A DNA stretch of 64,000 nt, from contig NZ_LT629693.1 of the NCBI RefSeq assembly GCF_900099825.1, positions 2,480,001 through 2,544,000 of the forward strand, written 5' to 3'. Of the stretch, positions 1-64,000 are shown in pieces; the first letter of the stretch is position 1, and each line of letters opens with the position of its first letter. Made by a program: the position numbers and the translations under genes. This stretch comes from Bradyrhizobium ottawaense (GTDB lineage: Bacteria; Pseudomonadota; Alphaproteobacteria; Rhizobiales; Xanthobacteraceae). The notes beneath the pieces were generated by a model. It saw only the letters and a list, made by a program, of their open reading frames with translations, had not been told where the DNA came from and did not search any database.

Positions 1-1
1 C

Positions 2-451
2 GAAGCCAACGGCGTCCCGATGCGCCCGATCTCGGCGGACGCGCGCCGCGTCCTGAGCGCGAACCGCTGGCAGGGCAACGTTCGCGAGCTGGAAAACACC
101 ATGCACCGCTCGGTGCTGATGGCGCAGGGTGACGAGATCGGCGCCGACGCCATCCTGACGCCCGACGGCGACCGTCTCGACCTCGCCAAGACCGCACCCG
201 CCGTGGCACACGCCACCTTTGCCGCCGAACAGGTCACCCGCGCCCTCGTCGGCCGCACCGTCGCCGACGTCGAACGCGATCTGATCCTGGAGACGCTGAA
301 GCATTGCCTGGGCAATCGCACCCATGCCGCCAACATCCTCGGCATTTCGATCCGTACGCTGCGCAACAAGCTGAACGAATATGCCGACGGCGGCATCCCG
401 ATCACGCCGGCCGGCGCCGGCGACTATCAGCGCTTTGCGGCGGCGGGGTAG
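2..451 (+). CDS. flbD: FlbD-type sigma-54-dependent flagellar regulator, C-terminal part
   Basis: The gene enters from before the window, so only its last 149 residues are visible. They hold the end of the AAA+ sigma-54 activator module, with the family motif WQGNVRELEN near residue 25. After a linker comes a Fis-type helix-turn-helix, with LGNRTHAANILGISIRTLRN as the recognition part. FlbD-class proteins activate sigma-54 flagellar promoters in alphaproteobacteria. The assignment to FlbD rather than another NtrC-family activator rests on remembered resemblance of the C-terminus and is not proven by context, because neighbouring flagellar genes would lie outside the window. The nearest downstream feature is a palindromic repeat. 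Confidence 0.72.
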   Translation, partial: EANGVPMRPISADARRVLSANRWQGNVRELENTMHRSVLMAQGDEIGADAILTPDGDRLDLAKTAPAVAHATFAAEQVTRALVGRTVADVERDLILETLKHCLGNRTHAANILGISIRTLRNKLNEYADGGIPITPAGAGDYQRFAAAG

Positions 452-459
452 AGGTCTCC

Positions 460-592
460 GTTCCCCGGACGCAGCGCAGCATGTCAGCGGTGCGCTGCTG
501 AGCCGGGGCCCAACTTCTTTCAGGTTACTCCGGCCTACCTGGGTCCCGGCTCTGCGGAGCAGCGTAAAACGCTGCCCCGCGTCCGGGACACA
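460..592. repeat. Intergenic palindromic repeat, ccggacgc family
   Basis: The two arms, about 460-510 and 540-592, are imperfect reverse complements. The left arm starts ttccccggacgcagcgcagc and the right arm ends gctgccccgcgtccggga. It lies directly after flbD and could form a long hairpin in RNA. Single copy in this window; the family is of the type scattered through Bradyrhizobium genomes. Confidence 0.65.
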
Positions 593-598
593 ACTGCA

Positions 599-754
599 TC
601 ACGAATAACTCGGCGCATCCGGCTTGCGGAAAATATGAATGGGATCGCCGGGCTGCAGATCGCGCCCGGTGAAGGCCGCATAGGCATAGAGCGCGAGATA
701 GGCGATCGCGAGCGTACCGACGCCGTAAAGAGCCCAGGCCGCAATCCGCTTCAT
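599..754 (-). CDS. Small single-pass membrane protein, unknown function
   Basis: Encodes 51 residues. It begins MKRIAAWALYGVGTLAIAYL, which gives one N-terminal membrane helix of about 20 residues, and ends in a short hydrophilic tail rich in Pro and Asp (GDPIHIFRKPDAPSYS). An upstream in-frame ATG at 796 would add 14 polar residues; I chose 754 because the helix then follows a basic start, as usual for such proteins. No domain is recognised. Neighbours are a repeat and the distal gene of the sulfonate unit, which give no functional hint. Short, but composition and reading frame look coding. Confidence 0.5.
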   Translation of the reverse strand: MKRIAAWALYGVGTLAIAYLALYAYAAFTGRDLQPGDPIHIFRKPDAPSYS

Positions 755-860
755 CAGGTCTTCGTTCCGCGTAAAGGTTCCGGCAGGATTTGCCACGAGC
801 CTTCTAACGCTCCCTCGCGCCCGGCGCCATAGCCGCCATCTTCAGCAGCGGCGCAGCCGT

Positions 861-1439
861 TCAACGCGTCGCGCGCGGGCCCGGCACGCTGACCTCGGCC
901 AACCTCACGGCGTCCTCGTCGCGGTCGATTGCGACATATTGGCCCTGCCAGTAGGCCAGCGCCGCGGTGCGCGCCGAGAGTTGCAGGTCGAGCACGCGGC
1001 CGATGACGATCGCGTGGGAATGCCGCTCGATGATATCCTCGACCTCACAGTCGATCGCCGCCAGTGCGTCGACCAGCAACGGCACGCCGGAGACCCGCGT
1101 CACCCATTCGGCGCCGGCGAAGCGTGCGGCGCCCTTCAGCCCGCCCTTGCCGGTAAAGCGCTCGGCGACGTCGAGCTGATCCGACGTCAGAATGTTGACG
1201 CCAAAAACGCCGTGGCGCTTCACCAGCGGCCAGGACGAGGCTTCCCGGTTGATGCTGACGATCAAAGTCGCCGGCTCGATCGACAGCGACGACACCGAAG
1301 TCACCGTCATTCCCGAAATTTCCTTGCCCCGCCCGGCGGTGAGGACGCTGACCCCGCCGGTCAACTGACGCATGGCGCCGCGAAAATCGGTCGAAGTAAC
1401 CTCGCGCGCGATCGCAATATGGCGAACAACGGAATTCAT
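861..1439 (-). CDS. Flavin reductase family protein, last gene of the sulfonate unit
   Basis: A 192-residue flavin-reductase-domain (DIM6/NTAB type) protein. The family signature is visible in the central stretches GMTVTSVSSLSIEPATLIVS and FGVNILTSDQ and in the late HAIVIGRVLDL segment. Family members supply reduced FMN to two-component monooxygenases. Here it is the last gene of a unit that contains ssuD, so it very likely replaces the classical SsuE (a different fold) as FMNH2 donor. Start 1439 is preferred over 1484 because a GAGG sequence precedes it and it leaves a 22-base gap to ssuB instead of an overlap. Confidence 0.85.
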   Translation of the reverse strand: MNSVVRHIAIAREVTSTDFRGAMRQLTGGVSVLTAGRGKEISGMTVTSVSSLSIEPATLIVSINREASSWPLVKRHGVFGVNILTSDQLDVAERFTGKGGLKGAARFAGAEWVTRVSGVPLLVDALAAIDCEVEDIIERHSHAIVIGRVLDLQLSARTAALAYWQGQYVAIDRDEDAVRLAEVSVPGPRATR

Positions 1440-1461
1440 GGCAGCCTCACAGGTCGCAGCT

Positions 1462-2304
1462 TTAAAGGTCGGAGCTATCATCACCTTGCAGGAGGTTCTT
1501 CAGGATCGAGCCCTCCAGCGCAGCCAGCTCGGCCGAGCCGCGACGGCGTGGACGCGGGATGTCGACATTGATGTCGTGCGCGATTCGGCCGTCCTCGATG
1601 ACCAGCACGCGATCGGCCAGAGCGACGGCTTCCGCCACGTCATGCGTCACCAGGATCGCGGTGAAGCCCTGATCGTGCCAGACCCGCTCCAGCAGCCGCT
1701 GCATCGAAATGCGCGTCAGCGCGTCGAGCGCACCGAGTGGTTCGTCGAACGCCAGAACGCGCGGCCGGCTGACCAGGGCCCGCGCCAGCGCCACCCGTTG
1801 CTTCTGCCCGCCGGACAGCACCGCCGGCCATTGCGCCCGCTTGTCGTCGAGACCGACCTCGACCAGCGCACTCTCGGCGCGCGCCTGCGCATCCGGGGAG
1901 TTCCGTTCGCGACCGAGGCCCACCTCGACATTGGAAAGCACCCGCGCCCAGGGCAACAGCCGCGGCTCCTGAAACATCACGCGGATGTCCTCGGCGCGCG
2001 CCTGCTCGCCAAAGGCGATGGTGCCCGCGGTGGCGGCGTCGAGACCGGCGACCAGCCGCAGCAGCGTGCTCTTGCCGCAACCGCTGCGGCCGACGATGGC
2101 GACGAACTGGCCCGCCGGAATGTGCAGGTCGATGCCGCGCAGCACCTCGTTGTCGCCGAACGATTTGCGGAGGTTGCGAATGGTCAGGGACAGGCCGCGC
2201 GGCGGCGCTTCCGAACCACGCTGCACGACCCGCGCCTGTTCGACGAAGTTCGAGGGTTCGACGAGCTCAGCATCGGGAGAAATGAAACGAACAGCTTGCT
2301 GCAT
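1462..2304 (-). CDS. ssuB: Aliphatic sulfonate ABC transporter, ATP-binding protein
   Basis: ABC ATPase of 280 residues that energises sulfonate import at the inner membrane. Visible motifs are Walker A GRSGCGKS near residue 73, the Q-loop in FQEPRLLPW, the ABC signature [15 protein letters not shown], Walker B VLAFDEP and the switch His in [14 protein letters not shown] and the compact C-terminus are typical of the nitrate/sulfonate/taurine importer subfamily. It starts 7 bases after the permease gene and is followed by the flavin reductase, so it sits in one transcription unit with ssuC and ssuD. The family normally has 240-280 residues; the extra length is an N-terminal tail of about 35 residues. 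Confidence 0.92.
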
Positions 2305-2311
2305 GATGTCC

Positions 2312-3118
2312 TCAGTGTTTCTGGAAGGCCGGATGCCACGACAGCGTCAGCCGCTCCAGCGCGCGCGAGGCGCTGTCGGCCAGCTTTCCGAGCAGGGCGT
2401 AGATCAGGATCGAGAGCACCACGACGTCGATCAGCATGAACTCGCGCGCCTGCATCGCCATGTAACCGAGACCGGACGACGCCGCGATGGTTTCGGCAAC
2501 GATCAAGGTCAGCCACATGATGCCGAGCGCGAAGCGCAGGCCGACGAAGATCGACGGCAGCGCGCCCGGAAAGATCACCCGGCGGAACAGTTCACCGTCG
2601 GTCATCCCGTAGATCCGCCCCATTTCGACCAATTGCGGATCGACGGTGCGGATGCCGTGCAGCGTGTTGAGATAGATCGGAAAGAACACGCCAAGCGCGA
2701 CCAGGAACAGTTTTGCGGATTCATCGATACCGAACCACAGGATGACCAGCGGGATCAGCGCCAGATGCGGAATGTTGCGCACCATCTGCAGCGTGGTGTC
2801 GGTCAGTTTGCTGGAGAGCTCCGACAGGCCGTTGGCCAGACCAAAGGCAAAGCCGATGCCGCCACCGATCAGGAAGCCGATGCTGGCACGCCAGAAGCTG
2901 ACCCAGATGTTGCGCGCGAGTTCGCCGGACAGCAGCAGTTTCCACCCCGCCAGCGCCACGTCGCTCGGTGCCGGCAGCACCCGCGCCGGCACGAAGCCGG
3001 TCACGCAGGCGAGTTGCCAGACCAGGAGGATGCCGAGCGGCACGATCCAGGGGATCAGGCCATCGGCCCGCGGCAGCTTCAGTGCACGAACGCGCGGGAG
3101 ACTATCAATGAGACTCAT
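2312..3118 (-). CDS. ssuC: Aliphatic sulfonate ABC transporter, permease
   Basis: Inner-membrane permease of 268 residues with about six hydrophobic helices. The BPD-type coupling loop (EAA-like) lies around [20 protein letters not shown]. The ATG overlaps the ssuD stop codon in an ATGA arrangement at 3115-3118, which fixes the start and implies translational coupling. The sequence and order (ssuA, ssuD, ssuC, ssuB) match the E. coli ssu system for alkanesulfonate uptake. Taurine or nitrate permeases are close relatives, but the flanking SsuD makes sulfonate the likely substrate. Confidence 0.92.
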
Positions 3119-4281
3119 GATTGCGACGCCTGTTTCTGCGGACGGTATTCGTTGCCGATGGTCTCGCCGAACGGACCGGTGTTGACGCGGATCGGCGTCA
3201 CATTGTTCGGCTGCGTCAACGACAGCAGCGGGAACACCAGTTCGGCGAACCGGTAGGCTTCCTCGAGATGCGGGTAGCCCGACAGGATAAAGGTATCGAC
3301 GCCGACGTCCTGATACTCCTTGATCCGCGCCGCCACCGTGGCGGGATCGCCGACCAGTGCGGTTCCCGCTCCGCCGCGAACCAGGCCGACGCCGGCCCAG
3401 AGGTTCGGGCTGATCTCGAGCTTGTCGCGGCGGCCGCCGTGCAGTTGCGCCATGCGCTGCTGGCCGACCGAGTCCATGCGCGAGAAGATCTTTTGCGCCG
3501 AGGCCACGGTTTCGTCGGTGACGTGCTGGATCAGTTCGTCCGCGGCCTTCCAGGCTTCCGCGCTGGTCTCGCGCACGATGACGTGCAGCCGGATACGGAA
3601 CGACAGCTTGCGCCCGCGTGTGGCGGCGACCGCCCTCACACGTTCGACCTTCTCGGCCACCTGCGCCGGCGGCTCGCCCCATGTCAGGTATTTGTCCACG
3701 GTATCGACCGCGACATCGATGCCGGCGTCCGACGATCCGCCGAAATAAAGCGGTGGGCGCGGCGACTGCACCGGCGGGAACAGCAGGCGGCCGTCCTCGA
3801 TGCGGATGTGCTTGCCCTCGACATTGACGGTCTTGCCCGCGAGCAGGTTGCTATAGACGTTGAGGAACTCGCGCGTCACGGCATAGCGCTCGTCGTGGCC
3901 GAGGAAGATACCGTCGCCCTTGTTCTCGACGGGATCGCCGCCGGTGACGACATTGACCAGCAGCCGTCCGTTGGTGACCTGGTCCAGCGTCGCGGTCATG
4001 CGGGCCGCGACGCTGGGGGACTGCAGGCCCGGCCGCACCGCCACCAGATAGCGCAGGCGCTCGGTCCAGGGTGCGACCGCGGACGCGACCACCCAGGAAT
4101 CCTCGCAGCTTCGCCCAGTCGGCAGCAGCACGCCATAATAGCCGAGCTGATCCGCGGCCTGCGCGATCTGGCGGAGGTAGTTGAAGTTCACCTCGCGGCC
4201 ACCGGTCGTGGTGCCGAGATAACGGCCGTCGCCGTGGGTCGGCAGGAACCAGAGGATATTGGCGTTGGCTTGATGGCTCAT
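3115..4281 (-). CDS. ssuD: FMNH2-dependent alkanesulfonate monooxygenase
   Basis: A 388-residue bacterial-luciferase-fold enzyme that cleaves C1 and longer alkanesulfonates to aldehyde and sulfite using FMNH2 and O2, so that organosulfur can feed assimilation. Family landmarks are the N-terminal [15 protein letters not shown], the [14 protein letters not shown] stretch containing the conserved Cys, the [12 protein letters not shown] loop, and the late [15 protein letters not shown] block. Length agrees with SsuD (about 380-390). Its ATG overlaps the ssuA stop codon by four bases (4278-4281), and its own stop overlaps the ssuC start. Cytoplasmic. Confidence 0.95.
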
Positions 4282-5231
4282 GTTCCCGGCCTCCGTGCGA
4301 CGTCAGAAATCTTGATGGTTTTCGGCAACAGCCCGAGTGCGAAGAACGTGTCGGCTACTTGCTGCTGACCGGCGATGACGCCATCGGTGATCGGCTTGAT
4401 CCCGTAGGACTGGCGCTTCAACGCGACTTCGACCACGGCAACCGGCAGTCCGACCGCCGGCGCGATCTGCTCGGCCACCGCGTGAATATCGTTCTTCGCC
4501 CAGTCATCGACCTCGCTCAACTGTGCGAGCACGAGATCGACGATCTTCGGATCGCTTTCCAAAAACTTCTTCGACGAGAAATAGAACTGATAGTTCGAGA
4601 CGATGCCGGTGCCATCGGCGAGCGTCCGGGCGCCGGTCGCGGCTTCCGCTGCCGCCTGGAACGGATCCCAGATCACCCAGGCATCGACCGAACCGCGCTC
4701 GAACGCCGCGCGGGCATCGGCCGGAGCCAGGAACACCGGTTCGATCTCGGAATATTTGACACCCGCCTTTTCGAGCGCCTTGACCAGCAGGTAGTGAACG
4801 TTGGAGCCTTTGTTGAGCGCAACCTTCCTGCCCTTCAGATCTGCGATCGAATTCAGCTTGCTGTCCTTCTGGACGAGGACCGCCTCACCTTTCGGGGCCG
4901 GCGGCTCATAGGCCACGTATTGAATCGGCGCGCCGGCCGCCTGCGCGAAGATGGGCGGCGCTTCGCCGGTATTGCCGAAATCGATCGCGCCGACATTGAG
5001 CGCTTCCAGCAACGGCGGGCCGGATGGAAATTCCGTCCACACCACCTTGTAACCGAGCGGCGCCAACTTCTGCTCCAGTGAGCCCTTGCCCTTCAGCAGC
5101 ACCAGCTTGCCGTATTTCTGGAAGCCGATGCGGACCACCTTGTCCAGTCCGTAGGAAGCACTGACCGCGGCTGCGACAATGCTGACCGACAGTACGGCGC
5201 TGGCAATCCAGCGCCGAATGAGACGCGTCAT
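4278..5231 (-). CDS. ssuA: Aliphatic sulfonate-binding periplasmic protein
   Basis: Substrate-binding protein of 317 residues with a Sec-type signal peptide (basic start MTRLIRRW, hydrophobic core, Ala-rich end near residue 27). The mature part has the SsuA/TauA type-2 periplasmic fold: [54 protein letters not shown], and the [12 protein letters not shown] hinge segment. It delivers sulfonates to SsuBC. It overlaps ssuD by four bases and follows a second, similar binding-protein gene by 42 bases, so the unit has two binding proteins for one permease. Confidence 0.92.
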
Positions 5232-5273
5232 GTTGGCATTCTCCGTGTTATGTCGAAATGGGTGCTGGCCGCA

Positions 5274-6224
5274 TCAGGTCTGCGTGTTGCGCCAGACGAT
5301 GTCGCGGATCGCGATCTGCCTTGGAATCAGGCCAAGCTTGAAGAAGCGATCGGCGACGCCCTGTTGGGTTGCGATGATGTCTTCGGTGATCGGACCGACG
5401 GCGAACGCTGAGCGATTGGCGGCGATGGTCTGGATGTCGAGCGCGATGCCGGTGACGGCGCTGAGAGATTTTGCCACTTCGTCGCGGTGCTGCTCGGCCC
5501 ATTTCGCCGTCGAGGTCGTGACATCGATGATCTGCTGCAGGACAGATCCGTGGTTTTTCGCGAAATCGCGGTTGGCGATATAGAAGGAATTGGTCTTGGT
5601 AATCTCGGAGGCATTGACCAGAATGCGACCGTTCTGCTTGGTTTCGCCGATCGCGAAATAGGGATCCCAGATCGCCCATGCATCGATGCTGCCATTGGCG
5701 AAGGCCGGCCCGGCATCCGGCGGCGTCAGGTAGACCGGCGTGATATCGGCGTAGGTCAACCCTGCCTTTTCCAGCGTCTGTACCGTAATGTTGTGCGCGC
5801 TCGACCCCTTGGTGAATCCGATCCGCTTGCCCCTGAGATCCGCGATCGACTTGATTGCCGAATTTTGCGGCACCAGGATGCCCTGCCCGTTGGTGATAGG
5901 CTGGCCGGCCGCATAGACGATGGCGGCGCCTGCCGCCTGTGCAAAGACGGGCGGCGAATCGCCGACCGCGCCGTAATCGATGCTGCCGACATTCATCGCT
6001 TCCATCATCGGCGGCCCCGATGAGAACTCGACCCATTTCACGTCGATACCTTGCGGCTTGAAATGTTTTTCCAGGGTCGCCTGCTGCCGTGCGATAACGA
6101 GCACGCCGTTCTTCTGGTAGCCGACACGAATTCCCTTCACGCCGGCTTCCGCCCGCGCGTGCAGCGGCACCGCGGCGACCGCCGCAGTTCCCAGCGATAG
6201 TTTCAAGAATTCGCGGCGCTTCAT
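5274..6224 (-). CDS. Second sulfonate-type binding protein with Tat-like signal
   Basis: Encodes 316 residues, clearly paralogous to the SsuA downstream: VGYQKNGVLVIARQ, FSSGPPMMEAMNVGSIDYG, GKRIGFTKGSSAHNITVQTL and AWAIWDPYFAIGE align with it block by block. It starts MKRREFLKLSLGTAAVAAV, a twin-arginine (RRxFLK) export signal, unlike the Sec-type signal of its neighbour. Start 6224 has a good AGGAG at the right distance; a longer frame to 6389 lacks one. As first gene of the unit it probably carries the main promoter. Its ligand may be a different sulfonate or sulfate ester; this is inferred from duplication only. Confidence 0.85.
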   Translation of the reverse strand: MKRREFLKLSLGTAAVAAVPLHARAEAGVKGIRVGYQKNGVLVIARQQATLEKHFKPQGIDVKWVEFSSGPPMMEAMNVGSIDYGAVGDSPPVFAQAAGAAIVYAAGQPITNGQGILVPQNSAIKSIADLRGKRIGFTKGSSAHNITVQTLEKAGLTYADITPVYLTPPDAGPAFANGSIDAWAIWDPYFAIGETKQNGRILVNASEITKTNSFYIANRDFAKNHGSVLQQIIDVTTSTAKWAEQHRDEVAKSLSAVTGIALDIQTIAANRSAFAVGPITEDIIATQQGVADRFFKLGLIPRQIAIRDIVWRNTQT

Positions 6225-6728
6225 CACATTCTCCTGATCATGTTCGCGACATGCGCGATCATGCGACGAGAGAATGATGGTGCGGCACGGAAGACGTGTC
6301 GAGTGTACGGAGAAAATAGCAACGGCAGCACTGCCGGGTGCGATTTCGGCGATGGGTTTATTGCCGGAACACGATTGGCCGCGGCGCATTTGTTTTTAGG
6401 TCGACACCGCCTCGACTTATTAATCTTCGATTAGGCAGCACTACCGACGTGAACCAACGTCGATCGACCGGGCTGAATACGCCATCCACAGTCCCTGCTG
6501 CGCCTGCGCTACAGAAATCCGCGCGAGATAATTATCCCTCGAAACGCCTCGCGGCCGACACGATCCCGCTACGCCTTCGGCAACCTTCCACCGCCGTTGA
6601 AAAAACGATGCGATCATTGCTTGCGCGCTGAAATATTCAGTCAGCCGTTTCATTGACTGATATCCGGCCGGTCGTAGGTTTTTCAGATCGCTGATTGCCG
6701 ACGCAACGCAGCCGATCAAACCGGAAAG
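6225..6728. other. Divergent intergenic region between two binding-protein genes
   Basis: About 500 bases with no credible gene. It must hold the promoters of both the sulfonate unit (leftward) and the third binding protein (rightward). An AT-rich block at about 6386-6432 stands out from the GC-rich surroundings. A perfect inverted repeat at 6637-6660 is listed separately. No repeat of the intergenic families was seen here. Confidence 0.5.
6637..6660 (+). promoter_or_regulatory. Inverted repeat TCAGTCA-N10-TGACTGA, candidate operator
   Basis: Perfect 7-base arms at 6637-6643 and 6654-6660, about 70-80 bases before the start of the third sulfonate-type binding protein. The right arm contains TTGACT, followed 16 bases later by TAGGTT, a possible sigma-70-like -35/-10 pair. 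Size and position would suit a dimeric repressor or LysR-type regulator. No regulator gene for it was recognised nearby. Confidence 0.4.
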
Positions 6729-7724
6729 ATGACAGGCATGAATATAGACCCCTCCGACTCAAAATCCCGCTCGCGCATGCGTAACCTTGGCGCGGCGCTG
6801 TTCGGCGTCGCCGTCGGAATCGCCATGACGGCGTCGGCGATGGCCGCCGACACCATCACGCTGCGCGTCGGCGATCAAAAAGGCGGCAATCGCTCCTTGC
6901 TCGAAATCGCGGGATTGGCGAAGGACCTGCCGTACAAGATCGAGTGGTCGGAATTTCCGGCGGCTGCGCCGATTCTCGAAGCACTCAACGCCGGCGCGCT
7001 GGATGTCGGCTACACCGGCGATCTCGCGTTCCTGACCGTGTATGCCGCAGGCGCGCCGATCAAGGCGATCGGCGGCGCCCGCGCCGATGCGCGGACCCAG
7101 GCCATCCTGGTCCGCCAGGACTCGCCCATCAAGAGTGCCGCCGACTTGAAAGGCAAGCGACTGGCCGGAACGCGCGGCGGATGGGGCCAGTTCCTGATCG
7201 ATGCGACACTCGAGAAAGGCGGCAACAAGATCGAGGATGCGATCTTCGCACCACTCGGTCCGGTGGATGCCAAGATCGCCCTGGTCGCGGGCTCGATCGA
7301 CGGGTGGGCCGTCTGGGAACCCTACGTGTCCTATGCGACTCTGAAGGACAACGCGCGAATTGTCGCCAATGGCGAAGGCCTGACGCCGACCATCACCTTC
7401 ATCGTCGCCTCGGATGGCGCCATCGCCACCAAGCGCGCCGCGGTGCAGGATCTGGTGCAGCGACTCAACAAGGCGCGGCTGTGGTCGCTGGATCATCTGG
7501 CCGAATACGCCAAAAGCACCGCCGAATTGACCAAGCTCCCGGAAGACGTGTTGCTGGGCGCCTACACCGCCCAGCGCACCAGCCCGATCGCGATCGATGA
7601 AACGATCGTCAGGGAAGTTCAGGAGGCCTCAGACCGCGCCACGCGCTACGGGATCCTGTCCAGGAAACTCGACGTCGGCAAGGCCGTCGATCGCAGTTTT
7701 ACGGCGGCTGCGAACTTGAACTGA
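6729..7724 (+). CDS. Third SsuA/TauA-like ABC substrate-binding protein
   Basis: Up to 331 residues with an N-terminal signal peptide (basic SRSRMRN, then a hydrophobic core ending in ASAMAAD). The mature part has the NMT1/SsuA-like fold: ITLRVGDQKGGNRSLLEIAG, FPAAAPILEALNAGALDVG, GKRLAGTRGGWGQFLIDATL, GWAVWEPYVSYAT. It is more distant from the two minus-strand paralogs than those are from each other. Transcribed away from the ssu unit and with no permease or ATPase of its own, it may share SsuBC. ATG codons at 6729 and 6738 are both possible; GGAAAG at about 6723 is better spaced for 6738. Confidence 0.85.
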   Translation: MTGMNIDPSDSKSRSRMRNLGAALFGVAVGIAMTASAMAADTITLRVGDQKGGNRSLLEIAGLAKDLPYKIEWSEFPAAAPILEALNAGALDVGYTGDLAFLTVYAAGAPIKAIGGARADARTQAILVRQDSPIKSAADLKGKRLAGTRGGWGQFLIDATLEKGGNKIEDAIFAPLGPVDAKIALVAGSIDGWAVWEPYVSYATLKDNARIVANGEGLTPTITFIVASDGAIATKRAAVQDLVQRLNKARLWSLDHLAEYAKSTAELTKLPEDVLLGAYTAQRTSPIAIDETIVREVQEASDRATRYGILSRKLDVGKAVDRSFTAAANLN

Positions 7725-7741
7725 CGATCCCGCCAAACGAC

Positions 7742-7770
7742 CGCGGCGCGAGGGTAACCCGCGCGCCGCG
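7742..7770. terminator. Strong GC hairpin between convergent genes
   Basis: Perfect 9-base stem cgcggcgcg/cgcgccgcg with an inner ggg/ccc extension, in the 69-base gap between two convergent genes. There is no T-run, so a classical intrinsic terminator is not shown; position is the main argument. Confidence 0.4.
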
Positions 7771-7793
7771 TCAACCATCCACATCGATCGAGG

Positions 7794-9002
7794 CTATCCC
7801 GCCGCGACCTTCGCGGCGGGAGCCACATTCACGGCAAGCTTGCCGTAGCGATCCTTGAAGGCGTCGGTATCGATCTCTTCGAGCTTGATCGCGCCGCTCA
7901 TCACGCCGGCTTTCCAGGCCTCATGCTCGGGATCGTGCTGGAATTCCGGCATCACTTCCTTGCCGAACAGTTCAAGTGACTCGCAGATATGCTCGTGGCT
8001 GTTCTTGCCGGCCTGGTTGAGCAGGATCACCTGGTCGATATGCGAGGCGCGGAACCGCCGCAGCTTCTTGCGGATGGTTTCCGGCGAACCGATCAGGCCG
8101 CCGCGCAGCGCCGCTTCCTGGGCTCCCGGATTTTCGCGCTTCCACTTGTTGTATTCGTCCCACATGTTGACGGTGCCGGGCGCCGGACGCTGGCGGTTCG
8201 TCGACGCGCCGTAGAAGCGCAGCGCGAACTGGAAGAAGGTCGCGCCGTCGGCGCGCGCCCGCGCCTCCTCGTCGGTCTTGGCACACATGAAGAACGACAC
8301 CAGTGCCATGTTCGGATTGATCTGGTAGTCGGCGAGCTTCTTCAGCCGCTTGGTGATCGCATTATAATACGCATGCACCCAGGCATGCGCGGCCTCGGCG
8401 CTGACGAACTGGAAGCCGAGCGCGCCGAAACCGTTCTCGCCGGCGCGCTCGATGGTCTGCAACTGCGAACATGCCATCCACAGCGGCGGGTGCGGTTTCT
8501 GGACCGGCTTCGGCACCACGTTGCGCATGGGAATATCGAAATACTTGCCATGATGTTCGGTGCCCACTTTCGTGAACATCGGGAAGATCGCCTGCACCGC
8601 CTCCTCGAACACCTCGCGCTTGGTTTCCATGTCGCGGCCGAACGGCGTCAGCTCGGTGATGGAGGCGCTTTCGCCCATGCCGAACTCGCAGCGGCCGTTG
8701 CTCAGCAGGTCCAGCACCGCGACCCGCTCGGCGACACGGGCCGGGTGATTGGTGGTGAGCTGGAAGATGCCGTGGCCGAGCCGGATCTTCTTGGTGCGCT
8801 GGCTGGCGGCGGCGAGGAAGGATTCCGGCGAGGGCGAATGCGAATATTCCTCGAGGAAATGGTGTTCCACCACCCAGGCGTGGTCATAGCCGATCCGATC
8901 GGCGGTCTCGAGCTGCGTCAGGGCGTTCTGGTAGAGCCGCAGTTCGTCGCCCTCTTCCCAGGGGCGCGGCAGTTGCAGCTCATAGAAGATACCGAATTTC
9001 AT
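7794..9002 (-). CDS. LLM-class flavin-dependent oxidoreductase
   Basis: A 402-residue bacterial-luciferase-like monooxygenase. It begins MKFGIFYELQLPRPWEEG; the block ETADRIGYDHAWVVEHHFLE, the SNGRCEFGMGES loop and the late LRRFRASHIDQVILLNQAGK block are typical of this superfamily of F420/FMN-dependent enzymes. Substrate unknown; proximity to ssu genes makes an organosulfur substrate possible, but the gene is convergent with the binding protein, not in the ssu unit. Start 9002 is chosen because GGGAGAA precedes it and the family N-terminus begins there, although the frame stays open to 10169, where it only mirrors the helicase gene on the other strand. Confidence 0.85.
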   Translation of the reverse strand: MKFGIFYELQLPRPWEEGDELRLYQNALTQLETADRIGYDHAWVVEHHFLEEYSHSPSPESFLAAASQRTKKIRLGHGIFQLTTNHPARVAERVAVLDLLSNGRCEFGMGESASITELTPFGRDMETKREVFEEAVQAIFPMFTKVGTEHHGKYFDIPMRNVVPKPVQKPHPPLWMACSQLQTIERAGENGFGALGFQFVSAEAAHAWVHAYYNAITKRLKKLADYQINPNMALVSFFMCAKTDEEARARADGATFFQFALRFYGASTNRQRPAPGTVNMWDEYNKWKRENPGAQEAALRGGLIGSPETIRKKLRRFRASHIDQVILLNQAGKNSHEHICESLELFGKEVMPEFQHDPEHEAWKAGVMSGAIKLEEIDTDAFKDRYGKLAVNVAPAAKVAAG

Positions 9003-9188
9003 GACGTTCTCCCGAAACCGCTTGTTGTTTTGCGGCAGTGTATTCCCCATCGGCGACAAGTCTAGCCTCGGCCACGAAACGCCAATTCCGCACCGCGGAA
9101 GCCGTCTTGCGCTGGTGGCCTGAATGGTTAGCTTGGGGTAGATGAGTCGCGGCCGATACCGGCCCGCTCTCCCCTCCACCTGGACCCC

Positions 9189-10298
9189 ATGACCACGTTC
9201 ACGCCGCATCAGGATTCCGCGCTCAAGGCCGTTGCCGACTGGATGAAGGCCAAGCCCGGCAGGAACGGCACGCCGCCGGTGTTCCGGCTGTTCGGCTATG
9301 CCGGAACCGGCAAGACCACGCTGGCGCGGCACATAGCCGACGGCGTCGACGGCGAGGTGAAGTTCGCCGCCTTCACCGGCAAGGCGGCGCTGGTGATGCG
9401 CAACAAGGGCTGCGACAACGCCTCCACGATCCACTCGCTGATCTACCGCGCGCGCGAATCCGGCGTCGAGCAGCCGAGTTTTGAGCTGTGGGACGACGCG
9501 CCGGCCTCGAAGGCCAAACTGATCGTGATCGACGAATGTTCGATGGTGGATGCGGAACTGGGCCGCGACCTGATGTCGTTCGACTGTCCGCTGCTGGTGC
9601 TCGGCGACCCCGCGCAATTGCCGCCGATCCAGGGCGGCGGCTTCTTCACTGAGAACGAACCCGACGCGATGCTGACCGAGGTGCATCGCCAGGCGCAGGA
9701 CGATCCGATCGTACGGATGTCGATGGATATCCGCGAAGGCCGCGAGCTCGAGATCGGCCGCCACGGCGAGAGCGAAGTCGTCTCGCGCAACGAGCTCGAT
9801 CCGGACCGGGTGATGCAAGCCGACCAGGTGCTGGTCGGGCGCAACAACACCCGCCGCGCCTACAACATGCGGGTGCGGCAGAAGCAGAACATCGAGGATC
9901 CGTTGCCGGTCGCGGGCGACAAGCTGGTGTGCCTGCGCAACAACCGCAAGAAAGGCCTGTTCAACGGCGGGCTGTGGCGGGTGAAGTCGCGGGCGCAGTC
10001 GAAATCCAAGATCATCACCATGCGGCTGTCGCCGGATGAGGATTTCGGCCACAAGGTGACCAAGGTCTCGGTGCGCGGCGACTGCTTCGGCGGCGCCATC
10101 GAGACCATCCCGTGGGAGCAGCGCAAGCCCTACGACGAGTTCGACTATGGCTACGTGCTGACCGTGCACAAGTCACAGGGCTCGCAGTGGGATGACGTCG
10201 TATTGTTCGACGAAAGCTTTGCCTTCCAGGAGAGCCGCGCCCGGTGGCTTTACACCGGCATCACGCGTGCGGCGAAACGGCTGAGCGTGGTGGTTTAG
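9189..10298 (+). CDS. Stand-alone SF1 DNA helicase, Dda/RecD-like
   Basis: A 369-residue superfamily-1 helicase. Motifs in order: Walker A GYAGTGKTTLARH near residue 37, motif Ia FTGKAALVM, motif II IVIDECSMV, motif III GDPAQLPPI, an HRQAQDDP block, and the UvrD-like C-terminal motifs TVHKSQGSQWDDVVLFDES and YTGITRA. It is much shorter than RecD or RecD2 and resembles the T4 Dda architecture, with no N-terminal extension and no nuclease domain. Likely a 5'-3' helicase in repair or replication restart, inferred from the family. It is divergent from the monooxygenase gene and followed by a palindromic repeat. Confidence 0.85.
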   Translation: MTTFTPHQDSALKAVADWMKAKPGRNGTPPVFRLFGYAGTGKTTLARHIADGVDGEVKFAAFTGKAALVMRNKGCDNASTIHSLIYRARESGVEQPSFELWDDAPASKAKLIVIDECSMVDAELGRDLMSFDCPLLVLGDPAQLPPIQGGGFFTENEPDAMLTEVHRQAQDDPIVRMSMDIREGRELEIGRHGESEVVSRNELDPDRVMQADQVLVGRNNTRRAYNMRVRQKQNIEDPLPVAGDKLVCLRNNRKKGLFNGGLWRVKSRAQSKSKIITMRLSPDEDFGHKVTKVSVRGDCFGGAIETIPWEQRKPYDEFDYGYVLTVHKSQGSQWDDVVLFDESFAFQESRARWLYTGITRAAKRLSVVV

Positions 10299-10315
10299 GA
10301 CGCCCTCGCCACAAG

Positions 10316-10440
10316 CCATCCTCATCCTGAGGAGCCGCGAAGCGGCGTCTCGAAGGATGGGCCGCGGGCCTCATGGTTCGCCCGGCGATGCGAAGCATCG
10401 TCCGGAGACGGCGCTAACGCGCCTCCTCACCATGAGGAAT
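10316..10440. repeat. Intergenic palindromic repeat, cctcatcctgaggag family
   Basis: Outer arms catcctcatcctgaggag and its near complement ctcctcaccatgaggaat enclose nested short hairpins (ccgcgaagcggc; gatgcgaagcatc). It separates the helicase gene from the end of the caspase gene. Similar elements are widespread in Bradyrhizobium and Rhodopseudomonas. Confidence 0.7.
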
Positions 10441-10442
10441 AA

Positions 10443-12170
10443 TCACTTCCCCGCCACGAAGTAAAAATCCTCGCGCCCGGGCGGCGAGCCGTAGGTGAAC
10501 GGCTGCTGCGCGTGGTTGGTGGCCTTCCAGACGTCATCGCGGACGATGTCGAACAGTTTTCGCACTTCAACCTTGGGCTCCCTGATATCGCGCGCGAGGA
10601 CGGTCGCGAACGGGCTGTTGGCGGCCTCACCGTCGAGCGCGGTTTCACCATGCTTGGCGGCCTAGACCACCATGAACCCGGCTTCCGGTTCGATGTTGGA
10701 AAGGCCCTTGCTGACCAGCTTCAGCGCTATGGTGCGCCGCATGGTTTTCTCAAAGGGATTGTCGCGGCAGGCGTCCAGCAAGACGAGCTTGAGCTTGCGC
10801 GCGCCGGCGACCGCGGCGATCACCTGCTCCAGCGCCACCGCCTGCGACTCGGCGTCGTGGTCGGTCGCGAGCCTTGCATCGGTCGGGATCAAATAATTCA
10901 CCCCGCCAATCTCCATGGCGTGACCGGCATAATAAACCACCGCCCAGTCGAATTTTTCGGCCTCCGCGCCAAACGTGCGCAAGGCCGAAAAGAAATTGTC
11001 GCGGGTAAGGTCGGGCGCAAGCGTCACGGTCGCAAAGCCGATACCGCGAAACGTGTCGGCGATCAGCCTGGCGTCGCGCGGCGGGTTGTCGAGCTGCCGC
11101 ACGTTCTTGTAGCCGCCATTGCCGATGATCAGCGCCACCTTGCGGAGACCCGATGGCGGCTCCGGCGCCGCGCCCTTTCCCTGAGCCGGCTTGGGAGTCG
11201 ATGCTGGAGGCGGCGCGGCCGCGACCAGCGCCGCGAGCCGATCTTTCGCGAAACGGCGCGCGATCGCGGTGTCGGTATCGTCAACCTTCGTCAGCGTCGC
11301 GCTCGCGGACCGGTAATCGTAGCGCGCGGCCGCGGCGTCACCCTTCTTCTCGTAGTATTGCCCGCGCCCGGCATGCGCCCGTATGTTGTTCGGGGCGATC
11401 CTGATCGCCTCGTTGTAGTCGGCCAGCGCGGCATCGAGGTCACCCTTGGCAAGATAGGCATTGGCCCGGCTGGTCAGCACATAGACGTTTTTCGGCATTT
11501 TCGCGAGCACCACGTTGCAGTCCGCGAGCGCCTCGTCGAACCGCTTCATCTCGGTGTAGGCAATGCAGCGGTTCGACGGAACCTGCGGTCCGTCCGCGTT
11601 GAGCTTCTGCGCTTCGGAAAAATCGGCGAGTGCGGCGTCGTATTGCTTGAGCAGCGTTTCGGCGCGCGCGCGGTTGGTAAGATGGGTGTAGCGGTTCGGG
11701 CTGGTCGGGCCAAATTTGATCGCGGCATTGAATTCATCGAGGGCGCGCGGGAAGTCGAGCCTGCGCAGGAAGATGATGCCGCGGTTGTTGTAGGCGCTCG
11801 CAAAATTCGGACGCATCTGCAGACACAGGTCGTAGTCGGCGAGCGCATGCTCGTCGTCGCCCTTGCTGCTGTAGGCGATGCCGCGCGAATTGACGTATCC
11901 GACGTTATCGGGGTCGGTGTCGTGCGCCTTGCCGAAGGCATCGATCGCGCTGTGGTAATCGCGCTTCTTCATGAAGGAGTCGCCGATGACCTGATAGGCC
12001 GCCGCCCTCGGCTTCCCGGTGATGGTGTCATCCACCGTCACCGCCGAACAGGCGACAAGCCTGGCCTCGGATTCCGCGGCCGGGTCCCGGCAGGTATCAA
12101 TATCCGCAGCCGCCAGCACGGGGCCCATGCCGACAAGCGCGACGATCGCTACGAACAGGGCGCGCAACAT
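10443..12170 (-). pseudogene. TPR-containing caspase-family (peptidase C14) protein, interrupted by in-frame TAG
   Basis: Frame from 12170 codes for a signal peptide (MLRALFVAIVALVGMGPVLA), about six TPR-like helical repeats to residue ~290, a Pro/Ala-rich linker, and a caspase p20 domain from about residue 342. His of VVYYAGHAME (about 417) and Cys of LLDACRDNPF (about 468) form the expected dyad. A TAG at 10662-10664 ends translation after residue 502. The same frame continues without a break for 72 more family-like codons (AAKHGETALDGEAANSPFAT ... GREDFYFVAGK) to a TGA at 10443. Relatives have Tyr at this site, one base from TAG. So this is either a recent nonsense mutation, a sequencing error, or a truncated enzyme. 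An earlier start at 12224 is possible. Confidence 0.85.
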
Positions 12171-12448
12171 TCGCGAACGCTCCGGCGGATGCAGATTGGT
12201 CGCTGGAGGCGACCGCGAGTTCATTGTTGGAAGGGACGAACGGCCGGGTCGAGCGCGGTTCCCACCTTGTCCTGACCCTTGCTCTAAATCATTGCAGCCA
12301 CGCGATTTTATTCACGAACTCGTGTGAAACGAGTCGTAACAAAACCTGTCGTCGGCCGTATCTTGGGGCATCGGGGAGAACCGTGCCGATTGCGAAACAC
12401 GGCTCCCGCTCTAAACTGCCCCCCAACCCGCCCGCCCAAGAGGAAACC

Positions 12449-13168
12449 ATGTCCCCTCGCCGCTTCAGCCGTCTTTCGCTCTGCGCCGCCGCCATCGGTG
12501 CGCTGGTCATTGCCGCGTTCGCCATCGCGCCCTCGCTTGCCGCCGAAGAGGCCGTGATCATTCCCGCCCCCACTGCCGACGCGCAAGGCGCCGGCGGAAT
12601 CCAGACCGCGGTCATCGCCGGCGGCTGTTTCTGGGGCGTCCAGGGCGTGTTCCAGCACACCGCCGGCGTGGTCAATGCGGTGTCCGGCTATGCCGGCGGC
12701 AGCAAGGCCACCGCCGACTACAGCACGGTTTCGACCGGAACGACGGGACACGCGGAATCGGTCGAGATCAAGTTCGACCCGAAGAAGATCAGCTACGGCA
12801 AGATTCTGCAGATCTTCTTCTCGGTCGCGCACGATCCGACCCAGCTGAACCGCCAGGGCCCGGATAGCGGCACGCAATACCGCTCGGCGATCTTCACCAC
12901 CAATGACGAGCAGAAGAAGGTCGCGGAGGCCTATGTCGCCCAGCTCAACACCGCCAAGGTGTACAAGAAGCCGATCGTGACCAAGATCGGCCCACTGGAG
13001 GCGTTCTATCCGGCGGAAGCCTATCACCAGGACTACCTGACGCTGCACCCGAACCAGCCCTATATTGCCTATAACGACATCCCGAAGGTCGAGAACCTGA
13101 AGAAGATCTTTGCGGAAAGCTACATCGAGAAGCCGACGCTGGTGAGCAACGCGAAGGTCACCAACTGA
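12449..13168 (+). CDS. msrA: Peptide-methionine (S)-S-oxide reductase, exported form
   Basis: A 239-residue MsrA that repairs the S-epimer of methionine sulfoxide. The catalytic Cys is in AGGCFWGVQGVFQH, followed by GYAGGSKATADYSTVSTGTT, GHAESVEIKFDP, and the QYRSAIF and AYHQDYL blocks. The first ~33 residues form a Sec-type signal peptide (MSPRRFSRLSLCAAAIGALV ... SLAAEE), so it should act in the periplasm. Start 12449 follows AGAGGAAACC. msrB lies 113 bases downstream on the same strand with a palindromic repeat between. A possible ECF-type promoter upstream is only tentative. Confidence 0.93.
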   Translation: MSPRRFSRLSLCAAAIGALVIAAFAIAPSLAAEEAVIIPAPTADAQGAGGIQTAVIAGGCFWGVQGVFQHTAGVVNAVSGYAGGSKATADYSTVSTGTTGHAESVEIKFDPKKISYGKILQIFFSVAHDPTQLNRQGPDSGTQYRSAIFTTNDEQKKVAEAYVAQLNTAKVYKKPIVTKIGPLEAFYPAEAYHQDYLTLHPNQPYIAYNDIPKVENLKKIFAESYIEKPTLVSNAKVTN

Positions 13169-13180
13169 CGCAACGCTTCT

Positions 13181-13261
13181 CGTCATTGCGAGGAGCAGAG
13201 CGACGAAGCAATCCACGGCGACAACCTCACTATGGATTGCTTCGCTACGCTCGCAATGACG
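13181..13261. repeat. Intergenic palindromic repeat, cgtcattgcgag family, copy 1
   Basis: Ends are exact complements (cgtcattgcga / tcgcaatgacg), with inner complementary blocks gaagcaatcca and tggattgcttcg. It lies between msrA and msrB. A second, longer copy is at 17631-17742. Confidence 0.8.
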
Positions 13262-13281
13262 ATCAAACTTGAGGAGACATC

Positions 13282-13695
13282 ATGTCCGACACCAAGACGA
13301 CAGCAGCCAAAGTCGAGAAGAGCGAAGCCGAATGGCGCCGCGAGCTGACGCCGATGCAGTATGCGGTGCTGCGCGAGAAGGCGACCGAGCGGCCGTTCTC
13401 CGGCGAGTATGAGCACGAGCACCGCAAGGGCACCTATACCTGCGCCGGCTGCGGCCAGACGCTGTTCGAGTCCGACGCCAAGTTCGATTCCGGCTGCGGC
13501 TGGCCGAGTTTTACGGCACCCGCCGTCGACAGCCATGTCGACGAGGAGCGCGACGTTACCCACGGCATGGTCCGCACCGAAGTGCTGTGCTCGAAGTGCA
13601 ACGGCCATCTCGGCCACGTCTTCGAGGACGGCCCCGGCCCGACCGGCCTGCGCTACTGCATCAACTCGGCGGCATTGAAGCTGCAGCCTAAATAG
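13282..13695 (+). CDS. msrB: Peptide-methionine (R)-S-oxide reductase
   Basis: A 137-residue SelR-fold enzyme reducing the R-epimer of methionine sulfoxide. Two zinc-binding CxxC pairs are visible (CAGCGQTLF and [12 protein letters not shown]), plus the substrate stretch DSGCGWPSF and the catalytic Cys in [11 protein letters not shown]. There is no signal peptide, so it is cytoplasmic, unlike the adjacent exported MsrA. It starts after GAGGAGACATC, a strong ribosome site. Probably co-regulated with msrA, although the intervening repeat could separate the two transcripts. Confidence 0.95.
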
Positions 13696-13710
13696 GTTCG
13701 AACTCTATTT

Positions 13711-13760
13711 TTGACGCGTTTTCTGCACGCGAACCGGTACCCACTTCGCTCGAAAACGCT
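13711..13760. repeat. Rhizobial RPE-like repeat, ttgacgcgttttct family, copy 1
   Basis: Core ttgacgcgttttctgcacgc gaaccggtacccacttcgct cgaaaacgct. Left gcgttttc and right gaaaacgc arms are complementary. Other copies are at 16793, 27531 and 56002. Confidence 0.8.
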
Positions 13761-13783
13761 ATTTGCATCGAACTGACTTCCCA

Positions 13784-13819
13784 CCCCGTGCGACCAAGAA
13801 CTGGTCGCGCGGGGTTTTT
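13784..13819 (+). terminator. Intrinsic terminator after msrB
   Basis: A 13-base stem (13784-13796 with 13802-13814: ccccgtgcgacca / tggtcgcgcgggg, one G-T pair), a 5-base loop and five T. Points rightward, 90 bases after the msrB stop. Confidence 0.85.
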
Positions 13820-13868
13820 CTTTGCATTTCCTTCGTTTGCCCCGCGCGCGAGCCACAAGGAAGTTCTG

Positions 13869-14243
13869 ATGCACATGTCCAAATGTCTGCTGCTCGGCCT
13901 CGGCCTGACCGGCCTCATCATGGAGAGCGTTGTGATCCAGCCTGCCCTCGCCGCCGACAAGGTTTCGCTGTTCAAGGTCATCACCCAGAAGGACGAGATC
14001 GTGATCGGCATGTCCGACGACGAACTGGCGCAGCTCGACGGCAAAAACGCCGGTGGTATCGCCAAGATGCTGGTGGCGAAGGGCTCGATGAGCGTCTGGC
14101 AATATGCCGTGCACAAATCCGCCAGCGGCGATCTCGAACAGGCCCCGCTGCACAAGATCGGCCTGATCGCCACGGAATCGCTGCGCGTCGAACCCTATGC
14201 GAGCCCGCTCAAGGTGTTGCCGGTGGACGAGGCGAAAAGGTAA
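13869..14243 (+). CDS. Exported protein of unknown function
   Basis: Encodes 124 residues. N-terminal MHMSKCLLLGLGLTGLIMES with cleavage likely near QPALAAD gives an exported protein. The mature 90 residues (KVSLFKVITQKDEIVIGMSD ... LDGKNAGGIAKMLVAKGSMS) match no domain I can name. A fragment WQYAVHKSASGDLEQAPL suggests a folded, soluble domain. Start 13869 follows AAGGAAG; a longer open frame from 13788 would read through the terminator and lacks a ribosome site. Conserved-looking unknown; monocistronic by context. Confidence 0.7.
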   Translation: MHMSKCLLLGLGLTGLIMESVVIQPALAADKVSLFKVITQKDEIVIGMSDDELAQLDGKNAGGIAKMLVAKGSMSVWQYAVHKSASGDLEQAPLHKIGLIATESLRVEPYASPLKVLPVDEAKR

Positions 14244-14383
14244 TCTTCCTTCTCCCCTTTTGGGGGAAGCACGGCGACACCCCTCTTCGGCGGATCGACC
14301 AAGGACTCGCGGCCCGGATTGTGCTTTGATCCGGGCCGCGGGGGCGTTTTCCGCGCGGCCCGCGGCCTTTCGGGGAGACCGCC

Positions 14384-14548
14384 ATGTCGCTTGGAACGAT
14401 ACTCATCATCATTCTGATTATTTTCCTGCTGGGCGGCTTCTCGGGCCGTTTTGGCGGCTATGGCTACGGCATGGGCCATTCCGGCATGGGGCTCGTCGGG
14501 GTGATTTTGGTCGTGCTGCTCGTCCTGGTGCTGCTCGGCAAGCTGTAA
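14384..14548 (+). CDS. DUF3309-like two-helix membrane microprotein
   Basis: Encodes 54 residues: helix 1 MSLGTILIIILIIFLLGGFS, a Gly/Tyr/His-rich turn (GRFGGYGYGMGHSGMG), and helix 2 LVGVILVVLLVLVLLGKL. This pattern is that of the DUF3309 family of short alphaproteobacterial membrane proteins, function unknown. A GGGGAGACC sequence precedes the ATG at good spacing. It lies alone between the exported unknown at 13869 and the small gene at 14772. Confidence 0.75.
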   Translation: MSLGTILIIILIIFLLGGFSGRFGGYGYGMGHSGMGLVGVILVVLLVLVLLGKL

Positions 14549-14771
14549 TTCGCATAAACATTTGAAATTACTGGCTTTATCCGGAAGCCGGCGCAGCCAT
14601 GCGTGGATTCATCATCACCCCCGATGAGCCGCCTCAGGAGTCGCATTTCTGTCAAACAGGCTTATATTGGGGGTCGAAATGACGAGCACGGCGCGCCGCC
14701 GGGATGCGGCCCACCGTCATCCAATCCACATTCGCTCCACGCAAGAGCCAAAAAGATTGAGGTCAGAGACC

Positions 14772-15050
14772 ATGCGTCCCTTCAGTTACGATACCGCCGC
14801 CGAACTGTTCCCCGCCGCGATCCGCAAGAAGAAGCGGGCGGGCTTCGCCTATCGGCGATTTGGCACCGCGGCCGAAGCGGTTCGCTTTGCGATCGAGGAG
14901 CTGCCGGCGGATTCGCTGAATGGCGCCTATCTGCAAGTCGAGGAAGCGCGCTTCGACCAGAGCGGCATCCGCACGCTCTATGAGAGCGAAGCCTTCCCGC
15001 TCGAGCGCCGCCCCCGTGCGGACGCGCCTGCGGACGCCGACGCCGCCTAA
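14772..15050 (+). CDS. Small conserved protein of unknown function
   Basis: Encodes 92 soluble residues. The first 70 look folded (MRPFSYDTAAELFPAAIRKK, then FAYRRFGTAAEAVRFAIEEL and GAYLQVEEARFDQSGIRTLY) and the last 20 are a low-complexity Arg/Ala/Asp tail. The segment GTAAEAVRFAIEEL..DSLNGAYLQV resembles short rhizobial unknowns. Start 14772 is chosen because the family-like sequence begins there; the frame is open to 14667. An intrinsic terminator follows within 22 bases of the stop, which supports a real transcript. Confidence 0.7.
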   Translation: MRPFSYDTAAELFPAAIRKKKRAGFAYRRFGTAAEAVRFAIEELPADSLNGAYLQVEEARFDQSGIRTLYESEAFPLERRPRADAPADADAA

Positions 15051-15071
15051 ACAATTCGCTTCAAGCAACAC

Positions 15072-15104
15072 GCCCTCGGACGATCGCGTCCGGGGGCTTT
15101 TTTT
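15072..15104 (+). terminator. Intrinsic terminator
   Basis: Eleven-base stem gccctcggacg / cgtccgggggc (15072-15082 with 15087-15097, one G-T pair), tetraloop atcg, then seven T (15098-15104). Ends the small gene at 14772-15050. Confidence 0.9.
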
Positions 15105-15124
15105 GTGCGCGATATTCCTCCGCC

Positions 15125-15676
15125 TCACGCACGGGGCTGCCTGTCCATCCAGCGCTTGAGCATTCGCACGTTGCGGACATTGGCACGGAACATGACGTCG
15201 AAGGCATCGCCCGCCAGCGGCACCATGCCGACCACGCCGTCGACCGCGACATTGGCCAGCATCCGCGCCGTGATGTGCCAGGGCGCGCCCAGCGAGCGCG
15301 CCTCACGCACCAGCCACAGCGAGATCGCGGTCGTGATGAGGTCGCCGACGATGGGGATCAGCCCGATCAGGCCGTCGATGCCATAGCGGATATTGGTGCC
15401 GGGCAGGATGAAGGCGACGTCGAGCAGCTTTGCAAGCGCGTCGAGCCGCGCCAGCCGCTGCTCGCGGGTCAGGTTGGTGAACGGGTTGGCGCCGGCCTGG
15501 CCGAAATCGAAGCGAAACTGCTCGAACTGCGTGCGCGGCCCGGCGTCGCGGATTTCGTTGCCGTCCTGGTCAATGACAGGGCCGCGCCTCGGCGCACGCT
15601 CCCGGAACGGCCCTTGAGCAGGCCGCTCGGTGCGGGGCCGTTTCGGCATGATGATATCGTCGTTTGACATGGTCAT
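15125..15676 (-). CDS. DUF4112 membrane protein
   Basis: Encodes 183 residues. A polar, Arg/Pro-rich N-terminus of about 75 residues precedes a DUF4112 domain: RLDALAKLLDVAFILPGTNI, YGIDGLIGLIPIVGDLITTA, ARMLANVAVDGVVGMVPLAG and FDVMFRANVRNVRMLKRW. The domain carries two to three hydrophobic segments with characteristic GL(I/V)PxxGD turns. Function unknown. Two ATG codons, 15676 and 15670, are six bases apart and neither has a clear ribosome site. It follows the AraC gene on the same strand by 59 bases and may be co-transcribed with it. Confidence 0.8.
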   Translation of the reverse strand: MTMSNDDIIMPKRPRTERPAQGPFRERAPRRGPVIDQDGNEIRDAGPRTQFEQFRFDFGQAGANPFTNLTREQRLARLDALAKLLDVAFILPGTNIRYGIDGLIGLIPIVGDLITTAISLWLVREARSLGAPWHITARMLANVAVDGVVGMVPLAGDAFDVMFRANVRNVRMLKRWMDRQPRA

Positions 15677-15735
15677 CAGATGGTAACGCGAACGCGAGGC
15701 GCAAGTTGCGTCACGCCGCCGCAAATCATGGCCTG

Positions 15736-16698
15736 CTACCTGCCCCGCGCGGCGGTCGGGGTCAACCCGAAGCGGCGGCGGAAGCAGCGGTTGAAATAGG
15801 ACAGGTCGTTGAAGCCGCAATCGAAGGCGATGTCGCTGATGCGCCGCTCGCTTGCCTGCGCCAGCCATTCCGCCGCGCGGCGCAGCCGCAGTTCCAGTAG
15901 CCGCGAGGTAAAACTGGCGCCGGCCTCATACAGCAATTCGTTGACGTAACGCTCCGACAGGCCGGCGGCGGCGGCGAGTTTCTGCGCGGAAAAATCCGGC
16001 TCGGTAAAGCGCCGTTGCAGGATCATCAGCACCGCCTTGAGCCGCACCGCGCGCAGCCCGCCGCGGCGGGCTTCGGTCGCCAGTTCGCTGCGGGCGCCGA
16101 GACCGAGTGCTGCGAGATCCATCAGATGGCCCGCAATGGCAAAACCGGCTTCGTCGACGGCGCCCGGATGGCGCAGCAGCAGATCGCTGTAATCCATCGC
16201 CAGCGACAGCGCGCCGCCGGGCTCGAGTTCGCGGCCGACCAGATCGTCGACGCCGGACACCATGGCCTTCAGCGTCGCCATCGGCAGGTGCACGTTGGTG
16301 AAACGCTTCTCGTTGACGCCATCGGCCGCGAAGAACGGCTCGTCGAGCTTGAGCAGCGCCATCGAGCCCGGCCGCATCACGAACTCGCGGCCGCGATGGG
16401 TGACGCGGGACTCGCGATGGCCGGTGTTGCGCGCCAGGCAGTAGCGGTCGTCGTTGGTCGCCAGCACCTGGCGCCGGTCGCGCCGCACGGTGGTGAAGGT
16501 GCCGTCGCAGCGGCCGAGCATGGTGGTGCCGATGTGGATCGAATTCATCGCCGCGCGAAACGGCACGTCGTCGGCCGGATCGAGTTCGCCAGTGTTGGAA
16601 AAATGCTCGAACAGCTCGGCGAAATGCATGAAGCGCTGCCGCTCGCTCAGGCCCTGCGGCAGCATGTCGGTCGACAGCATCTTCTTCAGCACGGGCAT
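15736..16698 (-). CDS. AraC-family transcriptional regulator
   Basis: A 320-residue regulator with an N-terminal cupin-like AraC-binding domain (residues ~30-190, with LARNTGHRESRVTHRGREFV) and a C-terminal double helix-turn-helix (~215-315). The C-terminal domain shows AAAAGLSERYVNELLYEAG in the first motif and RRISDIAFDCGFNDLSYFNR in the second, then the FRRRFGLTPTAAR end typical of AraC/XylS. The inducer is unknown. The DUF4112 gene directly downstream is a possible target, as is any gene outside. Confidence 0.88.
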   Translation of the reverse strand: MPVLKKMLSTDMLPQGLSERQRFMHFAELFEHFSNTGELDPADDVPFRAAMNSIHIGTTMLGRCDGTFTTVRRDRRQVLATNDDRYCLARNTGHRESRVTHRGREFVMRPGSMALLKLDEPFFAADGVNEKRFTNVHLPMATLKAMVSGVDDLVGRELEPGGALSLAMDYSDLLLRHPGAVDEAGFAIAGHLMDLAALGLGARSELATEARRGGLRAVRLKAVLMILQRRFTEPDFSAQKLAAAAGLSERYVNELLYEAGASFTSRLLELRLRRAAEWLAQASERRISDIAFDCGFNDLSYFNRCFRRRFGLTPTAARGR

Positions 16699-16792
16699 CA
16701 GCGGGGGCAGCTGGTGAGGCGATTCCAGTAAGGCGACGCCAGTCTGGCTGCCGCTGGATGAACGCCGGATGAAGGGGCAAAGGCCTTTGTTT

Positions 16793-16867
16793 TTGACGCG
16801 TTTTCTTGACGCGAACCGGGGTCCACCCCCGGATCAAGTCCGGGGGCATGCTTCGCTTGAAAACGCT
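16793..16867. repeat. RPE-like repeat, ttgacgcgttttct family, copy 2, with inserted palindrome
   Basis: Same ends as the 13711 copy (ttgacgcgttttcttgacgc ... cgcttgaaaacgct), but a 20-base-scale palindrome, cccccggatcaagtccgggg, sits between the core and right arm. The copy at 56002 has the same inner palindrome in changed form. Confidence 0.8.
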
Positions 16868-17025
16868 GTTGGCGCCCGCCAGTCCAAATTGGCAAAGCCG
16901 CGGCGCCCGCCAGTCCAAGACGGCGGCACCGGCCGGGCTTAACCGTATGGCGGCCCGGTCCGAGGCCGGCGGCCGCCATCCCGCAACGGGGATGGGCTGC
17001 GAAAAAACCCAGAGGAGACCACGAG

Positions 17026-17265
17026 ATGACGACATCTTTCGCGCGTAAGGCGCTGCTCGGCACCGCGATCGCCGCCAGCATGGGCATCGGCTATGCCATC
17101 GGCGCGCAGCCGCACATGGCCGAGACCGTCGGACTGCTGCAATCGGCGCGGGCAGAACTTGCCGCCGCAACCCCCAACAAGGGCGGCCACCGCGAACGCG
17201 CGCTCGGCATGATCGACCAGGCGATCGCCGAGGTCCGCGCCGGCATGGCCTTCGCCGGCGGCTGA
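17026..17265 (+). CDS. Small exported helical protein, unknown function
   Basis: Encodes 79 residues. N-terminal MTTSFARKALLGTAIAASMG is a signal peptide or anchor. The rest (PHMAETVGLLQSARAELAAA .. NKGGHRERALGMIDQAIAEV) looks like a two-helix hairpin with a conserved KGGHRERA turn. Proteins of this kind are frequent in Bradyrhizobium but have no known role. AGAGGAGACCACGAG precedes the ATG, a strong ribosome site. The next gene on the strand is a small secreted Cys-rich protein, 38 bases later. Confidence 0.75.
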   Translation: MTTSFARKALLGTAIAASMGIGYAIGAQPHMAETVGLLQSARAELAAATPNKGGHRERALGMIDQAIAEVRAGMAFAGG

Positions 17266-17303
17266 AGCCTGACGATTTCGGTCAACCCAACAGGAGACGC
17301 TTC

Positions 17304-17564
17304 ATGAACAGACTGATCGCGACGGCCTTCGTGCTTGGCACCGTCCTTGGCACCCTCGTCAGCAGCGCCAACGCGCTGCCGCTGGCGCCCGTTGCGCCGG
17401 CATCCAGCAGCGACGTCATCGCCGTCGCCGGGGGATGCGGCGCCGGCTGGCATCGCGGCCCCTATGGCGGCTGCCGGCAGAACTACGCCAACCCCGCCGC
17501 GCATGCCTGCCCGCGCGGCTGGTACCTCGGCCCTTACGGCCGCTGCCGCGCCAACGGGACCTGA
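17304..17564 (+). CDS. GCG_CRPN-type small secreted Cys-rich protein
   Basis: Encodes 86 residues: signal peptide (MNRLIATAFVLGTVLGTLVS to about ANA), then AGGCGAGWHRGPYGGC and a second, related unit HACPRGWYLGPYGRC. The GCG(x)GWHRGPYGGC motif with a C-terminal CPRGW(Y/H)xGPYGRC repeat is that of the GCG_CRPN family of short secreted alphaproteobacterial proteins, function unknown. AGGAGACGCTTC precedes the ATG. An intrinsic terminator lies 35 bases after the stop, so 17026 and 17304 probably form a two-gene unit. Confidence 0.85.
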   Translation: MNRLIATAFVLGTVLGTLVSSANALPLAPVAPASSSDVIAVAGGCGAGWHRGPYGGCRQNYANPAAHACPRGWYLGPYGRCRANGT

Positions 17565-17598
17565 AAATTGCATCACGTAAACTTACTCGCATCATCTG

Positions 17599-17625
17599 CG
17601 GCGGACCGAAAGGTCCGCCGTTTTT
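17599..17625 (+). terminator. Intrinsic terminator
   Basis: Perfect 9-base stem cggcggacc / ggtccgccg with GAAA loop and five T. Closes the 17026-17564 unit. Confidence 0.92.
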
Positions 17626-17630
17626 GTTTG

Positions 17631-17742
17631 CGTCATTGCGAGCGCAGCGACTTGTCCGCCGAAGCTCAGCGAGCGAAGGCGGAAGCAATCCATTCTTTCT
17701 TTACGTGGCGAGATGGATTGCGTCGCTGCGCTCGCAATGACG
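17631..17742. repeat. Intergenic palindromic repeat, cgtcattgcgag family, copy 2
   Basis: Same outer ends as 13181-13261 (cgtcattgcgagcgcagcga and tcgctgcgctcgcaatgacg), longer because of an inner insert containing ccgccgaagctcagcgagcg. Confidence 0.85.
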
Positions 17743-17750
17743 GCTAGCTC

Positions 17751-17826
17751 GTAGCCCGGATGAGCGCAGCGAAATCCGGGGGCGGTGTGAGAGTTGTCCC
17801 GGATGTCGCTGCGCTCATCCGGGCTA
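17751..17826. repeat. Intergenic palindromic repeat, gtagcccggatgagcgcagcg family
   Basis: Arms gtagcccggatgagcgcagc and gctgcgctcatccgggctac are exact complements around a ~35-base centre. It sits 8 bases after the previous repeat, so two unrelated repeat families are side by side. Confidence 0.85.
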
Positions 17827-17829
17827 CGA

Positions 17830-18500
17830 AATGAATACGACTTCGCGATCTCGCGGCATTTTCTGCCCGAAGTTTTGCAATCAACCTTGCCCTCGAAATA
17901 GAGAGGGCGCAGGGAAGACCGGGTGCGCGCCGCACCCGCGGTCTTGCGTGCGATAGTTGCAACAAGAGTGTGCACGCAAGCATACAGGTTTGGCGGAGGC
18001 ATCCGGCCTTCCCTGCGCAATGGCTTTACGGCTTATACGTAATCGTCTTGGTGACCGGCTTTCTTGCCACCATCATCAGCTTCGGCTTTCGCTTCCGCCG
18101 ACTTGACGCCAGCACCGGGGCGTCGGACCCAAACGACTTCACCGTACGCAACAACAGCGTTCGTCTTCACCGCCATCGCGTCCACCGCATCCCACCGCAC
18201 GTTCGTGACGATCGCGCTCGCCCCTCTCATCGCGGGAGACGGGCGGAGTTAAACGTCTGATTTGCCCGACGGGGCAACGGAAATGTTTTTAAGCGAGGGG
18301 CTGGACAGACTTTCGGTGATTTGCCCGTCGGGTTGTTTTGCCGCACGCGCTCCCTCAACATCATCCTTGCGCGCGGAGCCGACTCATACTTGTGAGGGCA
18401 TCCACACCGTAGTGATACGGATTAGCCAGACCACCACGCACAACCTACAAATCCTTCGCCGCAGCGGGGGACAAGCATTCGCACATGTCGAATGGATGGG
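17830..18500. other. Gene-poor, probably decayed repetitive region
   Basis: No convincing gene. A block at about 17890-18290 (from ctcgaaatagagagggcgca to tttgcccgacggggcaacgg) resembles a long dispersed non-coding sequence I associate with Bradyrhizobium and Rhodopseudomonas intergenic DNA. It includes the inverted pair gggaagaccgggtgcgcgcc / gcaccc and a partial echo, tttgcccgtcgggttg, at about 18320. Open frames here (17970-18260 and 18262-18690) lack ribosome sites and protein-like composition. Local AT content rises toward 18800. Confidence 0.45.
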
Positions 18501-18511
18501 CTGTTGCAGTT

Positions 18512-18548
18512 ACGAGGCCCGGACGCTGGGGGGCACTCCGGGCCTCGT
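18512..18548. other. Perfect 12-base-pair hairpin
   Basis: acgaggcccgga at 18512-18523 pairs exactly with tccgggcctcgt at 18537-18548 around a 13-base G-rich loop. There is no T-run on either side, so it is not a classical terminator. Could be part of a structured RNA in this gene-poor stretch. Confidence 0.45.
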
Positions 18549-18748
18549 CTTCGCTGCCATTGCTGACGCCGCCAAGCGCTCAGTATCAACGTCAGGACAT
18601 GCGGCAGGCTGTTGCACCGAAGTAACAGGCTTTCTGTTCCTGCATCGGAACCGAAAATTCTATTTGGCGCCAATTTCGAAGTTGCGTTAGTTTTGGTCCA
18701 GCCGGGGCTACCGGCTATTTGATACGCTTTTATTTTCAATAACCCCGT

Positions 18749-18781
18749 GACCGCAGAGCGGAAATGCCTGCGGTCGTTTTT
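18749..18781 (+). terminator. Intrinsic terminator with no obvious upstream gene
   Basis: Stem gaccgcag / ctgcggtc (18749-18756 with 18768-18775), 11-base loop, then GTTTTT. It points rightward, yet the nearest rightward gene ends at 17564. This suggests a short transcript between about 18300 and 18750, or a remnant. Confidence 0.7.
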
Positions 18782-18798
18782 ACCGGAGGCTTATTGTC

Positions 18799-18924
18799 AT
18801 GATATTCGACATCATCAGCGTTATAATTCTATTTCAGACCATAAGAGTTCTTTCCCGGTTGATCAGGCAACGGCACGGCGACGTGCTCGACTACGTTCCA
18901 AGGCAAAAGTCTACTCTGTTCTAA
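18799..18924 (+). CDS. Microprotein with N-terminal hydrophobic helix
   Basis: Encodes 41 residues: MIFDIISVIILFQTIRVLSR, then LIRQRHGDVLDYVPRQKS and TLF. The first 18 residues form a short membrane-like helix; the rest is basic. GGAGG at 18785-18789, nine bases before the ATG, is a near-perfect ribosome site, which is the main evidence. Codon use is AT-richer than in the neighbouring large genes. No family recognised. It is followed 34 bases later by a second microprotein gene. Confidence 0.5.
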   Translation: MIFDIISVIILFQTIRVLSRLIRQRHGDVLDYVPRQKSTLF

Positions 18925-18958
18925 GCGTTGCCTAGCCTCGCTTCCAGAGGTGCTACGG

Positions 18959-19093
18959 ATGAAGAGATTTTTGATCGCCTCGACCATTATCGCCGCCGTC
19001 CTTTATTTTGCCGACCAGTATTATGCAGCGGGCAAGTACACTAGCGCCGCCGGGCAGTTGGCGACGCAGATGCGGCATTCGTTCAGAATTTAG
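18959..19093 (+). CDS. Small exported or membrane protein, unknown function
   Basis: Encodes 44 residues: MKRFLIASTIIAAVLYFADQ followed by YYAAGKYTSAAGQLATQMRH and SFRI. It has a basic start, one hydrophobic helix, then an amphipathic segment ending in a QMRHSF motif. I recall similarly sized rhizobial proteins with this pattern, function unknown. AGAGG lies about nine bases before the ATG. Possibly co-transcribed with the microprotein at 18799. Confidence 0.6.
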   Translation: MKRFLIASTIIAAVLYFADQYYAAGKYTSAAGQLATQMRHSFRI

Positions 19094-19336
19094 GCCCGCA
19101 GTTACGTGATACTGTGTCCGACGGCGACTTCGGCTTTACTCCCGGCGGGGAGAGATCCGACAGCCAAGCTTGCAGCCTGACTTCCGAAAATGACCCAAAG
19201 AGACGTCCCGTTTACAAGGTCCTGTAAACTATGGTCTCGGCCCGATAGCCGCCGAGTAAAGTAAGCTCCACACAAGTGAGTCGTAATTCGCCGAGTCAAA
19301 TTCGAGCGCAATTCCGGGCCCTTTCGGGAGACACTG

Positions 19337-20116
19337 ATGGCACGCAAGCTGGCCTTCGTTCTTGCTTCCTCCAATCACGGGACAATGATCGTTAACCGAT
19401 TGGACTATCGGATGGTCGATGCCACCCAAGGATACGGCGTCGGCTTCCAGATTCTTGAGACCGGGACATTCGACCTCGGCGAGGTCAAGATGGCGCTGAA
19501 AGTGCTCGGCCGCCGGCGTCATCATCATGGCGACGGGGTCGTGGCGATTGACTGCGGCGCCAATATCGGCGTCCACACTGTGGAGTGGGCCAACGCGATG
19601 ACCGGATGGGGATCCGTGCTTGCGATCGAAGCGCAGGAACGAATTTTCTATGCCCTGGCCGGCAATATCGCGATCAACAACTGCTTCAACGCCTATGCGC
19701 TGCACGCCGCGGTGTCGTCCGAACCCGGAACCTTGAAAATCCCCAATCCCAACTATCTCGTCCCCTCCAGCTTTGGCAGTCTGGAACTGCGTCAGCGTGC
19801 CGGGAATGAGTTCATCGGGCAGATTATCGACTATGAAGAAAACACCGTCATTGTCCGGAAGTTGACGATCGACGAGATCAATCTGCCGCGGGTGGACTTC
19901 ATCAAGATCGACATCGAGGGCATGGAAATGGAGGCGCTGGAAGGCGGACGCGCAACCATTGAAAAATGTCTCCCGGTTATGCTGATCGAGAAGATCAAGG
20001 CAGACTCCTTGCAGCTCGTGGGATGGCTGGAGGCGCGCGGCTACAAGGTGATGCAAGCAGACATCAATCTGCTGGCCATTCATAGCAGCGACAAAACGCT
20101 CAGCGACGTCAAATAG
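19337..20116 (+). CDS. FkbM-family methyltransferase
   Basis: Encodes 259 residues. The SAM-binding motif I is VVAIDCGANIGVHTVEWA near residue 73, the acidic motif is VLAIEAQ, and the FkbM signature VDFIKIDIEGMEMEALEGG lies near residue 190, followed by PVMLIEKIK. FkbM-domain enzymes O-methylate sugars or lipids; in bacteria many act on polysaccharides. The acceptor is unknown and no glycan cluster is next to it. It sits after the AT-richer, repeat-laden stretch and is followed by a terminator. Its isolation hints at acquisition, but this is not proven. Confidence 0.85.
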   Translation: MARKLAFVLASSNHGTMIVNRLDYRMVDATQGYGVGFQILETGTFDLGEVKMALKVLGRRRHHHGDGVVAIDCGANIGVHTVEWANAMTGWGSVLAIEAQERIFYALAGNIAINNCFNAYALHAAVSSEPGTLKIPNPNYLVPSSFGSLELRQRAGNEFIGQIIDYEENTVIVRKLTIDEINLPRVDFIKIDIEGMEMEALEGGRATIEKCLPVMLIEKIKADSLQLVGWLEARGYKVMQADINLLAIHSSDKTLSDVK

Positions 20117-20338
20117 AGCTGACGTAGCGACCCTGACGAACCGAAGCGAACGCCGAGCAGCTGCGAGGGAGACGGGAAAGCTGTTGGGGCAGCCGGTTCT
20201 TCCGCTTGGAAACGTCAGGGTTACGGGTGTCATGCATCGGGCGAAAAGGCTTGCCGCTTAAGGCAGGAAGCTCGGTGGCAATCTCGCCGTCTGCCGACAT
20301 GTTGCGTATCATCGGCAGGTCGAAGGAAGAGGCACTCT

Positions 20339-20373
20339 CCCTCGGCTCTGCTCCTTGAGCCGAGGGCCTTTTT
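20339..20373 (+). terminator. Intrinsic terminator after the FkbM gene
   Basis: Perfect 10-base stem ccctcggctc / gagccgaggg with 8-base loop, then CCTTTTT. It lies between the plus-strand FkbM gene and the end of the minus-strand gene at 20384; on the plus strand it has the T-run. Confidence 0.85.
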
Positions 20374-20383
20374 GGCGAACGGC

Positions 20384-20698
20384 TCAGCGCCGGACAACGA
20401 TTTCCAAGAACTCCTGCACCGAGCGCGGCACCTCGTCGAATTCAGCAAAGCGTCGGCGCAGCTCGTCGGCAATATCGACCGTGACGTCGCGCGACCAGCC
20501 CTCGGCGGTGTTGAAGGCGACAATGCGAACGGGGTGACTATACTGGTCTTCCATGAGACGTTGGATCAGCGTCTTCCGGTCAGCGCTTTGCTCATCTGCT
20601 TCGCACCAAGCGCGCCCGAGCTTGCCAAAATCGTTTAGCACCACATAGGTGTCGCCGTCGGCGCCATGCGGCACGATGGAGGGGGAGCGACGCATCAT
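20384..20698 (-). CDS. Conserved rhizobial protein of unknown function
   Basis: Encodes 104 residues: MMRRSPSIVPHGADGDTYVV, LNDFGKLGRAWCEADEQSAD, RKTLIQRLMEDQYSHPVRIV and AFNTAEGWSRDVTVDIADEL are followed by a charged helix to the C-terminus. The block DFGxLGRAW(C/R)EAD...NPxRVVAFNTAEGWS is one I recall as common in Bradyrhizobium and related genomes; no domain function is known. Soluble, alpha/beta by appearance. ATG codons at 20698 and 20695 are adjacent; GGAG lies about 8 bases before the first. Ends against a terminator shared with the FkbM gene. Confidence 0.7.
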   Translation of the reverse strand: MMRRSPSIVPHGADGDTYVVLNDFGKLGRAWCEADEQSADRKTLIQRLMEDQYSHPVRIVAFNTAEGWSRDVTVDIADELRRRFAEFDEVPRSVQEFLEIVVRR

Positions 20699-20722
20699 CT
20701 TTGGCTCCAGCAAGTCCCGCAC

Positions 20723-21068
20723 AAAGCGACCTCACTTCGCGGGCAGGGTCGCCTGCTTCCGGGCCGGGGACTGGGGCGTGAGCCCGGCCGCGACACTGTA
20801 TCCGAGGAAACTTGATGGAATGACTGCTAAAAAGGAGCACCCCTTAAGTTCCATCCACCTTCCGGACGCGCGAGCGGGGACGAACGATTCCTGCTGCGAC
20901 GCTGACCGGCTGGGCTGGGCGCCTCGATGGGCGCACCCTCGCCAAAAGATTGTTGAGCACGGTCATCGCGCCGGCGGCATCGTTCGGAGCCTGCTGCAGC
21001 ACTCGCGCGGAAGCAGTGGCGATTGGCTTGCTACCGATCCCATCAGCCGTTGCCGAAACGGCGGCGCT
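20723..21068. other. Intergenic region without a recognised gene
   Basis: About 350 bases. One plus frame after 20857 (reading RTIPAATLTGWAGRLDG on to 21072) looks faintly protein-like but has no start codon or ribosome site; it may be a remnant. A short inverted pair, gcctgcttccgggccgggg, is at about 20752-20770. Nothing else supported. Confidence 0.4.
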
Positions 21069-21491
21069 CTAAGTCGAATGCGCCGGCTGCGGCTCGACGT
21101 CATATTTGCGCGCGAGCCAGGACGAGATCGCCGCCGGCACCAGGCCAACCATGCCGTAGAGGACGAACTGCAACGCACCGGTATCGGGCCCGCGCGAGCC
21201 GTAGAGCAATTCGGCGAGCGCGAATCCGAGGCAGGCCATGATCACCACCCGTCGCGCGGGCTTGATGCGCGGCACATGGAACAGGATGTCGTCGATCGCG
21301 CCCATCATCAGCGTCGGCACGACGCCGAACAAATAGCTGTAAGGCAGCGTCTTGCCGAACGCGGCCAGGAATTTTCCGACCTCGCCCCAATTGGTCTCGG
21401 TCCAGTACCCCGACGACACCGTGGTCGCGAGCAGCAGCAGGAAGCCGCCGATGAACGGGCCGATGGCTGCGAAGATCAGATAGCGTCTCAT
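21069..21491 (-). CDS. Four-helix membrane protein, DUF5413-like
   Basis: Encodes 140 residues with about four hydrophobic segments: MRRYLIFAAIGPFIGGFLLL, LFGVVPTLMMGAIDDILFH, VVIMACLGFALAELLYG and LQFVLYGMVGLVPAAISSW. The polar loop SSGYWTETNWGEVGKFLAAF lies outside the helices. I believe this is the DUF5413 family of Bradyrhizobium and relatives, from memory of the pattern; function unknown. The gene stands alone and its C-terminus (KYDVEPQPAHST) is polar. Confidence 0.65.
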   Translation of the reverse strand: MRRYLIFAAIGPFIGGFLLLLATTVSSGYWTETNWGEVGKFLAAFGKTLPYSYLFGVVPTLMMGAIDDILFHVPRIKPARRVVIMACLGFALAELLYGSRGPDTGALQFVLYGMVGLVPAAISSWLARKYDVEPQPAHST

Positions 21492-21740
21492 GGCGACCTC
21501 TGCGTGAACCCGTGTATCAGGCCGACCTTGTTCCGTTGACCCGACATGATCCGGTTCCTGATCGGCAACTCGGCGCGTGCAATTTCGAATTCAGTCAAGG
21601 CGGAGTCAAGGGCCAACCAGCTTCGGTTACACCGTGTGAAACTGTCAGGTCTAATTCCGGCTCGCGAGAGTGATCAACCGGGCCGCTCAGCCGACTTTCA
21701 CGGCCACGGCCGCGGAGCGGCCGCCGCCGTACCAATCCGG

Positions 21741-22937
21741 TCAGCCCAGTTTCTTGCCGGCCGTCGCTTGAGCGAGCAGCCGATCGGTGCCCCATCTGAC
21801 CGTCCATTGCGCCACCGACAGCAGCAAGGATTCATGGATCGCAACGCACTGGTCGAGCTCGCATTGGGTCGGCGGCGGGCAGCCGGGCCGGTTGCGAACG
21901 ATCATCGTCGTTGTCGACCAGGTCAGCCGGGCAGCCTTGCAGGCCACGATCAAACCATACAGCCGTTCGCTATCGAGCAAGGGTTCAATGGCTTCCGGCT
22001 TGACGTCGGCCTTCAATGCGAGCGCGGCCACCACATTGATGTATTCGCCCCTCACCGCGAACCGGTTCACGGCTCCATCACTGAGCTTGCCCGCGCGATT
22101 GAGCGTGGCGAGTTCGGTTTGCACCGCGGTGTAGTCGACCTTTGGCCGGGTCACGCGCGGCCGTTCGACGGCTGCAGCTACCGACCCTTCCGCTTTCGGC
22201 TTCACAACAGGTCGCGGAGCCGTGAGGAACCGCGCCAGCACCACGTCGGCAACCTTGCCAAGCAACTCCCGCAGCAGGTTCGCGGGAAGGTCCAGCCGCA
22301 GGCCGATCTTTTCGGCGAGGCTCTCGTCGCGCTCCGCCCGTCCGACCAGCGTCGCGTAGCCGCATTCGGAGAAGCGTGCGCCGGCGTTCCGCGCCAGCGC
22401 ATTGGAGACGCTGACGTCGCCAAGCCGCATCAGCGCATCGGTGAGTTTCTCGCTGAGCGCTTTACGGTCGCAGATCGCCAGCAAATGTTGCTGACGACCG
22501 CTGTTGACGATTTCAAGCAGGTCCGCTTCCGACAGGCAGTTGGACCTTCGCAGCACCGGCCTGGCGACCAGGGGATCGTCGTGAAAAGCAAGCGCACGGA
22601 TCGTCCGGCGTGGCGCCGGTGCGATCGCGGACAAGTCTTCGCTGAGATCGACCAGCATGGTCGCCTCGACGCGCCCGATCAGGGGAGCGAGGACACCATC
22701 GACAGAATTGATCTGGGATTCGCTGAGGTGATCGACGTTGGACAGGAACAGGTCCGTCACCTGCCCGAAAATCTGGGCATCGTGCTCGGGTCCGCCCTTT
22801 TCGGCGCCGTTCAATTCCGCGCGCAGGTTCGGCGATACGGCAGCCATCATGCGTTCCACTGCGGTTAAGGCATCGCGCGGATCACTGGCATGGCCAGGAG
22901 CCCCTTCAATGAGGGCAACGTCGATGCGAGCAGGCAA
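21741..22937 (-). CDS. DUF2336 domain protein
   Basis: Up to 398 residues. It is almost all helical: SPNLRAELNGAEKGGPEHDA, QIFGQVTDLFLSNVDHLSES, then repeated short helices (LARNAGARFSECGYATLVGR, DESLAEKIGLRLDLPANLLR), with a less ordered stretch near residues 240-270 and a C-terminal helical part. The pattern fits DUF2336, a HEAT-like alphaproteobacterial family of unknown function. The first in-frame codon is TTG at 22937 with no ribosome site; ATG 22850 (MMAAVSPN) is an alternative start. Confidence 0.75.
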   Translation of the reverse strand: MPARIDVALIEGAPGHASDPRDALTAVERMMAAVSPNLRAELNGAEKGGPEHDAQIFGQVTDLFLSNVDHLSESQINSVDGVLAPLIGRVEATMLVDLSEDLSAIAPAPRRTIRALAFHDDPLVARPVLRRSNCLSEADLLEIVNSGRQQHLLAICDRKALSEKLTDALMRLGDVSVSNALARNAGARFSECGYATLVGRAERDESLAEKIGLRLDLPANLLRELLGKVADVVLARFLTAPRPVVKPKAEGSVAAAVERPRVTRPKVDYTAVQTELATLNRAGKLSDGAVNRFAVRGEYINVVAALALKADVKPEAIEPLLDSERLYGLIVACKAARLTWSTTTMIVRNRPGCPPPTQCELDQCVAIHESLLLSVAQWTVRWGTDRLLAQATAGKKLG

Positions 22938-23020
22938 TAATTGCGGAGTTTACGCAGAGTTCCCTAATGGGAAGTTGCCGGCCAAACCCGGCTTGTCAGC
23001 ATTTGTACGGAGGGCAGCCC

Positions 23021-24637
23021 CTACTCCCCCCACGCCGCGAACGCGTCGTTGAACGCGCGCTCGCCGGGGGCGCCCTTTTCGATCGCGATGATGGCGCGGC
23101 GCTGGTTGACGTAGACCAGGGGCACGTCGAACCAGGAGCGCTCCTTCAGGAGCTGCAGGTTGCGGGTGCGGTCGGCATCGACATTGGACAGGCCGACCAG
23201 GAAGAAGCCGTCGGTGACCTTGACCGCGAGGCCGGCCAGCGGCGTGCCGCGCGCCTGCTCGTTCGACTTCATCAGGATGCCGGGTACGTTGCCGACGCCG
23301 CCGCCGGTGAAATCCTGCGGCAGGATGAACGTCAGTTCCGCGGTGTGGCTCGCCGGCAATGAGCTATCGGTGTTGCGGCGGAACGACATCGTCATCTTGA
23401 ACTTGCGGTCGGGAATCTCGATGTCGGCGCGCACGGCGATATCAGGCTTCGCGTTGCCGGTCGCCTTGATCTGTTCGGTGCGCCAGATCACCGAGCCGAC
23501 ATATTGCTTGCCCTTGGGATCGCCCGGATCCTCGTCATACAGCACCACGCGCTGCGCCACCGGCGCCACCGTGTCCGACGACGAGGGCTGGCCGACGCGA
23601 TCGGGAATCTTCGGTTTCGACTGCGGCGCCGAGGCATCCTTCGGCGCTTCCACCATCGTGGGCTGTGATTTGAACAGGCCGCTGACGCCCGACAGCACCG
23701 AGCGGCCCCACAGGATTCCGGCACCGACTAGGATCAGCACGATGCCGATCGCGATCGCGCTCTTGAACGGGAACACCGCCGGAGCGCGGGTGCGCTTCTT
23801 CGGCTCGCGGTCGCTGCCGAGCCCGATCCGCGAACGCTGCTGCGGGGGCGGCATTTGCGGCGGCTGGGTTGCGTAGCGGTCCGCCTCCTCCTGCGACTCG
23901 TCATAGGAATAGGGCTGTTCGGGATCGGCGCCGCGGTTTTCCATGCCGGGCTCGATCCGGTCGAATTCCGGCGAGGGCGACGGCACGTTGGCGTAGGTTT
24001 TGCGCGCGTTGCGGTTGGCGGTCGCGGCGGCGCGGCCGAGATCGTCGGCATCGGCGGCGATATCGCGGAAGCCGCGCATGCCGGGCGGCTGCGGCATCTG
24101 CGGCGCCGAATTGTCGGGGCCGCGGCGCGGCGCGCCCGATCGTTCGCGGGTCGGCGGCAGCACCGGCTCCTGCATCGGCAGTTGCGGCGGCTGCGGGCGC
24201 GGCGGCGGCGTTTCGGCGCGGAGATTGCGGTCGGAGCGCTGCGGATCGTCCTGGCCGAGCGGCGGGCGGGCGTCGCGCGATGGCGGCGCCGGCGGACGCG
24301 GGCGCAGGGCCGGCGAATCAAGCGAAGACGGGCCGGATTCCGGCGGCCGGGCGTTGGCACGGCGGAAGGCATCGCCGCTCGAGGAGCGCGGGGGGCCGCC
24401 GGGCCGCGTGGCGTCGCGGGCGCGCTGGGCGGCCTCGGATTCGACCTTGCGGACAGCCTCTTCCAGCGACAGCCGTTCGCGGGTGATCTCGGATTCGCTC
24501 AGGGGCGGCTGCACGCTGCGCAACTGCGCGATCAGCGCCGAGCGGGCCCGTTCATACAGGGCACGGCGGCTCTCGCCGGGGGCGCTGGGGTCCAGGCCGG
24601 CAATAGCACGCGCGATCAGCGGGTAATAATCAGCCAT
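23021..24637 (-). CDS. Bitopic membrane protein with Pro-rich cytoplasmic half, unknown function
   Basis: Encodes 538 residues. An N-terminal ~70-residue helical segment (MADYYPLIARAIAGLDPSAP, RRALYERARSALIAQLRSVQ) is followed by a long disordered Pro/Arg-rich region to about residue 275. One membrane helix then lies near residue 290 (FPFKSAIAIGIVLILVGAGI), followed by a folded ~200-residue C-terminal domain with GKQYVGSVIWRTEQIKATGN and RNLQLLKERSWFDVPLVYVN. I recall full-length homologs in Bradyrhizobium but no function. It ends close to purA in the same direction (purA is upstream by 37 bases), so the two may be co-transcribed. Confidence 0.72.
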   Translation of the reverse strand: MADYYPLIARAIAGLDPSAPGESRRALYERARSALIAQLRSVQPPLSESEITRERLSLEEAVRKVESEAAQRARDATRPGGPPRSSSGDAFRRANARPPESGPSSLDSPALRPRPPAPPSRDARPPLGQDDPQRSDRNLRAETPPPRPQPPQLPMQEPVLPPTRERSGAPRRGPDNSAPQMPQPPGMRGFRDIAADADDLGRAAATANRNARKTYANVPSPSPEFDRIEPGMENRGADPEQPYSYDESQEEADRYATQPPQMPPPQQRSRIGLGSDREPKKRTRAPAVFPFKSAIAIGIVLILVGAGILWGRSVLSGVSGLFKSQPTMVEAPKDASAPQSKPKIPDRVGQPSSSDTVAPVAQRVVLYDEDPGDPKGKQYVGSVIWRTEQIKATGNAKPDIAVRADIEIPDRKFKMTMSFRRNTDSSLPASHTAELTFILPQDFTGGGVGNVPGILMKSNEQARGTPLAGLAVKVTDGFFLVGLSNVDADRTRNLQLLKERSWFDVPLVYVNQRRAIIAIEKGAPGERAFNDAFAAWGE

Positions 24638-24674
24638 ATCAACTCAATCATGCACCCTTGCCGGTAACATCCCG

Positions 24675-25967
<1,293 letters not shown>

Positions 25968-26028
25968 TTCTAAGGTGTTCCCTGCAACTCGGTTGATCCC
26001 AGCATGATATTTCCGGAAGGAGTGCCCG

Positions 26029-26106
26029 TCTTTCCGGATCGTGCTTTATCTCTCGTTCGAGCATAATCCTTGCGGAAAACCGGTACCCACTTTTCCGGGA
26101 TCATGC
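26029..26106. repeat. Palindromic repeat, gcataatcc-ggaaaaccggtaccc family
   Basis: Contains gagcataatccttgcggaaa, then accggtacccacttttccgg, then gatcatgc. The left part (tttccggatcgtgc) and right part (ttttccgggatcatgc) are similar. It shares the core accggtacccactt with the ttgacgcgttttct family. Lies between purA and ybaK. Confidence 0.7.
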
Positions 26107-26295
26107 TGCCCAGCCAAAATCACGGCCGGGGGCCGTTTGCATGCGAGGCAGTCCAACCGGATAAAGGAAGCGGGCAACCGACGCAAGCAAGAAGGCAGCT
26201 TTCGGGGGTGCTTAGAGGGCCTCCAACCCATTGATATCCCCGGAAAATTTGTGGCGGCGCCGGGGCAAAGAGATGAACACGGAGTAATCCGCCCG

Positions 26296-26769
26296 ATGTC
26301 CAAAATCACGAGGGCAACCCAGGCGCTGGAAAAGGCCGGCGTGCGGTTCACCCTGCACGCTTACGAGTACGATCCGGAGGCCGAAAGCATCGCCCTGCAG
26401 GCGGCGGAAGCGCTTGGCGTCGAGCCGGGCCGCATGCTGAAGACGCTGATGGCCGAGGTCGACGGCAAGCCGGTCTGCGCCGTGGTGCCGTCGGACGCCG
26501 AGGTCAGCATGAAGAAGCTCGCCAGCGCCTTCGGGGCCAAGGCCGCCAGGATGATGCGCCCGGCCGATGCCGAACGGCTGACCGGCTACCATGTCGGCGG
26601 CATCAGTCCGTTCGGCCAGAAAAAGCGCGTGCCGGTCGCGATCGAGGCGGCGGCGCTTGGCCATGCCGCCGTGTTCCTCAACGGCGGCCAGCGCGGATTG
26701 CAGGTCGAGCTCGATCCCAACGATGCCGTCAAGGTTTTGGGCGCGATCGCGCGGCCGCTGACGGCGTAA
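26296..26769 (+). CDS. ybaK: Cys-tRNA(Pro)/Cys-tRNA(Cys) deacylase, YbaK type
   Basis: A 157-residue YbaK/EbsC-domain protein that hydrolyses mischarged Cys-tRNA(Pro). Visible are MSKITRATQALEKAGVRFTL, EALGVEPGRMLKTLMAEVDG and the active-site Lys region VSMKKLASAFGAKAARMM. The conserved glycine-rich stretch YHVGGISPFGQKKRVPVAI comes next, and GGQRGLQVELDPNDAV ends the domain. Start 26296 is set by GGAG 11 bases upstream and by the family N-terminus; the frame is open further upstream to 26041 without support. Single gene between a repeat and another repeat. Confidence 0.9.
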   Translation: MSKITRATQALEKAGVRFTLHAYEYDPEAESIALQAAEALGVEPGRMLKTLMAEVDGKPVCAVVPSDAEVSMKKLASAFGAKAARMMRPADAERLTGYHVGGISPFGQKKRVPVAIEAAALGHAAVFLNGGQRGLQVELDPNDAVKVLGAIARPLTA

Positions 26770-26800
26770 GTTTGACCTAACAAATAGCCACACACTTTCC

Positions 26801-26889
26801 GTCATGCCCGGGCTTGTCCCGGGCATCCACGTCTTTTACTAGCCGATATAGCTAGGACGTGGATGGCCGGGACAAGCCCGGCCATGACG
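26801..26889. repeat. Palindromic repeat, gtcatgcccgggcttgtccc family, copy 1
   Basis: gtcatgcccgggcttgtccc and gggacaagcccggccatgac are near-perfect complements, with inner atccacgtc / gacgtggat. A second copy in opposite orientation is at 33321-33411. Confidence 0.85.
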
Positions 26890-26911
26890 AGAGACTATTT
26901 CTGAGTTCAGA

Positions 26912-27160
26912 CTAAGGCTGCGTCTGCGCCCACAGCATCGCCTCGACGATCGCCTCGCGCAGTTTCGGGCGCAGATCGTCGTCGCATTCGATGAACGCCA
27001 GAATGGAGCTGGCACGAACCGCGAAGCGGTGACGCTTTTCGGCTTCGGCCTCTTCGGCCGACAATGGTTCTTTCAAAAACGGTTTTTTCAACAATTTGTC
27101 CCATCCGTTGCCAAATCCGACCGCACGAAAAACGAACTGCGAGATCCGCAATCGTCCCAA
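26912..27160 (-). CDS. Small protein, unknown function
   Basis: Encodes 82 residues. The C-terminal half is protein-like and charged (KEPLSAEEAEAEKRHRFAVR, ASSILAFIECDDDLRPKLRE, AIVEAMLWAQTQP), as expected for a small helical protein; the N-terminal 25 residues (MGRLRISQFVFRAVGFGNGW) are less so. The true start may be internal, because no clear ribosome site precedes 27160. An overlapping frame on the same strand (26907-27188) looks less protein-like. A tandem near-palindrome lies 76 bases upstream. Confidence 0.5.
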   Translation of the reverse strand: MGRLRISQFVFRAVGFGNGWDKLLKKPFLKEPLSAEEAEAEKRHRFAVRASSILAFIECDDDLRPKLREAIVEAMLWAQTQP

Positions 27161-27235
27161 ATCCGTGGTCCACCGGTCGAACGGACACTCAATTCTTCAA
27201 TTCAAAACGCGAACTCGATAGCTCAACTCAATTGT

Positions 27236-27269
27236 TACGCATAATGCCTGTATTACGCATAATGCCTGC
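27236..27269. promoter_or_regulatory. Tandem near-palindrome TTACGCATAA, 18-base period
   Basis: ttacgcataatgcctg occurs at 27236-27251 and exactly again at 27254-27269, separated by ta. Each copy holds TTACGCATAA, which equals its own complement at eight of ten positions. The 18-base period, close to two helical turns, would place two protein dimers on one face. Candidate operator for the gene at 26912-27160. Confidence 0.4.
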
Positions 27270-27530
27270 GCCTCCCGCTTGTCTCCCAAAAAATCGGGTT
27301 GGTACACCCTTCCAAAATCACCTCTAGATTGCATACTCGCCCCCTCCGTGGCAACCCCGAAGCGCCATGGCGCGCGCCGCGCCCGGCGTTTCGAGCCGCG
27401 CATGGTCGCGATGCATCTGCCCCATTGATGAAGCCGTCAAATCCGTGTCTGTGGCTTGAGCCGGGCGATCATTCCGGCCCGGCCACCCGCGCCGGGCGGG
27501 GCCGCGGCGCCATGAACCGGGCCCTCTTGT

Positions 27531-27580
27531 TTGACGCGTTTTCTCAAGCGCGAACCGGTTTCCACCTCGCTCGAAACCGC
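27531..27580. repeat. RPE-like repeat, ttgacgcgttttct family, copy 3
   Basis: ttgacgcgttttctcaagcg, then cgaaccggtttccacctcgc, then tcgaaaccgc. It ends 10 bases before the EamA start codon, so it forms the 5' leader of that gene. Confidence 0.8.
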
Positions 27581-27590
27581 GTTGGACCGA

Positions 27591-28520
27591 ATGTCCGCTT
27601 CCGAACCGACGTCAAGCGCTCCGGCAGGCAACTGGCTCGCCAACCAGCCTTATCTGCTGCTCTCGGTCACCGCGATGTGCTGGGCCGGCAACGCCATCGT
27701 CGGCCGGCTCGCGGCCGGGCATATCGCGCCGGTCACGCTTTCCTTCCTGCGCTGGACGTTCGCGTTTCTGATCATCCTGCCGTTTGCCTGGAAACATCTG
27801 GCGCGCGACTGGCCCGCGATCCGCGGCCGCCTCGGCATCATGATCGTGCTCTCGATCACCGGCATCGGCGCCTTCAACACCCTGCAATACTGGGCGCTCG
27901 AGCATACCCAGGCGCTCAACACGCTGCTGCTGCAATCGGCGGCACCTTTGGTGGTCGCAATATGGTCTCTGCTGCTGCTCGGCGTGCGGTTGACGCTGGC
28001 GCAGGCGTTCGGCGTGCTGCTGTCGCTGTGCGGCGTGCTGGTGATCCTGCTGCATGGCGACCTCACCACGCTGTCCAAGATCGATTTCAACAAGGGCGAC
28101 CTGATCTTCATCGTCGCGCTGGTGATCTTCGCGCTGTATTCGGTGCTGTCGCTGAAGCGCCCGAATATCCACGCGCTGTCGTTCGTCGCCTTCACCTTCG
28201 GCGCCGGTGCGGCCTGCCTGATCCCGCTGTTCATCTGGGAACTGTTCGCGCGCCCGCCGATGGAATTCAACACCGCCAACCTGCTGACGCTGGTCTATGT
28301 CGTGGTGTTTCCCTCCACCCTCGCCTATCTCTGCTTCAATCGCGGCGTGCAGTTGATCGGCGCCAACCGCGCCGCGCCGTTCTTTCATGTGGTGCCGGTA
28401 TTCGGCACCGTGATGTCGATCGTGTTCCTCGGCGAACATCCGCAGGCCTTCCAGCTCATCGGCTTTGCGCTGGTGCTGACCGGCGTGTTTGTGGCGTCGC
28501 GAAAGCAGCAAAGCGCCTGA
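27591..28520 (+). CDS. DMT-superfamily exporter, EamA type
   Basis: A 309-residue inner-membrane protein with about ten helices in two EamA halves. The first half starts near YLLLSVTAMCWAGNAIVGRL and has SFLRWTFAFLIILPFAW. The second half ends with VVVFPSTLAYLCFNRGVQLI, GANRAAPFFHVVPVFGTVMS and LTGVFVASRK. Likely exports a small metabolite; substrate unknown. ATG 27591 is taken because the family-like sequence begins soon after it, and the frame upstream only translates the repeat. A close paralog lies at 31297-32232. Confidence 0.85.
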   Translation: MSASEPTSSAPAGNWLANQPYLLLSVTAMCWAGNAIVGRLAAGHIAPVTLSFLRWTFAFLIILPFAWKHLARDWPAIRGRLGIMIVLSITGIGAFNTLQYWALEHTQALNTLLLQSAAPLVVAIWSLLLLGVRLTLAQAFGVLLSLCGVLVILLHGDLTTLSKIDFNKGDLIFIVALVIFALYSVLSLKRPNIHALSFVAFTFGAGAACLIPLFIWELFARPPMEFNTANLLTLVYVVVFPSTLAYLCFNRGVQLIGANRAAPFFHVVPVFGTVMSIVFLGEHPQAFQLIGFALVLTGVFVASRKQQSA

Positions 28521-28571
28521 CTTGCCGGATCAAATCCGCTATCGTTCCGGAATGCTTTGCAAGGCATTGAA

Positions 28572-29381
28572 ATGAGAGCGCGCGCCAGCAACCTGATGAT
28601 CGGCACCCTGACCCTGGCGTTGATCGCCGGGTCGCTGGGCGGTTTCCTGACCTACCGCAAGATCGCCGGCATCCGCCAGCAGGTGCCGTTCCGGGTGATT
28701 TTCGAGGGTTCCGCTTCCGGCCTGCGCAAGGGGGGCAGCGTCAATTTCGCCGGCATCCGGGTCGGCGAGGTGGTGTCGCTGAAGCTCGACCATCCGCGCC
28801 GCGTCGTCGCCCTCACCATGATCGACGGCGCCACGCCGGTCCGCAAGGACACCCAGGTCGGCCTCGAATTCCAGGGCCTCACAGGAATTGCGGCGATCTC
28901 GTTCACCGGCGGCTCGGACGGCGCGCCGCCGCCGCCCAAGGGGGAGGACGGCATTCCGGAACTGACCGCCGATGCCGAAGGTACGCTCGGCCTGCAGGAG
29001 AAAATCCGCCGAGCGCTGCGCAACGTCGACAAGGCGATCACCGACAACGAGACGGCGGTCAAGGACACGCTGCTGAATTTCGAAACGTTTACCGCCTCGC
29101 TGTCCGGCAGCGGCGAGCGGATCACCAATGTCATCAACACGGCGGACGCCGGCATCAGCAGCGTCGACAATGCGCTGATCAAAACCCAGAATTTTCTCGG
29201 CGGCCTTGCCAGCGACAAATATGGCGGCGAGCTGCTGCCGACCGTGGCCTCGATGCGCGAGCTGATCGAGAGCTTTGACAAGAAATCCGACAAGGCGTTG
29301 AACGATGCCCGAAAGATGCTCGGCGAGCTCAGCCAGTCCATCAACAGCAGCAAGTTTGGCTCCAGTCCGGCGAGACGATAG
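28572..29381 (+). CDS. MlaD/MCE-domain lipid-transport protein
   Basis: A 269-residue protein with an N-terminal signal-anchor helix (NLMIGTLTLALIAGSLGGFL), an MCE domain at about residues 40-115 (VPFRVIFEGSASGLRKGGSV, NFAGIRVGEVVSLKLD, then VGLEFQGLTGIAAISFTGG), and a C-terminal coiled tail to 269. MCE proteins bind lipids for transport across the periplasm. There is no MlaE permease or MlaF ATPase beside it, so its partner is elsewhere. ATG 28572 is preferred; a TTG 15 bases upstream is the only alternative. It begins 51 bases after the EamA gene. Confidence 0.85.
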   Translation: MRARASNLMIGTLTLALIAGSLGGFLTYRKIAGIRQQVPFRVIFEGSASGLRKGGSVNFAGIRVGEVVSLKLDHPRRVVALTMIDGATPVRKDTQVGLEFQGLTGIAAISFTGGSDGAPPPPKGEDGIPELTADAEGTLGLQEKIRRALRNVDKAITDNETAVKDTLLNFETFTASLSGSGERITNVINTADAGISSVDNALIKTQNFLGGLASDKYGGELLPTVASMRELIESFDKKSDKALNDARKMLGELSQSINSSKFGSSPARR

Positions 29382-29418
29382 GCTGACGCCGCAATAATAA
29401 TCAAAACAGGGAAACGCC

Positions 29419-30636
29419 GTGCTCGACAAATCCGCCACCGTAACGCCGCCGCCCACCACCGTCACCCGCGCCGAAAACACCGTGCCGCGGAGCTTGAAGA
29501 AGTATCTGGCGCTGGACGATTTCGAAGCGACGGCGCGCCGGAGAATTCCGAAATTTCTCTACGGTTACATTTCCGGCGGCGCCGAGAGCGACGCCGCGGT
29601 GCGCGACAACCGCAAAGCCCTCGACGAATACGGTTTCGTGCCGCGCGTGCTCAACGACGTTTCCGGCCGCGACCAGACCGCGACGTTGTTCGGCAAGAGC
29701 TGTGCCTCGCCGTTCGGGATTCCGCCGATGGGCTCCTCGGCGCTGTGCGCCTATCGCGGCGACATCGTGCTGGCGCAGGCGGCGCGCGCGGCCAACGTGC
29801 CGATGATTCTCAGCGCCTCGTCGCTGATCACGCTGGAGGACGTGCGCCGCGCCAATCAGGACGCGTGGTACCAGGCCTATCTGGCCGGCGTGCCGGAACG
29901 GATCGAGCCGCTGGTCGACCGGGTGGCAGCGGCCGGCTACGACACCTTCGTCGTCACCGCCGACGTGCCGGTGCCGCCGAATCGCGAGAACAACATCCGC
30001 AACGGCTTTCAGGTGCCGCTTGCGATCACGCCGCAAGTCGCCTGGGATGTCGCGACCCATCCGCATTGGCTGTTCGGCACCTGGGCGCGCACCGTGATGA
30101 ACCACGGCATGCCGCATTTCGAGAACATGGATGCGAAGCGCGGCCCGCCGGTGCTGGCAAAGAACCTGATGCGCAATATCGGCCATCGCGACCAGCTCGC
30201 CTGGAAACATGTCGAACTGATCCGCCGCCGCTGGAAGGGCAAGCTCGTGGTCAAGGGCCTGGTCTCGCCCGCGGATGCCAGGATCGCGCGAGAGAGCGGC
30301 GTCGACGGCCTGATGCTCTCCAACCATGGCGGCCGCCAGCTCGACTACACCCTATCGGGCCTGCGCACGCTGCCGGAGATCGCCGCCGAGGCCAAGGGTA
30401 TGACCATCATGGTCGACGGCGGCATCCGCCGCGGCACCGACGTCATCAAGGCTTTGGCGCTCGGCGCCCATTTCGTCTGGATCGGACGCCCGTTCCTCTA
30501 TGCGGCGATCGCCGGCGGCGAGGCCGGCGTGGCGCGTGCGATCACGCTGCTGCAGGCCGAGATCGACCGCGACCTCGCGCTACTGGGGATTCGCAGCCTC
30601 AGCGAGATCACGCCGGATCTGGTAAGGCGGTTTTGA
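29419..30636 (+). CDS. FMN-dependent alpha-hydroxy-acid oxidase/dehydrogenase
   Basis: A 405-residue enzyme of the lactate/glycolate oxidase family (TIM barrel). FMN-binding features include PPMGSSALCAYRGDIVLAQA and WYQAYL, and the catalytic pair is in the motif LMLSNHGGRQLDYTLSGL, where His is the base; MVDGGIRRGTDVIKALALGA follows. It converts a 2-hydroxy acid such as lactate to the keto acid; which one is not visible. Start is GTG 29419 with AGGGAAA nine bases upstream. A second member, nearer to lldD, lies at 57916-59052. Directly downstream of the MlaD-like gene. Confidence 0.9.
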   Translation: MLDKSATVTPPPTTVTRAENTVPRSLKKYLALDDFEATARRRIPKFLYGYISGGAESDAAVRDNRKALDEYGFVPRVLNDVSGRDQTATLFGKSCASPFGIPPMGSSALCAYRGDIVLAQAARAANVPMILSASSLITLEDVRRANQDAWYQAYLAGVPERIEPLVDRVAAAGYDTFVVTADVPVPPNRENNIRNGFQVPLAITPQVAWDVATHPHWLFGTWARTVMNHGMPHFENMDAKRGPPVLAKNLMRNIGHRDQLAWKHVELIRRRWKGKLVVKGLVSPADARIARESGVDGLMLSNHGGRQLDYTLSGLRTLPEIAAEAKGMTIMVDGGIRRGTDVIKALALGAHFVWIGRPFLYAAIAGGEAGVARAITLLQAEIDRDLALLGIRSLSEITPDLVRRF

Positions 30637-30651
30637 AGCGGCCTGCTTGAA

Positions 30652-30783
30652 CCTCGCCCCGCTTGCGGGGAGAGGTCGGATTGCGAAGCAATCCGGGTGA
30701 GGGGGTACAGGTCTATTCACGCGCATCGAATTCGCGGAGAGAGCCCCTCACCCCAACCCTCTCCCCGCAAGAGCGGGGCGAGG
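30652..30783. repeat. Palindromic repeat, cctcgccccgcttgcgggga family
   Basis: Arms cctcgccccgcttgcgggga and tccccgcaagagcggggcga are complementary around a ~90-base centre with a further cctcacccc / gggtgaggggg pair. A similar element is at 41338-41511. Confidence 0.85.
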
Positions 30784-30795
30784 GAGCAGACTGTC

Positions 30796-31197
30796 TCACC
30801 CCACCTTGAACTTGCTGTAGGCTTCCTTGGTCGCGATGATGACATGCTCGGCGCAGCCGTTGGTGCGGTGCGGGTCGCAGCGGGTCTCATAATCGGCCGA
30901 CGTCATCATGTCGATGAAGGCGGCCACGGTTGGATAATACACCAGCGCCAGATAATCCCACTGGTTGCCGGCCTCGACGCCGAGCGCGACCGCCTTGGCG
31001 TCCCCGGTCCACAGCAGCGTGCCGCCGCGCGCCTTGATCATCGGCACCGTCAGCGCGCTGTAGCGCAGATAGGCATCCCAGCCCGAGCCGTCGCCGTCGA
31101 GCGAGCGCTCGCGAAACCGCATCAGGTTCACCATCACGACCGGCGCCTGAAGCTCCATCGCCTCAAGACCCCTGACATTCAACAAATTCACACCCAT
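30796..31197 (-). CDS. DUF1330-like small protein
   Basis: Encodes 133 residues with an alpha/beta ferredoxin-like appearance: APVVMVNLMRFRERSLDGDG, then WDAYLRYSALTVPMIKARGG and TLLWTGDAKAVALGVEAGNQ, ending with WDYLALVYYPTVAAFIDMM. DUF1330 and DUF1428-type dimeric alpha-beta-barrel proteins share this order. Function unknown. ATG 31197 is preceded by GGAGCAGG, a good site; a later ATG (MELQAPVVMVN) would shorten it by 13 residues. It is convergent with the hydroxy-acid oxidase across a palindromic repeat. Confidence 0.75.
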   Translation of the reverse strand: MGVNLLNVRGLEAMELQAPVVMVNLMRFRERSLDGDGSGWDAYLRYSALTVPMIKARGGTLLWTGDAKAVALGVEAGNQWDYLALVYYPTVAAFIDMMTSADYETRCDPHRTNGCAEHVIIATKEAYSKFKVG

Positions 31198-31296
31198 CAC
31201 CTGCTCCGGCGGTATCAGACAAAGCCAACACATTGTAGCATTGCAGGCGCGGGACTTGTCGCGTGATATGATTCCGGCGCAACTTCATCCGAGATC

Positions 31297-32232
31297 ATGT
31301 CCCAGCCCGCACCAGCGCCTTCCGCCCTCGATCCGGTCCGGTGGCTCAACAACCAGCCCTATATCCTGCTGACCCTGACCTCGCTGTTCTGGGCCGGCAA
31401 TATCGTGCTGGCGCGTCACGTCGCCGGCCACGTGCCGCCGCTGACGCTGTCCTGTCTGCGCTGGATCGGCACGTTCCTGATCCTGCTGCCGTTTGCCTGG
31501 CCGCACCTGAAGCGCGACTGGCCGATGCTGCGGGCGCATCTGCCGCTGATGCTGCTGCTGTCGGCGCTCGGCTTTGCCTACAACAACGCGATTTCCTACT
31601 GGGCCATGCAATATACCGAGGCGCTGAACGCGCTGCTGATCCAGTCCGCCGGCCCGCTGTTCGTGGCGCTGTGGTCGCTCGCCCTGTTCGGCGTGCGGCT
31701 GACCGGCGCGCAACTCTCAGGGATCGCGATCTCGCTGGCAGGCGTGCTCACCATCATCCTGCGCGGCGACTGGAGTGCGCTCGCCAGCATCAGCTTCAAC
31801 CGGGGCGACCTGATGTTCGGCAGTTCGCTGGTGGCGTTCGGGCTGTACTCGGCGCTGATGCCGCGCCGGCCGGTGACGCATCCGCTGTCGCTGATTTCGT
31901 TCACCACCTGCTGTGGCGCCATGATGCTGGTGCCGTTCTCGATCTGGGAATTTTCAACCGGCGTGACGCTGAAACTCGATTCGATTTCGATGGCGACGCT
32001 GGCCTATGTCATCGTGTTCCCGTCGACGCTGGCCTATCTGTTCTTCAATCGCGGCATTGCGCTGATCGGGCCCAATCGTGCGGCGCCGTTCTTCCATCTG
32101 GTGCCGGTATTCGGCTCGGCGATGGCGATCCTGCTGCTCGGCGAGCAGTTGCGGCTGTTTCACCTGGCCGGCTACGCGCTGGTGCTGGCCGGCGTCGTGA
32201 TCGCGTCGCGGCGGGCCTCGGCGAAGGCTTAA
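31297..32232 (+). CDS. DMT-superfamily exporter, EamA type, paralog
   Basis: Encodes 311 residues, about ten membrane helices, closely related to the protein at 27591: the matching blocks are RWLNNQPYILLTLTSLFWAG, LTLSCLRWIGTFLILLPFAW and FPSTLAYLFFNRGIALIGPN. The conserved Asn-Arg and the VPVFGSAMAILLLGE stretch are typical of EamA halves. Substrate unknown. The two paralogs flank the MlaD, hydroxy-acid oxidase and DUF1330 genes, which points to an old segmental duplication. Start ATG 31297. Confidence 0.85.
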   Translation: MSQPAPAPSALDPVRWLNNQPYILLTLTSLFWAGNIVLARHVAGHVPPLTLSCLRWIGTFLILLPFAWPHLKRDWPMLRAHLPLMLLLSALGFAYNNAISYWAMQYTEALNALLIQSAGPLFVALWSLALFGVRLTGAQLSGIAISLAGVLTIILRGDWSALASISFNRGDLMFGSSLVAFGLYSALMPRRPVTHPLSLISFTTCCGAMMLVPFSIWEFSTGVTLKLDSISMATLAYVIVFPSTLAYLFFNRGIALIGPNRAAPFFHLVPVFGSAMAILLLGEQLRLFHLAGYALVLAGVVIASRRASAKA

Positions 32233-32334
32233 GGTTTGCGGGCTGCGGCGTAACGCCTGACCGGCTTCCGCTTTCGCAGCCGACAGGCTAGTTTCGCCCC
32301 AATCCGCCAAGAAATTCATTTGAGGAAACGTACT

Positions 32335-33306
32335 ATGATCGCATTGTCGAAACCATGCCGGCTCGTCACACTCGCTCTTTCGCTGGCGTTGACTTCGGCG
32401 GCCTCCGCGCAGGCGCCCTATCCGAACCGCAACATCACGCTGGTGCTGCCATTCGCCGCCGGAAGCGGCACCGACACCACCACCCGCCTGATCGGAAAGG
32501 AACTCGGCGTGGCGCTGGGCGTCAACACGGTGATCGACAACAAGGCCGGCGCCAACGGCTCGATCGCGGCGAGCTACGTCGCCCGCTCGGCGCCCGACGG
32601 CTACACGCTGTTCGTGACCACCAACACGACGCATTCGGCCAACCCGTATCTGCTGAAGACCATGAGCTACGACCCGGTCAAGGATTTCACCCCGATCGCG
32701 CGGACCGGCGACCTGCCCTTCATGCTGGTGATCAATCCGGAAATCCCGGCCAATTCGGTTGCCGACCTGATCGCGTTGGCGAAGAAGGAGCCGGGCAAGT
32801 ACTCCTATGCCAGCGGCAGCTCGTCGGCGATCGTCTCGGGCGCAACCTTTGCCCGCCTCGCCGGCGTCGATCTCCTGCACGTTCCCTACAAGAGCTCGCC
32901 GCCGGCGCTGACCGACGTGATCGCGGGGCGGGTCTCGATGATGTTCGTCGACGTTCCGACCGGCCAGCCGCACGTCAACGGCAAGGCGCTGAAGGCGCTT
33001 GCGGTCACCACCAAGCAGCGCTCGGCGCTGTTGCCGGAGCTTCCGACCATGGACAACACCGTGAAGGGTTTTGATATCACGTCGTGGCAGGGCTATCTCG
33101 GCCCGGCCAACATGCCAAAGGACATCGTCGTCAGGCTGAACGCGGAAATCCGCAAGATCGTCGAGCGCCCGGACATCAAAAGCCAGCTCGCCGAGCGCGG
33201 CATGGAAGCCTTCTCCGGCCCGCCGGAAGAGTTCGACGCATTCCTGAAGGAACAGCTGGTGCTGTGGGAGAAGCTGATTACGGCCGCGGGGATTGAGAAG
33301 CAGTGA
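32335..33306 (+). CDS. TctC/Bug-family tripartite tricarboxylate transporter binding protein
   Basis: A 323-residue periplasmic protein. A signal peptide (MIALSKPCRLVTLALSLALT to about ASAQA) is followed by PYPNRNITLVLPFAAGSGTD, NKAGANGSIAASYVARSAPD and GYTLFVTTNTTHSANPYLLK. The block VPYKSSPPALTDVIAGRVSM and the end of the domain, LNAEIRKIVERPDIKSQLAE, complete it. Bug proteins bind carboxylates or aromatic acids and mostly lack dedicated TctAB permeases, as here. ATG 32335 has TGAGGAAACG upstream and is preferred over TTG 32320. It ends before a palindromic repeat. Confidence 0.92.
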   Translation: MIALSKPCRLVTLALSLALTSAASAQAPYPNRNITLVLPFAAGSGTDTTTRLIGKELGVALGVNTVIDNKAGANGSIAASYVARSAPDGYTLFVTTNTTHSANPYLLKTMSYDPVKDFTPIARTGDLPFMLVINPEIPANSVADLIALAKKEPGKYSYASGSSSAIVSGATFARLAGVDLLHVPYKSSPPALTDVIAGRVSMMFVDVPTGQPHVNGKALKALAVTTKQRSALLPELPTMDNTVKGFDITSWQGYLGPANMPKDIVVRLNAEIRKIVERPDIKSQLAERGMEAFSGPPEEFDAFLKEQLVLWEKLITAAGIEKQ

Positions 33307-33320
33307 GGCCCCACTCTCTC

Positions 33321-33411
33321 GTCATGGCCGGGCTTGACCCGGCCATCCACGACTTACTTCTTTGCGCTATCCCTAAGAACGTGGATGCCCGGGACAAGCC
33401 CGGGCATGACG
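33321..33411. repeat. Palindromic repeat, gtcatgcccgggcttgtccc family, copy 2
   Basis: gtcatggccgggcttgaccc and gggacaagcccgggcatgac frame the element; inner arms atccacga and acgtggat. Same family as 26801-26889. Confidence 0.85.
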
Positions 33412-33467
33412 TCTTTCTTGCCGCGTCGGTGGGTTACGGCTGCGCCTAACCCACCCTACGACACCGT

Positions 33468-35153
33468 TTAGGCCGCGCGGACCTTGGCCAAAAATTCGTC
33501 GACCGCGCTGCGCAGCATGCCGGACTGGTTGTCGAGTTCGCGGGCGTTCGACAGCACCTCGGATGCGGCCTTGCCGGTGGCGGCGGCTGCCGTGGTGACG
33601 CCGCCGATATTGGCGTTGATCTCGCTCGATCCGGCCGCCACCGACTGGATGTTGCGCGCGATCTCGCGGGTGGCATCGCCCTGCTGATCGATCGCGGCCG
33701 AAATGCTTACCGTGATCTCGCTCATCTGCGCGATGGTCTCGGTGATGCCGCCGATCGAGATGACGGCTTCGCTGGTGGAGGCCTGCATCGCCGCGACCTG
33801 CGCCGAGATTTCCTCGGTTGCCTTGGCGGTCTGGTTGGCGAGCGCCTTCACTTCGGAAGCGACGACTGCGAAACCGCGGCCGGATTCGCCGGCGCGCGCG
33901 GCCTCGATGGTGGCGTTGAGCGCCAGCAGGTTGGTCTGTGCGGCAATCGAGTGGATCAGCTTCACCACTTCGCCGATCTTCTCGGCGCCGGTCGAGAGGG
34001 CGCCGACCGTGGCGTTGGTGCGTTCGGCATCGCCGACCGCCTTGCTGGCGATCTCGCTGGAGCGCGCCACCTGGCGGGAAATCTCGCCGACCGAGCTGGA
34101 TAGTTCCTCGGCAGCGGCGGCAACGGTGCCGACATTGTTCGACGAGCTTTCCGATGCGGCGCTGACAGTGGCCGCGCGCGAACTGGCATCGCTCGCGGTC
34201 GCCGTCATCGACTGCGCCGTGCTCTGCATACCGGCGGCCGCGGTCGATACCGAGCGGACGATGCCGGTGACGCTGCGCTCAAAGTCGCCAGCGATATTCT
34301 CCATCGCGGCGCGGCGATCGGCCACGGCACGGGCCTGGGTCGCAGCCTCGGCCTCTTCGAGCCCGCGGATACGGACCGCATTGTCCTTGAAGATCTGTAC
34401 CGTCGCCGCCATCGCGCCGACTTCGTCGCCGCGGCCGAGGCCGGGGATCGCGCCGTCGAGCTTGCCGTCGGCCAGTGCCTGCATGCGCGCGCCGAGTTCG
34501 CCGAGCGGCTTAGAGATGCTGCGGCCGATCATCCAGGCGATGCTGCCCGAAATCACGCCGATCCCGAGAATGGCGAGCCCCAGCAGCCAGGCGATCGGCT
34601 TCATCTTGGCGTCGAGATCGTCGAGATAGGCGCCGGTGCCGAGGTACATGTCGAAGCCGGGAACGTTGACGGCGTAGCCCATCTTGCGGATCGGCTTTTC
34701 TTCGCCGGGCTTCACGTATTCATAGAACAGCAGGATCGAGCCGTTGGCCTTGACGCCGTCCATCAGTTCCACGGACAACTTGCGGCCGTTGGTCACGACG
34801 TCCATGCGGTTGGTGCCGACCTGCTTGGGATCCGGCGCCAGCACCGTGATGCCGTTATAGGCGGTGCCGAACAGGTAACCCGCCCCCTTGTCGTAGGTCA
34901 GGGAATTGGCGCGCTTTTCGAATTCCTTCAGCGCGGCCTCCTTGGTCATTTCGCCGGCATCGACCTGCTTCTTCAGGCCGGCGGCCAGATTGAGGCCCAT
35001 ATCGACAATCGCTTTGGTCTGGTCGAGGCGCGCGTTGAACATCTCGCGCTGCATCAAATAGCCCGCGAGGGCGCCGGCGGTGCAGAGGCCGAGCAGGGTC
35101 ACACCCACCAAAATACCGAGTTTGGGGGTGATCTTCATATTTGTCAGCTTCAC
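33468..35153 (-). CDS. Methyl-accepting chemotaxis protein with single Cache domain
   Basis: A 561-residue chemoreceptor. A first membrane helix ([20 protein letters not shown]), a periplasmic sCache_2 domain (~35-190: [38 protein letters not shown]), a second helix ([20 protein letters not shown]) and a HAMP domain precede the signalling coiled coil. The hairpin tip is intact ([40 protein letters not shown]). Ligands of such Cache domains are usually small organic acids. No C-terminal pentapeptide. Start is GTG 35153 with GGAGATCCCCC; ATG 35138 is the alternative. Confidence 0.92.
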
Positions 35154-35208
35154 AGGGGGATCTCCGGTAACGGGTGCGCGGGGATGCGATTGGCGGATTG
35201 ATTCAGTG

Positions 35209-35220
35209 CACGATATCGTG
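35209..35220. promoter_or_regulatory. Perfect 12-base palindrome CACGATATCGTG
   Basis: cacgatatcgtg is its own complement. It lies 56 bases before the chemoreceptor start and about 200 before the divergent dehydrogenase gene, in the control region of both. Candidate operator; no specific regulator recognised. Confidence 0.35.
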
Positions 35221-35416
35221 AGACCCTTTAGAACTCTGTTAAGCGTCCTCCGTAGAAGTCCTGACCAGGCAACAAAAGGCAGGACCCCTCGGCGCGAACG
35301 GGAATGGGACGGAAAACGGCCAAGACCGAGTGAGAAGGCCGCGTGAAAGATGAAGGCGGCGCCGCTTTGTCGCCGCTACAACCAACACCGAAGAGTCAAA
35401 TCGGGGAGAACAGGAA

Positions 35417-36460
35417 ATGCCGAAGTTCAGGATTTTGACGCCGAAGGGCGCGAGTTTCACCGTTGCCGGCAGCAATTACGATTATGAAAAGGAGGCGCTC
35501 GATCCGATCGGCGCCGAAATCATCGAGGCGCCCGCCAATGAAGCCGAGTTCATGGCGGCGGCCAAGACCGCCGACGCGATCTATGCCAAGGGCATGCCGA
35601 TCACCAAAACGGTGATCGACGCCCTGGAAAACTGCAAGGTCATTACGCTCGGCAGCGTCGGCGTCGACAGCGTCGACGTCAAGGCCGCCACCGCCCGCGG
35701 CATCCCCGTCACCAACATCCCCGATACTTTCATCGAAGAGGTGGCCGATCACGCCATGATGCTGCTGCTGTCAGGCTTCCGTCGGCTGGTCGAGCAGGAC
35801 AAGATGGTGCGCACCGGCCGCTGGGCCGAGGGCCGCCCCGCACTCCTGAAGATTCCCCGGCTGATGGGCCAGACGCTCGGCTTCATCTCGTTCGGCCGGG
35901 TGGCGCGCGCGGTCGCCAAGCGCGCCGCCCCGTTCGGCCTGCGGATGATCGCCTACGATCCCTTCATCCAGGAGACCCTGATTTCCGACCATGGCGTGAT
36001 CCCGGCAACCCTGTCGGAAGTGCTGTCGCAGTCCGACTTCCTGTCGATGCATGCCCCTGCCCGGCCCGAGGTGCACCACATGCTCGGCGAGAAGCATTTT
36101 CGGCAAATGAAGAAGAGCGCGGTCTTCATCAACACCGGCCGCGGCGCTACCGTGGACGAGGAAGCGCTGATCAAGGCGCTGCAGGAGGGCTGGATCTCGC
36201 ATGCCGCCCTCGACGTGCTGGAAAAGGAACCGCCGTCGCACAACAACCCGATGCTATCCATGGAAAACGTCACCCTGACCGCCCATGTCGCCTCGGCATC
36301 GGCACGTTTCGACGAGGCGCGCAAGCGCCGTGTGGGCTACGAATTGTCACTGGTCCTGCAGGGAATGTGGCCGGTAAGCTGCGTCAATCCGTCGGTACTG
36401 CAGAACACCACGCTCCGCCGCTGGCAACCCGTCAGCATGGATCGCGGGCCAAACAGCTAA
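35417..36460 (+). CDS. 2-hydroxyacid dehydrogenase family protein with degenerate nucleotide motif
   Basis: A 347-residue member of the D-isomer-specific 2-hydroxyacid dehydrogenase family. It retains the N-terminal catalytic lobe (TLGSVGVDSVDVKAATARGI), the family's substrate Arg region (FINTGRGATVDEEALIKALQ), a Glu region (ALDVLEKEPPSHN) and a His in TLTAHVASAS. In the Rossmann loop, the usual GxGxxG reads SFGRVA within GQTLGFISFGRVARAVAKR, so two of three Gly are replaced. It lies 68 bases before an ABC binding-protein gene on the same strand and is likely its metabolic partner. Activity is uncertain. Confidence 0.85.
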   Translation: MPKFRILTPKGASFTVAGSNYDYEKEALDPIGAEIIEAPANEAEFMAAAKTADAIYAKGMPITKTVIDALENCKVITLGSVGVDSVDVKAATARGIPVTNIPDTFIEEVADHAMMLLLSGFRRLVEQDKMVRTGRWAEGRPALLKIPRLMGQTLGFISFGRVARAVAKRAAPFGLRMIAYDPFIQETLISDHGVIPATLSEVLSQSDFLSMHAPARPEVHHMLGEKHFRQMKKSAVFINTGRGATVDEEALIKALQEGWISHAALDVLEKEPPSHNNPMLSMENVTLTAHVASASARFDEARKRRVGYELSLVLQGMWPVSCVNPSVLQNTTLRRWQPVSMDRGPNS

Positions 36461-36528
36461 GCCAAAGCGTTTCCGAACCAGTTCACCGGCGATTCAACGC
36501 CGGGAACCAGAAAAACAGGGAGTAGACC

Positions 36529-37863
36529 ATGAAGAACGACATCACCCGTCGCGATGCGCTCGCGCTTGGCGTTTCCGCCGCAGCCCTCGCGGCCACCGGC
36601 ACGTCGGCGCGCGCTGAAATCAAGGCCGCCGATGTTCCGGCGCCGGCGCTCCCGATCGAAAAGGGCGCGACGCTGCGCATGCTGCGGCCGGTCCGGTTCG
36701 TCCCGGCCGACGAAGAGGTGTTCCGCGCCAACGCCGAGAAATTCACCGCCAAGACCGGCGTCGAGGTCAAGGTCGACTTCGTCGGATGGGAAGACATCAA
36801 CCAGCAGACCGCGGTGACGTCCAACTCGGGCGCCGGCCCCGACATCATCATCGGCTTCGGCGACTCGCCGCACATTTATGTCGACAAGCTGGTCGAATTG
36901 ACCGACGTCGCCGATTATATCGGCAAGCGCTACGGCGGCTGGCTGGCGCTCGCCCAGAAGTACGGCAAGAAGGCCAAGAGCAATTCCTGGATCGGCTTGC
37001 CGTTCGGCGCCAGCGGCGGCCCGCTGGTCTATCGCAAGTCGATTCTCAAATCGGTCGGCTTCGACCGGGTTCCGGAAGACCATGCCGGCTTCCTCGACCT
37101 CTGCAGGAAGCTGCAAAAAGCCGGCAAGCCCGCGGGCTTCGCGCTCGGCAATGCCGTCGGCGACGGCAACGGCTTTGCAAGCTGGCTGCTGTGGTCGCAC
37201 AACGCCGCCCTGCTCGATGAAGAAGGCAACGTCATCATCAACAGCAAGGAAACCATCGCCGCGCTGAAATACCTCAAGGAACTCTACCCGACCTTCATCG
37301 CCGGCACGCCGTCGTGGAACGACGTCAGCAACAACCGCGCCTACTCGTCCGGCGAAATCTCGCTGACCGCGAACGGCGTCTCGCTGTATTTCTCGCTGAA
37401 GAAAGATCCGGCGACGGCTGCGATCGCCGAGGATACCGAACACCAGTTGCTGATCAAGGGACTGGCCAAGGTCTCGCCGATGTCGGGGCTGACGCTGAAC
37501 GCCATGGTGTTCAAGCACAGCCCGTATCCCAACGCCGCAAAGGCCTTCCTGCAGTTCATGCTGGAGAAGGAACAGTACGAGCCCTGGCTCAACGCCAACA
37601 GCGGCTACTGGGCGCAGCCGCTGGCGGCCTACGCCGATGCCGCGGTGTGGTCCGGCGATCCCAAGGTCGCGATCTTCAAGGACACCATGAAGAGCAACTA
37701 CTACAACGGCTACAACGGACCGATCTCGACCGCCACCGGCGCCGTCAACGCCGACTACGTACTGGTGCAGATGTGCGCGTCCGTCGCCACCGACGCCGCG
37801 ACGCCGGAAGCCGCCGCCGCCGAAGCGGAGCGCCGGGCGAAGCGGTATTTCCGCAGGTCGTAA
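36529..37863 (+). CDS. ABC transporter periplasmic binding protein, sugar type
   Basis: A 444-residue extracellular solute-binding protein (family 1, CUT1-like). The start MKNDITRRDALALGVSAAAL contains a twin-arginine motif and Ala-rich core, so export is probably by Tat. In the mature part RFVPADEEVFRANAEKFTAK, TGVEVKVDFVGWEDINQQT and GPDIIIGFGDSPHIY form lobe one, and KAFLQFMLEKEQYEPWLNA lies late in lobe two. Ligand unknown (sugar or polyol type). It precedes two permease genes in the same direction, with an 80-base palindromic repeat between. Confidence 0.88.
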   Translation: MKNDITRRDALALGVSAAALAATGTSARAEIKAADVPAPALPIEKGATLRMLRPVRFVPADEEVFRANAEKFTAKTGVEVKVDFVGWEDINQQTAVTSNSGAGPDIIIGFGDSPHIYVDKLVELTDVADYIGKRYGGWLALAQKYGKKAKSNSWIGLPFGASGGPLVYRKSILKSVGFDRVPEDHAGFLDLCRKLQKAGKPAGFALGNAVGDGNGFASWLLWSHNAALLDEEGNVIINSKETIAALKYLKELYPTFIAGTPSWNDVSNNRAYSSGEISLTANGVSLYFSLKKDPATAAIAEDTEHQLLIKGLAKVSPMSGLTLNAMVFKHSPYPNAAKAFLQFMLEKEQYEPWLNANSGYWAQPLAAYADAAVWSGDPKVAIFKDTMKSNYYNGYNGPISTATGAVNADYVLVQMCASVATDAATPEAAAAEAERRAKRYFRRS

Positions 37864-37870
37864 AGGAACC

Positions 37871-37950
37871 GTCATTCCGGGATGGTGCGTGAGCACCAGA
37901 CCCGGAATCTCGAGATTCCGGGTTCGCGCTAACGCGCGCCCCGGAATGAC
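37871..37950. repeat. Palindromic repeat, gtcattccgggatggt family, copy 1, inside an operon
   Basis: gtcattccgggatggtgcgt and cgccccggaatgac frame nested arms (tgcgtgagca; ggaatctcgagattcc; gcgctaacgcgc). It lies between the binding-protein stop codon and the first permease. A hairpin here could hold back ribosomes or stabilise the upstream part of the message. Copy 2 is at 62037-62116. Confidence 0.85.
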
Positions 37951-37973
37951 TGGCTACTAAGGACGAACACCTG

Positions 37974-38930
37974 ATGTCCGTGACCACACTCCCATCGCGG
38001 CGAACAGTACAGCAGCAGCCGGGCTGGCTGGTGCGGCTGTTCGACTACAAGCCGTTCCTGATCACGGTCTGCCTGGCGCCGGCGATCGGCCTGCTCGCGG
38101 TGTTCCTGACCTATCCGCTCGGCCTCGGCGTCTGGCTCGCTTTCACCGACACCACCATCGGCCGCCGCGGCGTGTTCGTCGGCTTCGAAAACTTCCAGTA
38201 TCTGCTGAGCGATCCCCTGTGGTGGAACGCGGTGTTCTACAGCGTGGTCTACACCGCGATCGCGACCTTCGGGAAATTCGCGCTCGGCTTCTGGCTGGCG
38301 CTGCTCCTGAACAACCATTTTCCGTTCAAGAGCCTGCTCCGTGCCATCATATTGCTGCCCTGGATCGTCCCGACCGTGCTGTCGGCGCTGGCGTTCTGGT
38401 GGATCTACGATCCCCAATTCTCGATCATCTCCTATCTGCTGGTCGACGTGCTGCATATCCGCACCACCAATATCGACTTTCTCGGCACGCCGTGGCCGGC
38501 GCGCTTCTCGCTGATCGCGGCCAATATCTGGCGCGGCATCCCGTTCGTGGCGATCTCGCTGCTGGCGGGCCTGCAGACCATTTCGCCCTCGCTTTATGAG
38601 GCGGCGATGCTGGACGGCGCCTCGGCGTGGCAGCGTTTCCGCTACATCACCTTCCCGATGATGATGCCGATCCTGGCGATCGTGATGACGTTCTCGATCA
38701 TCTTCACCTTCACCGATTTCCAGCTGGTCTACGCCATCACCCGCGGCGGACCGGTCAACTCGACGCATCTGCTGGCGACGCTGGCGTTCCAGCGCGGCAT
38801 CGCCGGCGGCGAACTCGGCGAAGGCGCGGCGATCGCGGTCTCGATGATCCCGTTCCTGGTGTTCGCTACCTTGTTCAGTTACTTCGGCCTTGCCCGCCGC
38901 AAATGGCAGCAGGGAGAGAGCAATGACTGA
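37974..38930 (+). CDS. ABC sugar-type transporter permease 1 (UgpA-like)
   Basis: A 318-residue inner-membrane protein with about six helices: ITVCLAPAIGLLAVFLTYPL near the N-terminus and the conserved permease loop SPSLYEAAMLDGASAWQRFR near residue 205, where EAAxLDGA contacts the ATPase. It belongs to the CUT1 group (UgpA/MalF). It starts 111 bases after the binding-protein gene and overlaps the next permease by eight bases (38923-38930), which implies translational coupling. No ATPase gene follows. Confidence 0.92.
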   Translation: MSVTTLPSRRTVQQQPGWLVRLFDYKPFLITVCLAPAIGLLAVFLTYPLGLGVWLAFTDTTIGRRGVFVGFENFQYLLSDPLWWNAVFYSVVYTAIATFGKFALGFWLALLLNNHFPFKSLLRAIILLPWIVPTVLSALAFWWIYDPQFSIISYLLVDVLHIRTTNIDFLGTPWPARFSLIAANIWRGIPFVAISLLAGLQTISPSLYEAAMLDGASAWQRFRYITFPMMMPILAIVMTFSIIFTFTDFQLVYAITRGGPVNSTHLLATLAFQRGIAGGELGEGAAIAVSMIPFLVFATLFSYFGLARRKWQQGESND

Positions 38931-39822
38931 CGCTGTCGCACAACCATCCACCAACGTCGCCAGCGCCACGCCGGACACGATGGCGTGGGATTCGCGGGCG
39001 CGGCGGGTGATGATGATCTACCTGCCGCTGTCCTGCTTCGTGCTGATCCTACTGTTTCCGTTCTACTGGATGGCGATCACCTCGTTCAAGCCGAACGCGG
39101 AGCTGCTGAATTACAAGGAACACAACCCGTTCTGGATCACCTCGCCGACCATCGACCACATCCGGCATTTGCTGTTCAACACCGCCTATCCGCGCTGGCT
39201 GAAGACCACGATGTTGGTGGCGATCGGATCGACGACGCTGTCGTTGTTCGCTTCCACGCTCGCGGCCTACGCGATCGAGCGGCTGCGCTTCCGCGGCAGT
39301 CCCTATGTCGGCCTCGGGATCTATCTCGCTTATCTGGTGCCGCCGTCGATCCTGTTCATTCCGCTCGCTACCGTCGTGGTGCAGTTCGGCCTGTTCGACA
39401 GTCCGCTGGCGCTGATCCTGGTATACCCCACCTTCCTGGTGCCGTTCTGCACCTGGCTCCTGATCGGCTATTTCAAGTCGATTCCCTATGAGCTCGAGGA
39501 ATGCGCGCTGGTCGACGGCGCGACGCGGCTGCAGATCCTGTGGCGGATCACGCTGCCGCTGGCGGTGCCGGGCCTGATCTCGGCCGGCATCTTCTCCTTC
39601 ACGCTGTCGTGGAACGAATTCATCTACGCGCTGGCGTTCATCCAGAGCAGCGCCAACAAGACCGTCCCCGTAGCGATCCTGACCGAACTGGTCTCCGGCG
39701 ATGTCTATCAGTGGGGCGCGCTGATGGCGGGTTCGCTGCTCGGCTCGCTGCCGGTCGCGGTGTTCTATTCGCTGTTCGTCGACTACTACGTCTCGTCGCT
39801 GACCGGTGCGGTGAAGGAATAG
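38923..39822 (+). CDS. ABC sugar-type transporter permease 2 (UgpE/MalG-like)
   Basis: A 299-residue permease with about six helices. The coupling loop IPYELEECALVDGATRLQIL near residue 190 is present, as are VMMIYLPLSCFVLILLFPFY at the start and LLGSLPVAVFYSLFVDYYVS at the end. The start codon ATG 38923 is inside the previous gene (its stop is 38928-38930), with AGGGAGAG upstream. Pairs with the upstream permease; the energy-supplying ATPase must come from elsewhere in the genome or from a multi-use MsmK/UgpC-type protein. Confidence 0.93.
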   Translation: MTDAVAQPSTNVASATPDTMAWDSRARRVMMIYLPLSCFVLILLFPFYWMAITSFKPNAELLNYKEHNPFWITSPTIDHIRHLLFNTAYPRWLKTTMLVAIGSTTLSLFASTLAAYAIERLRFRGSPYVGLGIYLAYLVPPSILFIPLATVVVQFGLFDSPLALILVYPTFLVPFCTWLLIGYFKSIPYELEECALVDGATRLQILWRITLPLAVPGLISAGIFSFTLSWNEFIYALAFIQSSANKTVPVAILTELVSGDVYQWGALMAGSLLGSLPVAVFYSLFVDYYVSSLTGAVKE

Positions 39823-39977
39823 CTTTCAGCCGCAGACCATGCGGCCGATTGCCGTGCGGTGACGGCATAAGGCCGCACACTTATCCAACGCCGTCACGCG
39901 CTTTTCACAAAACCGTCGGCCGGCTGTAACGACCTCTCCGCAAGACACTGCGCATCGCCACCTAAAGGAGATCCGCC

Positions 39978-41330
39978 ATGCGCTTGTCATTGCTCTGTTC
40001 CGTCGCCTCCGTCTTTCTGATCACGGGCGCCTATGCGCAAAGCGAAGGTGAATTTCCAGCCGCGCTGAAGGGCCATGCTGTACTGCCGGCGCAGAGCTTC
40101 ATCGATGCACCGGCCGACGCACCTGACGATCTCAAGACCTCGGGCAAATACACCACCGGCCGTCGCGTCGATGCGCTCGGCACCGTGATGGGTAAATCCT
40201 ATGAACGGCCGACCGGCGTGTTGCTGCCGTTCAAGGGCCAGCCGCTGCAGGGCCATTCCGGCATCAAGGTGATGCCCGACGGCTCGTTCTGGGTGATTAC
40301 CGACAACGGCATGGGCTCGCGCTACAACTCCGCGGATTCGATGCTGTATCTCAACCGCCACAAGATCGACTGGACCACCGGCAAGATCGACCGCCAGGAA
40401 ACCGTGTTCCTGCACGACCCCGACAAGAAGGTGCCGTTCCGCATCGTGCACGAGGATACCGCCAAGCGCTATCTCACCGGCGCCGACTTCGACACCGAGG
40501 GTTTTCAGGTCATCGGCGATATCTTCTGGATCGGCGACGAATTCGGTCCTTACGTCATCAAGGCCGACCGCAACGGCAAGGTGCTTGGCGTGTTCGAGAC
40601 CGTGGCCGACGGCAAGCCGGTGCGCTCGCCGGACCACTGGGCCGTGCAGTCGCCGGGCGCCCCGGGCGCGAGCTATACCAACGTCAATCTGCGCCGCTCC
40701 AAGGGCTATGAAGGTTTTGCGTCCTCCAAGGACGGCAAGTTCCTGTACGGCCTGCTCGAAGGTCCGATCTGGGACGCCGAGAAGAAGGACTGGGAGCGGG
40801 TCGACGGCAAGGAAGCCTCGCGAATTCTCGAATTCGACGTCGCGGCGGAAAAATTCACCGGCCGCTACTGGCAATATGTGTTCGAGCAGAACGGCAACGC
40901 CATCGGCGACTTCAACATGATCGACGCCACAAGCGGCCTCGTCATCGAGCGCGACAATGGTGAAGGCACCGCCGACAAGGCCTGCGCGCCGGGCGTTCAC
41001 GGCGAAAACTGCTTCCCTGACGTCGCCAAGTTCAAGCGCGTCTACAAGATCGAGCTCAATGACGGAAATGTCGGCAAGCCGGTCCGCAAGATCGGCTTCA
41101 TCGACCTCTTGAAGATCCGCGATCCCGACAAGAAGGCGCGCAAGCCGCTCAACGACGGCGTGCTGGCATTCCCGTTCTTCACCATCGAGAACGTCGACCG
41201 CGTCGACGAGACCCACATCATCGTCGGCAACGACAACAACCTGCCGTTCTCGTCGAGCCGCGATCCCAACAAGGCCGACGACAACGAATTCGTGCTGCTG
41301 GAAGTCGGTGATCTCCTGAAGGCGAAGTAG
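39978..41330 (+). CDS. Esterase-like/phytase-like periplasmic protein
   Basis: A 450-residue exported protein. A signal peptide (MRLSLLCSVASVFLITGAYA) is followed by a beta-propeller-like phytase-like domain: GHSGIKVMPDGSFWVITDNG, FDTEGFQVIGDIFWIGDEFG, SKGYEGFASSKDGKFLYGL and TIENVDRVDETHIIVGNDNN. Proteins with this PF13449-type domain are predicted phosphoesterases or esterases; activity not shown. It is 155 bases after the permease gene on the same strand, with no palindromic repeat between, but an own promoter is likely. AAGGAGATCC precedes the ATG. Confidence 0.85.
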   Translation: MRLSLLCSVASVFLITGAYAQSEGEFPAALKGHAVLPAQSFIDAPADAPDDLKTSGKYTTGRRVDALGTVMGKSYERPTGVLLPFKGQPLQGHSGIKVMPDGSFWVITDNGMGSRYNSADSMLYLNRHKIDWTTGKIDRQETVFLHDPDKKVPFRIVHEDTAKRYLTGADFDTEGFQVIGDIFWIGDEFGPYVIKADRNGKVLGVFETVADGKPVRSPDHWAVQSPGAPGASYTNVNLRRSKGYEGFASSKDGKFLYGLLEGPIWDAEKKDWERVDGKEASRILEFDVAAEKFTGRYWQYVFEQNGNAIGDFNMIDATSGLVIERDNGEGTADKACAPGVHGENCFPDVAKFKRVYKIELNDGNVGKPVRKIGFIDLLKIRDPDKKARKPLNDGVLAFPFFTIENVDRVDETHIIVGNDNNLPFSSSRDPNKADDNEFVLLEVGDLLKAK

Positions 41331-41337
41331 CGCTATT

Positions 41338-41511
41338 CCCTCTCCCCGCTCTTGCGGGGAGAGGGTCAGGGTGAGGGGCTCTCTCCGCGGACTCGACTCG
41401 CGGAGAGTCCCCCTCACCCGGCGCTTCGCGATAGCCGAAGCTTTGCTTCGGCGTTCTTGTTAAGAACGGCCGCCGAAGGCGGCCTACGCTCTCCCCGCAA
41501 GCGGGGCGAGG
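41338..41511. repeat. Palindromic repeat, ctctccccgctcttgcgggg family, copy 2 type
   Basis: ctctccccgctcttgcgggg and ctctccccgcaagcggggcg mark the ends, with inner gtgaggggct and cccctcac pairs and a middle insert containing a second palindrome (gccgaagctttgcttcggc). Related to the element at 30652-30783. Confidence 0.8.
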
Positions 41512-41526
41512 TGATCTTCGCCGCCT

Positions 41527-43197
41527 CTAGCCCGACGGAATGATCACGACGCCCTTGTCCTTGGGCCAGCGCACCCGCCAGGCGAAGGCGATATCCCTGA
41601 CCTCGCCGGGCTTGGCGTCATAGGCCCATTCCAGCACGCCGCGCTTGTCGCGCAGATTGGTCGCGGTCGGCGGCGTGGTGGCGGGAAGCATTTCGACCTG
41701 GATTTCCTCGTTCTCGCTGACCGGCAACTGGTCCTCGATCGCAATTTTGATCGGGAAGTCGTGGCCGTTGCGCACCGTGGTCTTGAACGAACGTTCGTCG
41801 GTCTTCGAGGTCGTCACGATCAGGCCGGCCGAGCCCTCGTTGCGTTCGACGACGGCGCGCTCGATCTTGATCTTGTCGTCGGCGCCGAAGCCGAGCCGCA
41901 CCGTCTCGTCCTTGCTGGCGGCGGCCATCTGGCCGCGGCCGACAAAGCTGTCGTCGCGATAGATCGAGACCCGGCCCGGCAGCAGCGGCGCGTCCTCGTT
42001 CTGCTTGAAGCTGGCTTCGAGGAACGCGGTCGGATCCTTCACCGGCACGGCGCGTACCGCCAGATCGGGCGCCAGCGTCACGCTCGAGACGCGCAGGCTC
42101 TTGGCGCCTTCGCTGGCGCCAAGGCTGACGCGGCCGGGAATTTTGAACATCACCTGGAAGCCGCCGACGTCGGCAACGGCCTGTTGCTCGTCGGCGCGCT
42201 CGGGAGGCGGCTCCGCCAGCTTGGCGAGCCCGCCGCGGGCATATTGCCGCACGCTGTCCATCGCCCCGATGCTCGCGGCGGGCGCGGCCGGCATCGGGCG
42301 CTGCAATTGCGGATACTGCACGATCAGCGAGTTCAGATCCGGCGCATTGCCGCCGCGTGCGGTACGCACCGTCGAGACCGACAGCGCGACATTGGACCAG
42401 TCCTCGCCGGTGTTTTGGGTGATTTCGGCGCGGCGCACCAGTTCGAGCGCAGGCTTGCGGTCCATCGTGCCGGTGTCGAGCCTCGCATCGTACAGCGGCG
42501 TCCAGCGGGCGTTCCTGACGGCATAGGTCACCCGCAGCGTCGCTTTGGTCGCGGCCGATGCCGCCAGATCGATCCGGACTTCGAGCTTGCTCGGCGGCTT
42601 CTGCGCGCGGTCCTGTTCGAGTTGCGCGATTTGCCGGTCGAGTTCGCGCTGCTTGCGTTCGGCGTCGCGGATCGCGGTATCGGCGGAGGCTACTTCCTCC
42701 GCGACCGCGGCAAAGGCGGCGCGCCATTCCGAAATCGGGCGCGCCTCGCCCTTGTCGCCGATGCCGGCCGGAGAGCTTTCGGCAAAACGCTCGGCAAATT
42801 TGCGCCGGGCGCCAGCGGCATCGACCGCGCCCTGCAGGTTGGCGCGCTCGTCCTTGAGCGCCTCGATCCGCTTGTCGAGTTCGGGCAGATAGATCGGGGG
42901 TGCCGCGCGCGGTGGCCGGGCGTCGATCGCGCCGATGGTGAGTTTCGTCCCCGCCTCGCCTTCGACCCGCAGCGAGGACGGATCCAGCGTCAGCGGAAAA
43001 TCCTTCAGCACCGCCGAATTGTCGCCGGCCGGAAGATCGAGCGTGATGACGCGCGTGACGCTGGCGCCGTCGGGATAGACGGTGACGGCGTCGACCGCCG
43101 AACTGGCGTCGAGGTCGGCCGCCTGGGCTTGGGCGGCGGCGAGCCCGGCGAGGACGACGAGACTGGTCGTGACAAGACTGTTGGCAATCGATCGCAT
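41527..43197 (-). CDS. MuiA-like mucoidy-inhibitor family protein (DUF4140/DUF4139)
   Basis: A 556-residue exported protein. A signal peptide (MRSIANSLVTTSLVVLAGLA) precedes DUF4140 (AVTVYPDGASVTRVITLDLP). A coiled-coil segment follows (about residues 105-200: ELDKRIEALKDERANLQGAV, then ERKQRELDRQIAQLEQDR). The DUF4139 domain runs to the C-terminus (LRVTYAVRNARWTPLYDARL, NLRDKRGVLEWAYDAKPGEV). The family is named after a Streptomyces mucoidy inhibitor; role unknown here. The ATG at 43197 has a near-consensus AAGGAGGG. A perfect palindrome CACCA-N4-TGGTG lies about 49 bases upstream. Confidence 0.85.
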   Translation of the reverse strand: MRSIANSLVTTSLVVLAGLAAAQAQAADLDASSAVDAVTVYPDGASVTRVITLDLPAGDNSAVLKDFPLTLDPSSLRVEGEAGTKLTIGAIDARPPRAAPPIYLPELDKRIEALKDERANLQGAVDAAGARRKFAERFAESSPAGIGDKGEARPISEWRAAFAAVAEEVASADTAIRDAERKQRELDRQIAQLEQDRAQKPPSKLEVRIDLAASAATKATLRVTYAVRNARWTPLYDARLDTGTMDRKPALELVRRAEITQNTGEDWSNVALSVSTVRTARGGNAPDLNSLIVQYPQLQRPMPAAPAASIGAMDSVRQYARGGLAKLAEPPPERADEQQAVADVGGFQVMFKIPGRVSLGASEGAKSLRVSSVTLAPDLAVRAVPVKDPTAFLEASFKQNEDAPLLPGRVSIYRDDSFVGRGQMAAASKDETVRLGFGADDKIKIERAVVERNEGSAGLIVTTSKTDERSFKTTVRNGHDFPIKIAIEDQLPVSENEEIQVEMLPATTPPTATNLRDKRGVLEWAYDAKPGEVRDIAFAWRVRWPKDKGVVIIPSG

Positions 43198-43245
43198 GGA
43201 TTCCCTCCTTAGATCCGTCGTTAAGACGGCAGCGCGCAAAAAGCC

Positions 43246-43259
43246 CACCACCCCTGGTG
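43246..43259. promoter_or_regulatory. Inverted repeat CACCA-CCCC-TGGTG, candidate operator
   Basis: Perfect 5-base arms at 43246-43250 and 43255-43259, four-base spacer. About 49-62 bases before the MuiA-like gene and downstream of the LuxR-type regulator gene on the same strand. Size fits a dimeric regulator; LuxR/NarL-type sites often have short arms. Confidence 0.35.
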
Positions 43260-43358
43260 ATGAGACGCGGCGGGGAAGCAACCGGTTCGATTGGGGTTTC
43301 CATATGGCTCGCCGGCGGCGGGACCGCGGCGAAAGCGCGCGGCAACGTTGCGGCCCTG

Positions 43359-44003
43359 TCAGGGATGGCGTTCCTGATGGCGGCTCTGGCCGAACACGCG
43401 GCGGAGCAGCTCGGCCGCGGTACGGGCGCCGACCTTGCGCATGATGCCGGCCCGATAGCCTTCGACCGTCCGTGCACTCAGGCCGAGATACCGTGCGATT
43501 TCCTTGTTGGTCTCGCCGATCACAAGCCGCGCCAGCACCTCGCGCTCGCGGGCGGTGAGCGGCGCGCAGCCGGGAATGTAGAGCGATTGTCTCGAAACAT
43601 TGTCCGGCGATGTCCTCTCGGAATACGCACCGCTGGCTTCCTCCAGCCGGTCGACAACCTCGCTGATGCGGACCGGCTTGACGATGAAATCGAACGCGCC
43701 GCTGCGGATCGCATCGACCGCCAGCGGGATGCCGCCATTGGCCGAGGTGACGAAAATCGGCGCCAGACAATTTTCCGAACGGAGTTTCTTCAGCACCTCG
43801 AGTCCCGAGCGGTCGGCCGCGTCGACTTCGATGAAGACGCATGCCGGCGTACGGGTTCGCGCATAGGACAATAGCGCGGCACCATCCGCGAAGCTGATGA
43901 CGTCGTAGCCGTTTTCCTGCAGGCCGTTCGACAGCGCTTCCCGCGTCCTCGCGTCATCGTCGATGACGAATACCTCACCCCTGGACGTCGCATTCCACGG
44001 CAT
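43359..44003 (-). CDS. FixJ/NarL-type response regulator with Asp-to-Glu pseudo-receiver
   Basis: A 214-residue two-domain regulator. Receiver at 1-120: FVIDDDARTREALSNGLQEN holds the acidic pair, and IVKPVRISEV holds the conserved Lys. The phosphorylation Asp of this family (in FixJ, TDVRMPDMSG) is replaced by Glu in FIEVDAADRSG, so it may be a natural phosphomimic. C-terminal LuxR HTH at ~145-210: LTAREREVLARLVIGETNKE, IARYLGLSARTVEGYRAGIM, RKVGARTAAELLRRVF. ATG 44003 has GGGG upstream; it ends 161 bases before the MuiA-like gene. No histidine kinase adjoins it. Confidence 0.88.
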   Translation of the reverse strand: MPWNATSRGEVFVIDDDARTREALSNGLQENGYDVISFADGAALLSYARTRTPACVFIEVDAADRSGLEVLKKLRSENCLAPIFVTSANGGIPLAVDAIRSGAFDFIVKPVRISEVVDRLEEASGAYSERTSPDNVSRQSLYIPGCAPLTAREREVLARLVIGETNKEIARYLGLSARTVEGYRAGIMRKVGARTAAELLRRVFGQSRHQERHP

Positions 44004-44230
44004 AGCAGTACCCCGGCAAAGTGATTTTGGTCGATATGGCGTTGGGTGATCGCCGGCAGGTGATCGAAATAAATGGGTCGATATAACTGTGCTGCGATCC
44101 GATGAGCCCGGCGTTCACGCGCGCCGGCGTCTCCGTATTACGGTCGCGTCTTTATACGCAATCGGGCCGTGACGTTTGACCGATGGGGACAAATATTTTA
44201 CATTTCGGGACATTCGTTGAAGGCTAAAGC

Positions 44231-45256
44231 ATGACCGATCTGATCCGGAGCGCCAGCCTGACGCATTATGCGGAAATTGCCCGATCCGTGGGCATCGACC
44301 CGAAGGCGATGCTGAAACAGGCACGGCTTCCGCTGCATTGCCTCGAAAATCCTGACCTGCGCATTGCCGTCGCCGGCGTCCGCCGCCTGCTGGAAGATTC
44401 CGCCAAGGCCTCCGGTGCCGAGGAGTTCGGGTTGCGGCTGGCCGAGCGCGGCGGCTTCTCCACCCTTGGGCCGGTAGCGCTCGTGGTTCGCGAACAGGCC
44501 ACTGTCGGTGCGGCGATCGAAGCGCTGGCGCGTTACATCCACATTCAGGACGAAGCGATGCGGCTGGAAATCGACCGGCGCGACGACCTGGTCACGATCG
44601 CGATGTTCCTGCGCGGCGGCCATCAGCGCGCCACGCGGCAGTCGACCGAACTGGCGCTGGGCCGCGTGCACCGGATCATCGCCATGCTGTTCCCCGAACA
44701 ATGGCGGCCGCTCGAAGTTCATTTCGCGCACGCACCGCCGCGCCGCCGCACCTATCACCGCAAGTTCTTCGGCTGCGAGGTTACGTTCAATTCCGAATTC
44801 GACGCCATCGTCTGTCATGCAACCGACATGAACCGCGCGATCTCGACCGCGCAGCCGATGCTGGCGAGCTATGTCGAGAGCCGGATCAGGGAAATCGGCC
44901 CACGCCCGGAAGCCTGGGACGACAAGGTCCGCGAACTGGTGCGCGCGCTGCTGCCGGGCGGAAACTGCACGATCGAGACCATCGCCGAACATCTGGGCTG
45001 CGACCGGCGCACCATTCACCGCCGCCTCAGGGAATGCAGCACGACCTTCTCGGCCATCCTGGATGCCGAGCGTTCGGATATCGCGATGCGCCTGGTCGAG
45101 GACGGCAACCGGCCGCTGAAGGAGATCGCCGAACTGCTCGGCTTCTCGGCGCAGAGCGCGCTGGCGCGGTGGTTTCGCGGCAGGTTTGGCTGCAGCATCA
45201 CCGGTTGGCGCGGCGGCAACCGGCAGCGGACGGTGGCGGCTGCCGCGCGGTGGTAG
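44231..45256 (+). CDS. AraC-family transcriptional regulator with Arabinose_bd-like N-domain
   Basis: A 341-residue regulator of the OruR/ArgR-like AraC type. N-terminal domain at ~20-210: YAEIARSVGIDPKAMLKQAR, GLRLAERGGFSTLGPVALVV, HFAHAPPRRRTYHRKFFGCE. C-terminal double HTH at ~240-325: TIETIAEHLGCDRRTIHRRL, NRPLKEIAELLGFSAQSALA and RWFRGRFGCSITGWRGGNRQ. This family often controls ornithine or amino-acid catabolism, but the inducer is not predictable. Divergent from the LuxR-type regulator (start-to-start gap 227 bases). Confidence 0.88.
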   Translation: MTDLIRSASLTHYAEIARSVGIDPKAMLKQARLPLHCLENPDLRIAVAGVRRLLEDSAKASGAEEFGLRLAERGGFSTLGPVALVVREQATVGAAIEALARYIHIQDEAMRLEIDRRDDLVTIAMFLRGGHQRATRQSTELALGRVHRIIAMLFPEQWRPLEVHFAHAPPRRRTYHRKFFGCEVTFNSEFDAIVCHATDMNRAISTAQPMLASYVESRIREIGPRPEAWDDKVRELVRALLPGGNCTIETIAEHLGCDRRTIHRRLRECSTTFSAILDAERSDIAMRLVEDGNRPLKEIAELLGFSAQSALARWFRGRFGCSITGWRGGNRQRTVAAAARW

Positions 45257-45276
45257 TTTCGAAAGGCGCGATCGCC

Positions 45277-47250
45277 TCAGGCCGCACGCACCGAGTTCAG
45301 GAATTTCCCGACTTCGAGCTTGAGGCGGTTGCTGTCACCCGACAGCGACTGGGCCGCCGACAATACCTGCGTCGAAGCCGATCCGGTCTCGCTGGCGCCC
45401 TGCCGGACGTCGGTGATGTGCGCACTGACCTGCGACGTTCCCAGCGCCGCCTGCTGCACGTTGCGGGAGATCTCCTGGGTCGCAGCACCCTGCTCTTCCA
45501 CGGCGGCCGCAATGGTCGACGAGATTTCCGACAGTTTTGCGATCGTGCCGCTGATACCCCTGATCGAGCTGACGGAGTGTTCGGTGGCGGACTGGATGTC
45601 GGCGATCTGGCGGCCGATATCGCCGGTCGCCTTGGCGGTCTGCGCGGCCAGCGCCTTGACCTCGGAAGCCACCACCGCAAACCCGCGACCGGCCTCGCCA
45701 GCACGCGCCGCCTCGATCGTCGCATTGAGTGCCAGCAAGTTGGTCTGCCCCGCGATCGCATTGATCAGTTCGACGACGTCGCCGATGCGCGTCGCAGCCA
45801 GCGACAACTCGCCGACCCGATGATTGGTCTGCTGCGCCTGATCGACGGCCTCATTGGCGATGCGCGCCGATTCCTGCACCTGGCGGCTGATCTCGTTAAC
45901 CGAGGCCGACAGCTCTTCGGAGGCCGACGCCACCGACTGGACGTTGGCGGCGGCTTCCTCGGAAGCGGCCTCCACCATGGTGGTGAGCTCCTGCGAGCGG
46001 GCGGCGGTCGAGGTCAGCACGCCGGCCGAAGCCTCCAGCTCCGTCGAGGCCGATGACACCGTCTCCACGATCTCGCCGACCGCGCCTTCGAAGCTGTCCG
46101 CCATCCTGATCATGTCGGCCTTGCGCTGTTCGGCCAGCAGCCGTTCCTGCCGGCTCTTTTCCTCGGCTTCCTCCCGCGCCTTTTGCTCGGCATTGACCTT
46201 GAACGTCTCGACGGCTTGCGCGATCTCGCCGATCTCGTCGCGCCGGCCGAGGCCGGGAAGCACGACGGCGAAATTGCCGTTGGCAAGTTCGATCATGGCC
46301 GTGGTCATGGCTTTCAGCGGCTTCGACACCGAGCGGCCGATGAACAGGCCGGCGCCCATCACGAGAACCGCAATCACGGCAATGGCAACGGCGATCAGAC
46401 GCTGGATGCTTTCTCGTTCGGCCCGGTCCGACTGCTCGGCCTCGGCCCTGATCGCGGTGACCGATTTCGATACCGCCTCGATCACGGGCTCGACCGCCGC
46501 AAAGGCCTCCGACATCGCCTTGAGTTCGGCCGCCAGATTCAGCGCCTGCCCCATCCAGGCCTGGAAGTCGCGCTGATAGTCGGCGAGCTTCTGCTTCAGC
46601 TCTGCCTTGGCGGCCTCCGGAATATTCGCGCGCTCGAGGCCTGCGATAAATTCGGCGTTGCGCTTCTTCATGTCGTCGCCATACCTGGCGTCGCGCCGCA
46701 GCATGAAATCCTTCTCATGGCGCCGCATCGTCAGCATGGTGATCAGCAGCGACTGCTCCTGCAGCTGCTCGACCCGCGCTTCGATATCGTGGACCGAATT
46801 GCGCAGGCGTCCTTCAAGGCCCGATTTTTCGTCAAGGCCGAGCTCGCGCTTCTGTTCGACGACTGCGGTGAAATGCGCCTGATACTTCTTCAGCGACGCC
46901 TGCATCGCCTCGATCTGACCGGCGAGATCGGGTTTGCCGATCGCAACGACCTTGTCGTGCAGCCTGTCGATATCGGCGGCAACGGCCTTGCCGATCTCGA
47001 CCTGGCTGTCCGCCTTCTTCGCGTCATTGCGCAGCAGAAAATCCTTTTCGGCGCGGCGGCCTTCCAGCAGCTCCACTTCGATCTGCCGGTTCAGTTCGGC
47101 GACGCTTCGCGCGCTTTCCGCAGCGCTGCGGTACACGGCCACCGCATCCTCGCCGTAGAGATGGATGCCGCCGACCAGCACGACGCCCATCAGGCCGATG
47201 ATGCCGATCGCCGTGATCTTGTGAGTGAGACGCAATGAAAGAGACCGCAT
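45277..47250 (-). CDS. Methyl-accepting chemotaxis protein with HBM-like sensor
   Basis: A 657-residue chemoreceptor. The N-terminal helix [18 protein letters not shown] precedes a long all-helical periplasmic region (~30-285: [60 protein letters not shown]), as in the helical bimodular HBM domain that binds organic acids. Second helix [24 protein letters not shown], then the signalling hairpin ([40 protein letters not shown]). No C-terminal pentapeptide. ATG 47250 begins [20 protein letters not shown]. Confidence 0.9.
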
Positions 47251-47386
47251 GCCGCCCCCTTTGGGGAATCGAATCAAAAATGGAAAAACCCGCGCATGCA
47301 GCTTTAACTTGGCTCCTCGAAAATTTAGTAAAACTTGCGGCACGTAGAATTACGTGCCCCTTGCGCAAATTGCAGGCAAACACGCG

Positions 47387-47413
47387 CTGACCCTCCCGTG
47401 AAGGAAGGGTCAG
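47387..47413 (-). terminator. Hairpin after serA, possible terminator
   Basis: Stem ctgaccctccc / ggaagggtcag with one mismatch and a short loop (gtgaa), 29 bases after the serA stop on its strand. Read leftward it is followed by gcgcgtgtttgcc, a poor T-run. Confidence 0.45.
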
Positions 47414-47441
47414 CGATCGAGATGCACGAAAAATAGGCGAA

Positions 47442-49031
47442 CTAGAATACCAGCGCCTTGGCCTGCTTGACCTGCGGCAGCGCCTGCACCTTGCTAAGCA
47501 CGTCAGCGGGCACAGCGCCGTCGACCTCGACCAGCGCAATGGCGTCAGCGCCCTGCTTGGTGCGGCCGAGATGGAAGGTCGCGATGTTGAGTTTGGCGTC
47601 GCCGAGCAGGCTCGCGAAAGCACCGATAAAGCCCGGCTTGTCCTCGTTGGTGACGTAGATCATCGACTTGCCGAATTCGGCGTCGATGCGGATGCCCTTG
47701 ATGTCGACCAGCCGTGGCTTGCCGTCGTGATAGACGGTGCCCGAGACCGAACGCTCCTGCCGCTCGGTAGCGACGGTCACCGTAATCAGGCTTTCATAGT
47801 CGCTGTGCGCCGCGCGCACGATTTCGTCGACCACCATGCCGCGCTCCTTGGCGACAACCGGCGCCGAGACCACGTTGATCTCGCCCAGCATCGGCCGCAG
47901 CAGCCCCGACAGCACCGCCGAGGTGATCGCCTTGATCTTCATTTCAGCGACCTGGCCTTCATAGGTGATCTGCACCTTGGCGATGCCGGTCTCGGTGAGC
48001 TGGCCCGCGAACGAGCCGAGCTTCTCGGCGAGCTCGATGAACGGCTTCAGCTTCGGCGCCTCTTCCGCCGTGATCGACGGAAAATTCACCGCGTTCGAGA
48101 TCGCGCCGGTCAGGAGGTAATCCGACATCTGCTCGGCGACCTGCAACGCGACGTTCTCCTGCGCTTCCGTGGTGGAAGCGCCGAGATGCGGCGTGCAGAT
48201 CACGTTGGGATGGCCGAACAGCACGTTCTTGGTGGCCGGCTCCTCGACGAACACGTCGAAGGCCGCGCCCGCGACATGCTTGGAATTCAGCGCATCGACC
48301 AGCGCCTGCTCGTCGACCAGGCCGCCGCGGGCGCAGTTGATGATGCGCACGCCCTTCTTCATTTTCGCAATGGCCGCCGCGTCGATGATGTTCCTGGTCT
48401 TTTCGGTCAGCGGCGTGTGCAGCGTGATGAAGTCGGCGCGCTTGAGCAGCTCGTCGAGTTCGACCTTTTCGACGCCGATGTCCTTGGCGCGCTCCGGCGA
48501 CAGGAACGGATCGAACGCGATCACCTTCATACGCAGGCCGAGTGCGCGGTCGGCGACGATCGCGCCGATATTGCCGCAGCCGATCACGCCCAAAGTCTTG
48601 GCAGTGATCTCGACGCCCATGAAGCGGTTCTTCTCCCACTTGCCGGCCTGGGTCGAGGCGTCGGCCTGCGGAATTTCGCGTGCCAGCGCCAGCATCAGCG
48701 TGATCGCGTGTTCGGCGGTCGTGATCGAATTGCCGAACGGCGTATTCATCACGATGATGCCCTTGGCGGTGGCGGCGGGAATTTCGACATTGTCGACGCC
48801 GATGCCGGCGCGGCCGATCACTTTCAGCCTGGTCGCCTTCTCGATGATCTTGGCGGTCGCCTTCGTCGCCGAGCGGATCGCCAGCCCGTCATAATTGCCG
48901 ATGATCTCGGCGAGCTTGTCCTTGTCCTTGCCGAGATTGGGCTGGAAATCGACATCGATGCCGCGATCCTTGAAGATCTGCACGGCGGCGGGAGAGAGCG
49001 CGTCGGAAATGAGAACCTTGGGCTTGGACAT
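47442..49031 (-). CDS. serA: D-3-phosphoglycerate dehydrogenase
   Basis: A 529-residue enzyme for the first step of serine synthesis. NAD site GVIGCGNIGAIVADRAL is intact. The catalytic Arg is in INCARGGLVDEQALVDAL, the Glu in FDVFVEEPA and the His in TPHLGASTTEAQENVALQ. It continues with the ASB-type intervening domain and a C-terminal ACT domain (KPGFIGAFASLLGDAKLNIA, TFHLGRTKQGADAIALVEVD), so it is the long, ACT-containing form and could sense an amino acid. It lies downstream of serC and the SseB-like gene, all leftward. Confidence 0.97.
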   Translation of the reverse strand: MSKPKVLISDALSPAAVQIFKDRGIDVDFQPNLGKDKDKLAEIIGNYDGLAIRSATKATAKIIEKATRLKVIGRAGIGVDNVEIPAATAKGIIVMNTPFGNSITTAEHAITLMLALAREIPQADASTQAGKWEKNRFMGVEITAKTLGVIGCGNIGAIVADRALGLRMKVIAFDPFLSPERAKDIGVEKVELDELLKRADFITLHTPLTEKTRNIIDAAAIAKMKKGVRIINCARGGLVDEQALVDALNSKHVAGAAFDVFVEEPATKNVLFGHPNVICTPHLGASTTEAQENVALQVAEQMSDYLLTGAISNAVNFPSITAEEAPKLKPFIELAEKLGSFAGQLTETGIAKVQITYEGQVAEMKIKAITSAVLSGLLRPMLGEINVVSAPVVAKERGMVVDEIVRAAHSDYESLITVTVATERQERSVSGTVYHDGKPRLVDIKGIRIDAEFGKSMIYVTNEDKPGFIGAFASLLGDAKLNIATFHLGRTKQGADAIALVEVDGAVPADVLSKVQALPQVKQAKALVF

Positions 49032-49049
49032 CTGGGTCTACCTGAAAAG

Positions 49050-49814
49050 TTAATGGAGGGGGCCGCGCCTGGCGGCAGTGACGGGAATTCCGGTACGCAA
49101 GGTGGCAGCGAGCGAACTGCCTTCGAGCGGCAGGGCATCGAGCGTGCGCCCGCCGAGAATGTCGCCGGCCAACACGCGGCCGATCGCCTCGCGCACATCC
49201 GGCCATGGCCCCTGGTGATCGACGCCGAGTATCCAGCTTTGCTCCGACTGGCCAGGATACGTCGCCAGCATCAGCCAGGCGCCGCGCACCGACGGCAGGG
49301 CATCGAACTCGCGCGCGAGCGCCTCGATCAGCGCGGCCGGGATTTCCTTCGGATGCGCCAGCAGCACCTGCTGCGGCGACGACGCCGTCACGGTCTGCGG
49401 GCCGGAATCGTACTCGCCGGCCAGCAGCCGCGTGACTTCGGCCGGCGTGAAATCCTTGCCGTAATCCGAGTTCGGATTGAGCACGAACGGCGCACCCGGA
49501 TGGCGCTCGAACAGATCGCGCGTGCGGTCGGGCGCGACGACGTGGTCGCCGGCGAACCAGGCCTTCGCCCGCGACGGCGACGTGAAGAACGGGATCAGCG
49601 TTTCCTGACCGCGCATCGCACCCGGCATGCTCAGCTTGGTGCCTTGGGGGATCACGGTCTTGCCATCGACTCCCGGCGGGATCCGGCCGCCTTCGGGGAC
49701 CAGCACCACGAAGACTTCCGCATCCATCAGCGCGCGCGCGAAGCGCGGCCGCTCAGCCGGCTCCGCCGATGCATGCACCAGCAAGCGCTCGATATCGTTC
49801 TCGGGCTCGAACAT
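49050..49814 (-). CDS. SseB-like protein between serC and serA
   Basis: A 254-residue protein with an SseB domain: MFEPENDIERLLVHASAEPA, ALMDAEVFVVLVPEGGRIPP, ETLIPFFTSPSRAKAWFAGD and GAPFVLNPNSDYGKDFTPAE. A C-terminal part (LPSVRGAWLMLATYPGQSEQ, SWILGVDHQGPWPDVREAIG) matches SseB C-terminal domains. Enhanced-serine-sensitivity proteins are of unknown mechanism, and the gene sits between serC and serA. A GTG 17 codons earlier (49865) with AAGG upstream is the alternative; ATG 49814 fits the family N-terminus. It ends 18 bases before serA. Confidence 0.82.
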   Translation of the reverse strand: MFEPENDIERLLVHASAEPAERPRFARALMDAEVFVVLVPEGGRIPPGVDGKTVIPQGTKLSMPGAMRGQETLIPFFTSPSRAKAWFAGDHVVAPDRTRDLFERHPGAPFVLNPNSDYGKDFTPAEVTRLLAGEYDSGPQTVTASSPQQVLLAHPKEIPAALIEALAREFDALPSVRGAWLMLATYPGQSEQSWILGVDHQGPWPDVREAIGRVLAGDILGGRTLDALPLEGSSLAATLRTGIPVTAARRGPLH

Positions 49815-49876
49815 GGGATGGCCTGTGGGTTGCCGTGCGGGAAAATCCGCACGGCCGAACTTCACGCTGCCTTACG

Positions 49877-51049
49877 TCAGGCCGCTTTCGGCAATGCCGC
49901 CTTGGTCTCGGCGAATGCCCAGTCGATCCACTGCGTCAGCAGCGCGACGTCGGACGCTTCCACGGTGGCGCCGCACCAGATCCGCAGGCCCGCAGGCGCA
50001 TCGCGGTAATAGGCGAAGTCGTAACCGGCGCCTTCCTTCTCCACCAGCGCGACCAGCTTCTTCGAAAAGTCGGCCTGCGCGTCCGGGGTCAGCGAGGTGA
50101 TCGCGGGATCGACGATCTTCAGGCACACCGAAGTGTTGGAGCGGATCGATGCATCCCTGGCCAGGAAGTCGATCCACGGCGTCTTCGCCTTCCAGTCGGC
50201 CAGCGCCTTGGTGTTGGCATCGGCGCGCGCGATCAGGGCCTTGAGGCCGCCGATCGATTTCGCCCAGTTCAGCGCATCGAGATAATCCTCGACGCACAGC
50301 ATCGACGGCGTGTTGATGGTTTCACCCTCGAAAATGCCTTCGTTGAGCTTACCGCCCTTGGTCATGCGGAAGATCTTCGGCAACGGCCATGCCGGCTTGT
50401 AGGTCTCGAGCCGTTCCACCGCCCGCGGCGACAGGATCAGCATGCCGTGCGCGGCTTCGCCGCCCAGCGCCTTCTGCCAGGAGAACGTGACGACATCGAG
50501 CTTGGGCCAATCGAGCGGTTGCGCAAACGCTGCCGAGGTGGCGTCGCAGATGGTGAGGCCTTCGCGATCCGCCTTGATCCAGTCGGCGTTGGGCACCCGC
50601 ACGCCCGAGGTAGTGCCGTTCCAGGTGAAGACGATGTCGGACGCCGGATCGGCCTTGGAAAGATCGGGGATATCGCCATAGCCGGCATGCAGCTTGGTGA
50701 CGTCCTTGAGCTTCAATTCCTTGACGATGTCGCTGACCCAGCCTTCGCCGAACGACTCCCAGGCGATGGTGGTGACGGGACGCGCGCCGAGCAGCGACCA
50801 CAGCGCCATTTCGACCGCGCCGGTATCGGACGCCGGCACGATGCCGATCTTGTAGCCGGCCGGCACTTCAAGCACTTCGCGCGTCATTTCGATCGCGAGC
50901 TTGAGCTTGGCCTTGCCGACCTTCGCGCGATGCGAACGGCCGAGCGCTGCGTCTTTGAGATTTTGGGGATTCCATCCGGGGCGCTTGGCGCAGGGGCCGG
51001 AAGAAAAATGCGGCACATTGGGCCGCGAAGCGGGCTTCGCTACAATCAT
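49877..51049 (-). CDS. serC: Phosphoserine aminotransferase
   Basis: A 390-residue PLP enzyme making phosphoserine from 3-phosphohydroxypyruvate and glutamate. The PLP Lys is in [37 protein letters not shown], the [14 protein letters not shown] start and [20 protein letters not shown] are typical of the alphaproteobacterial form. It starts the serC, sseB-like, serA unit. The ATG at 51049 is preceded directly by a two-hairpin leader described separately, so the expression is probably controlled at the RNA level. Confidence 0.96.
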
Positions 51050-51105
51050 GATCTATCCTTCCAGATAGTAAGCCTCCCGTTGGGGGGAGGTGTCCCGCCG
51101 CGGTA
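51050..51105 (-). promoter_or_regulatory. serC RNA motif-like two-hairpin leader
   Basis: On the message, hairpin 1 (51073-51090) pairs cctccc with gggagg. Hairpin 2 (51053-51068) pairs ctatc with gatag around tggaag, and includes the GGA that should pair with 16S rRNA just before the ATG. The serC RNA motif of Rhizobiales, known from comparative genomics, consists of such hairpins upstream of serC. Identity is inferred from position and structure only. Confidence 0.6.
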
Positions 51106-51306
51106 CATAAGGTAAACGTGCCCGATCGTCAAGGAACTTGCGAATCGGAAATTGCACCGAGATCACGGGCGATTGATCTGCCCTGCTCTACGGATGGCGC
51201 CGGTTGCCGCTGCAACAATTCGGCGGCATCGGTGACCAGCTTGGCTGCCCGCCGCCGGCTGGGCCGGAGGCGCATCGCAACTTTGCGGATAGTCGACGTC
51301 AGCGCG

Positions 51307-51777
51307 TCAAAAACGGACGGTCATGCCGACATGGCTGCGCGCAAAGCCGAGCCGCTCATAGAACCGCTGCGCATCGACGCGGGTGTGGTGCGTCAGCAGT
51401 TCGACCAGCTTGCAGCCTTTGCCGCGCGCTTCCGCCACGGCCCATTGCACCAGCTGTTCGCCGATGCCGCGGCTGCGGCAATGGCTGGCGACGCGGACGT
51501 CCTCGATCAGGCCGCGCGAGGCGCCCTGCGAGCTCAACCCCGGCAGGATGCACAATTGAAGGCAGCCGACCACGGCGCCGTCGCCGTCCTCGGCGACCAC
51601 AAGCTGGATATTCGGATCGCGCTCCAGCGTCTCGAACGCCTTGAAATAAGATGGCGGCAGCGGGTCTTCGATCCGTTCGCGGGCACCGCCGAGCGGATCG
51701 TCCGCCAGCATGCCGACGATGATGGCAACGTCCGCACGACGGACGGGGCGGATGGTGACTTTCGACATGACAGCCAT
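51307..51777 (-). CDS. GNAT-family N-acetyltransferase
   Basis: A 156-residue acetyltransferase. The acetyl-CoA motif is LIEDVRVASHCRSRGIGEQL near residue 92 (R-x-x-G-I-G). VTIRPVRRADVAIIVGMLAD starts the fold, VVAEDGDGAVVGCLQLCILP is the central strand pair, and DAQRFYERLGFARSHVGMTV is motif B. The substrate is unknown. ATG codons at 51777 and 51768 (MAVMSK / MSK) are both possible. It is on the same strand as the glutathione transferase upstream, 20 bases apart, so the two may be co-transcribed. Confidence 0.9.
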   Translation of the reverse strand: MAVMSKVTIRPVRRADVAIIVGMLADDPLGGARERIEDPLPPSYFKAFETLERDPNIQLVVAEDGDGAVVGCLQLCILPGLSSQGASRGLIEDVRVASHCRSRGIGEQLVQWAVAEARGKGCKLVELLTHHTRVDAQRFYERLGFARSHVGMTVRF

Positions 51778-51797
51778 GGCTCTTTCCAGATCAGGTT

Positions 51798-52388
51798 TCA
51801 GCGCGCCGGCGCCAGGCCGAGAACTTTCTCGGTCGCGCCGATCCAGCGGCGCACGGAAGGATAGTCGCCGAGATCGAAGCCGCCTTCATGCGCCACGCGC
51901 GTATAGGCCAACAGCGAGACATCCGCGAGCGAGACCGCATCGCCGACGAAAAACGGCGTGACGGCAAGCTGATGCTCCATCCGCGTCAGCGCCGCATGGC
52001 CACGCCTGACCTTGTCGGGATCGAGATCGGAAGCCGGCTTGCCCAGATAGAGCATCTGGAAGCGGCACACCGCGATATAGGGCTCGTGGCTGTACTGCTC
52101 CCAGAACAGCCATTCGTCCATCTTGGCCTCGGCGAAGGCATTGGCGGGAATGAGGTCGCTGCCGCGGGCGAGATAGCGGATGATGGCATTGGACTGCGCC
52201 AGCATGCGGCCGTCGTCGAACGCGACCGCAGGCACCTGGCCGGCACTGTTGAGCTTGAGAAATTCCGGCGTCCGGGTTTCCTGCTTGAGCGTATCGATCG
52301 CCACCCAGATGTAGGGCAGCGCCAGACGATCGCACACCCATTTCACCTTCAGGCAGTTGCCCGAATTGATATCGCCGTAGATTTTCAT
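51798..52388 (-). CDS. Glutathione S-transferase-like protein
   Basis: A 196-residue protein with the GST fold. N-terminal thioredoxin-like domain: MKIYGDINSGNCLKVKWVCD, with a Ser where Ser-type GSTs have their catalytic residue. The GSH-binding Pro lies in SAGQVPAVAFDDGRMLAQSN, followed by AIIRYLA. C-terminal helical domain: LTRMEHQLAVTPFFVGDAVS, LADVSLLAYTRVAHEGGFDL, GDYPSVRRWIG. Substrate unknown. Starts ATG 52388 and lies upstream of the acetyltransferase. Confidence 0.9.
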   Translation of the reverse strand: MKIYGDINSGNCLKVKWVCDRLALPYIWVAIDTLKQETRTPEFLKLNSAGQVPAVAFDDGRMLAQSNAIIRYLARGSDLIPANAFAEAKMDEWLFWEQYSHEPYIAVCRFQMLYLGKPASDLDPDKVRRGHAALTRMEHQLAVTPFFVGDAVSLADVSLLAYTRVAHEGGFDLGDYPSVRRWIGATEKVLGLAPAR

Positions 52389-52455
52389 GCCCGCCGTCTC
52401 TTGGGAGACGGCAGAGCAGCAGGCGGGAACAATTCTGTCAACCAGCGGGGCCGGA

Positions 52456-53280
52456 TCAGAACTTGTAGCCGAGGCCCGCGCGAACGGTATTGATGCTAGT
52501 GTCTACCGCCGATGTGAACCGGACGTATTCCCATTCGGCGCGCATGAAGAGGCCGCCGATCAGATTGACATCGACGCCGAGGCCGCCCGAGTAGCCGTAG
52601 ACGAGGTGGTTGTGCTGAACTTGCGTTGCGGTCAATGTTCCCAGCGGAGTGAACGGTCCGTTTATCGTGTTGCTGACGGCATCGTGGACGACCACGGTGC
52701 GCGATATGTCGGCATTGCCGAGCGCGACTCCCGCGAACGCATATGGCAGGAAACAGCCCCATGCGTAGGCCGCCCTCGCACGGAGCGTCGCCATGTCCGA
52801 AATCGCGATCGCCGCCGATGAATTAACCGCCACGTCATGGAAGAAGCCGTCGGTCAATGCGGTGCCGCTCACCAGCTCTTTCGACGCTTGCGACATACCC
52901 CCGAACGAACCGTGCAGGTAGCTTGCTTCAAGTCCGATGACGACGTCAGTCCATTGCCAGTTGTAACCGGCGAAGCCGCCATAGGCCGACGAGCGCGACG
53001 ATTGCTTTCCGAGGCCGAGATTCCAATTTGCGACATCCATCTGCTGGATGACGTTATGGTCGAGCAAGGCCGCAAGCATGTTCGCGTTCGAGCCGGAGAA
53101 ATTCTCGTCCGACGAACCATAGCCGCCCTGTCCGCCGACGTAGAAGCCCTGCCAGTTCACTTGGCTGGTGGTCATTCCGTCGGTGACGGCGCCGCGGAGT
53201 ATCGGCAGATCGGAGAGATCGGCGGCGTGCGCTCCGGCCGCTACCCCGCACATCATCGCTGCCAGCAAGATCAAACGCAT
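52456..53280 (-). CDS. Outer-membrane beta-barrel protein, Omp31-like
   Basis: Encodes 274 residues: signal peptide MRLILLAAMMCGVAAGAHAA, then an 8-strand barrel with alternating aromatic pairs: WQGFYVGGQGGYGSSDENFS, AYGGFAGYNWQWTDVVIGLE, LRARAAYAWGCFLPYAFAGV, FMRAEWEYVRFTSAVDTSIN and a final Phe (TVRAGLGYKF) as required for barrel assembly. This is the Omp31/porin-family type common in rhizobia. ATG 53280 is preferred over 53298 because GGAG lies eight bases before it. Two further outer-membrane features follow upstream. Confidence 0.85.
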   Translation of the reverse strand: MRLILLAAMMCGVAAGAHAADLSDLPILRGAVTDGMTTSQVNWQGFYVGGQGGYGSSDENFSGSNANMLAALLDHNVIQQMDVANWNLGLGKQSSRSSAYGGFAGYNWQWTDVVIGLEASYLHGSFGGMSQASKELVSGTALTDGFFHDVAVNSSAAIAISDMATLRARAAYAWGCFLPYAFAGVALGNADISRTVVVHDAVSNTINGPFTPLGTLTATQVQHNHLVYGYSGGLGVDVNLIGGLFMRAEWEYVRFTSAVDTSINTVRAGLGYKF

Positions 53281-53438
53281 CACAACGCTCCATCGCATAC
53301 TCTGAACTTGCGCTGATCATCGCCTGTTAACCTTAACCAATCGTTCTCGCGGGGCGCCGATTGGCGCGATCTTGCCGAAAAGCCGCCGCATATTTTGCGT
53401 CGGCCTCAGCGCATGTCCGGCGCGCCGGCAAAAGCAAA

Positions 53439-53463
53439 ACGGCGCGGGAAGATCCCGCGCCGT
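53439..53463 (-). terminator. Intrinsic terminator of the second outer-membrane gene
   Basis: 11-base stem acggcgcggga / tcccgcgccgt with AGA loop; leftward it is followed by TTTTGCTTTT. It lies 30 bases after the stop of the 53493-54323 gene. Confidence 0.88.
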
Positions 53464-53492
53464 CTGCAATCGTTAACCGATGAAAGGCCGAA

Positions 53493-54323
53493 TTAACCCT
53501 TGCGAACCAGCGGCTGCTGATAGACCGGCTGCGGCTGGTCGAAGTTCCAGCGCACGCCGAGCTTCAGGTCATGCGAGGTGATGTTCTTGAACGTCGTCGG
53601 GTTGACGATGTTGTTGGTGCCGTCGAAAGTCTTGAGATCGCCGGTCAGGCCGTCGCCCATGTCGAGATAGCGATAGGCGAGTTCGACGGTGAAGTTCGGC
53701 GAAACCTTGTAGGCGACACCCGCGTGCAGCGCCCAGGCCAGATTCCACTTCGAGACGTTGTCGCCGTAGGCCAGACCCGGCAGCGCGGGGCCACCTTGGT
53801 TGGCAAGGCCCGCATCGGTGAAGCCGTTGATGGCAACCCGCGCGCCGCCGACGCCGGCGCCGATGAACGGGGTCATGCACCACCAGGTGCCGAGATCGAC
53901 ATAGGCGTTGGCAAGAACGACCCACTCGTTCTTGGTGGCGTGATAGGTGTCCATGCCGACACCACCCGGATAGGTGATGCGGTCAGATCCGTTGAACTGC
54001 GAATTGCCGCGATATTCACCGGTGACGTCAGCGCGGAACCAGTTGTTGACCCTGTAACCGACGCCGAGGCCGTAGATGCCGGCGGTGTTGAAGTTGAGGT
54101 TTTGAACCGACGAGGTATTGTTGGCATCGAGCACGTTGTTCAGACGGTTGACGCGCTGATTGCTGAAGCCGATGTCGCCGCGCAGATACCAGCCGCCGAA
54201 GTCCTCGACCACCGGGGGCGCGTACATCTGCGGGGGCGGCGCGATCGCCATGTCTGCGGCAAACGCCGCGTGCGACAATAAAGTGGCCGCTCCGGCGGCG
54301 ATGATGAACTTAACGCTACGCAT
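53493..54323 (-). CDS. Outer-membrane beta-barrel protein, RopB/Omp25-like
   Basis: Encodes 276 residues: signal peptide MRSVKFIIAAGAATLLSHAA, short Pro-rich stretch, then barrel strands (FGGWYLRGDIGFSNQRVN, AGIYGLGVGYRVNNWFRADV, EWVVLANAYVDLGTWWCMTP, FIGAGVGGARVAINGF, FTVELAYRYLDMGDGLTGDL). It ends HDLKLGVRWNFDQPQPVYQQ PLVRKG, so the last barrel strand is followed by a tail, a variation from the usual C-terminal Phe. A CtrA-like box lies 82 bases upstream. Closed by an intrinsic terminator. Likely an abundant envelope protein. Confidence 0.82.
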   Translation of the reverse strand: MRSVKFIIAAGAATLLSHAAFAADMAIAPPPQMYAPPVVEDFGGWYLRGDIGFSNQRVNRLNNVLDANNTSSVQNLNFNTAGIYGLGVGYRVNNWFRADVTGEYRGNSQFNGSDRITYPGGVGMDTYHATKNEWVVLANAYVDLGTWWCMTPFIGAGVGGARVAINGFTDAGLANQGGPALPGLAYGDNVSKWNLAWALHAGVAYKVSPNFTVELAYRYLDMGDGLTGDLKTFDGTNNIVNPTTFKNITSHDLKLGVRWNFDQPQPVYQQPLVRKG

Positions 54324-54404
54324 TGGCTTCGTCCTTTGTCCGGTGAGGGCTGACTACGGAGGCCTCACTTCAAAAACTCACGGCCGGACGATGCCATCAA
54401 ATGC

Positions 54405-54419
54405 TTAAGCGGCGCTTAA
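54405..54419. promoter_or_regulatory. CtrA-type site TTAA-N7-TTAA
   Basis: ttaagcggcgcttaa, the full TTAA-N7-TTAA consensus of CtrA, about 82-96 bases before the start of the 53493-54323 outer-membrane gene. The seven-base spacer gcggcgc is nearly symmetric. Confidence 0.45.
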
Positions 54420-54601
54420 CCCTAATTTTTAAGGTTGATAATCTCTGACGATTTTCCTGTTCGCGTGTTTGCAGCTCATAATTTACTGCATTTGAGCCGC
54501 CGAAAGCGGCAAAACCGCCATACATCCTAACGATGTATTGACGAAGCGAAGCGCGCGACCGCGTTGTTAATATCTTCTTGACGGACGAAGCCGCGCCGCG
54601 C

Positions 54602-55873
54602 TCAACGCGCGTGTCTTGGCATCTTCGGCAGGAACACCGCGAGCAGCCCGAGCGCCGGCAGGAAGGCGCAGACGTGATACACGAACGCGATGCCGGTGTG
54701 ATCGGCGAGCTTGCCGAGCACCGCAGCACCTAGTCCGCCGATCCCGAAGGCGACGCCGAAGAACACGCCGGAGATCATCCCGAAGCGGTGCGGCATCAGT
54801 TCCTGCGCGAACACGATGATGGAAGACGTCGCCGACGACAGGATCAGGCCGATGATCACGCTCAGCACGGCCGAACCGAACAGGCCGGCATAGGGCAGCG
54901 CCAGCGTGAACGGCAGTGCGCCGAGGATCGAGAACCAGATGATGTATTTGCGGCCATAGCGATCGCCGAGCGGTCCGCCGAAGAATGCACCGGCCGCGTT
55001 GGCGGCAAGGAAGATGAACAGATAGAGCTGCGCGGCCTGGGTCGAGACCCCGAACTTGTCGATCAGATAGAAGATGTAATAGCTCGACAGGCTCGACACA
55101 TAGAGCTGCTTTGAAAACAGCAACGCGACCAGCACCAGCAGCGCGATCTTGACGCGGCGCGCATCCGGGGCATCCGGATGGCGTTCAACCACGGCGGTTT
55201 TTTTGGTCGCGATCTGCGGCTGGTACCAGACGCCGATCCGCCACAGGATCACGATTGCCAGAAACGCGATCGAGGAAAACCAGGCGATGCTCGGCTGGCC
55301 GAACGGCACCACGATCAGCGCCGCCAGCACCGGACCCATCGAGGTTCCGAAGCTGCCGCCAAGCTGGAATATCGACTGCGCAAATCCGTAACGACCGCCC
55401 GAGGCGAGGCGCGCGATCCGCGCCGACTCCGGATGAAACACCGCCGAGCCGAGGCCGACCAGCGACGCTGCGATCAGAATGATTCCATAAGAGCCGGCGA
55501 TGCTGAGCAGCAGCAAGCCGAAGAAGGTAAAGCCCATGCCGATCGCCAGCGAAAACGGCTGCGCCTTCTTGTCGGTGAAATGCCCGACCAGCGGTTGCAG
55601 CAGCGACGCCGTAAACTGGAACGCCAGCGTGATCATGCCGATCTGCCCGTAGTCCAGCGCGTAGGCGTCTTTCAGGATCGGATAGACCGAAGCAATCAGC
55701 GACTGCATGGTGTCGTTGAGGAAATGCGAGAAGCTGATTCCGGCCAGCACCACATAGGCCGGCCCTGCCGCGGCGGCCCCGATAGCTCCCTTGGCCGCGA
55801 GGCCGGGCGTCACGTCCGGCACCGGCACGGGCGCTGCCAGCGCTTCTTCGGAGACGGTGACGGGCTTGTTCAA
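54602..55873 (-). CDS. MFS exporter, fosmidomycin-resistance (Fsr) type
   Basis: A 423-residue, about 12-helix transporter. A polar N-terminus of 35 residues precedes YVVLAGISFSHFLNDTMQSL. The MFS motif-A-like stretches HFTDKKAQPF and GPLGDRYGRKYIIWFSILGA and the Fsr-like GLGSAVFHPESARIARLA are visible. Exports a drug or metabolite; substrate unknown. The start is a TTG at 55873, with GAGGG nine bases upstream; no ATG fits. Single gene. Confidence 0.85.
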   Translation of the reverse strand: MNKPVTVSEEALAAPVPVPDVTPGLAAKGAIGAAAAGPAYVVLAGISFSHFLNDTMQSLIASVYPILKDAYALDYGQIGMITLAFQFTASLLQPLVGHFTDKKAQPFSLAIGMGFTFFGLLLLSIAGSYGIILIAASLVGLGSAVFHPESARIARLASGGRYGFAQSIFQLGGSFGTSMGPVLAALIVVPFGQPSIAWFSSIAFLAIVILWRIGVWYQPQIATKKTAVVERHPDAPDARRVKIALLVLVALLFSKQLYVSSLSSYYIFYLIDKFGVSTQAAQLYLFIFLAANAAGAFFGGPLGDRYGRKYIIWFSILGALPFTLALPYAGLFGSAVLSVIIGLILSSATSSIIVFAQELMPHRFGMISGVFFGVAFGIGGLGAAVLGKLADHTGIAFVYHVCAFLPALGLLAVFLPKMPRHAR

Positions 55874-56001
55874 GGGCGCATTCCCTCAGCGCAGATCGCA
55901 ATGCAGGATTTCTACGACGCACACGCGGGTCCGACCAGCAGCAATAGCCGATGGCTGCGATGCGTCAGGGTACGCTGGATATAGCGGCAGAGCCTGTTGT
56001 C

Positions 56002-56076
56002 TTGACGCGTTTTCTTTACGCGAACTGGTGTCCACCCACGGATCAAGTCCGAGGGCATGCTTCGCTGGAAAACGCT
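56002..56076. repeat. RPE-like repeat, ttgacgcgttttct family, copy 4
   Basis: ttgacgcgttttctttacgc, then gaactggtgtccacccacgg, then atcaagtccgagggcatgct and tcgctggaaaacgct. It ends at the base before the glmM stop codon region, and shares the inner ggatcaagtccg with the copy at 16793. Confidence 0.8.
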
Positions 56077-57423
56077 TTAGGCCGCCGCGGCGTGACCGAG
56101 CGCGTCGCAGATCTGATCGACGACTTGCTCGACCAGGATGCGGTCGTCGCCCTCGCCCATCACCCGGATCACCGGCTCGGTGCCGGAGGAGCGGACCAGC
56201 AGGCGGCCGTGGCCGTTGAGGCGCCTTTCGCCGTCGACGATCGCCGACTGCACCCCGGCATGGTCGAGCGGCTTGCCGCTGCGGTAGCGCACATTCTTGA
56301 GGATCTGCGGCAGCGGATCGAAACGATGGCAGACTTCCGACACCGGACGGCGAAGCTTTTGCACCACGGCAAGTACCTGAAGTGCTGCGACGAAGCCGTC
56401 GCCGGTGGTGGCATAGTCGGACAGGATGATGTGGCCCGACGGTTCGCCGCCGAGATTGTAGCCCTGCTTCAGCATCTGCTCGAGCACGTAACGGTCGCCG
56501 ACCGGCGTGCGCACCATGCCGATGCCCTGGCCTTCGAGAAAGCGTTCGAGCCCGAGATTCGACATCACAGTGGCGACGATGCCGGGCTTGGCGAGACGGC
56601 CGTCTTCCTTCCAGCTCTGCGCGATCACCGCCAGCAGCTGGTCGCCGTCGACCACATGGCCGCGCTCGTCGACCAGGATGACGCGATCGGCGTCGCCGTC
56701 GAGCGCGATGCCGATGTCGGCCCGCATCTCGCGCACCTTCTTGCTCAGCGCTTCCGGCGAGGTCGAGCCGCATTCCTTGTTGATGTTGAAGCCATCGGGG
56801 TCGACGCCGATCGCGATGACGTCGGCCCCCAGTTCCCACAGCGCTTCCGGCACCACCTTGTAGGCGGCGCCGTGGGCGCAATCGATCACGACGCGCAGGC
56901 CGTCGAGCGACAGCTCGCGCGGCAGCGTGCGTTTGGCGAATTCGATGTAGCGGTCGTGGACGCCGTCGATGCGGCGGGCGCGGCCGAGGCTGGCGCTCTG
57001 CGCCAGATGGCGATCGATCGGCTCGTCCATCAACTGCTCGATCTGCTTCTCGACGTCGTCGGATAGTTTGAAGCCCTGCGGGCCGAACAGCTTGATGCCG
57101 TTGTCCTCGAACAGGTTGTGGGATGCCGAAATCATCACGCCGAGATCGGCGCGCATCGACTTGGTCAGCATCGCGACCGCCGGCGTCGGGATCGGGCCAA
57201 GCAGCAGCACGTCCATGCCGACCGAGGTAAAGCCGGCCACCATGGCGTATTCGATCATGTAGCCGGAGAGCCGCGTGTCCTTGCCGATGACGACGCGGTG
57301 GCGGTGATCGCCGCGCTGAAACACCAGTCCGGCCGCCTGCCCCACCTTGAGCGCGAGCTCCGGTGTGATGAGACCATTGGCGCGGCCCCGAATCCCGTCG
57401 GTACCGAAATATTTGCGACTCAT
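56077..57423 (-). CDS. glmM: Phosphoglucosamine mutase
   Basis: A 448-residue enzyme converting glucosamine-6-phosphate to the 1-phosphate, on the way to UDP-GlcNAc for peptidoglycan and LPS. Catalytic Ser is in [20 protein letters not shown], the metal loop is in [10 protein letters not shown], the sugar-binding loop is [14 protein letters not shown] and the phosphate loop is [15 protein letters not shown]. It begins [20 protein letters not shown]. Length is the family norm. Cytoplasmic, essential in most bacteria. A repeat element immediately follows its stop codon. Confidence 0.97.
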
Positions 57424-57636
57424 ATTACCCCCAGCCCGTTCAGGGTTTCCCGGCCATCCTGGTCCAAGAATCCCCGAACGCCCTCCATCATAGCGTGTGG
57501 GCGGTTATAATCCCTCAGCCGTTCAAATGGCTTCAAAAAATATGATGAATCATTACGGCCATCGGCGGCCAATAAAATAGATAACCAGTTGTTATAACTT
57601 GGTATTTTACGATTCGGCGGTGCTGCCGCCAGGATG

Positions 57637-57894
<258 letters not shown>

Positions 57895-57915
57895 TCAAGA
57901 AGGGCCGGAACGTCC

Positions 57916-59052
57916 ATGAAGCACATCACCTGCATTGAGGATCTGCGCTTGCTGCACCAGCGCCGCGTGCCGAAGGCGTTTTTCGACTATGCGGACCGCG
58001 GCTCCTATACCGAGGACACGCTGCGCGCCAACCACGACGACCTGCAGCAGATCAAGTTCCGCCAGCGCGTCCTGGTCGACGTCTCGAAACGCGATCTCTC
58101 GACCACGATTCTCGGCGAGCCTTCCGCGATGCCGCTGATCCTGGCGCCGGTCGGCCTGCTCGGCATGCAGCATGGCGACGGCGAAATTCACGCCTGCCGC
58201 GCGGCGCAGGCCGCCGGCATTCCCTTTACCCAGAGCACGATGTCGATCTGCTCGATCGAGGACATCGCGGCCGCCGTCGACAAGCCGTTCTGGTTCCAGC
58301 TCTACGTGATGAAGGACCGCGGCTTCATCAAATCGCTGATCGAGCGCGCGATCGCCGCCAAGTGCAGCGCGCTGGTGCTCACCGTCGACCTGCAGGTGAT
58401 CGGGCAGCGCCATCAGGACATCAAGAACGGCATGACGGTGCCGCCGGAATGGTCGCTGTCGAAACTGATCGATTTCGCCACCAAGCCGGCCTGGGTCTCC
58501 GGCGTGCTGCAGGGCAAGCGCCGTACCTTCGGCAACCTCGCCGGCCATCTCAAGGTCAGCGACGACATCACGTCGCTGTCGACCTGGATCAATTCGCAGT
58601 TCGACACCTCGCTGAACTGGAAGGACATCGACTGGATCCGCAGCATCTGGCCGGGCAAGCTGATCCTCAAGGGCATTCTCGACGTCGAGGATGCCGAGAT
58701 CGCCGCCAAGACCGGCGCGCAGGCGATCGTCGTCTCCAACCACGGCGGCCGTCAGCTCGACGGCGCGCCGTCGTCGATCGAGGTGCTGCCTGAAATCGTT
58801 GACGAGGTCGGCTCGCAGGTGGAAATCATGTTCGACGGCGGCATCCGCTCCGGCCAGGATGTGATGCGCGCGCTGGCGCTGGGCGCCAAATCCTGCATGA
58901 TCGGCCGCGCCTATGCCTACGGGCTCGGCGCCGGCGGCGAGGCCGGCGTCGCCAAGGCGCTCGACATCCTCGCCAAGGAACTGACCACCACGATGGGCCT
59001 GTGCGGCGTCAACACCATCGCCGAAATCGACGATCGCGTGCTGGCGATTTAG
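57916..59052 (+). CDS. lldD: L-lactate dehydrogenase (FMN-dependent)
   Basis: A 378-residue membrane-associated flavoprotein oxidising L-lactate to pyruvate into the respiratory chain. Motifs: CIEDLRLLHQRRVPKAFFDY, LAPVGLLGMQHGDGEIHACR, the FMN Gln/Tyr in PFWFQLYVMKDRG, the catalytic His/Arg in AIVVSNHGGRQLDGAPSSIE, and MFDGGIRSGQDVMRALALGA. This looks more LldD-like than the paralog at 29419 in its N-terminus. No lactate permease or regulator is next to it. Its end lies nine bases from the convergent CBS gene. Confidence 0.92.
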   Translation: MKHITCIEDLRLLHQRRVPKAFFDYADRGSYTEDTLRANHDDLQQIKFRQRVLVDVSKRDLSTTILGEPSAMPLILAPVGLLGMQHGDGEIHACRAAQAAGIPFTQSTMSICSIEDIAAAVDKPFWFQLYVMKDRGFIKSLIERAIAAKCSALVLTVDLQVIGQRHQDIKNGMTVPPEWSLSKLIDFATKPAWVSGVLQGKRRTFGNLAGHLKVSDDITSLSTWINSQFDTSLNWKDIDWIRSIWPGKLILKGILDVEDAEIAAKTGAQAIVVSNHGGRQLDGAPSSIEVLPEIVDEVGSQVEIMFDGGIRSGQDVMRALALGAKSCMIGRAYAYGLGAGGEAGVAKALDILAKELTTTMGLCGVNTIAEIDDRVLAI

Positions 59053-59061
59053 AGAAATCCG

Positions 59062-59784
59062 CTAGCTGGCAGCACGCTGATCCTTGGTGGGCTCGACATA
59101 AAACCCCGAATAACTGTCGACCCAGCAGAGACGATCATGCACCTCTTTCACGCCGGCGGTATTTTCGGCAGCGACGATGGTCGCCTGGCGTGAGCGCTCG
59201 TCGACGATGATGCCGTGGAGATGAACAATTCCATTTCGTACCGTCGCCTGAAATCCGATCGGACGCCAAAGCGCCCGTGATACCGTGCGTGCAATCCGCT
59301 CCCGGATATGGTCGTCGTCGGCCGTCGGATCAGGAACCTCGCGCGCCATGCTGGCGACGGCCCGCAACAGATTGGCCCGGCTGACAATGCCGGCAAGCGC
59401 ATCCCCTTTCAACACGGGCAGTCGCTTGACGTTGTTCTTCTCCATCGTCCGGACGATGTCGTCGAGCGAAGCGTCCTCCTGGAGGGTGACCGGATTGCGC
59501 GTCATCACTTCGCCTACCTTGCGTCCGTGTTCGCGGACGAAATCGGCTCCTTCTCTTCCCGGACCAAGTAGAAACTGAAGGCATCTCGCGCGTTTGCGTC
59601 CCGTGCCGATTTCGGCGCGATGCAGAAAATCGCTCTCCGTCAGGATGCCGACCAGCCTTTTCGTATCGTCCAGCACCGGCAAACCGCTGATGTGATGCCT
59701 CAGCATCACGTCAGCGGCTTCAGCGATCGGGGTATCGGGCGTCACCGTGATGACGTCGCGCGTCATGATTTGATGGGCACGCAT
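59062..59784 (-). CDS. CBS-CBS-BON domain protein
   Basis: A 240-residue soluble protein. Two CBS domains (MRAHQIMTRDVITVTPDTPI AEAADVMLRHHISGLPVLDD; then GEVMTRNPVTLQEDASLDDI VRTMEKNNVKRLPVLKGDAL) are followed by a BON domain (FQATVRNGIVHLHGIIVDER) and a short C-tail. CBS pairs bind adenosine nucleotides; BON domains often bind lipid. A role as energy or redox sensor is inferred. ATG 59784 has AGGAGGG. A 37-residue gene precedes it in the same direction, and an FNR/FixK-type box lies upstream of that, so the unit is probably induced at low oxygen. Confidence 0.88.
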   Translation of the reverse strand: MRAHQIMTRDVITVTPDTPIAEAADVMLRHHISGLPVLDDTKRLVGILTESDFLHRAEIGTGRKRARCLQFLLGPGREGADFVREHGRKVGEVMTRNPVTLQEDASLDDIVRTMEKNNVKRLPVLKGDALAGIVSRANLLRAVASMAREVPDPTADDDHIRERIARTVSRALWRPIGFQATVRNGIVHLHGIIVDERSRQATIVAAENTAGVKEVHDRLCWVDSYSGFYVEPTKDQRAAS

Positions 59785-59804
59785 CGAACCCTCCTGACTT
59801 CTGT

Positions 59805-59918
59805 TCAGAACGGGCGCCGCGGCGTGCGCGTCTGGCGGTCGCCCCAACCGAGGACGATGGCGAAGGTCGCGAACATGGCGGTGACGGCGATGACAACCAG
59901 GATCGTGTCGAGGGGCAT
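59805..59918 (-). CDS. 37-residue membrane microprotein
   Basis: Sequence MPLDTILVVIAVTAMFATFA, then IVLGWGDRQTRTPRRPF: one membrane helix of about 20 residues, then a basic tail. GGAG precedes the ATG at good spacing. The gene ends 20 bases before the CBS/BON gene, and the FNR-type box at 59974 is at the right distance for a TSS near 59939. Too short for a family assignment. Confidence 0.65.
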   Translation of the reverse strand: MPLDTILVVIAVTAMFATFAIVLGWGDRQTRTPRRPF

Positions 59919-59973
59919 TGCGGTTCTCCATGCTTGATGGAGAAGAGCTAAATCGAAACGGCTCGCGCGTGCC

Positions 59974-59987
59974 TTGACGTGAATCAA
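59974..59987 (-). promoter_or_regulatory. FNR/FixK-type box TTGAC-N4-ATCAA
   Basis: ttgacgtgaatcaa, one base from the FNR consensus TTGAT-N4-ATCAA. Its centre at 59980 is about 62 bases before the start of the membrane microprotein, which fits a class-II activator position (-41.5) with a ~21-base leader. Confidence 0.65.
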
Positions 59988-60024
59988 GTTTGGACGGGAA
60001 TCAAGTTCGCAACGCCCGCGTCGA

Positions 60025-60762
60025 CTACGCGGCAAGTTGCTCCAGCGCGGTGACGCTCAGCAGCCGCACGCCGTCGGGCACGATCACCAGCGCCTTCTTG
60101 CGCACGAGCTTCGTCAAGGTGCGGCTGACGGTCTCGATGGCGAGGCCGAGGTAGTCGGCAATATCCTGGCGGCTCATCGGCAATGGCACATTGACCGAGG
60201 TCGTGCCAATACGGCCGTAGCGGGCCTGCAGGTTCAAAAGGAAAGCTGCGACCTTTTCCTCTGCCGTCTTGCGGCCGAGCAACAGCATCTGATCCTGCGC
60301 GAGGCTCAGCTCATGGCCGGCAAACTCGTGGAGACGCCGGAGCAAATGCGGCCGGTCGTCGACATAGGCGAGAAACGCCGAGCGCGTGAACCGGCATGCC
60401 CGGACTTCGGTCACAGCCTCCGCCGCGACGCTGTAGCGGTCCATCAAGGCAAGGCCGAGAAAATCGCCGGCAAGCGCAAAGCCCACGATCTGACGCCGTC
60501 CGTCGGGCAAGGACTTGCAGAGCCGCACGACGCCCTCGGTGACATTGAAGACGCTGCCCGCCAGCGCGTCCTGCTCGAACAAGGTGGCCTTCGGCGCAAA
60601 CGTCCTGACCTGGCTGATCCGGTCCAGTTCATCGAGTTCCGAAGACGCCAGGGCGCCGCACACACTGAACAGGCGAACCTTGCAATCGTCGCAGCCATTC
60701 GCGCTGCGTCCATGCTGGCAACTGCTCGCTTCCGGTCCGGCGCAAGCTGCGAGGGATGTCAT
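60025..60762 (-). CDS. FNR/FixK1-type oxygen-responsive regulator with Cys cluster
   Basis: A 245-residue Crp/Fnr regulator. Cys at 24, 27 and 35 (CDDCKVRLFSVC, CX2CX7C) plus Cys 123 in EVRACRFTRS form the ligand set of the [4Fe-4S] cluster, as in FnrN/FixK1. The cyclic-nucleotide-like domain lies at ~35-150 (FNVTEGVVRLCKSLPDGRRQ), with a dimer helix near EFAGHELSLAQDQMLLLGRK. The HTH is MSRQDIADYLGLAIETVSRT LTKLVRKKAL with the E-xx-SR pattern for TTGAT sites. ATG 60762 begins MTSLAACAGPEASSCQHGRS. Two perfect boxes lie upstream, so it probably controls itself and the opposite gene. Confidence 0.9.
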   Translation of the reverse strand: MTSLAACAGPEASSCQHGRSANGCDDCKVRLFSVCGALASSELDELDRISQVRTFAPKATLFEQDALAGSVFNVTEGVVRLCKSLPDGRRQIVGFALAGDFLGLALMDRYSVAAEAVTEVRACRFTRSAFLAYVDDRPHLLRRLHEFAGHELSLAQDQMLLLGRKTAEEKVAAFLLNLQARYGRIGTTSVNVPLPMSRQDIADYLGLAIETVSRTLTKLVRKKALVIVPDGVRLLSVTALEQLAA

Positions 60763-60802
60763 AAGATGGCCCGCCTTCGGATTTGCCCTGATCTTTAGCA
60801 GT

Positions 60803-60816
60803 TTGATCTCAATCAA
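60803..60816. promoter_or_regulatory. FNR/FixK box 1, TTGAT-CTCA-ATCAA
   Basis: ttgatctcaatcaa, a perfect FNR consensus. Its centre at about 60809.5 is 69 bases before the plus gene start (60879), which fits class-II activation of that gene with a TSS near 60851. Confidence 0.85.
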
Positions 60817-60828
60817 CCAAAGCGGTCC

Positions 60829-60842
60829 TTGATCCAGATCAA
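60829..60842. promoter_or_regulatory. FNR/FixK box 2, TTGAT-CCAG-ATCAA
   Basis: ttgatccagatcaa, a second perfect box, 26 bases from the first centre to centre. Its centre at 60835.5 would put a TSS for the regulator gene (start 60762) near 60794. The boxes are arranged so each suits the gene on its far side. Confidence 0.85.
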
Positions 60843-60878
60843 TGCCCAAATGCATGGCCGCCGCGATGATTGGATCCT

Positions 60879-61343
60879 ATGGGCGCCGGCATGAACGAGC
60901 AATTAGAACAATTTCAAGCCATTCCAATGAGTTGGCAACGCGCGGCCGCAGCCTATCCGCTGGTGCGCCTGCACGATGCCAGTGTCTCGCTCGACAAATG
61001 GTTGCGCTTCGTCCGACGTCATTGCGGACCGGCGCACCCGCGCGCCGGACTGATCGCGATCAGGGATTGCCGCGACATCGTCCACGCGCTGTTCAGCTAC
61101 CGGGTCGATTTCGACCTGCACAATCGCAAACGGCTTTGCGTCGCCAACCTGATCGTCGCGCATGTGCCGGGATCTCAGATCGACGAGGCGGTCGCCGCCA
61201 GCACCCGCAACATCTCGGCCGAACTCGGCTGCCACACCATCAGCGCTGAGCAGCCCTTCCGTCCCGCAACCGGGCCTTGGAAGCGATGCCCGACTGCCGA
61301 AGCGCTGACGCGGCGTATCGGCCAGAACGGCCGATTGCATTGA
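60879..61343 (+). CDS. Unknown protein under FNR-type control
   Basis: Encodes 154 residues (from ATG 60879; ATG 60891 is possible; TTG 60870 less so). Soluble alpha/beta appearance: WQRAAAAYPLVRLHDASVSL, DKWLRFVRRHCGPAHPRAGL, IAIRDCRDIVHALFSYRVDF, DLHNRKRLCVANLIVAHVPG, TRNISAELGCHTISAEQPFR, and a basic C-terminus. Six Cys are present but without a CxxC pattern. No domain recognised. Two perfect FNR-type boxes upstream tie it to low-oxygen control, which is its main clue. Confidence 0.7.
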   Translation: MGAGMNEQLEQFQAIPMSWQRAAAAYPLVRLHDASVSLDKWLRFVRRHCGPAHPRAGLIAIRDCRDIVHALFSYRVDFDLHNRKRLCVANLIVAHVPGSQIDEAVAASTRNISAELGCHTISAEQPFRPATGPWKRCPTAEALTRRIGQNGRLH

Positions 61344-61352
61344 CGCTTCGCC

Positions 61353-61967
61353 TCACATCGGCGGCGTAATCCCGTCGCGGCCGACATTGACGCGGTTGGC
61401 TTCGAGCGTGCCGTCGTCCTTCTTCACCGCACCGAAGATGATGATCTTGGCGCCGGCCTTCAGTTCGGACTTGTCACCGGCGACAAAGGTGACGATCGGC
61501 GTGCCCGGCGGCACCAGGACTTTCTTTTCGCCGTCCTTGTACTTGACCAGGATGTTCTGGCCGTCGGTGCCCTTCACGGTCTGGGCGACGGTGGCGTTGG
61601 TCATGGTCGAGTTCGGGCGCTGATCCCAGGGCCGAAAGCCTTCGGCGGCGCCGCGCTGGCTTTCAGGAAAAATATGCACCGCGACCGCCTTCTGGGTGCC
61701 GTCCGGTTCCGGCATCGCGGTGACGCCGATGTAGGAACCTTCCTTGATCTCGGACAATTCGGTCTTGGCAACGCCGAACACCGCCACATTGTCCGTCATC
61801 CGCACTTTCATGTCGGCGCCCTCGCGGGACTTGATCGACAGCATCGATCCGTCGACGGCCTCGATGGTGCCGCGAATGCGTACGGTCGGTGGCGTTTGCG
61901 CCGATGCCGCCATGGCGACCACGGAAACAATGGCAAGCGAAGCGATCAACGAGACGAGTTTCGACAT
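61353..61967 (-). CDS. Periplasmic DUF5666-like protein, paralog 1
   Basis: Encodes 204 residues: signal peptide (MSKLVSLIASLAIVSVVAMA to about ASA), then two OB-like repeats. The first (VRIRGTIEAVDGSMLSIKSR) is typical of DUF5666-type domains. Further blocks are VRMTDNVAVFGVAKTELSEI, AVAVHIFPESQRGAAEGFRP, NILVKYKDGEKKVLVPPGTP and VTFVAGDKSELKAGAKIIIF. It ends ANRVNVGRDGITPPM. Function unknown. ATG 61967 follows GGAGGGAC. Tandem to a clear paralog at 62125, separated by a repeat element. Confidence 0.75.
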   Translation of the reverse strand: MSKLVSLIASLAIVSVVAMAASAQTPPTVRIRGTIEAVDGSMLSIKSREGADMKVRMTDNVAVFGVAKTELSEIKEGSYIGVTAMPEPDGTQKAVAVHIFPESQRGAAEGFRPWDQRPNSTMTNATVAQTVKGTDGQNILVKYKDGEKKVLVPPGTPIVTFVAGDKSELKAGAKIIIFGAVKKDDGTLEANRVNVGRDGITPPM

Positions 61968-62036
61968 GATGTCCCTCCCTGGGCCGTCTGTGCGGCCGAT
62001 CCTTCGCAAACCCCGGAAGGAAGGGCCTATTCCACC

Positions 62037-62116
62037 GTCATTCCGGGATGGTCCGAAGGACCAGACCCGGAAGTTCGAGATTCCGGGTTCGATGCTGCGC
62101 ATCGCCCCGGAATGAC
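62037..62116. repeat. Palindromic repeat, gtcattccgggatggt family, copy 2
   Basis: gtcattccgggatggtccga and cgccccggaatgac at the ends, with inner ggtccgaaggacc and gaagttcgagattcc. Same family as the element inside the ABC operon at 37871. It lies between two tandem paralogs. Confidence 0.85.
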
Positions 62117-62124
62117 GCTTCGCG

Positions 62125-62751
62125 TCACATCGGCGGCGTCAGGCCGTCGCGGCCGACGCTGACGCGGTTGGTCTCGAACGAACCGTCCGGCAGCTTCTTC
62201 ATGAAGGCGATTACCTTGGCGCCGGGCTTGAGGTCCGACTTGTCGGCGGGAACATAGGTGACAACCGGCGTCTCCGGGGAAACCAGCACTTTCTTCTCGC
62301 CGTCCTTGTACTTGATGTTCAGGGTGTGGCCGTCGTTGCCGACCACGGACTGTTCCACGGTCGCATTGGTCATGCTGCTGTTGGGTTTGAGATCGTAGGG
62401 CCGCGAGCCCTCGCCGGTACCGCGCATGTTTTCCGGAAACACATGGACCTCGACCGCATTATTAGCTCCATCCGGCCCCGGAACCGTGGTGGTGCCGATG
62501 AAGGAGCCGACCTTGATGTCCGTGAGCGCGATCCTGGTGATGCCGACGACCTTGATGTCGCCGGTCATGTGCAGCTTGACGTCCTCGCCGGCGCGCGACT
62601 TGACCGCCAGCAGGTCGCCATCGACGGCCTCGATGGTGCCGCGAACCCGCGACGGCGACGGCGGCTGCTGGGCGACGGCATAGATCGTGGAAGCCGCGAC
62701 CATCGCGACGGCGAAAAGCGGGCGAACGAGTTGATAGCTACGGGCGGACAT
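62125..62751 (-). CDS. Periplasmic DUF5666-like protein, paralog 2
   Basis: Encodes 208 residues: signal peptide (SYQLVRPLFAVAMVAASTIY), then RVRGTIEAVDGDLLAVKSRA, LHMTGDIKVVGITRIALTDI, AVEVHVFPENMRGTGEGSRP, NIKYKDGEKKVLVSPETPVV and a C-terminus TNRVSVGRDGLTPPM. It lines up with the paralog at 61353 over its whole length, so it is a tandem duplication. Function unknown. An in-frame start 62751 is preceded by a weak site. Confidence 0.75.
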   Translation of the reverse strand: MSARSYQLVRPLFAVAMVAASTIYAVAQQPPSPSRVRGTIEAVDGDLLAVKSRAGEDVKLHMTGDIKVVGITRIALTDIKVGSFIGTTTVPGPDGANNAVEVHVFPENMRGTGEGSRPYDLKPNSSMTNATVEQSVVGNDGHTLNIKYKDGEKKVLVSPETPVVTYVPADKSDLKPGAKVIAFMKKLPDGSFETNRVSVGRDGLTPPM

Positions 62752-62857
62752 GCGGGGAATCTCCGGGGGGAGCGCGGCACTGGTAGTGCCGTGCTGACCT
62801 AACCATTGACCCCGGCTTTTCGAAAATATTCCGGCTCAAATACCCGCGATCAGCCGA

Positions 62858-63700
62858 TCATGTCTTCGTGAGATCGGCCTCGACCAGCGCGCGTAGTTCC
62901 GGTGTCACCTCGGGGCGCCGGCCGAACCACAATTCGAAGCCGCGCACCGCCTGGTGCAGCAGCATGCCGAGCCCGTCGGCGGTCTTCAGTCCGCGGCCTT
63001 GGGCGGCGGCAAGCAGCGGCGTTTGCAGCGGTACGTAGACGAGGTCGGCGACCACGGCATTTTGCGGCAGCAGGCCGGCATCGAGTTCGAGCGCGGGCTG
63101 GCCATGCATCCCGAGCGAGGTCGTATTCACCAGCAGGCCTGCGCGCGGCAAGAGATCGCCGATCGAATCCCATGCGACAGGCGCGACGCTCGCGCCGAAC
63201 TGATCGGCCAAAGCGCGGGCGCGCGACAGGGTCCGGTTGGCGAGATGCACGCGCTTGATGCCGCGCTCGATCAATCCGAACAACACCGCGCGCGACGCGC
63301 CGCCGGCGCCCAGCACCAATGCCTCCTCGGCCCCGTCCCATCCGGGCGCGCAGGCGTCGAGATTGTTGATGAAGCCTTCGACGTCGGTATTGGTCGAGCG
63401 CAGCTCGCCGTCGCCAAACCACAGCGTATTGGCGGCCCCGACCGCGCGGGCGCGATCGTCCGGCTTCGACAGCGCCAAGGCACGCTCCTTGTGTGGAATG
63501 GTGACGTTGGCGCCGACGAAGCCACGAACGGAAAGCCGCAGGACAAAATCCCCGAACTCGCCGGGCGGTACTGCCTCGATGACATAACCGCCCTCGATGC
63601 CGAGCGTGCGCAACCAGTAATGATGGATCAGCGGCGAGCGCGAATGCGCCGCCGGCCATCCGATCAGGCACGCGGCGGGGGATTTGGTTCCACTTGTCAT
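62858..63700 (-). CDS. aroE: Shikimate dehydrogenase
   Basis: A 280-residue NADPH-dependent enzyme of the shikimate pathway. Shikimate-binding AHSRSPLIHHYWLRTLGIEG and ANVTIPHKERAL (catalytic Lys) and the Asp in STNTDVEGFINNL are present, with the nucleotide site VLGAGGASRAVLFGLIERG and the final GLGMLLHQAVRGFELWFG. ATG 63700 (MTSGTKSPAACLIGWPAAHS) is preferred; a TTG six codons upstream is the only other option. The DUF1275 gene lies upstream in the same direction. Cytoplasmic. Confidence 0.95.
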   Translation of the reverse strand: MTSGTKSPAACLIGWPAAHSRSPLIHHYWLRTLGIEGGYVIEAVPPGEFGDFVLRLSVRGFVGANVTIPHKERALALSKPDDRARAVGAANTLWFGDGELRSTNTDVEGFINNLDACAPGWDGAEEALVLGAGGASRAVLFGLIERGIKRVHLANRTLSRARALADQFGASVAPVAWDSIGDLLPRAGLLVNTTSLGMHGQPALELDAGLLPQNAVVADLVYVPLQTPLLAAAQGRGLKTADGLGMLLHQAVRGFELWFGRRPEVTPELRALVEADLTKT

Positions 63701-63731
63701 GGCCGTCAAATCGGGCAAGCGGAGCTCAGAG

Positions 63732-64000
63732 TCAATGCTTCCGCGCGGTTACAGCAACGATGCCGCTCAGGGCCAGCGCCGCGGCGGAGGCAAACCAGAT
63801 CGCGGCGAGGTTGATCCAGGCATAGGCCAGCGCGCCGAGCACCGAGCCCGCGACCAGCGCCGCCCACAGCAGCAGATTAGGCGCCCAGGCCCAGCGCGAC
63901 CCGCCGGTTAGCGCCTTCGCCATCAGCTGACCGACCTTGACCAGCGCGCCGGTGACATAGGTCAGGCCGAGACCGGCGCCGCCATGGATCTGGAACACGG
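63732..64000 (-). CDS. DUF1275/YoaK-like membrane protein, partial
   Basis: The last 88 or so residues are visible, with the N-terminus beyond the window: MFQIHGGAGLGLTYVTGALV, KVGQLMAKALTGGSRWAWAP, LLLWAALVAGSVLGALAYAW, INLAAIWFASAAALALSGIV AVTARKH. The TYVTGALVKVGQLMAKAL block and the two final membrane helices fit the C-terminal half of DUF1275 (YoaK) proteins, of unknown function. It lies just upstream of aroE and in the same direction. Confidence 0.75.
   Translation of the reverse strand, partial: VFQIHGGAGLGLTYVTGALVKVGQLMAKALTGGSRWAWAPNLLLWAALVAGSVLGALAYAWINLAAIWFASAAALALSGIVAVTARKH

Follow-up and report, generated by a model that had tools for sequence, protein, structure and literature searches.

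The minus-strand gene at 10443..12170 of the window (the whole 64,000-nucleotide stretch analysed) is a TPR-caspase frame of 575 codons plus TGA, broken at codon 503 by a premature in-frame TAG (10662..10664, minus strand). We regard it as very probably a young nonsense pseudogene that arose from a single-base change, one event in the repeated loss, within the genus, of a dispensable gene. The frame is called orthocaspase-like by analogy with the proteins treated in portions of PMC6426788 and PMC5756287. Re-reading the minus strand confirmed the TAG reported in the initial annotation, in a frame that otherwise stays open for 72 further codons to the natural stop, a TGA at 10443-10445. The start at 12170 agrees in alignment with the starts of close relatives, and with this shared start the product sizes are 502 and 575 residues, as had been claimed; an alternative upstream in-frame ATG at 12224 gives 520 residues.

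The open part of the gene (10665..12170, minus strand, 502 codons) contains a leader, TPR repeats, a linker and most of a Peptidase_C14 domain. By eye, the N-terminal leader has a secreted look. The TPR-repeat region has approximate limits of 11301..11996 (minus strand; Pfam TPR_1 2e-33 and others), and PF00656 Peptidase_C14 is matched at 10743..11144 (minus strand) over profile positions 1-139 of 233 with an E-value of 7.3e-21. The C14 domain is interrupted rather than complete: the severed 72-codon tail (10446..10661, minus strand) matches Peptidase_C14 on its own at profile positions 167-225 of 233 (E 9.2e-5), and among the best-listed relatives it belongs to the better conserved, largely invariant parts of the family. 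This match, together with a dN/dS of 0.027 against the sister genome G241, bears out the reading of the tail as genuine caspase C-terminal coding sequence. A PADLOC search gave only a weak caspase match (E 0.00069), and therefore no defence system is claimed.

The catalytic dyad was initially described as intact, which holds in part. The codons for His417 (10920..10922, minus strand) and Cys468 (10767..10769, minus strand) are kept, and each residue is the same in 120/120 best-listed relatives. The adjoining codon 418 of the HG motif (10917..10919, minus strand) encodes Ala here, at a position that is Gly in 120/120 relatives and in the nine paralogs of the same genome that were read. In caspase-1, the oxyanion hole is formed by Gly238 and Cys285, according to the portion of PMC10088814 available; judged from its place beside the histidine, codon 418 would correspond to that glycine. 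The accompanying statement that these proteins need both p20 and p10 parts proved too strong, since the published classifications, as far as PMC6426788 and PMC5756287 were accessible, include prokaryotic orthocaspases without a metacaspase-type p10; what stands is that the lost tail lies within the conserved C14 domain. Any protein made from the broken gene would have 502 residues, lacking the last 72 of the C14 fold and carrying Ala at an otherwise invariant Gly. Because it would lack the end of the C14 fold and have Ala418, this product is, on sequence grounds, most likely inactive.

The stop appears to be recent and private to this strain. From 7995 candidates scored, 1247 homologs were retained and the best 120 of 1247 were aligned. 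As the initial annotation had expected, codon 503 is Tyr in 119/120 of these best-listed relatives, that is, in every one that reaches the site; the remaining one (P0056) has a gap there, ending at residue 490. Tyr is also found at codon 503 in the 29 orthologous loci compared with that of the window and in the sister G241, where the codon is TAC, in agreement with the proposed one-base origin from TAC to TAG. The nine paralogs have Phe (8/9) or Tyr (1/9) at this codon. The closest known relative, P0001, is a full-length (575 aa) protein of metagenomic origin with 98% identity and Tyr at position 503, and therefore the stop is taken to be recent and private; nine more relatives are 85-90% identical and 569-575 aa long. 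Thirteen residues differ between the window protein and P0001. The window stands alone against P0001 and the nine relatives at six of them (73, 377, 407, 418, 503 and 516, the last being Thr or Ser in the other sequences), P0001 stands alone at two, and five could not be placed. Homologs that naturally end at residue 502 were also considered and rejected: there are none among the 120 best-listed relatives. P0056, which ends at 490, comes from an assembly whose longest listed contig has 3,242 bases, so that a stop and a contig end are indistinguishable. P0012 has an internal gap of ~47 residues, P0040 seems to have a frameshift at its start, and P0076 seems to have one at each end; these three and P0056 were left out of the genome census described below.

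Substitution patterns are compatible with a recent break. In the tail beyond the stop, the window and G241 are separated by 10 synonymous changes and a single non-synonymous one (dN/dS 0.027), compared with dN/dS values of 0.160 for the whole caspase gene, 0.013 for the neighbouring helicase and 0.107 for msrA. Most of the tail divergence is therefore older than the stop, and the low value would fit a recent stop event. General relaxation on the window branch was sought through dN/dS and through counts of unique residues, and none was found beyond codons 418 and 503. The branch has no clear excess of non-synonymous changes (9 non-synonymous and 7 synonymous, versus 10 and 11, with 39 and 81 unplaceable). 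A leave-one-out comparison counted 4 unique residues in the window protein, a number inside the 0-9 range of its 12 nearest relatives; for columns with a conservation of 95% or more the count is 2, compared with 0-2 in the relatives. That decay is absent outside codons 418 and 503 is compatible with a very recent event, and with a sequencing error as well.

The caspase gene occupies a fixed site. Upstream lies msrA (12449..13168, plus strand; PMSR domain, PF01625, E 1e-60), separated from the caspase gene by a divergent intergenic region common to both (12171..12448); downstream lies an AAA/UvrD-like helicase (9189..10298, plus strand; PF13604, PF13538), which served as control and tree gene. 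Twenty of the 20 relatives compared, three of them repeat genomes, have msrB, msrA, the caspase gene (broken in a few) and the helicase together. Across 72 genomes with an uninterrupted gene and a located helicase, the helicase is at most 400 bp away in 55 and at most 2 kb away in 68; it is further than 2 kb in 2 and on another contig in 2. Three relatives have two neighbouring copies of the caspase gene (G217:C1:296782-300228, G076:C2:832607-836080 and G078:C23:26385-29836), and the site thus gains copies as well as losing them. A palindromic-looking intergenic repeat at 10306-10440 directly follows the natural TGA of the broken gene; it has 57 matches in the genome, itself included and some being pieces of one copy, and does not follow the caspase gene in G241.

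A census of 265 genomes of the genus, with a match threshold of 1e-100, identified 160 matching genomes, 141 of which have a near-full-length caspase gene without a stop. G007 is counted as intact, the TGA seen there being upstream of the gene. Point lesions are present in 8 of the 265 genomes: the nonsense codon of the window, and frameshifts at different codons of the same gene in seven others. These were read exactly in G241 (codon 237), G065 (361), G235 (372) and G092 (388), and approximately in G120 (~140), G184 (~198) and G111 (519-526), the first two of these placed by the change of frame between two hits and the third by alignment with a distant relative. In draft or metagenome-assembled genomes, errors of assembly may account for some of these breaks. 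G065 (L144), G235 (L143) and G092 (L142) are related, and each has a one-base frameshift at the start of the caspase domain in an otherwise well-preserved gene, all three sites falling within 28 codons. A shared frameshift site was rejected for these three: the codons differ, and the events are therefore separate. Their clustering may reflect chance or a mutable stretch. Two further observations concern individual loci: L089 is frame-shifted in the middle of the caspase gene, and L080 (3001-4620), a metagenome-assembled Bradyrhizobium outside the census count, has frame changes near both gene ends that may be assembly errors.

The remaining matching genomes have either partial matches (G143 and G177, the latter running to a contig end) or a match through a paralog only (9 genomes). 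The last group, with the 105 genomes without a match, makes 114 genomes lacking the full gene, and in these the helicase side was inspected for remnants. Remnants were found in 10/114 (G050, G033, G066, G053, G164, G161, G212, G258, G263 and G187), three of them only 20-25 residues long. In 83/114, the inspected stretch has both msrA and the helicase, and a search at E 1e-3 detected nothing of the gene. The other 21/114 give no information: msrA is missing from the inspected stretch in 15, and the helicase is partial in 4 and unmatched in 2. The helicase served as a control for stops only: it was matched in 192/194 distinct genomes, six of the matches being partial, with 0 internal stops, although it is perhaps too essential to make a fair control.

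We mapped these states on a helicase tree of 114 rows, from which rows lacking a complete helicase on the stretch had been dropped. The gene state is known for 103 rows: 28 intact (27 orthologous loci and L136, to be set against the 141 intact genomes overall), 6 broken (5 of the census 8 plus L080), 6 of the 10 remnant sites and 63 absent; 11 rows without information were excluded from the change count. Moving between intact and not intact takes a minimum of 14 changes on this tree, and starred branches force 6 of these; support is mixed, with 25/111 inner branches starred. Change counts are blind to gain versus loss; the remnants and frameshifts show loss for their own rows. The clade of the window (four rows, support 98) has four different states: a nonsense codon in the window, a frameshift in G241, a deletion in G138 that removes the gene body and keeps 131 bp of the upstream region, and an intact copy in the metagenome-assembled G173.

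Several explanations compete with loss of function. Suppressor-dependent read-through was proposed in the initial annotation, and an amber suppressor tRNA or a recoded TAG would yield some full-length protein from a frame that is open and conserved after the stop. The search for such a tRNA was run: none of the 51 tRNA hits (RF00005) in the genome has a CUA anticodon, ARAGORN typed 50 of them, and the odd hit outside that typing has, by our own reading, the anticodon GTC. RF1 is encoded (prfA, above cut-off at G000:C1:4170170-4171216), and the conservation of the tail is accounted for by recent origin because the 98% identical relative is intact. The odd hit is a tRNA-like gene outside the window (G000:C1:3460166-3460272, L110), which we read as Asp (GTC). 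Its anticodon loop carries ~34 inserted bases that are able to fold into a hairpin, and of 60 genomes of the genus only that of the window has this gene whole. A phase-variable switch had also been put forward, and a reversible or cassette-type switch would suit the single-base breaks of the same gene in several genomes. The lesions are at different codons across genomes, however; neither tandem repeats nor any repeat at the stop codon are present in the locus examined, and the genome has no near-identical second copy, the closest paralog being 49% identical. With no CUA tRNA among the hits, RF1 present and neither a repeat nor a near-identical copy, both proposals are therefore unsupported; read-through almost certainly does not operate here, and a switch has a negligible probability.

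It is improbable that the stop is a sequencing or assembly error and the gene intact in the organism. The one-base difference in an otherwise constrained-looking gene and the intact state of the closest known relative speak for such an error; against it stand a closed assembly of one contig (8,339,115 bases, completeness listed as 100%), the nature of the stop as a substitution and not a homopolymer indel, a further change, also private, that affects an invariant site 85 codons away, and independent lesions of the same gene in other genomes. We infer that the stop is a true mutation. Still less probable is a functional 502-residue protein, in which the TPR part binds partners or the p20-like core works without the tail. 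The TPR region and both dyad residues do remain, orthocaspases without a metacaspase-type p10 have been described, and Rhizobiales often have pseudo-orthocaspases that are presumed to be inactive (both in the portion of PMC6426788 available). None of the 120 best-listed relatives ends at residue 502, however (one ends at 490), the lost segment belongs to a largely invariant C14 domain, and Gly418 is lost too. Loss of function, also among the initial proposals, is the one upheld, by Tyr in all homologs that reach the site, the intact 98% allele, Ala418 and the independent lesions in relatives. It is unlikely, though less so than either of these two readings, that the gene is more than dispensable and its inactivation is repeatedly favoured, for example in culture, on a host, or after phage or stress pressure has gone. 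On that reading, an old and otherwise constrained death-protease-like gene would be kept in some lineages and silenced by independent young lesions in others, a pattern as expected of a costly altruistic or defence protease.

The preferred reading of a young nonsense pseudogene can be stated as follows. In a TPR-orthocaspase-like gene, a single-base change would have replaced the Tyr503 codon by TAG. The caspase gene at the msrA/helicase site is read as dispensable, lesions and deletions having removed it on many occasions in the genus, and its loss would be tolerated because other caspase-domain genes remain. More than 12 other caspase-domain loci are present in the genome, including two adjacent ones at G000:C1:5497029-5499784, and this redundancy may make the loss tolerable. 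A literature search, judged by title, found no work on caspase pseudogenes in Bradyrhizobium. The published view of the scattered occurrence of caspase homologs, as given in the portion of PMC3501461 available, leaned towards gains, and repeated loss at a fixed site is worth noting for that reason. Within one genus, the different lesions and the remnants, all flanked by the same neighbours, show that repeated loss contributes to the scatter. The site is thereby well suited to studying the cost of the protease and the conditions under which it is of benefit.

The finding itself is ordinary in kind, and the pattern of parallel loss is mildly interesting. An ordinary bacterial nonsense pseudogene has a single premature stop in a frame that is otherwise preserved, with close relatives intact. 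The window gene is of the same kind; what stands out is the frequency of breakage and loss of this one gene within the genus. Nonsense pseudogenes are common, and the locus is more useful than the lesion. Compared with TPR-type orthocaspases, or putative bacterial metacaspases (PF00656), the gene has the same C14 domain, His-Cys dyad and N-terminal TPR repeats, whereas the window copy has a stop inside C14 and no Gly beside the catalytic His. In a 2012 survey of bacterial caspase homologs, the four domains most often combined with them include TPR_1 and TPR_2, as far as the available part of PMC3501461 reports. The pseudo-orthocaspases of Rhizobiales, described in the accessible portion of PMC6426788, belong to the same order and are likewise caspase homologs probably without protease activity; they are defined there by a replaced dyad, whereas in the window gene both dyad residues remain and the break in the frame affects a single strain.
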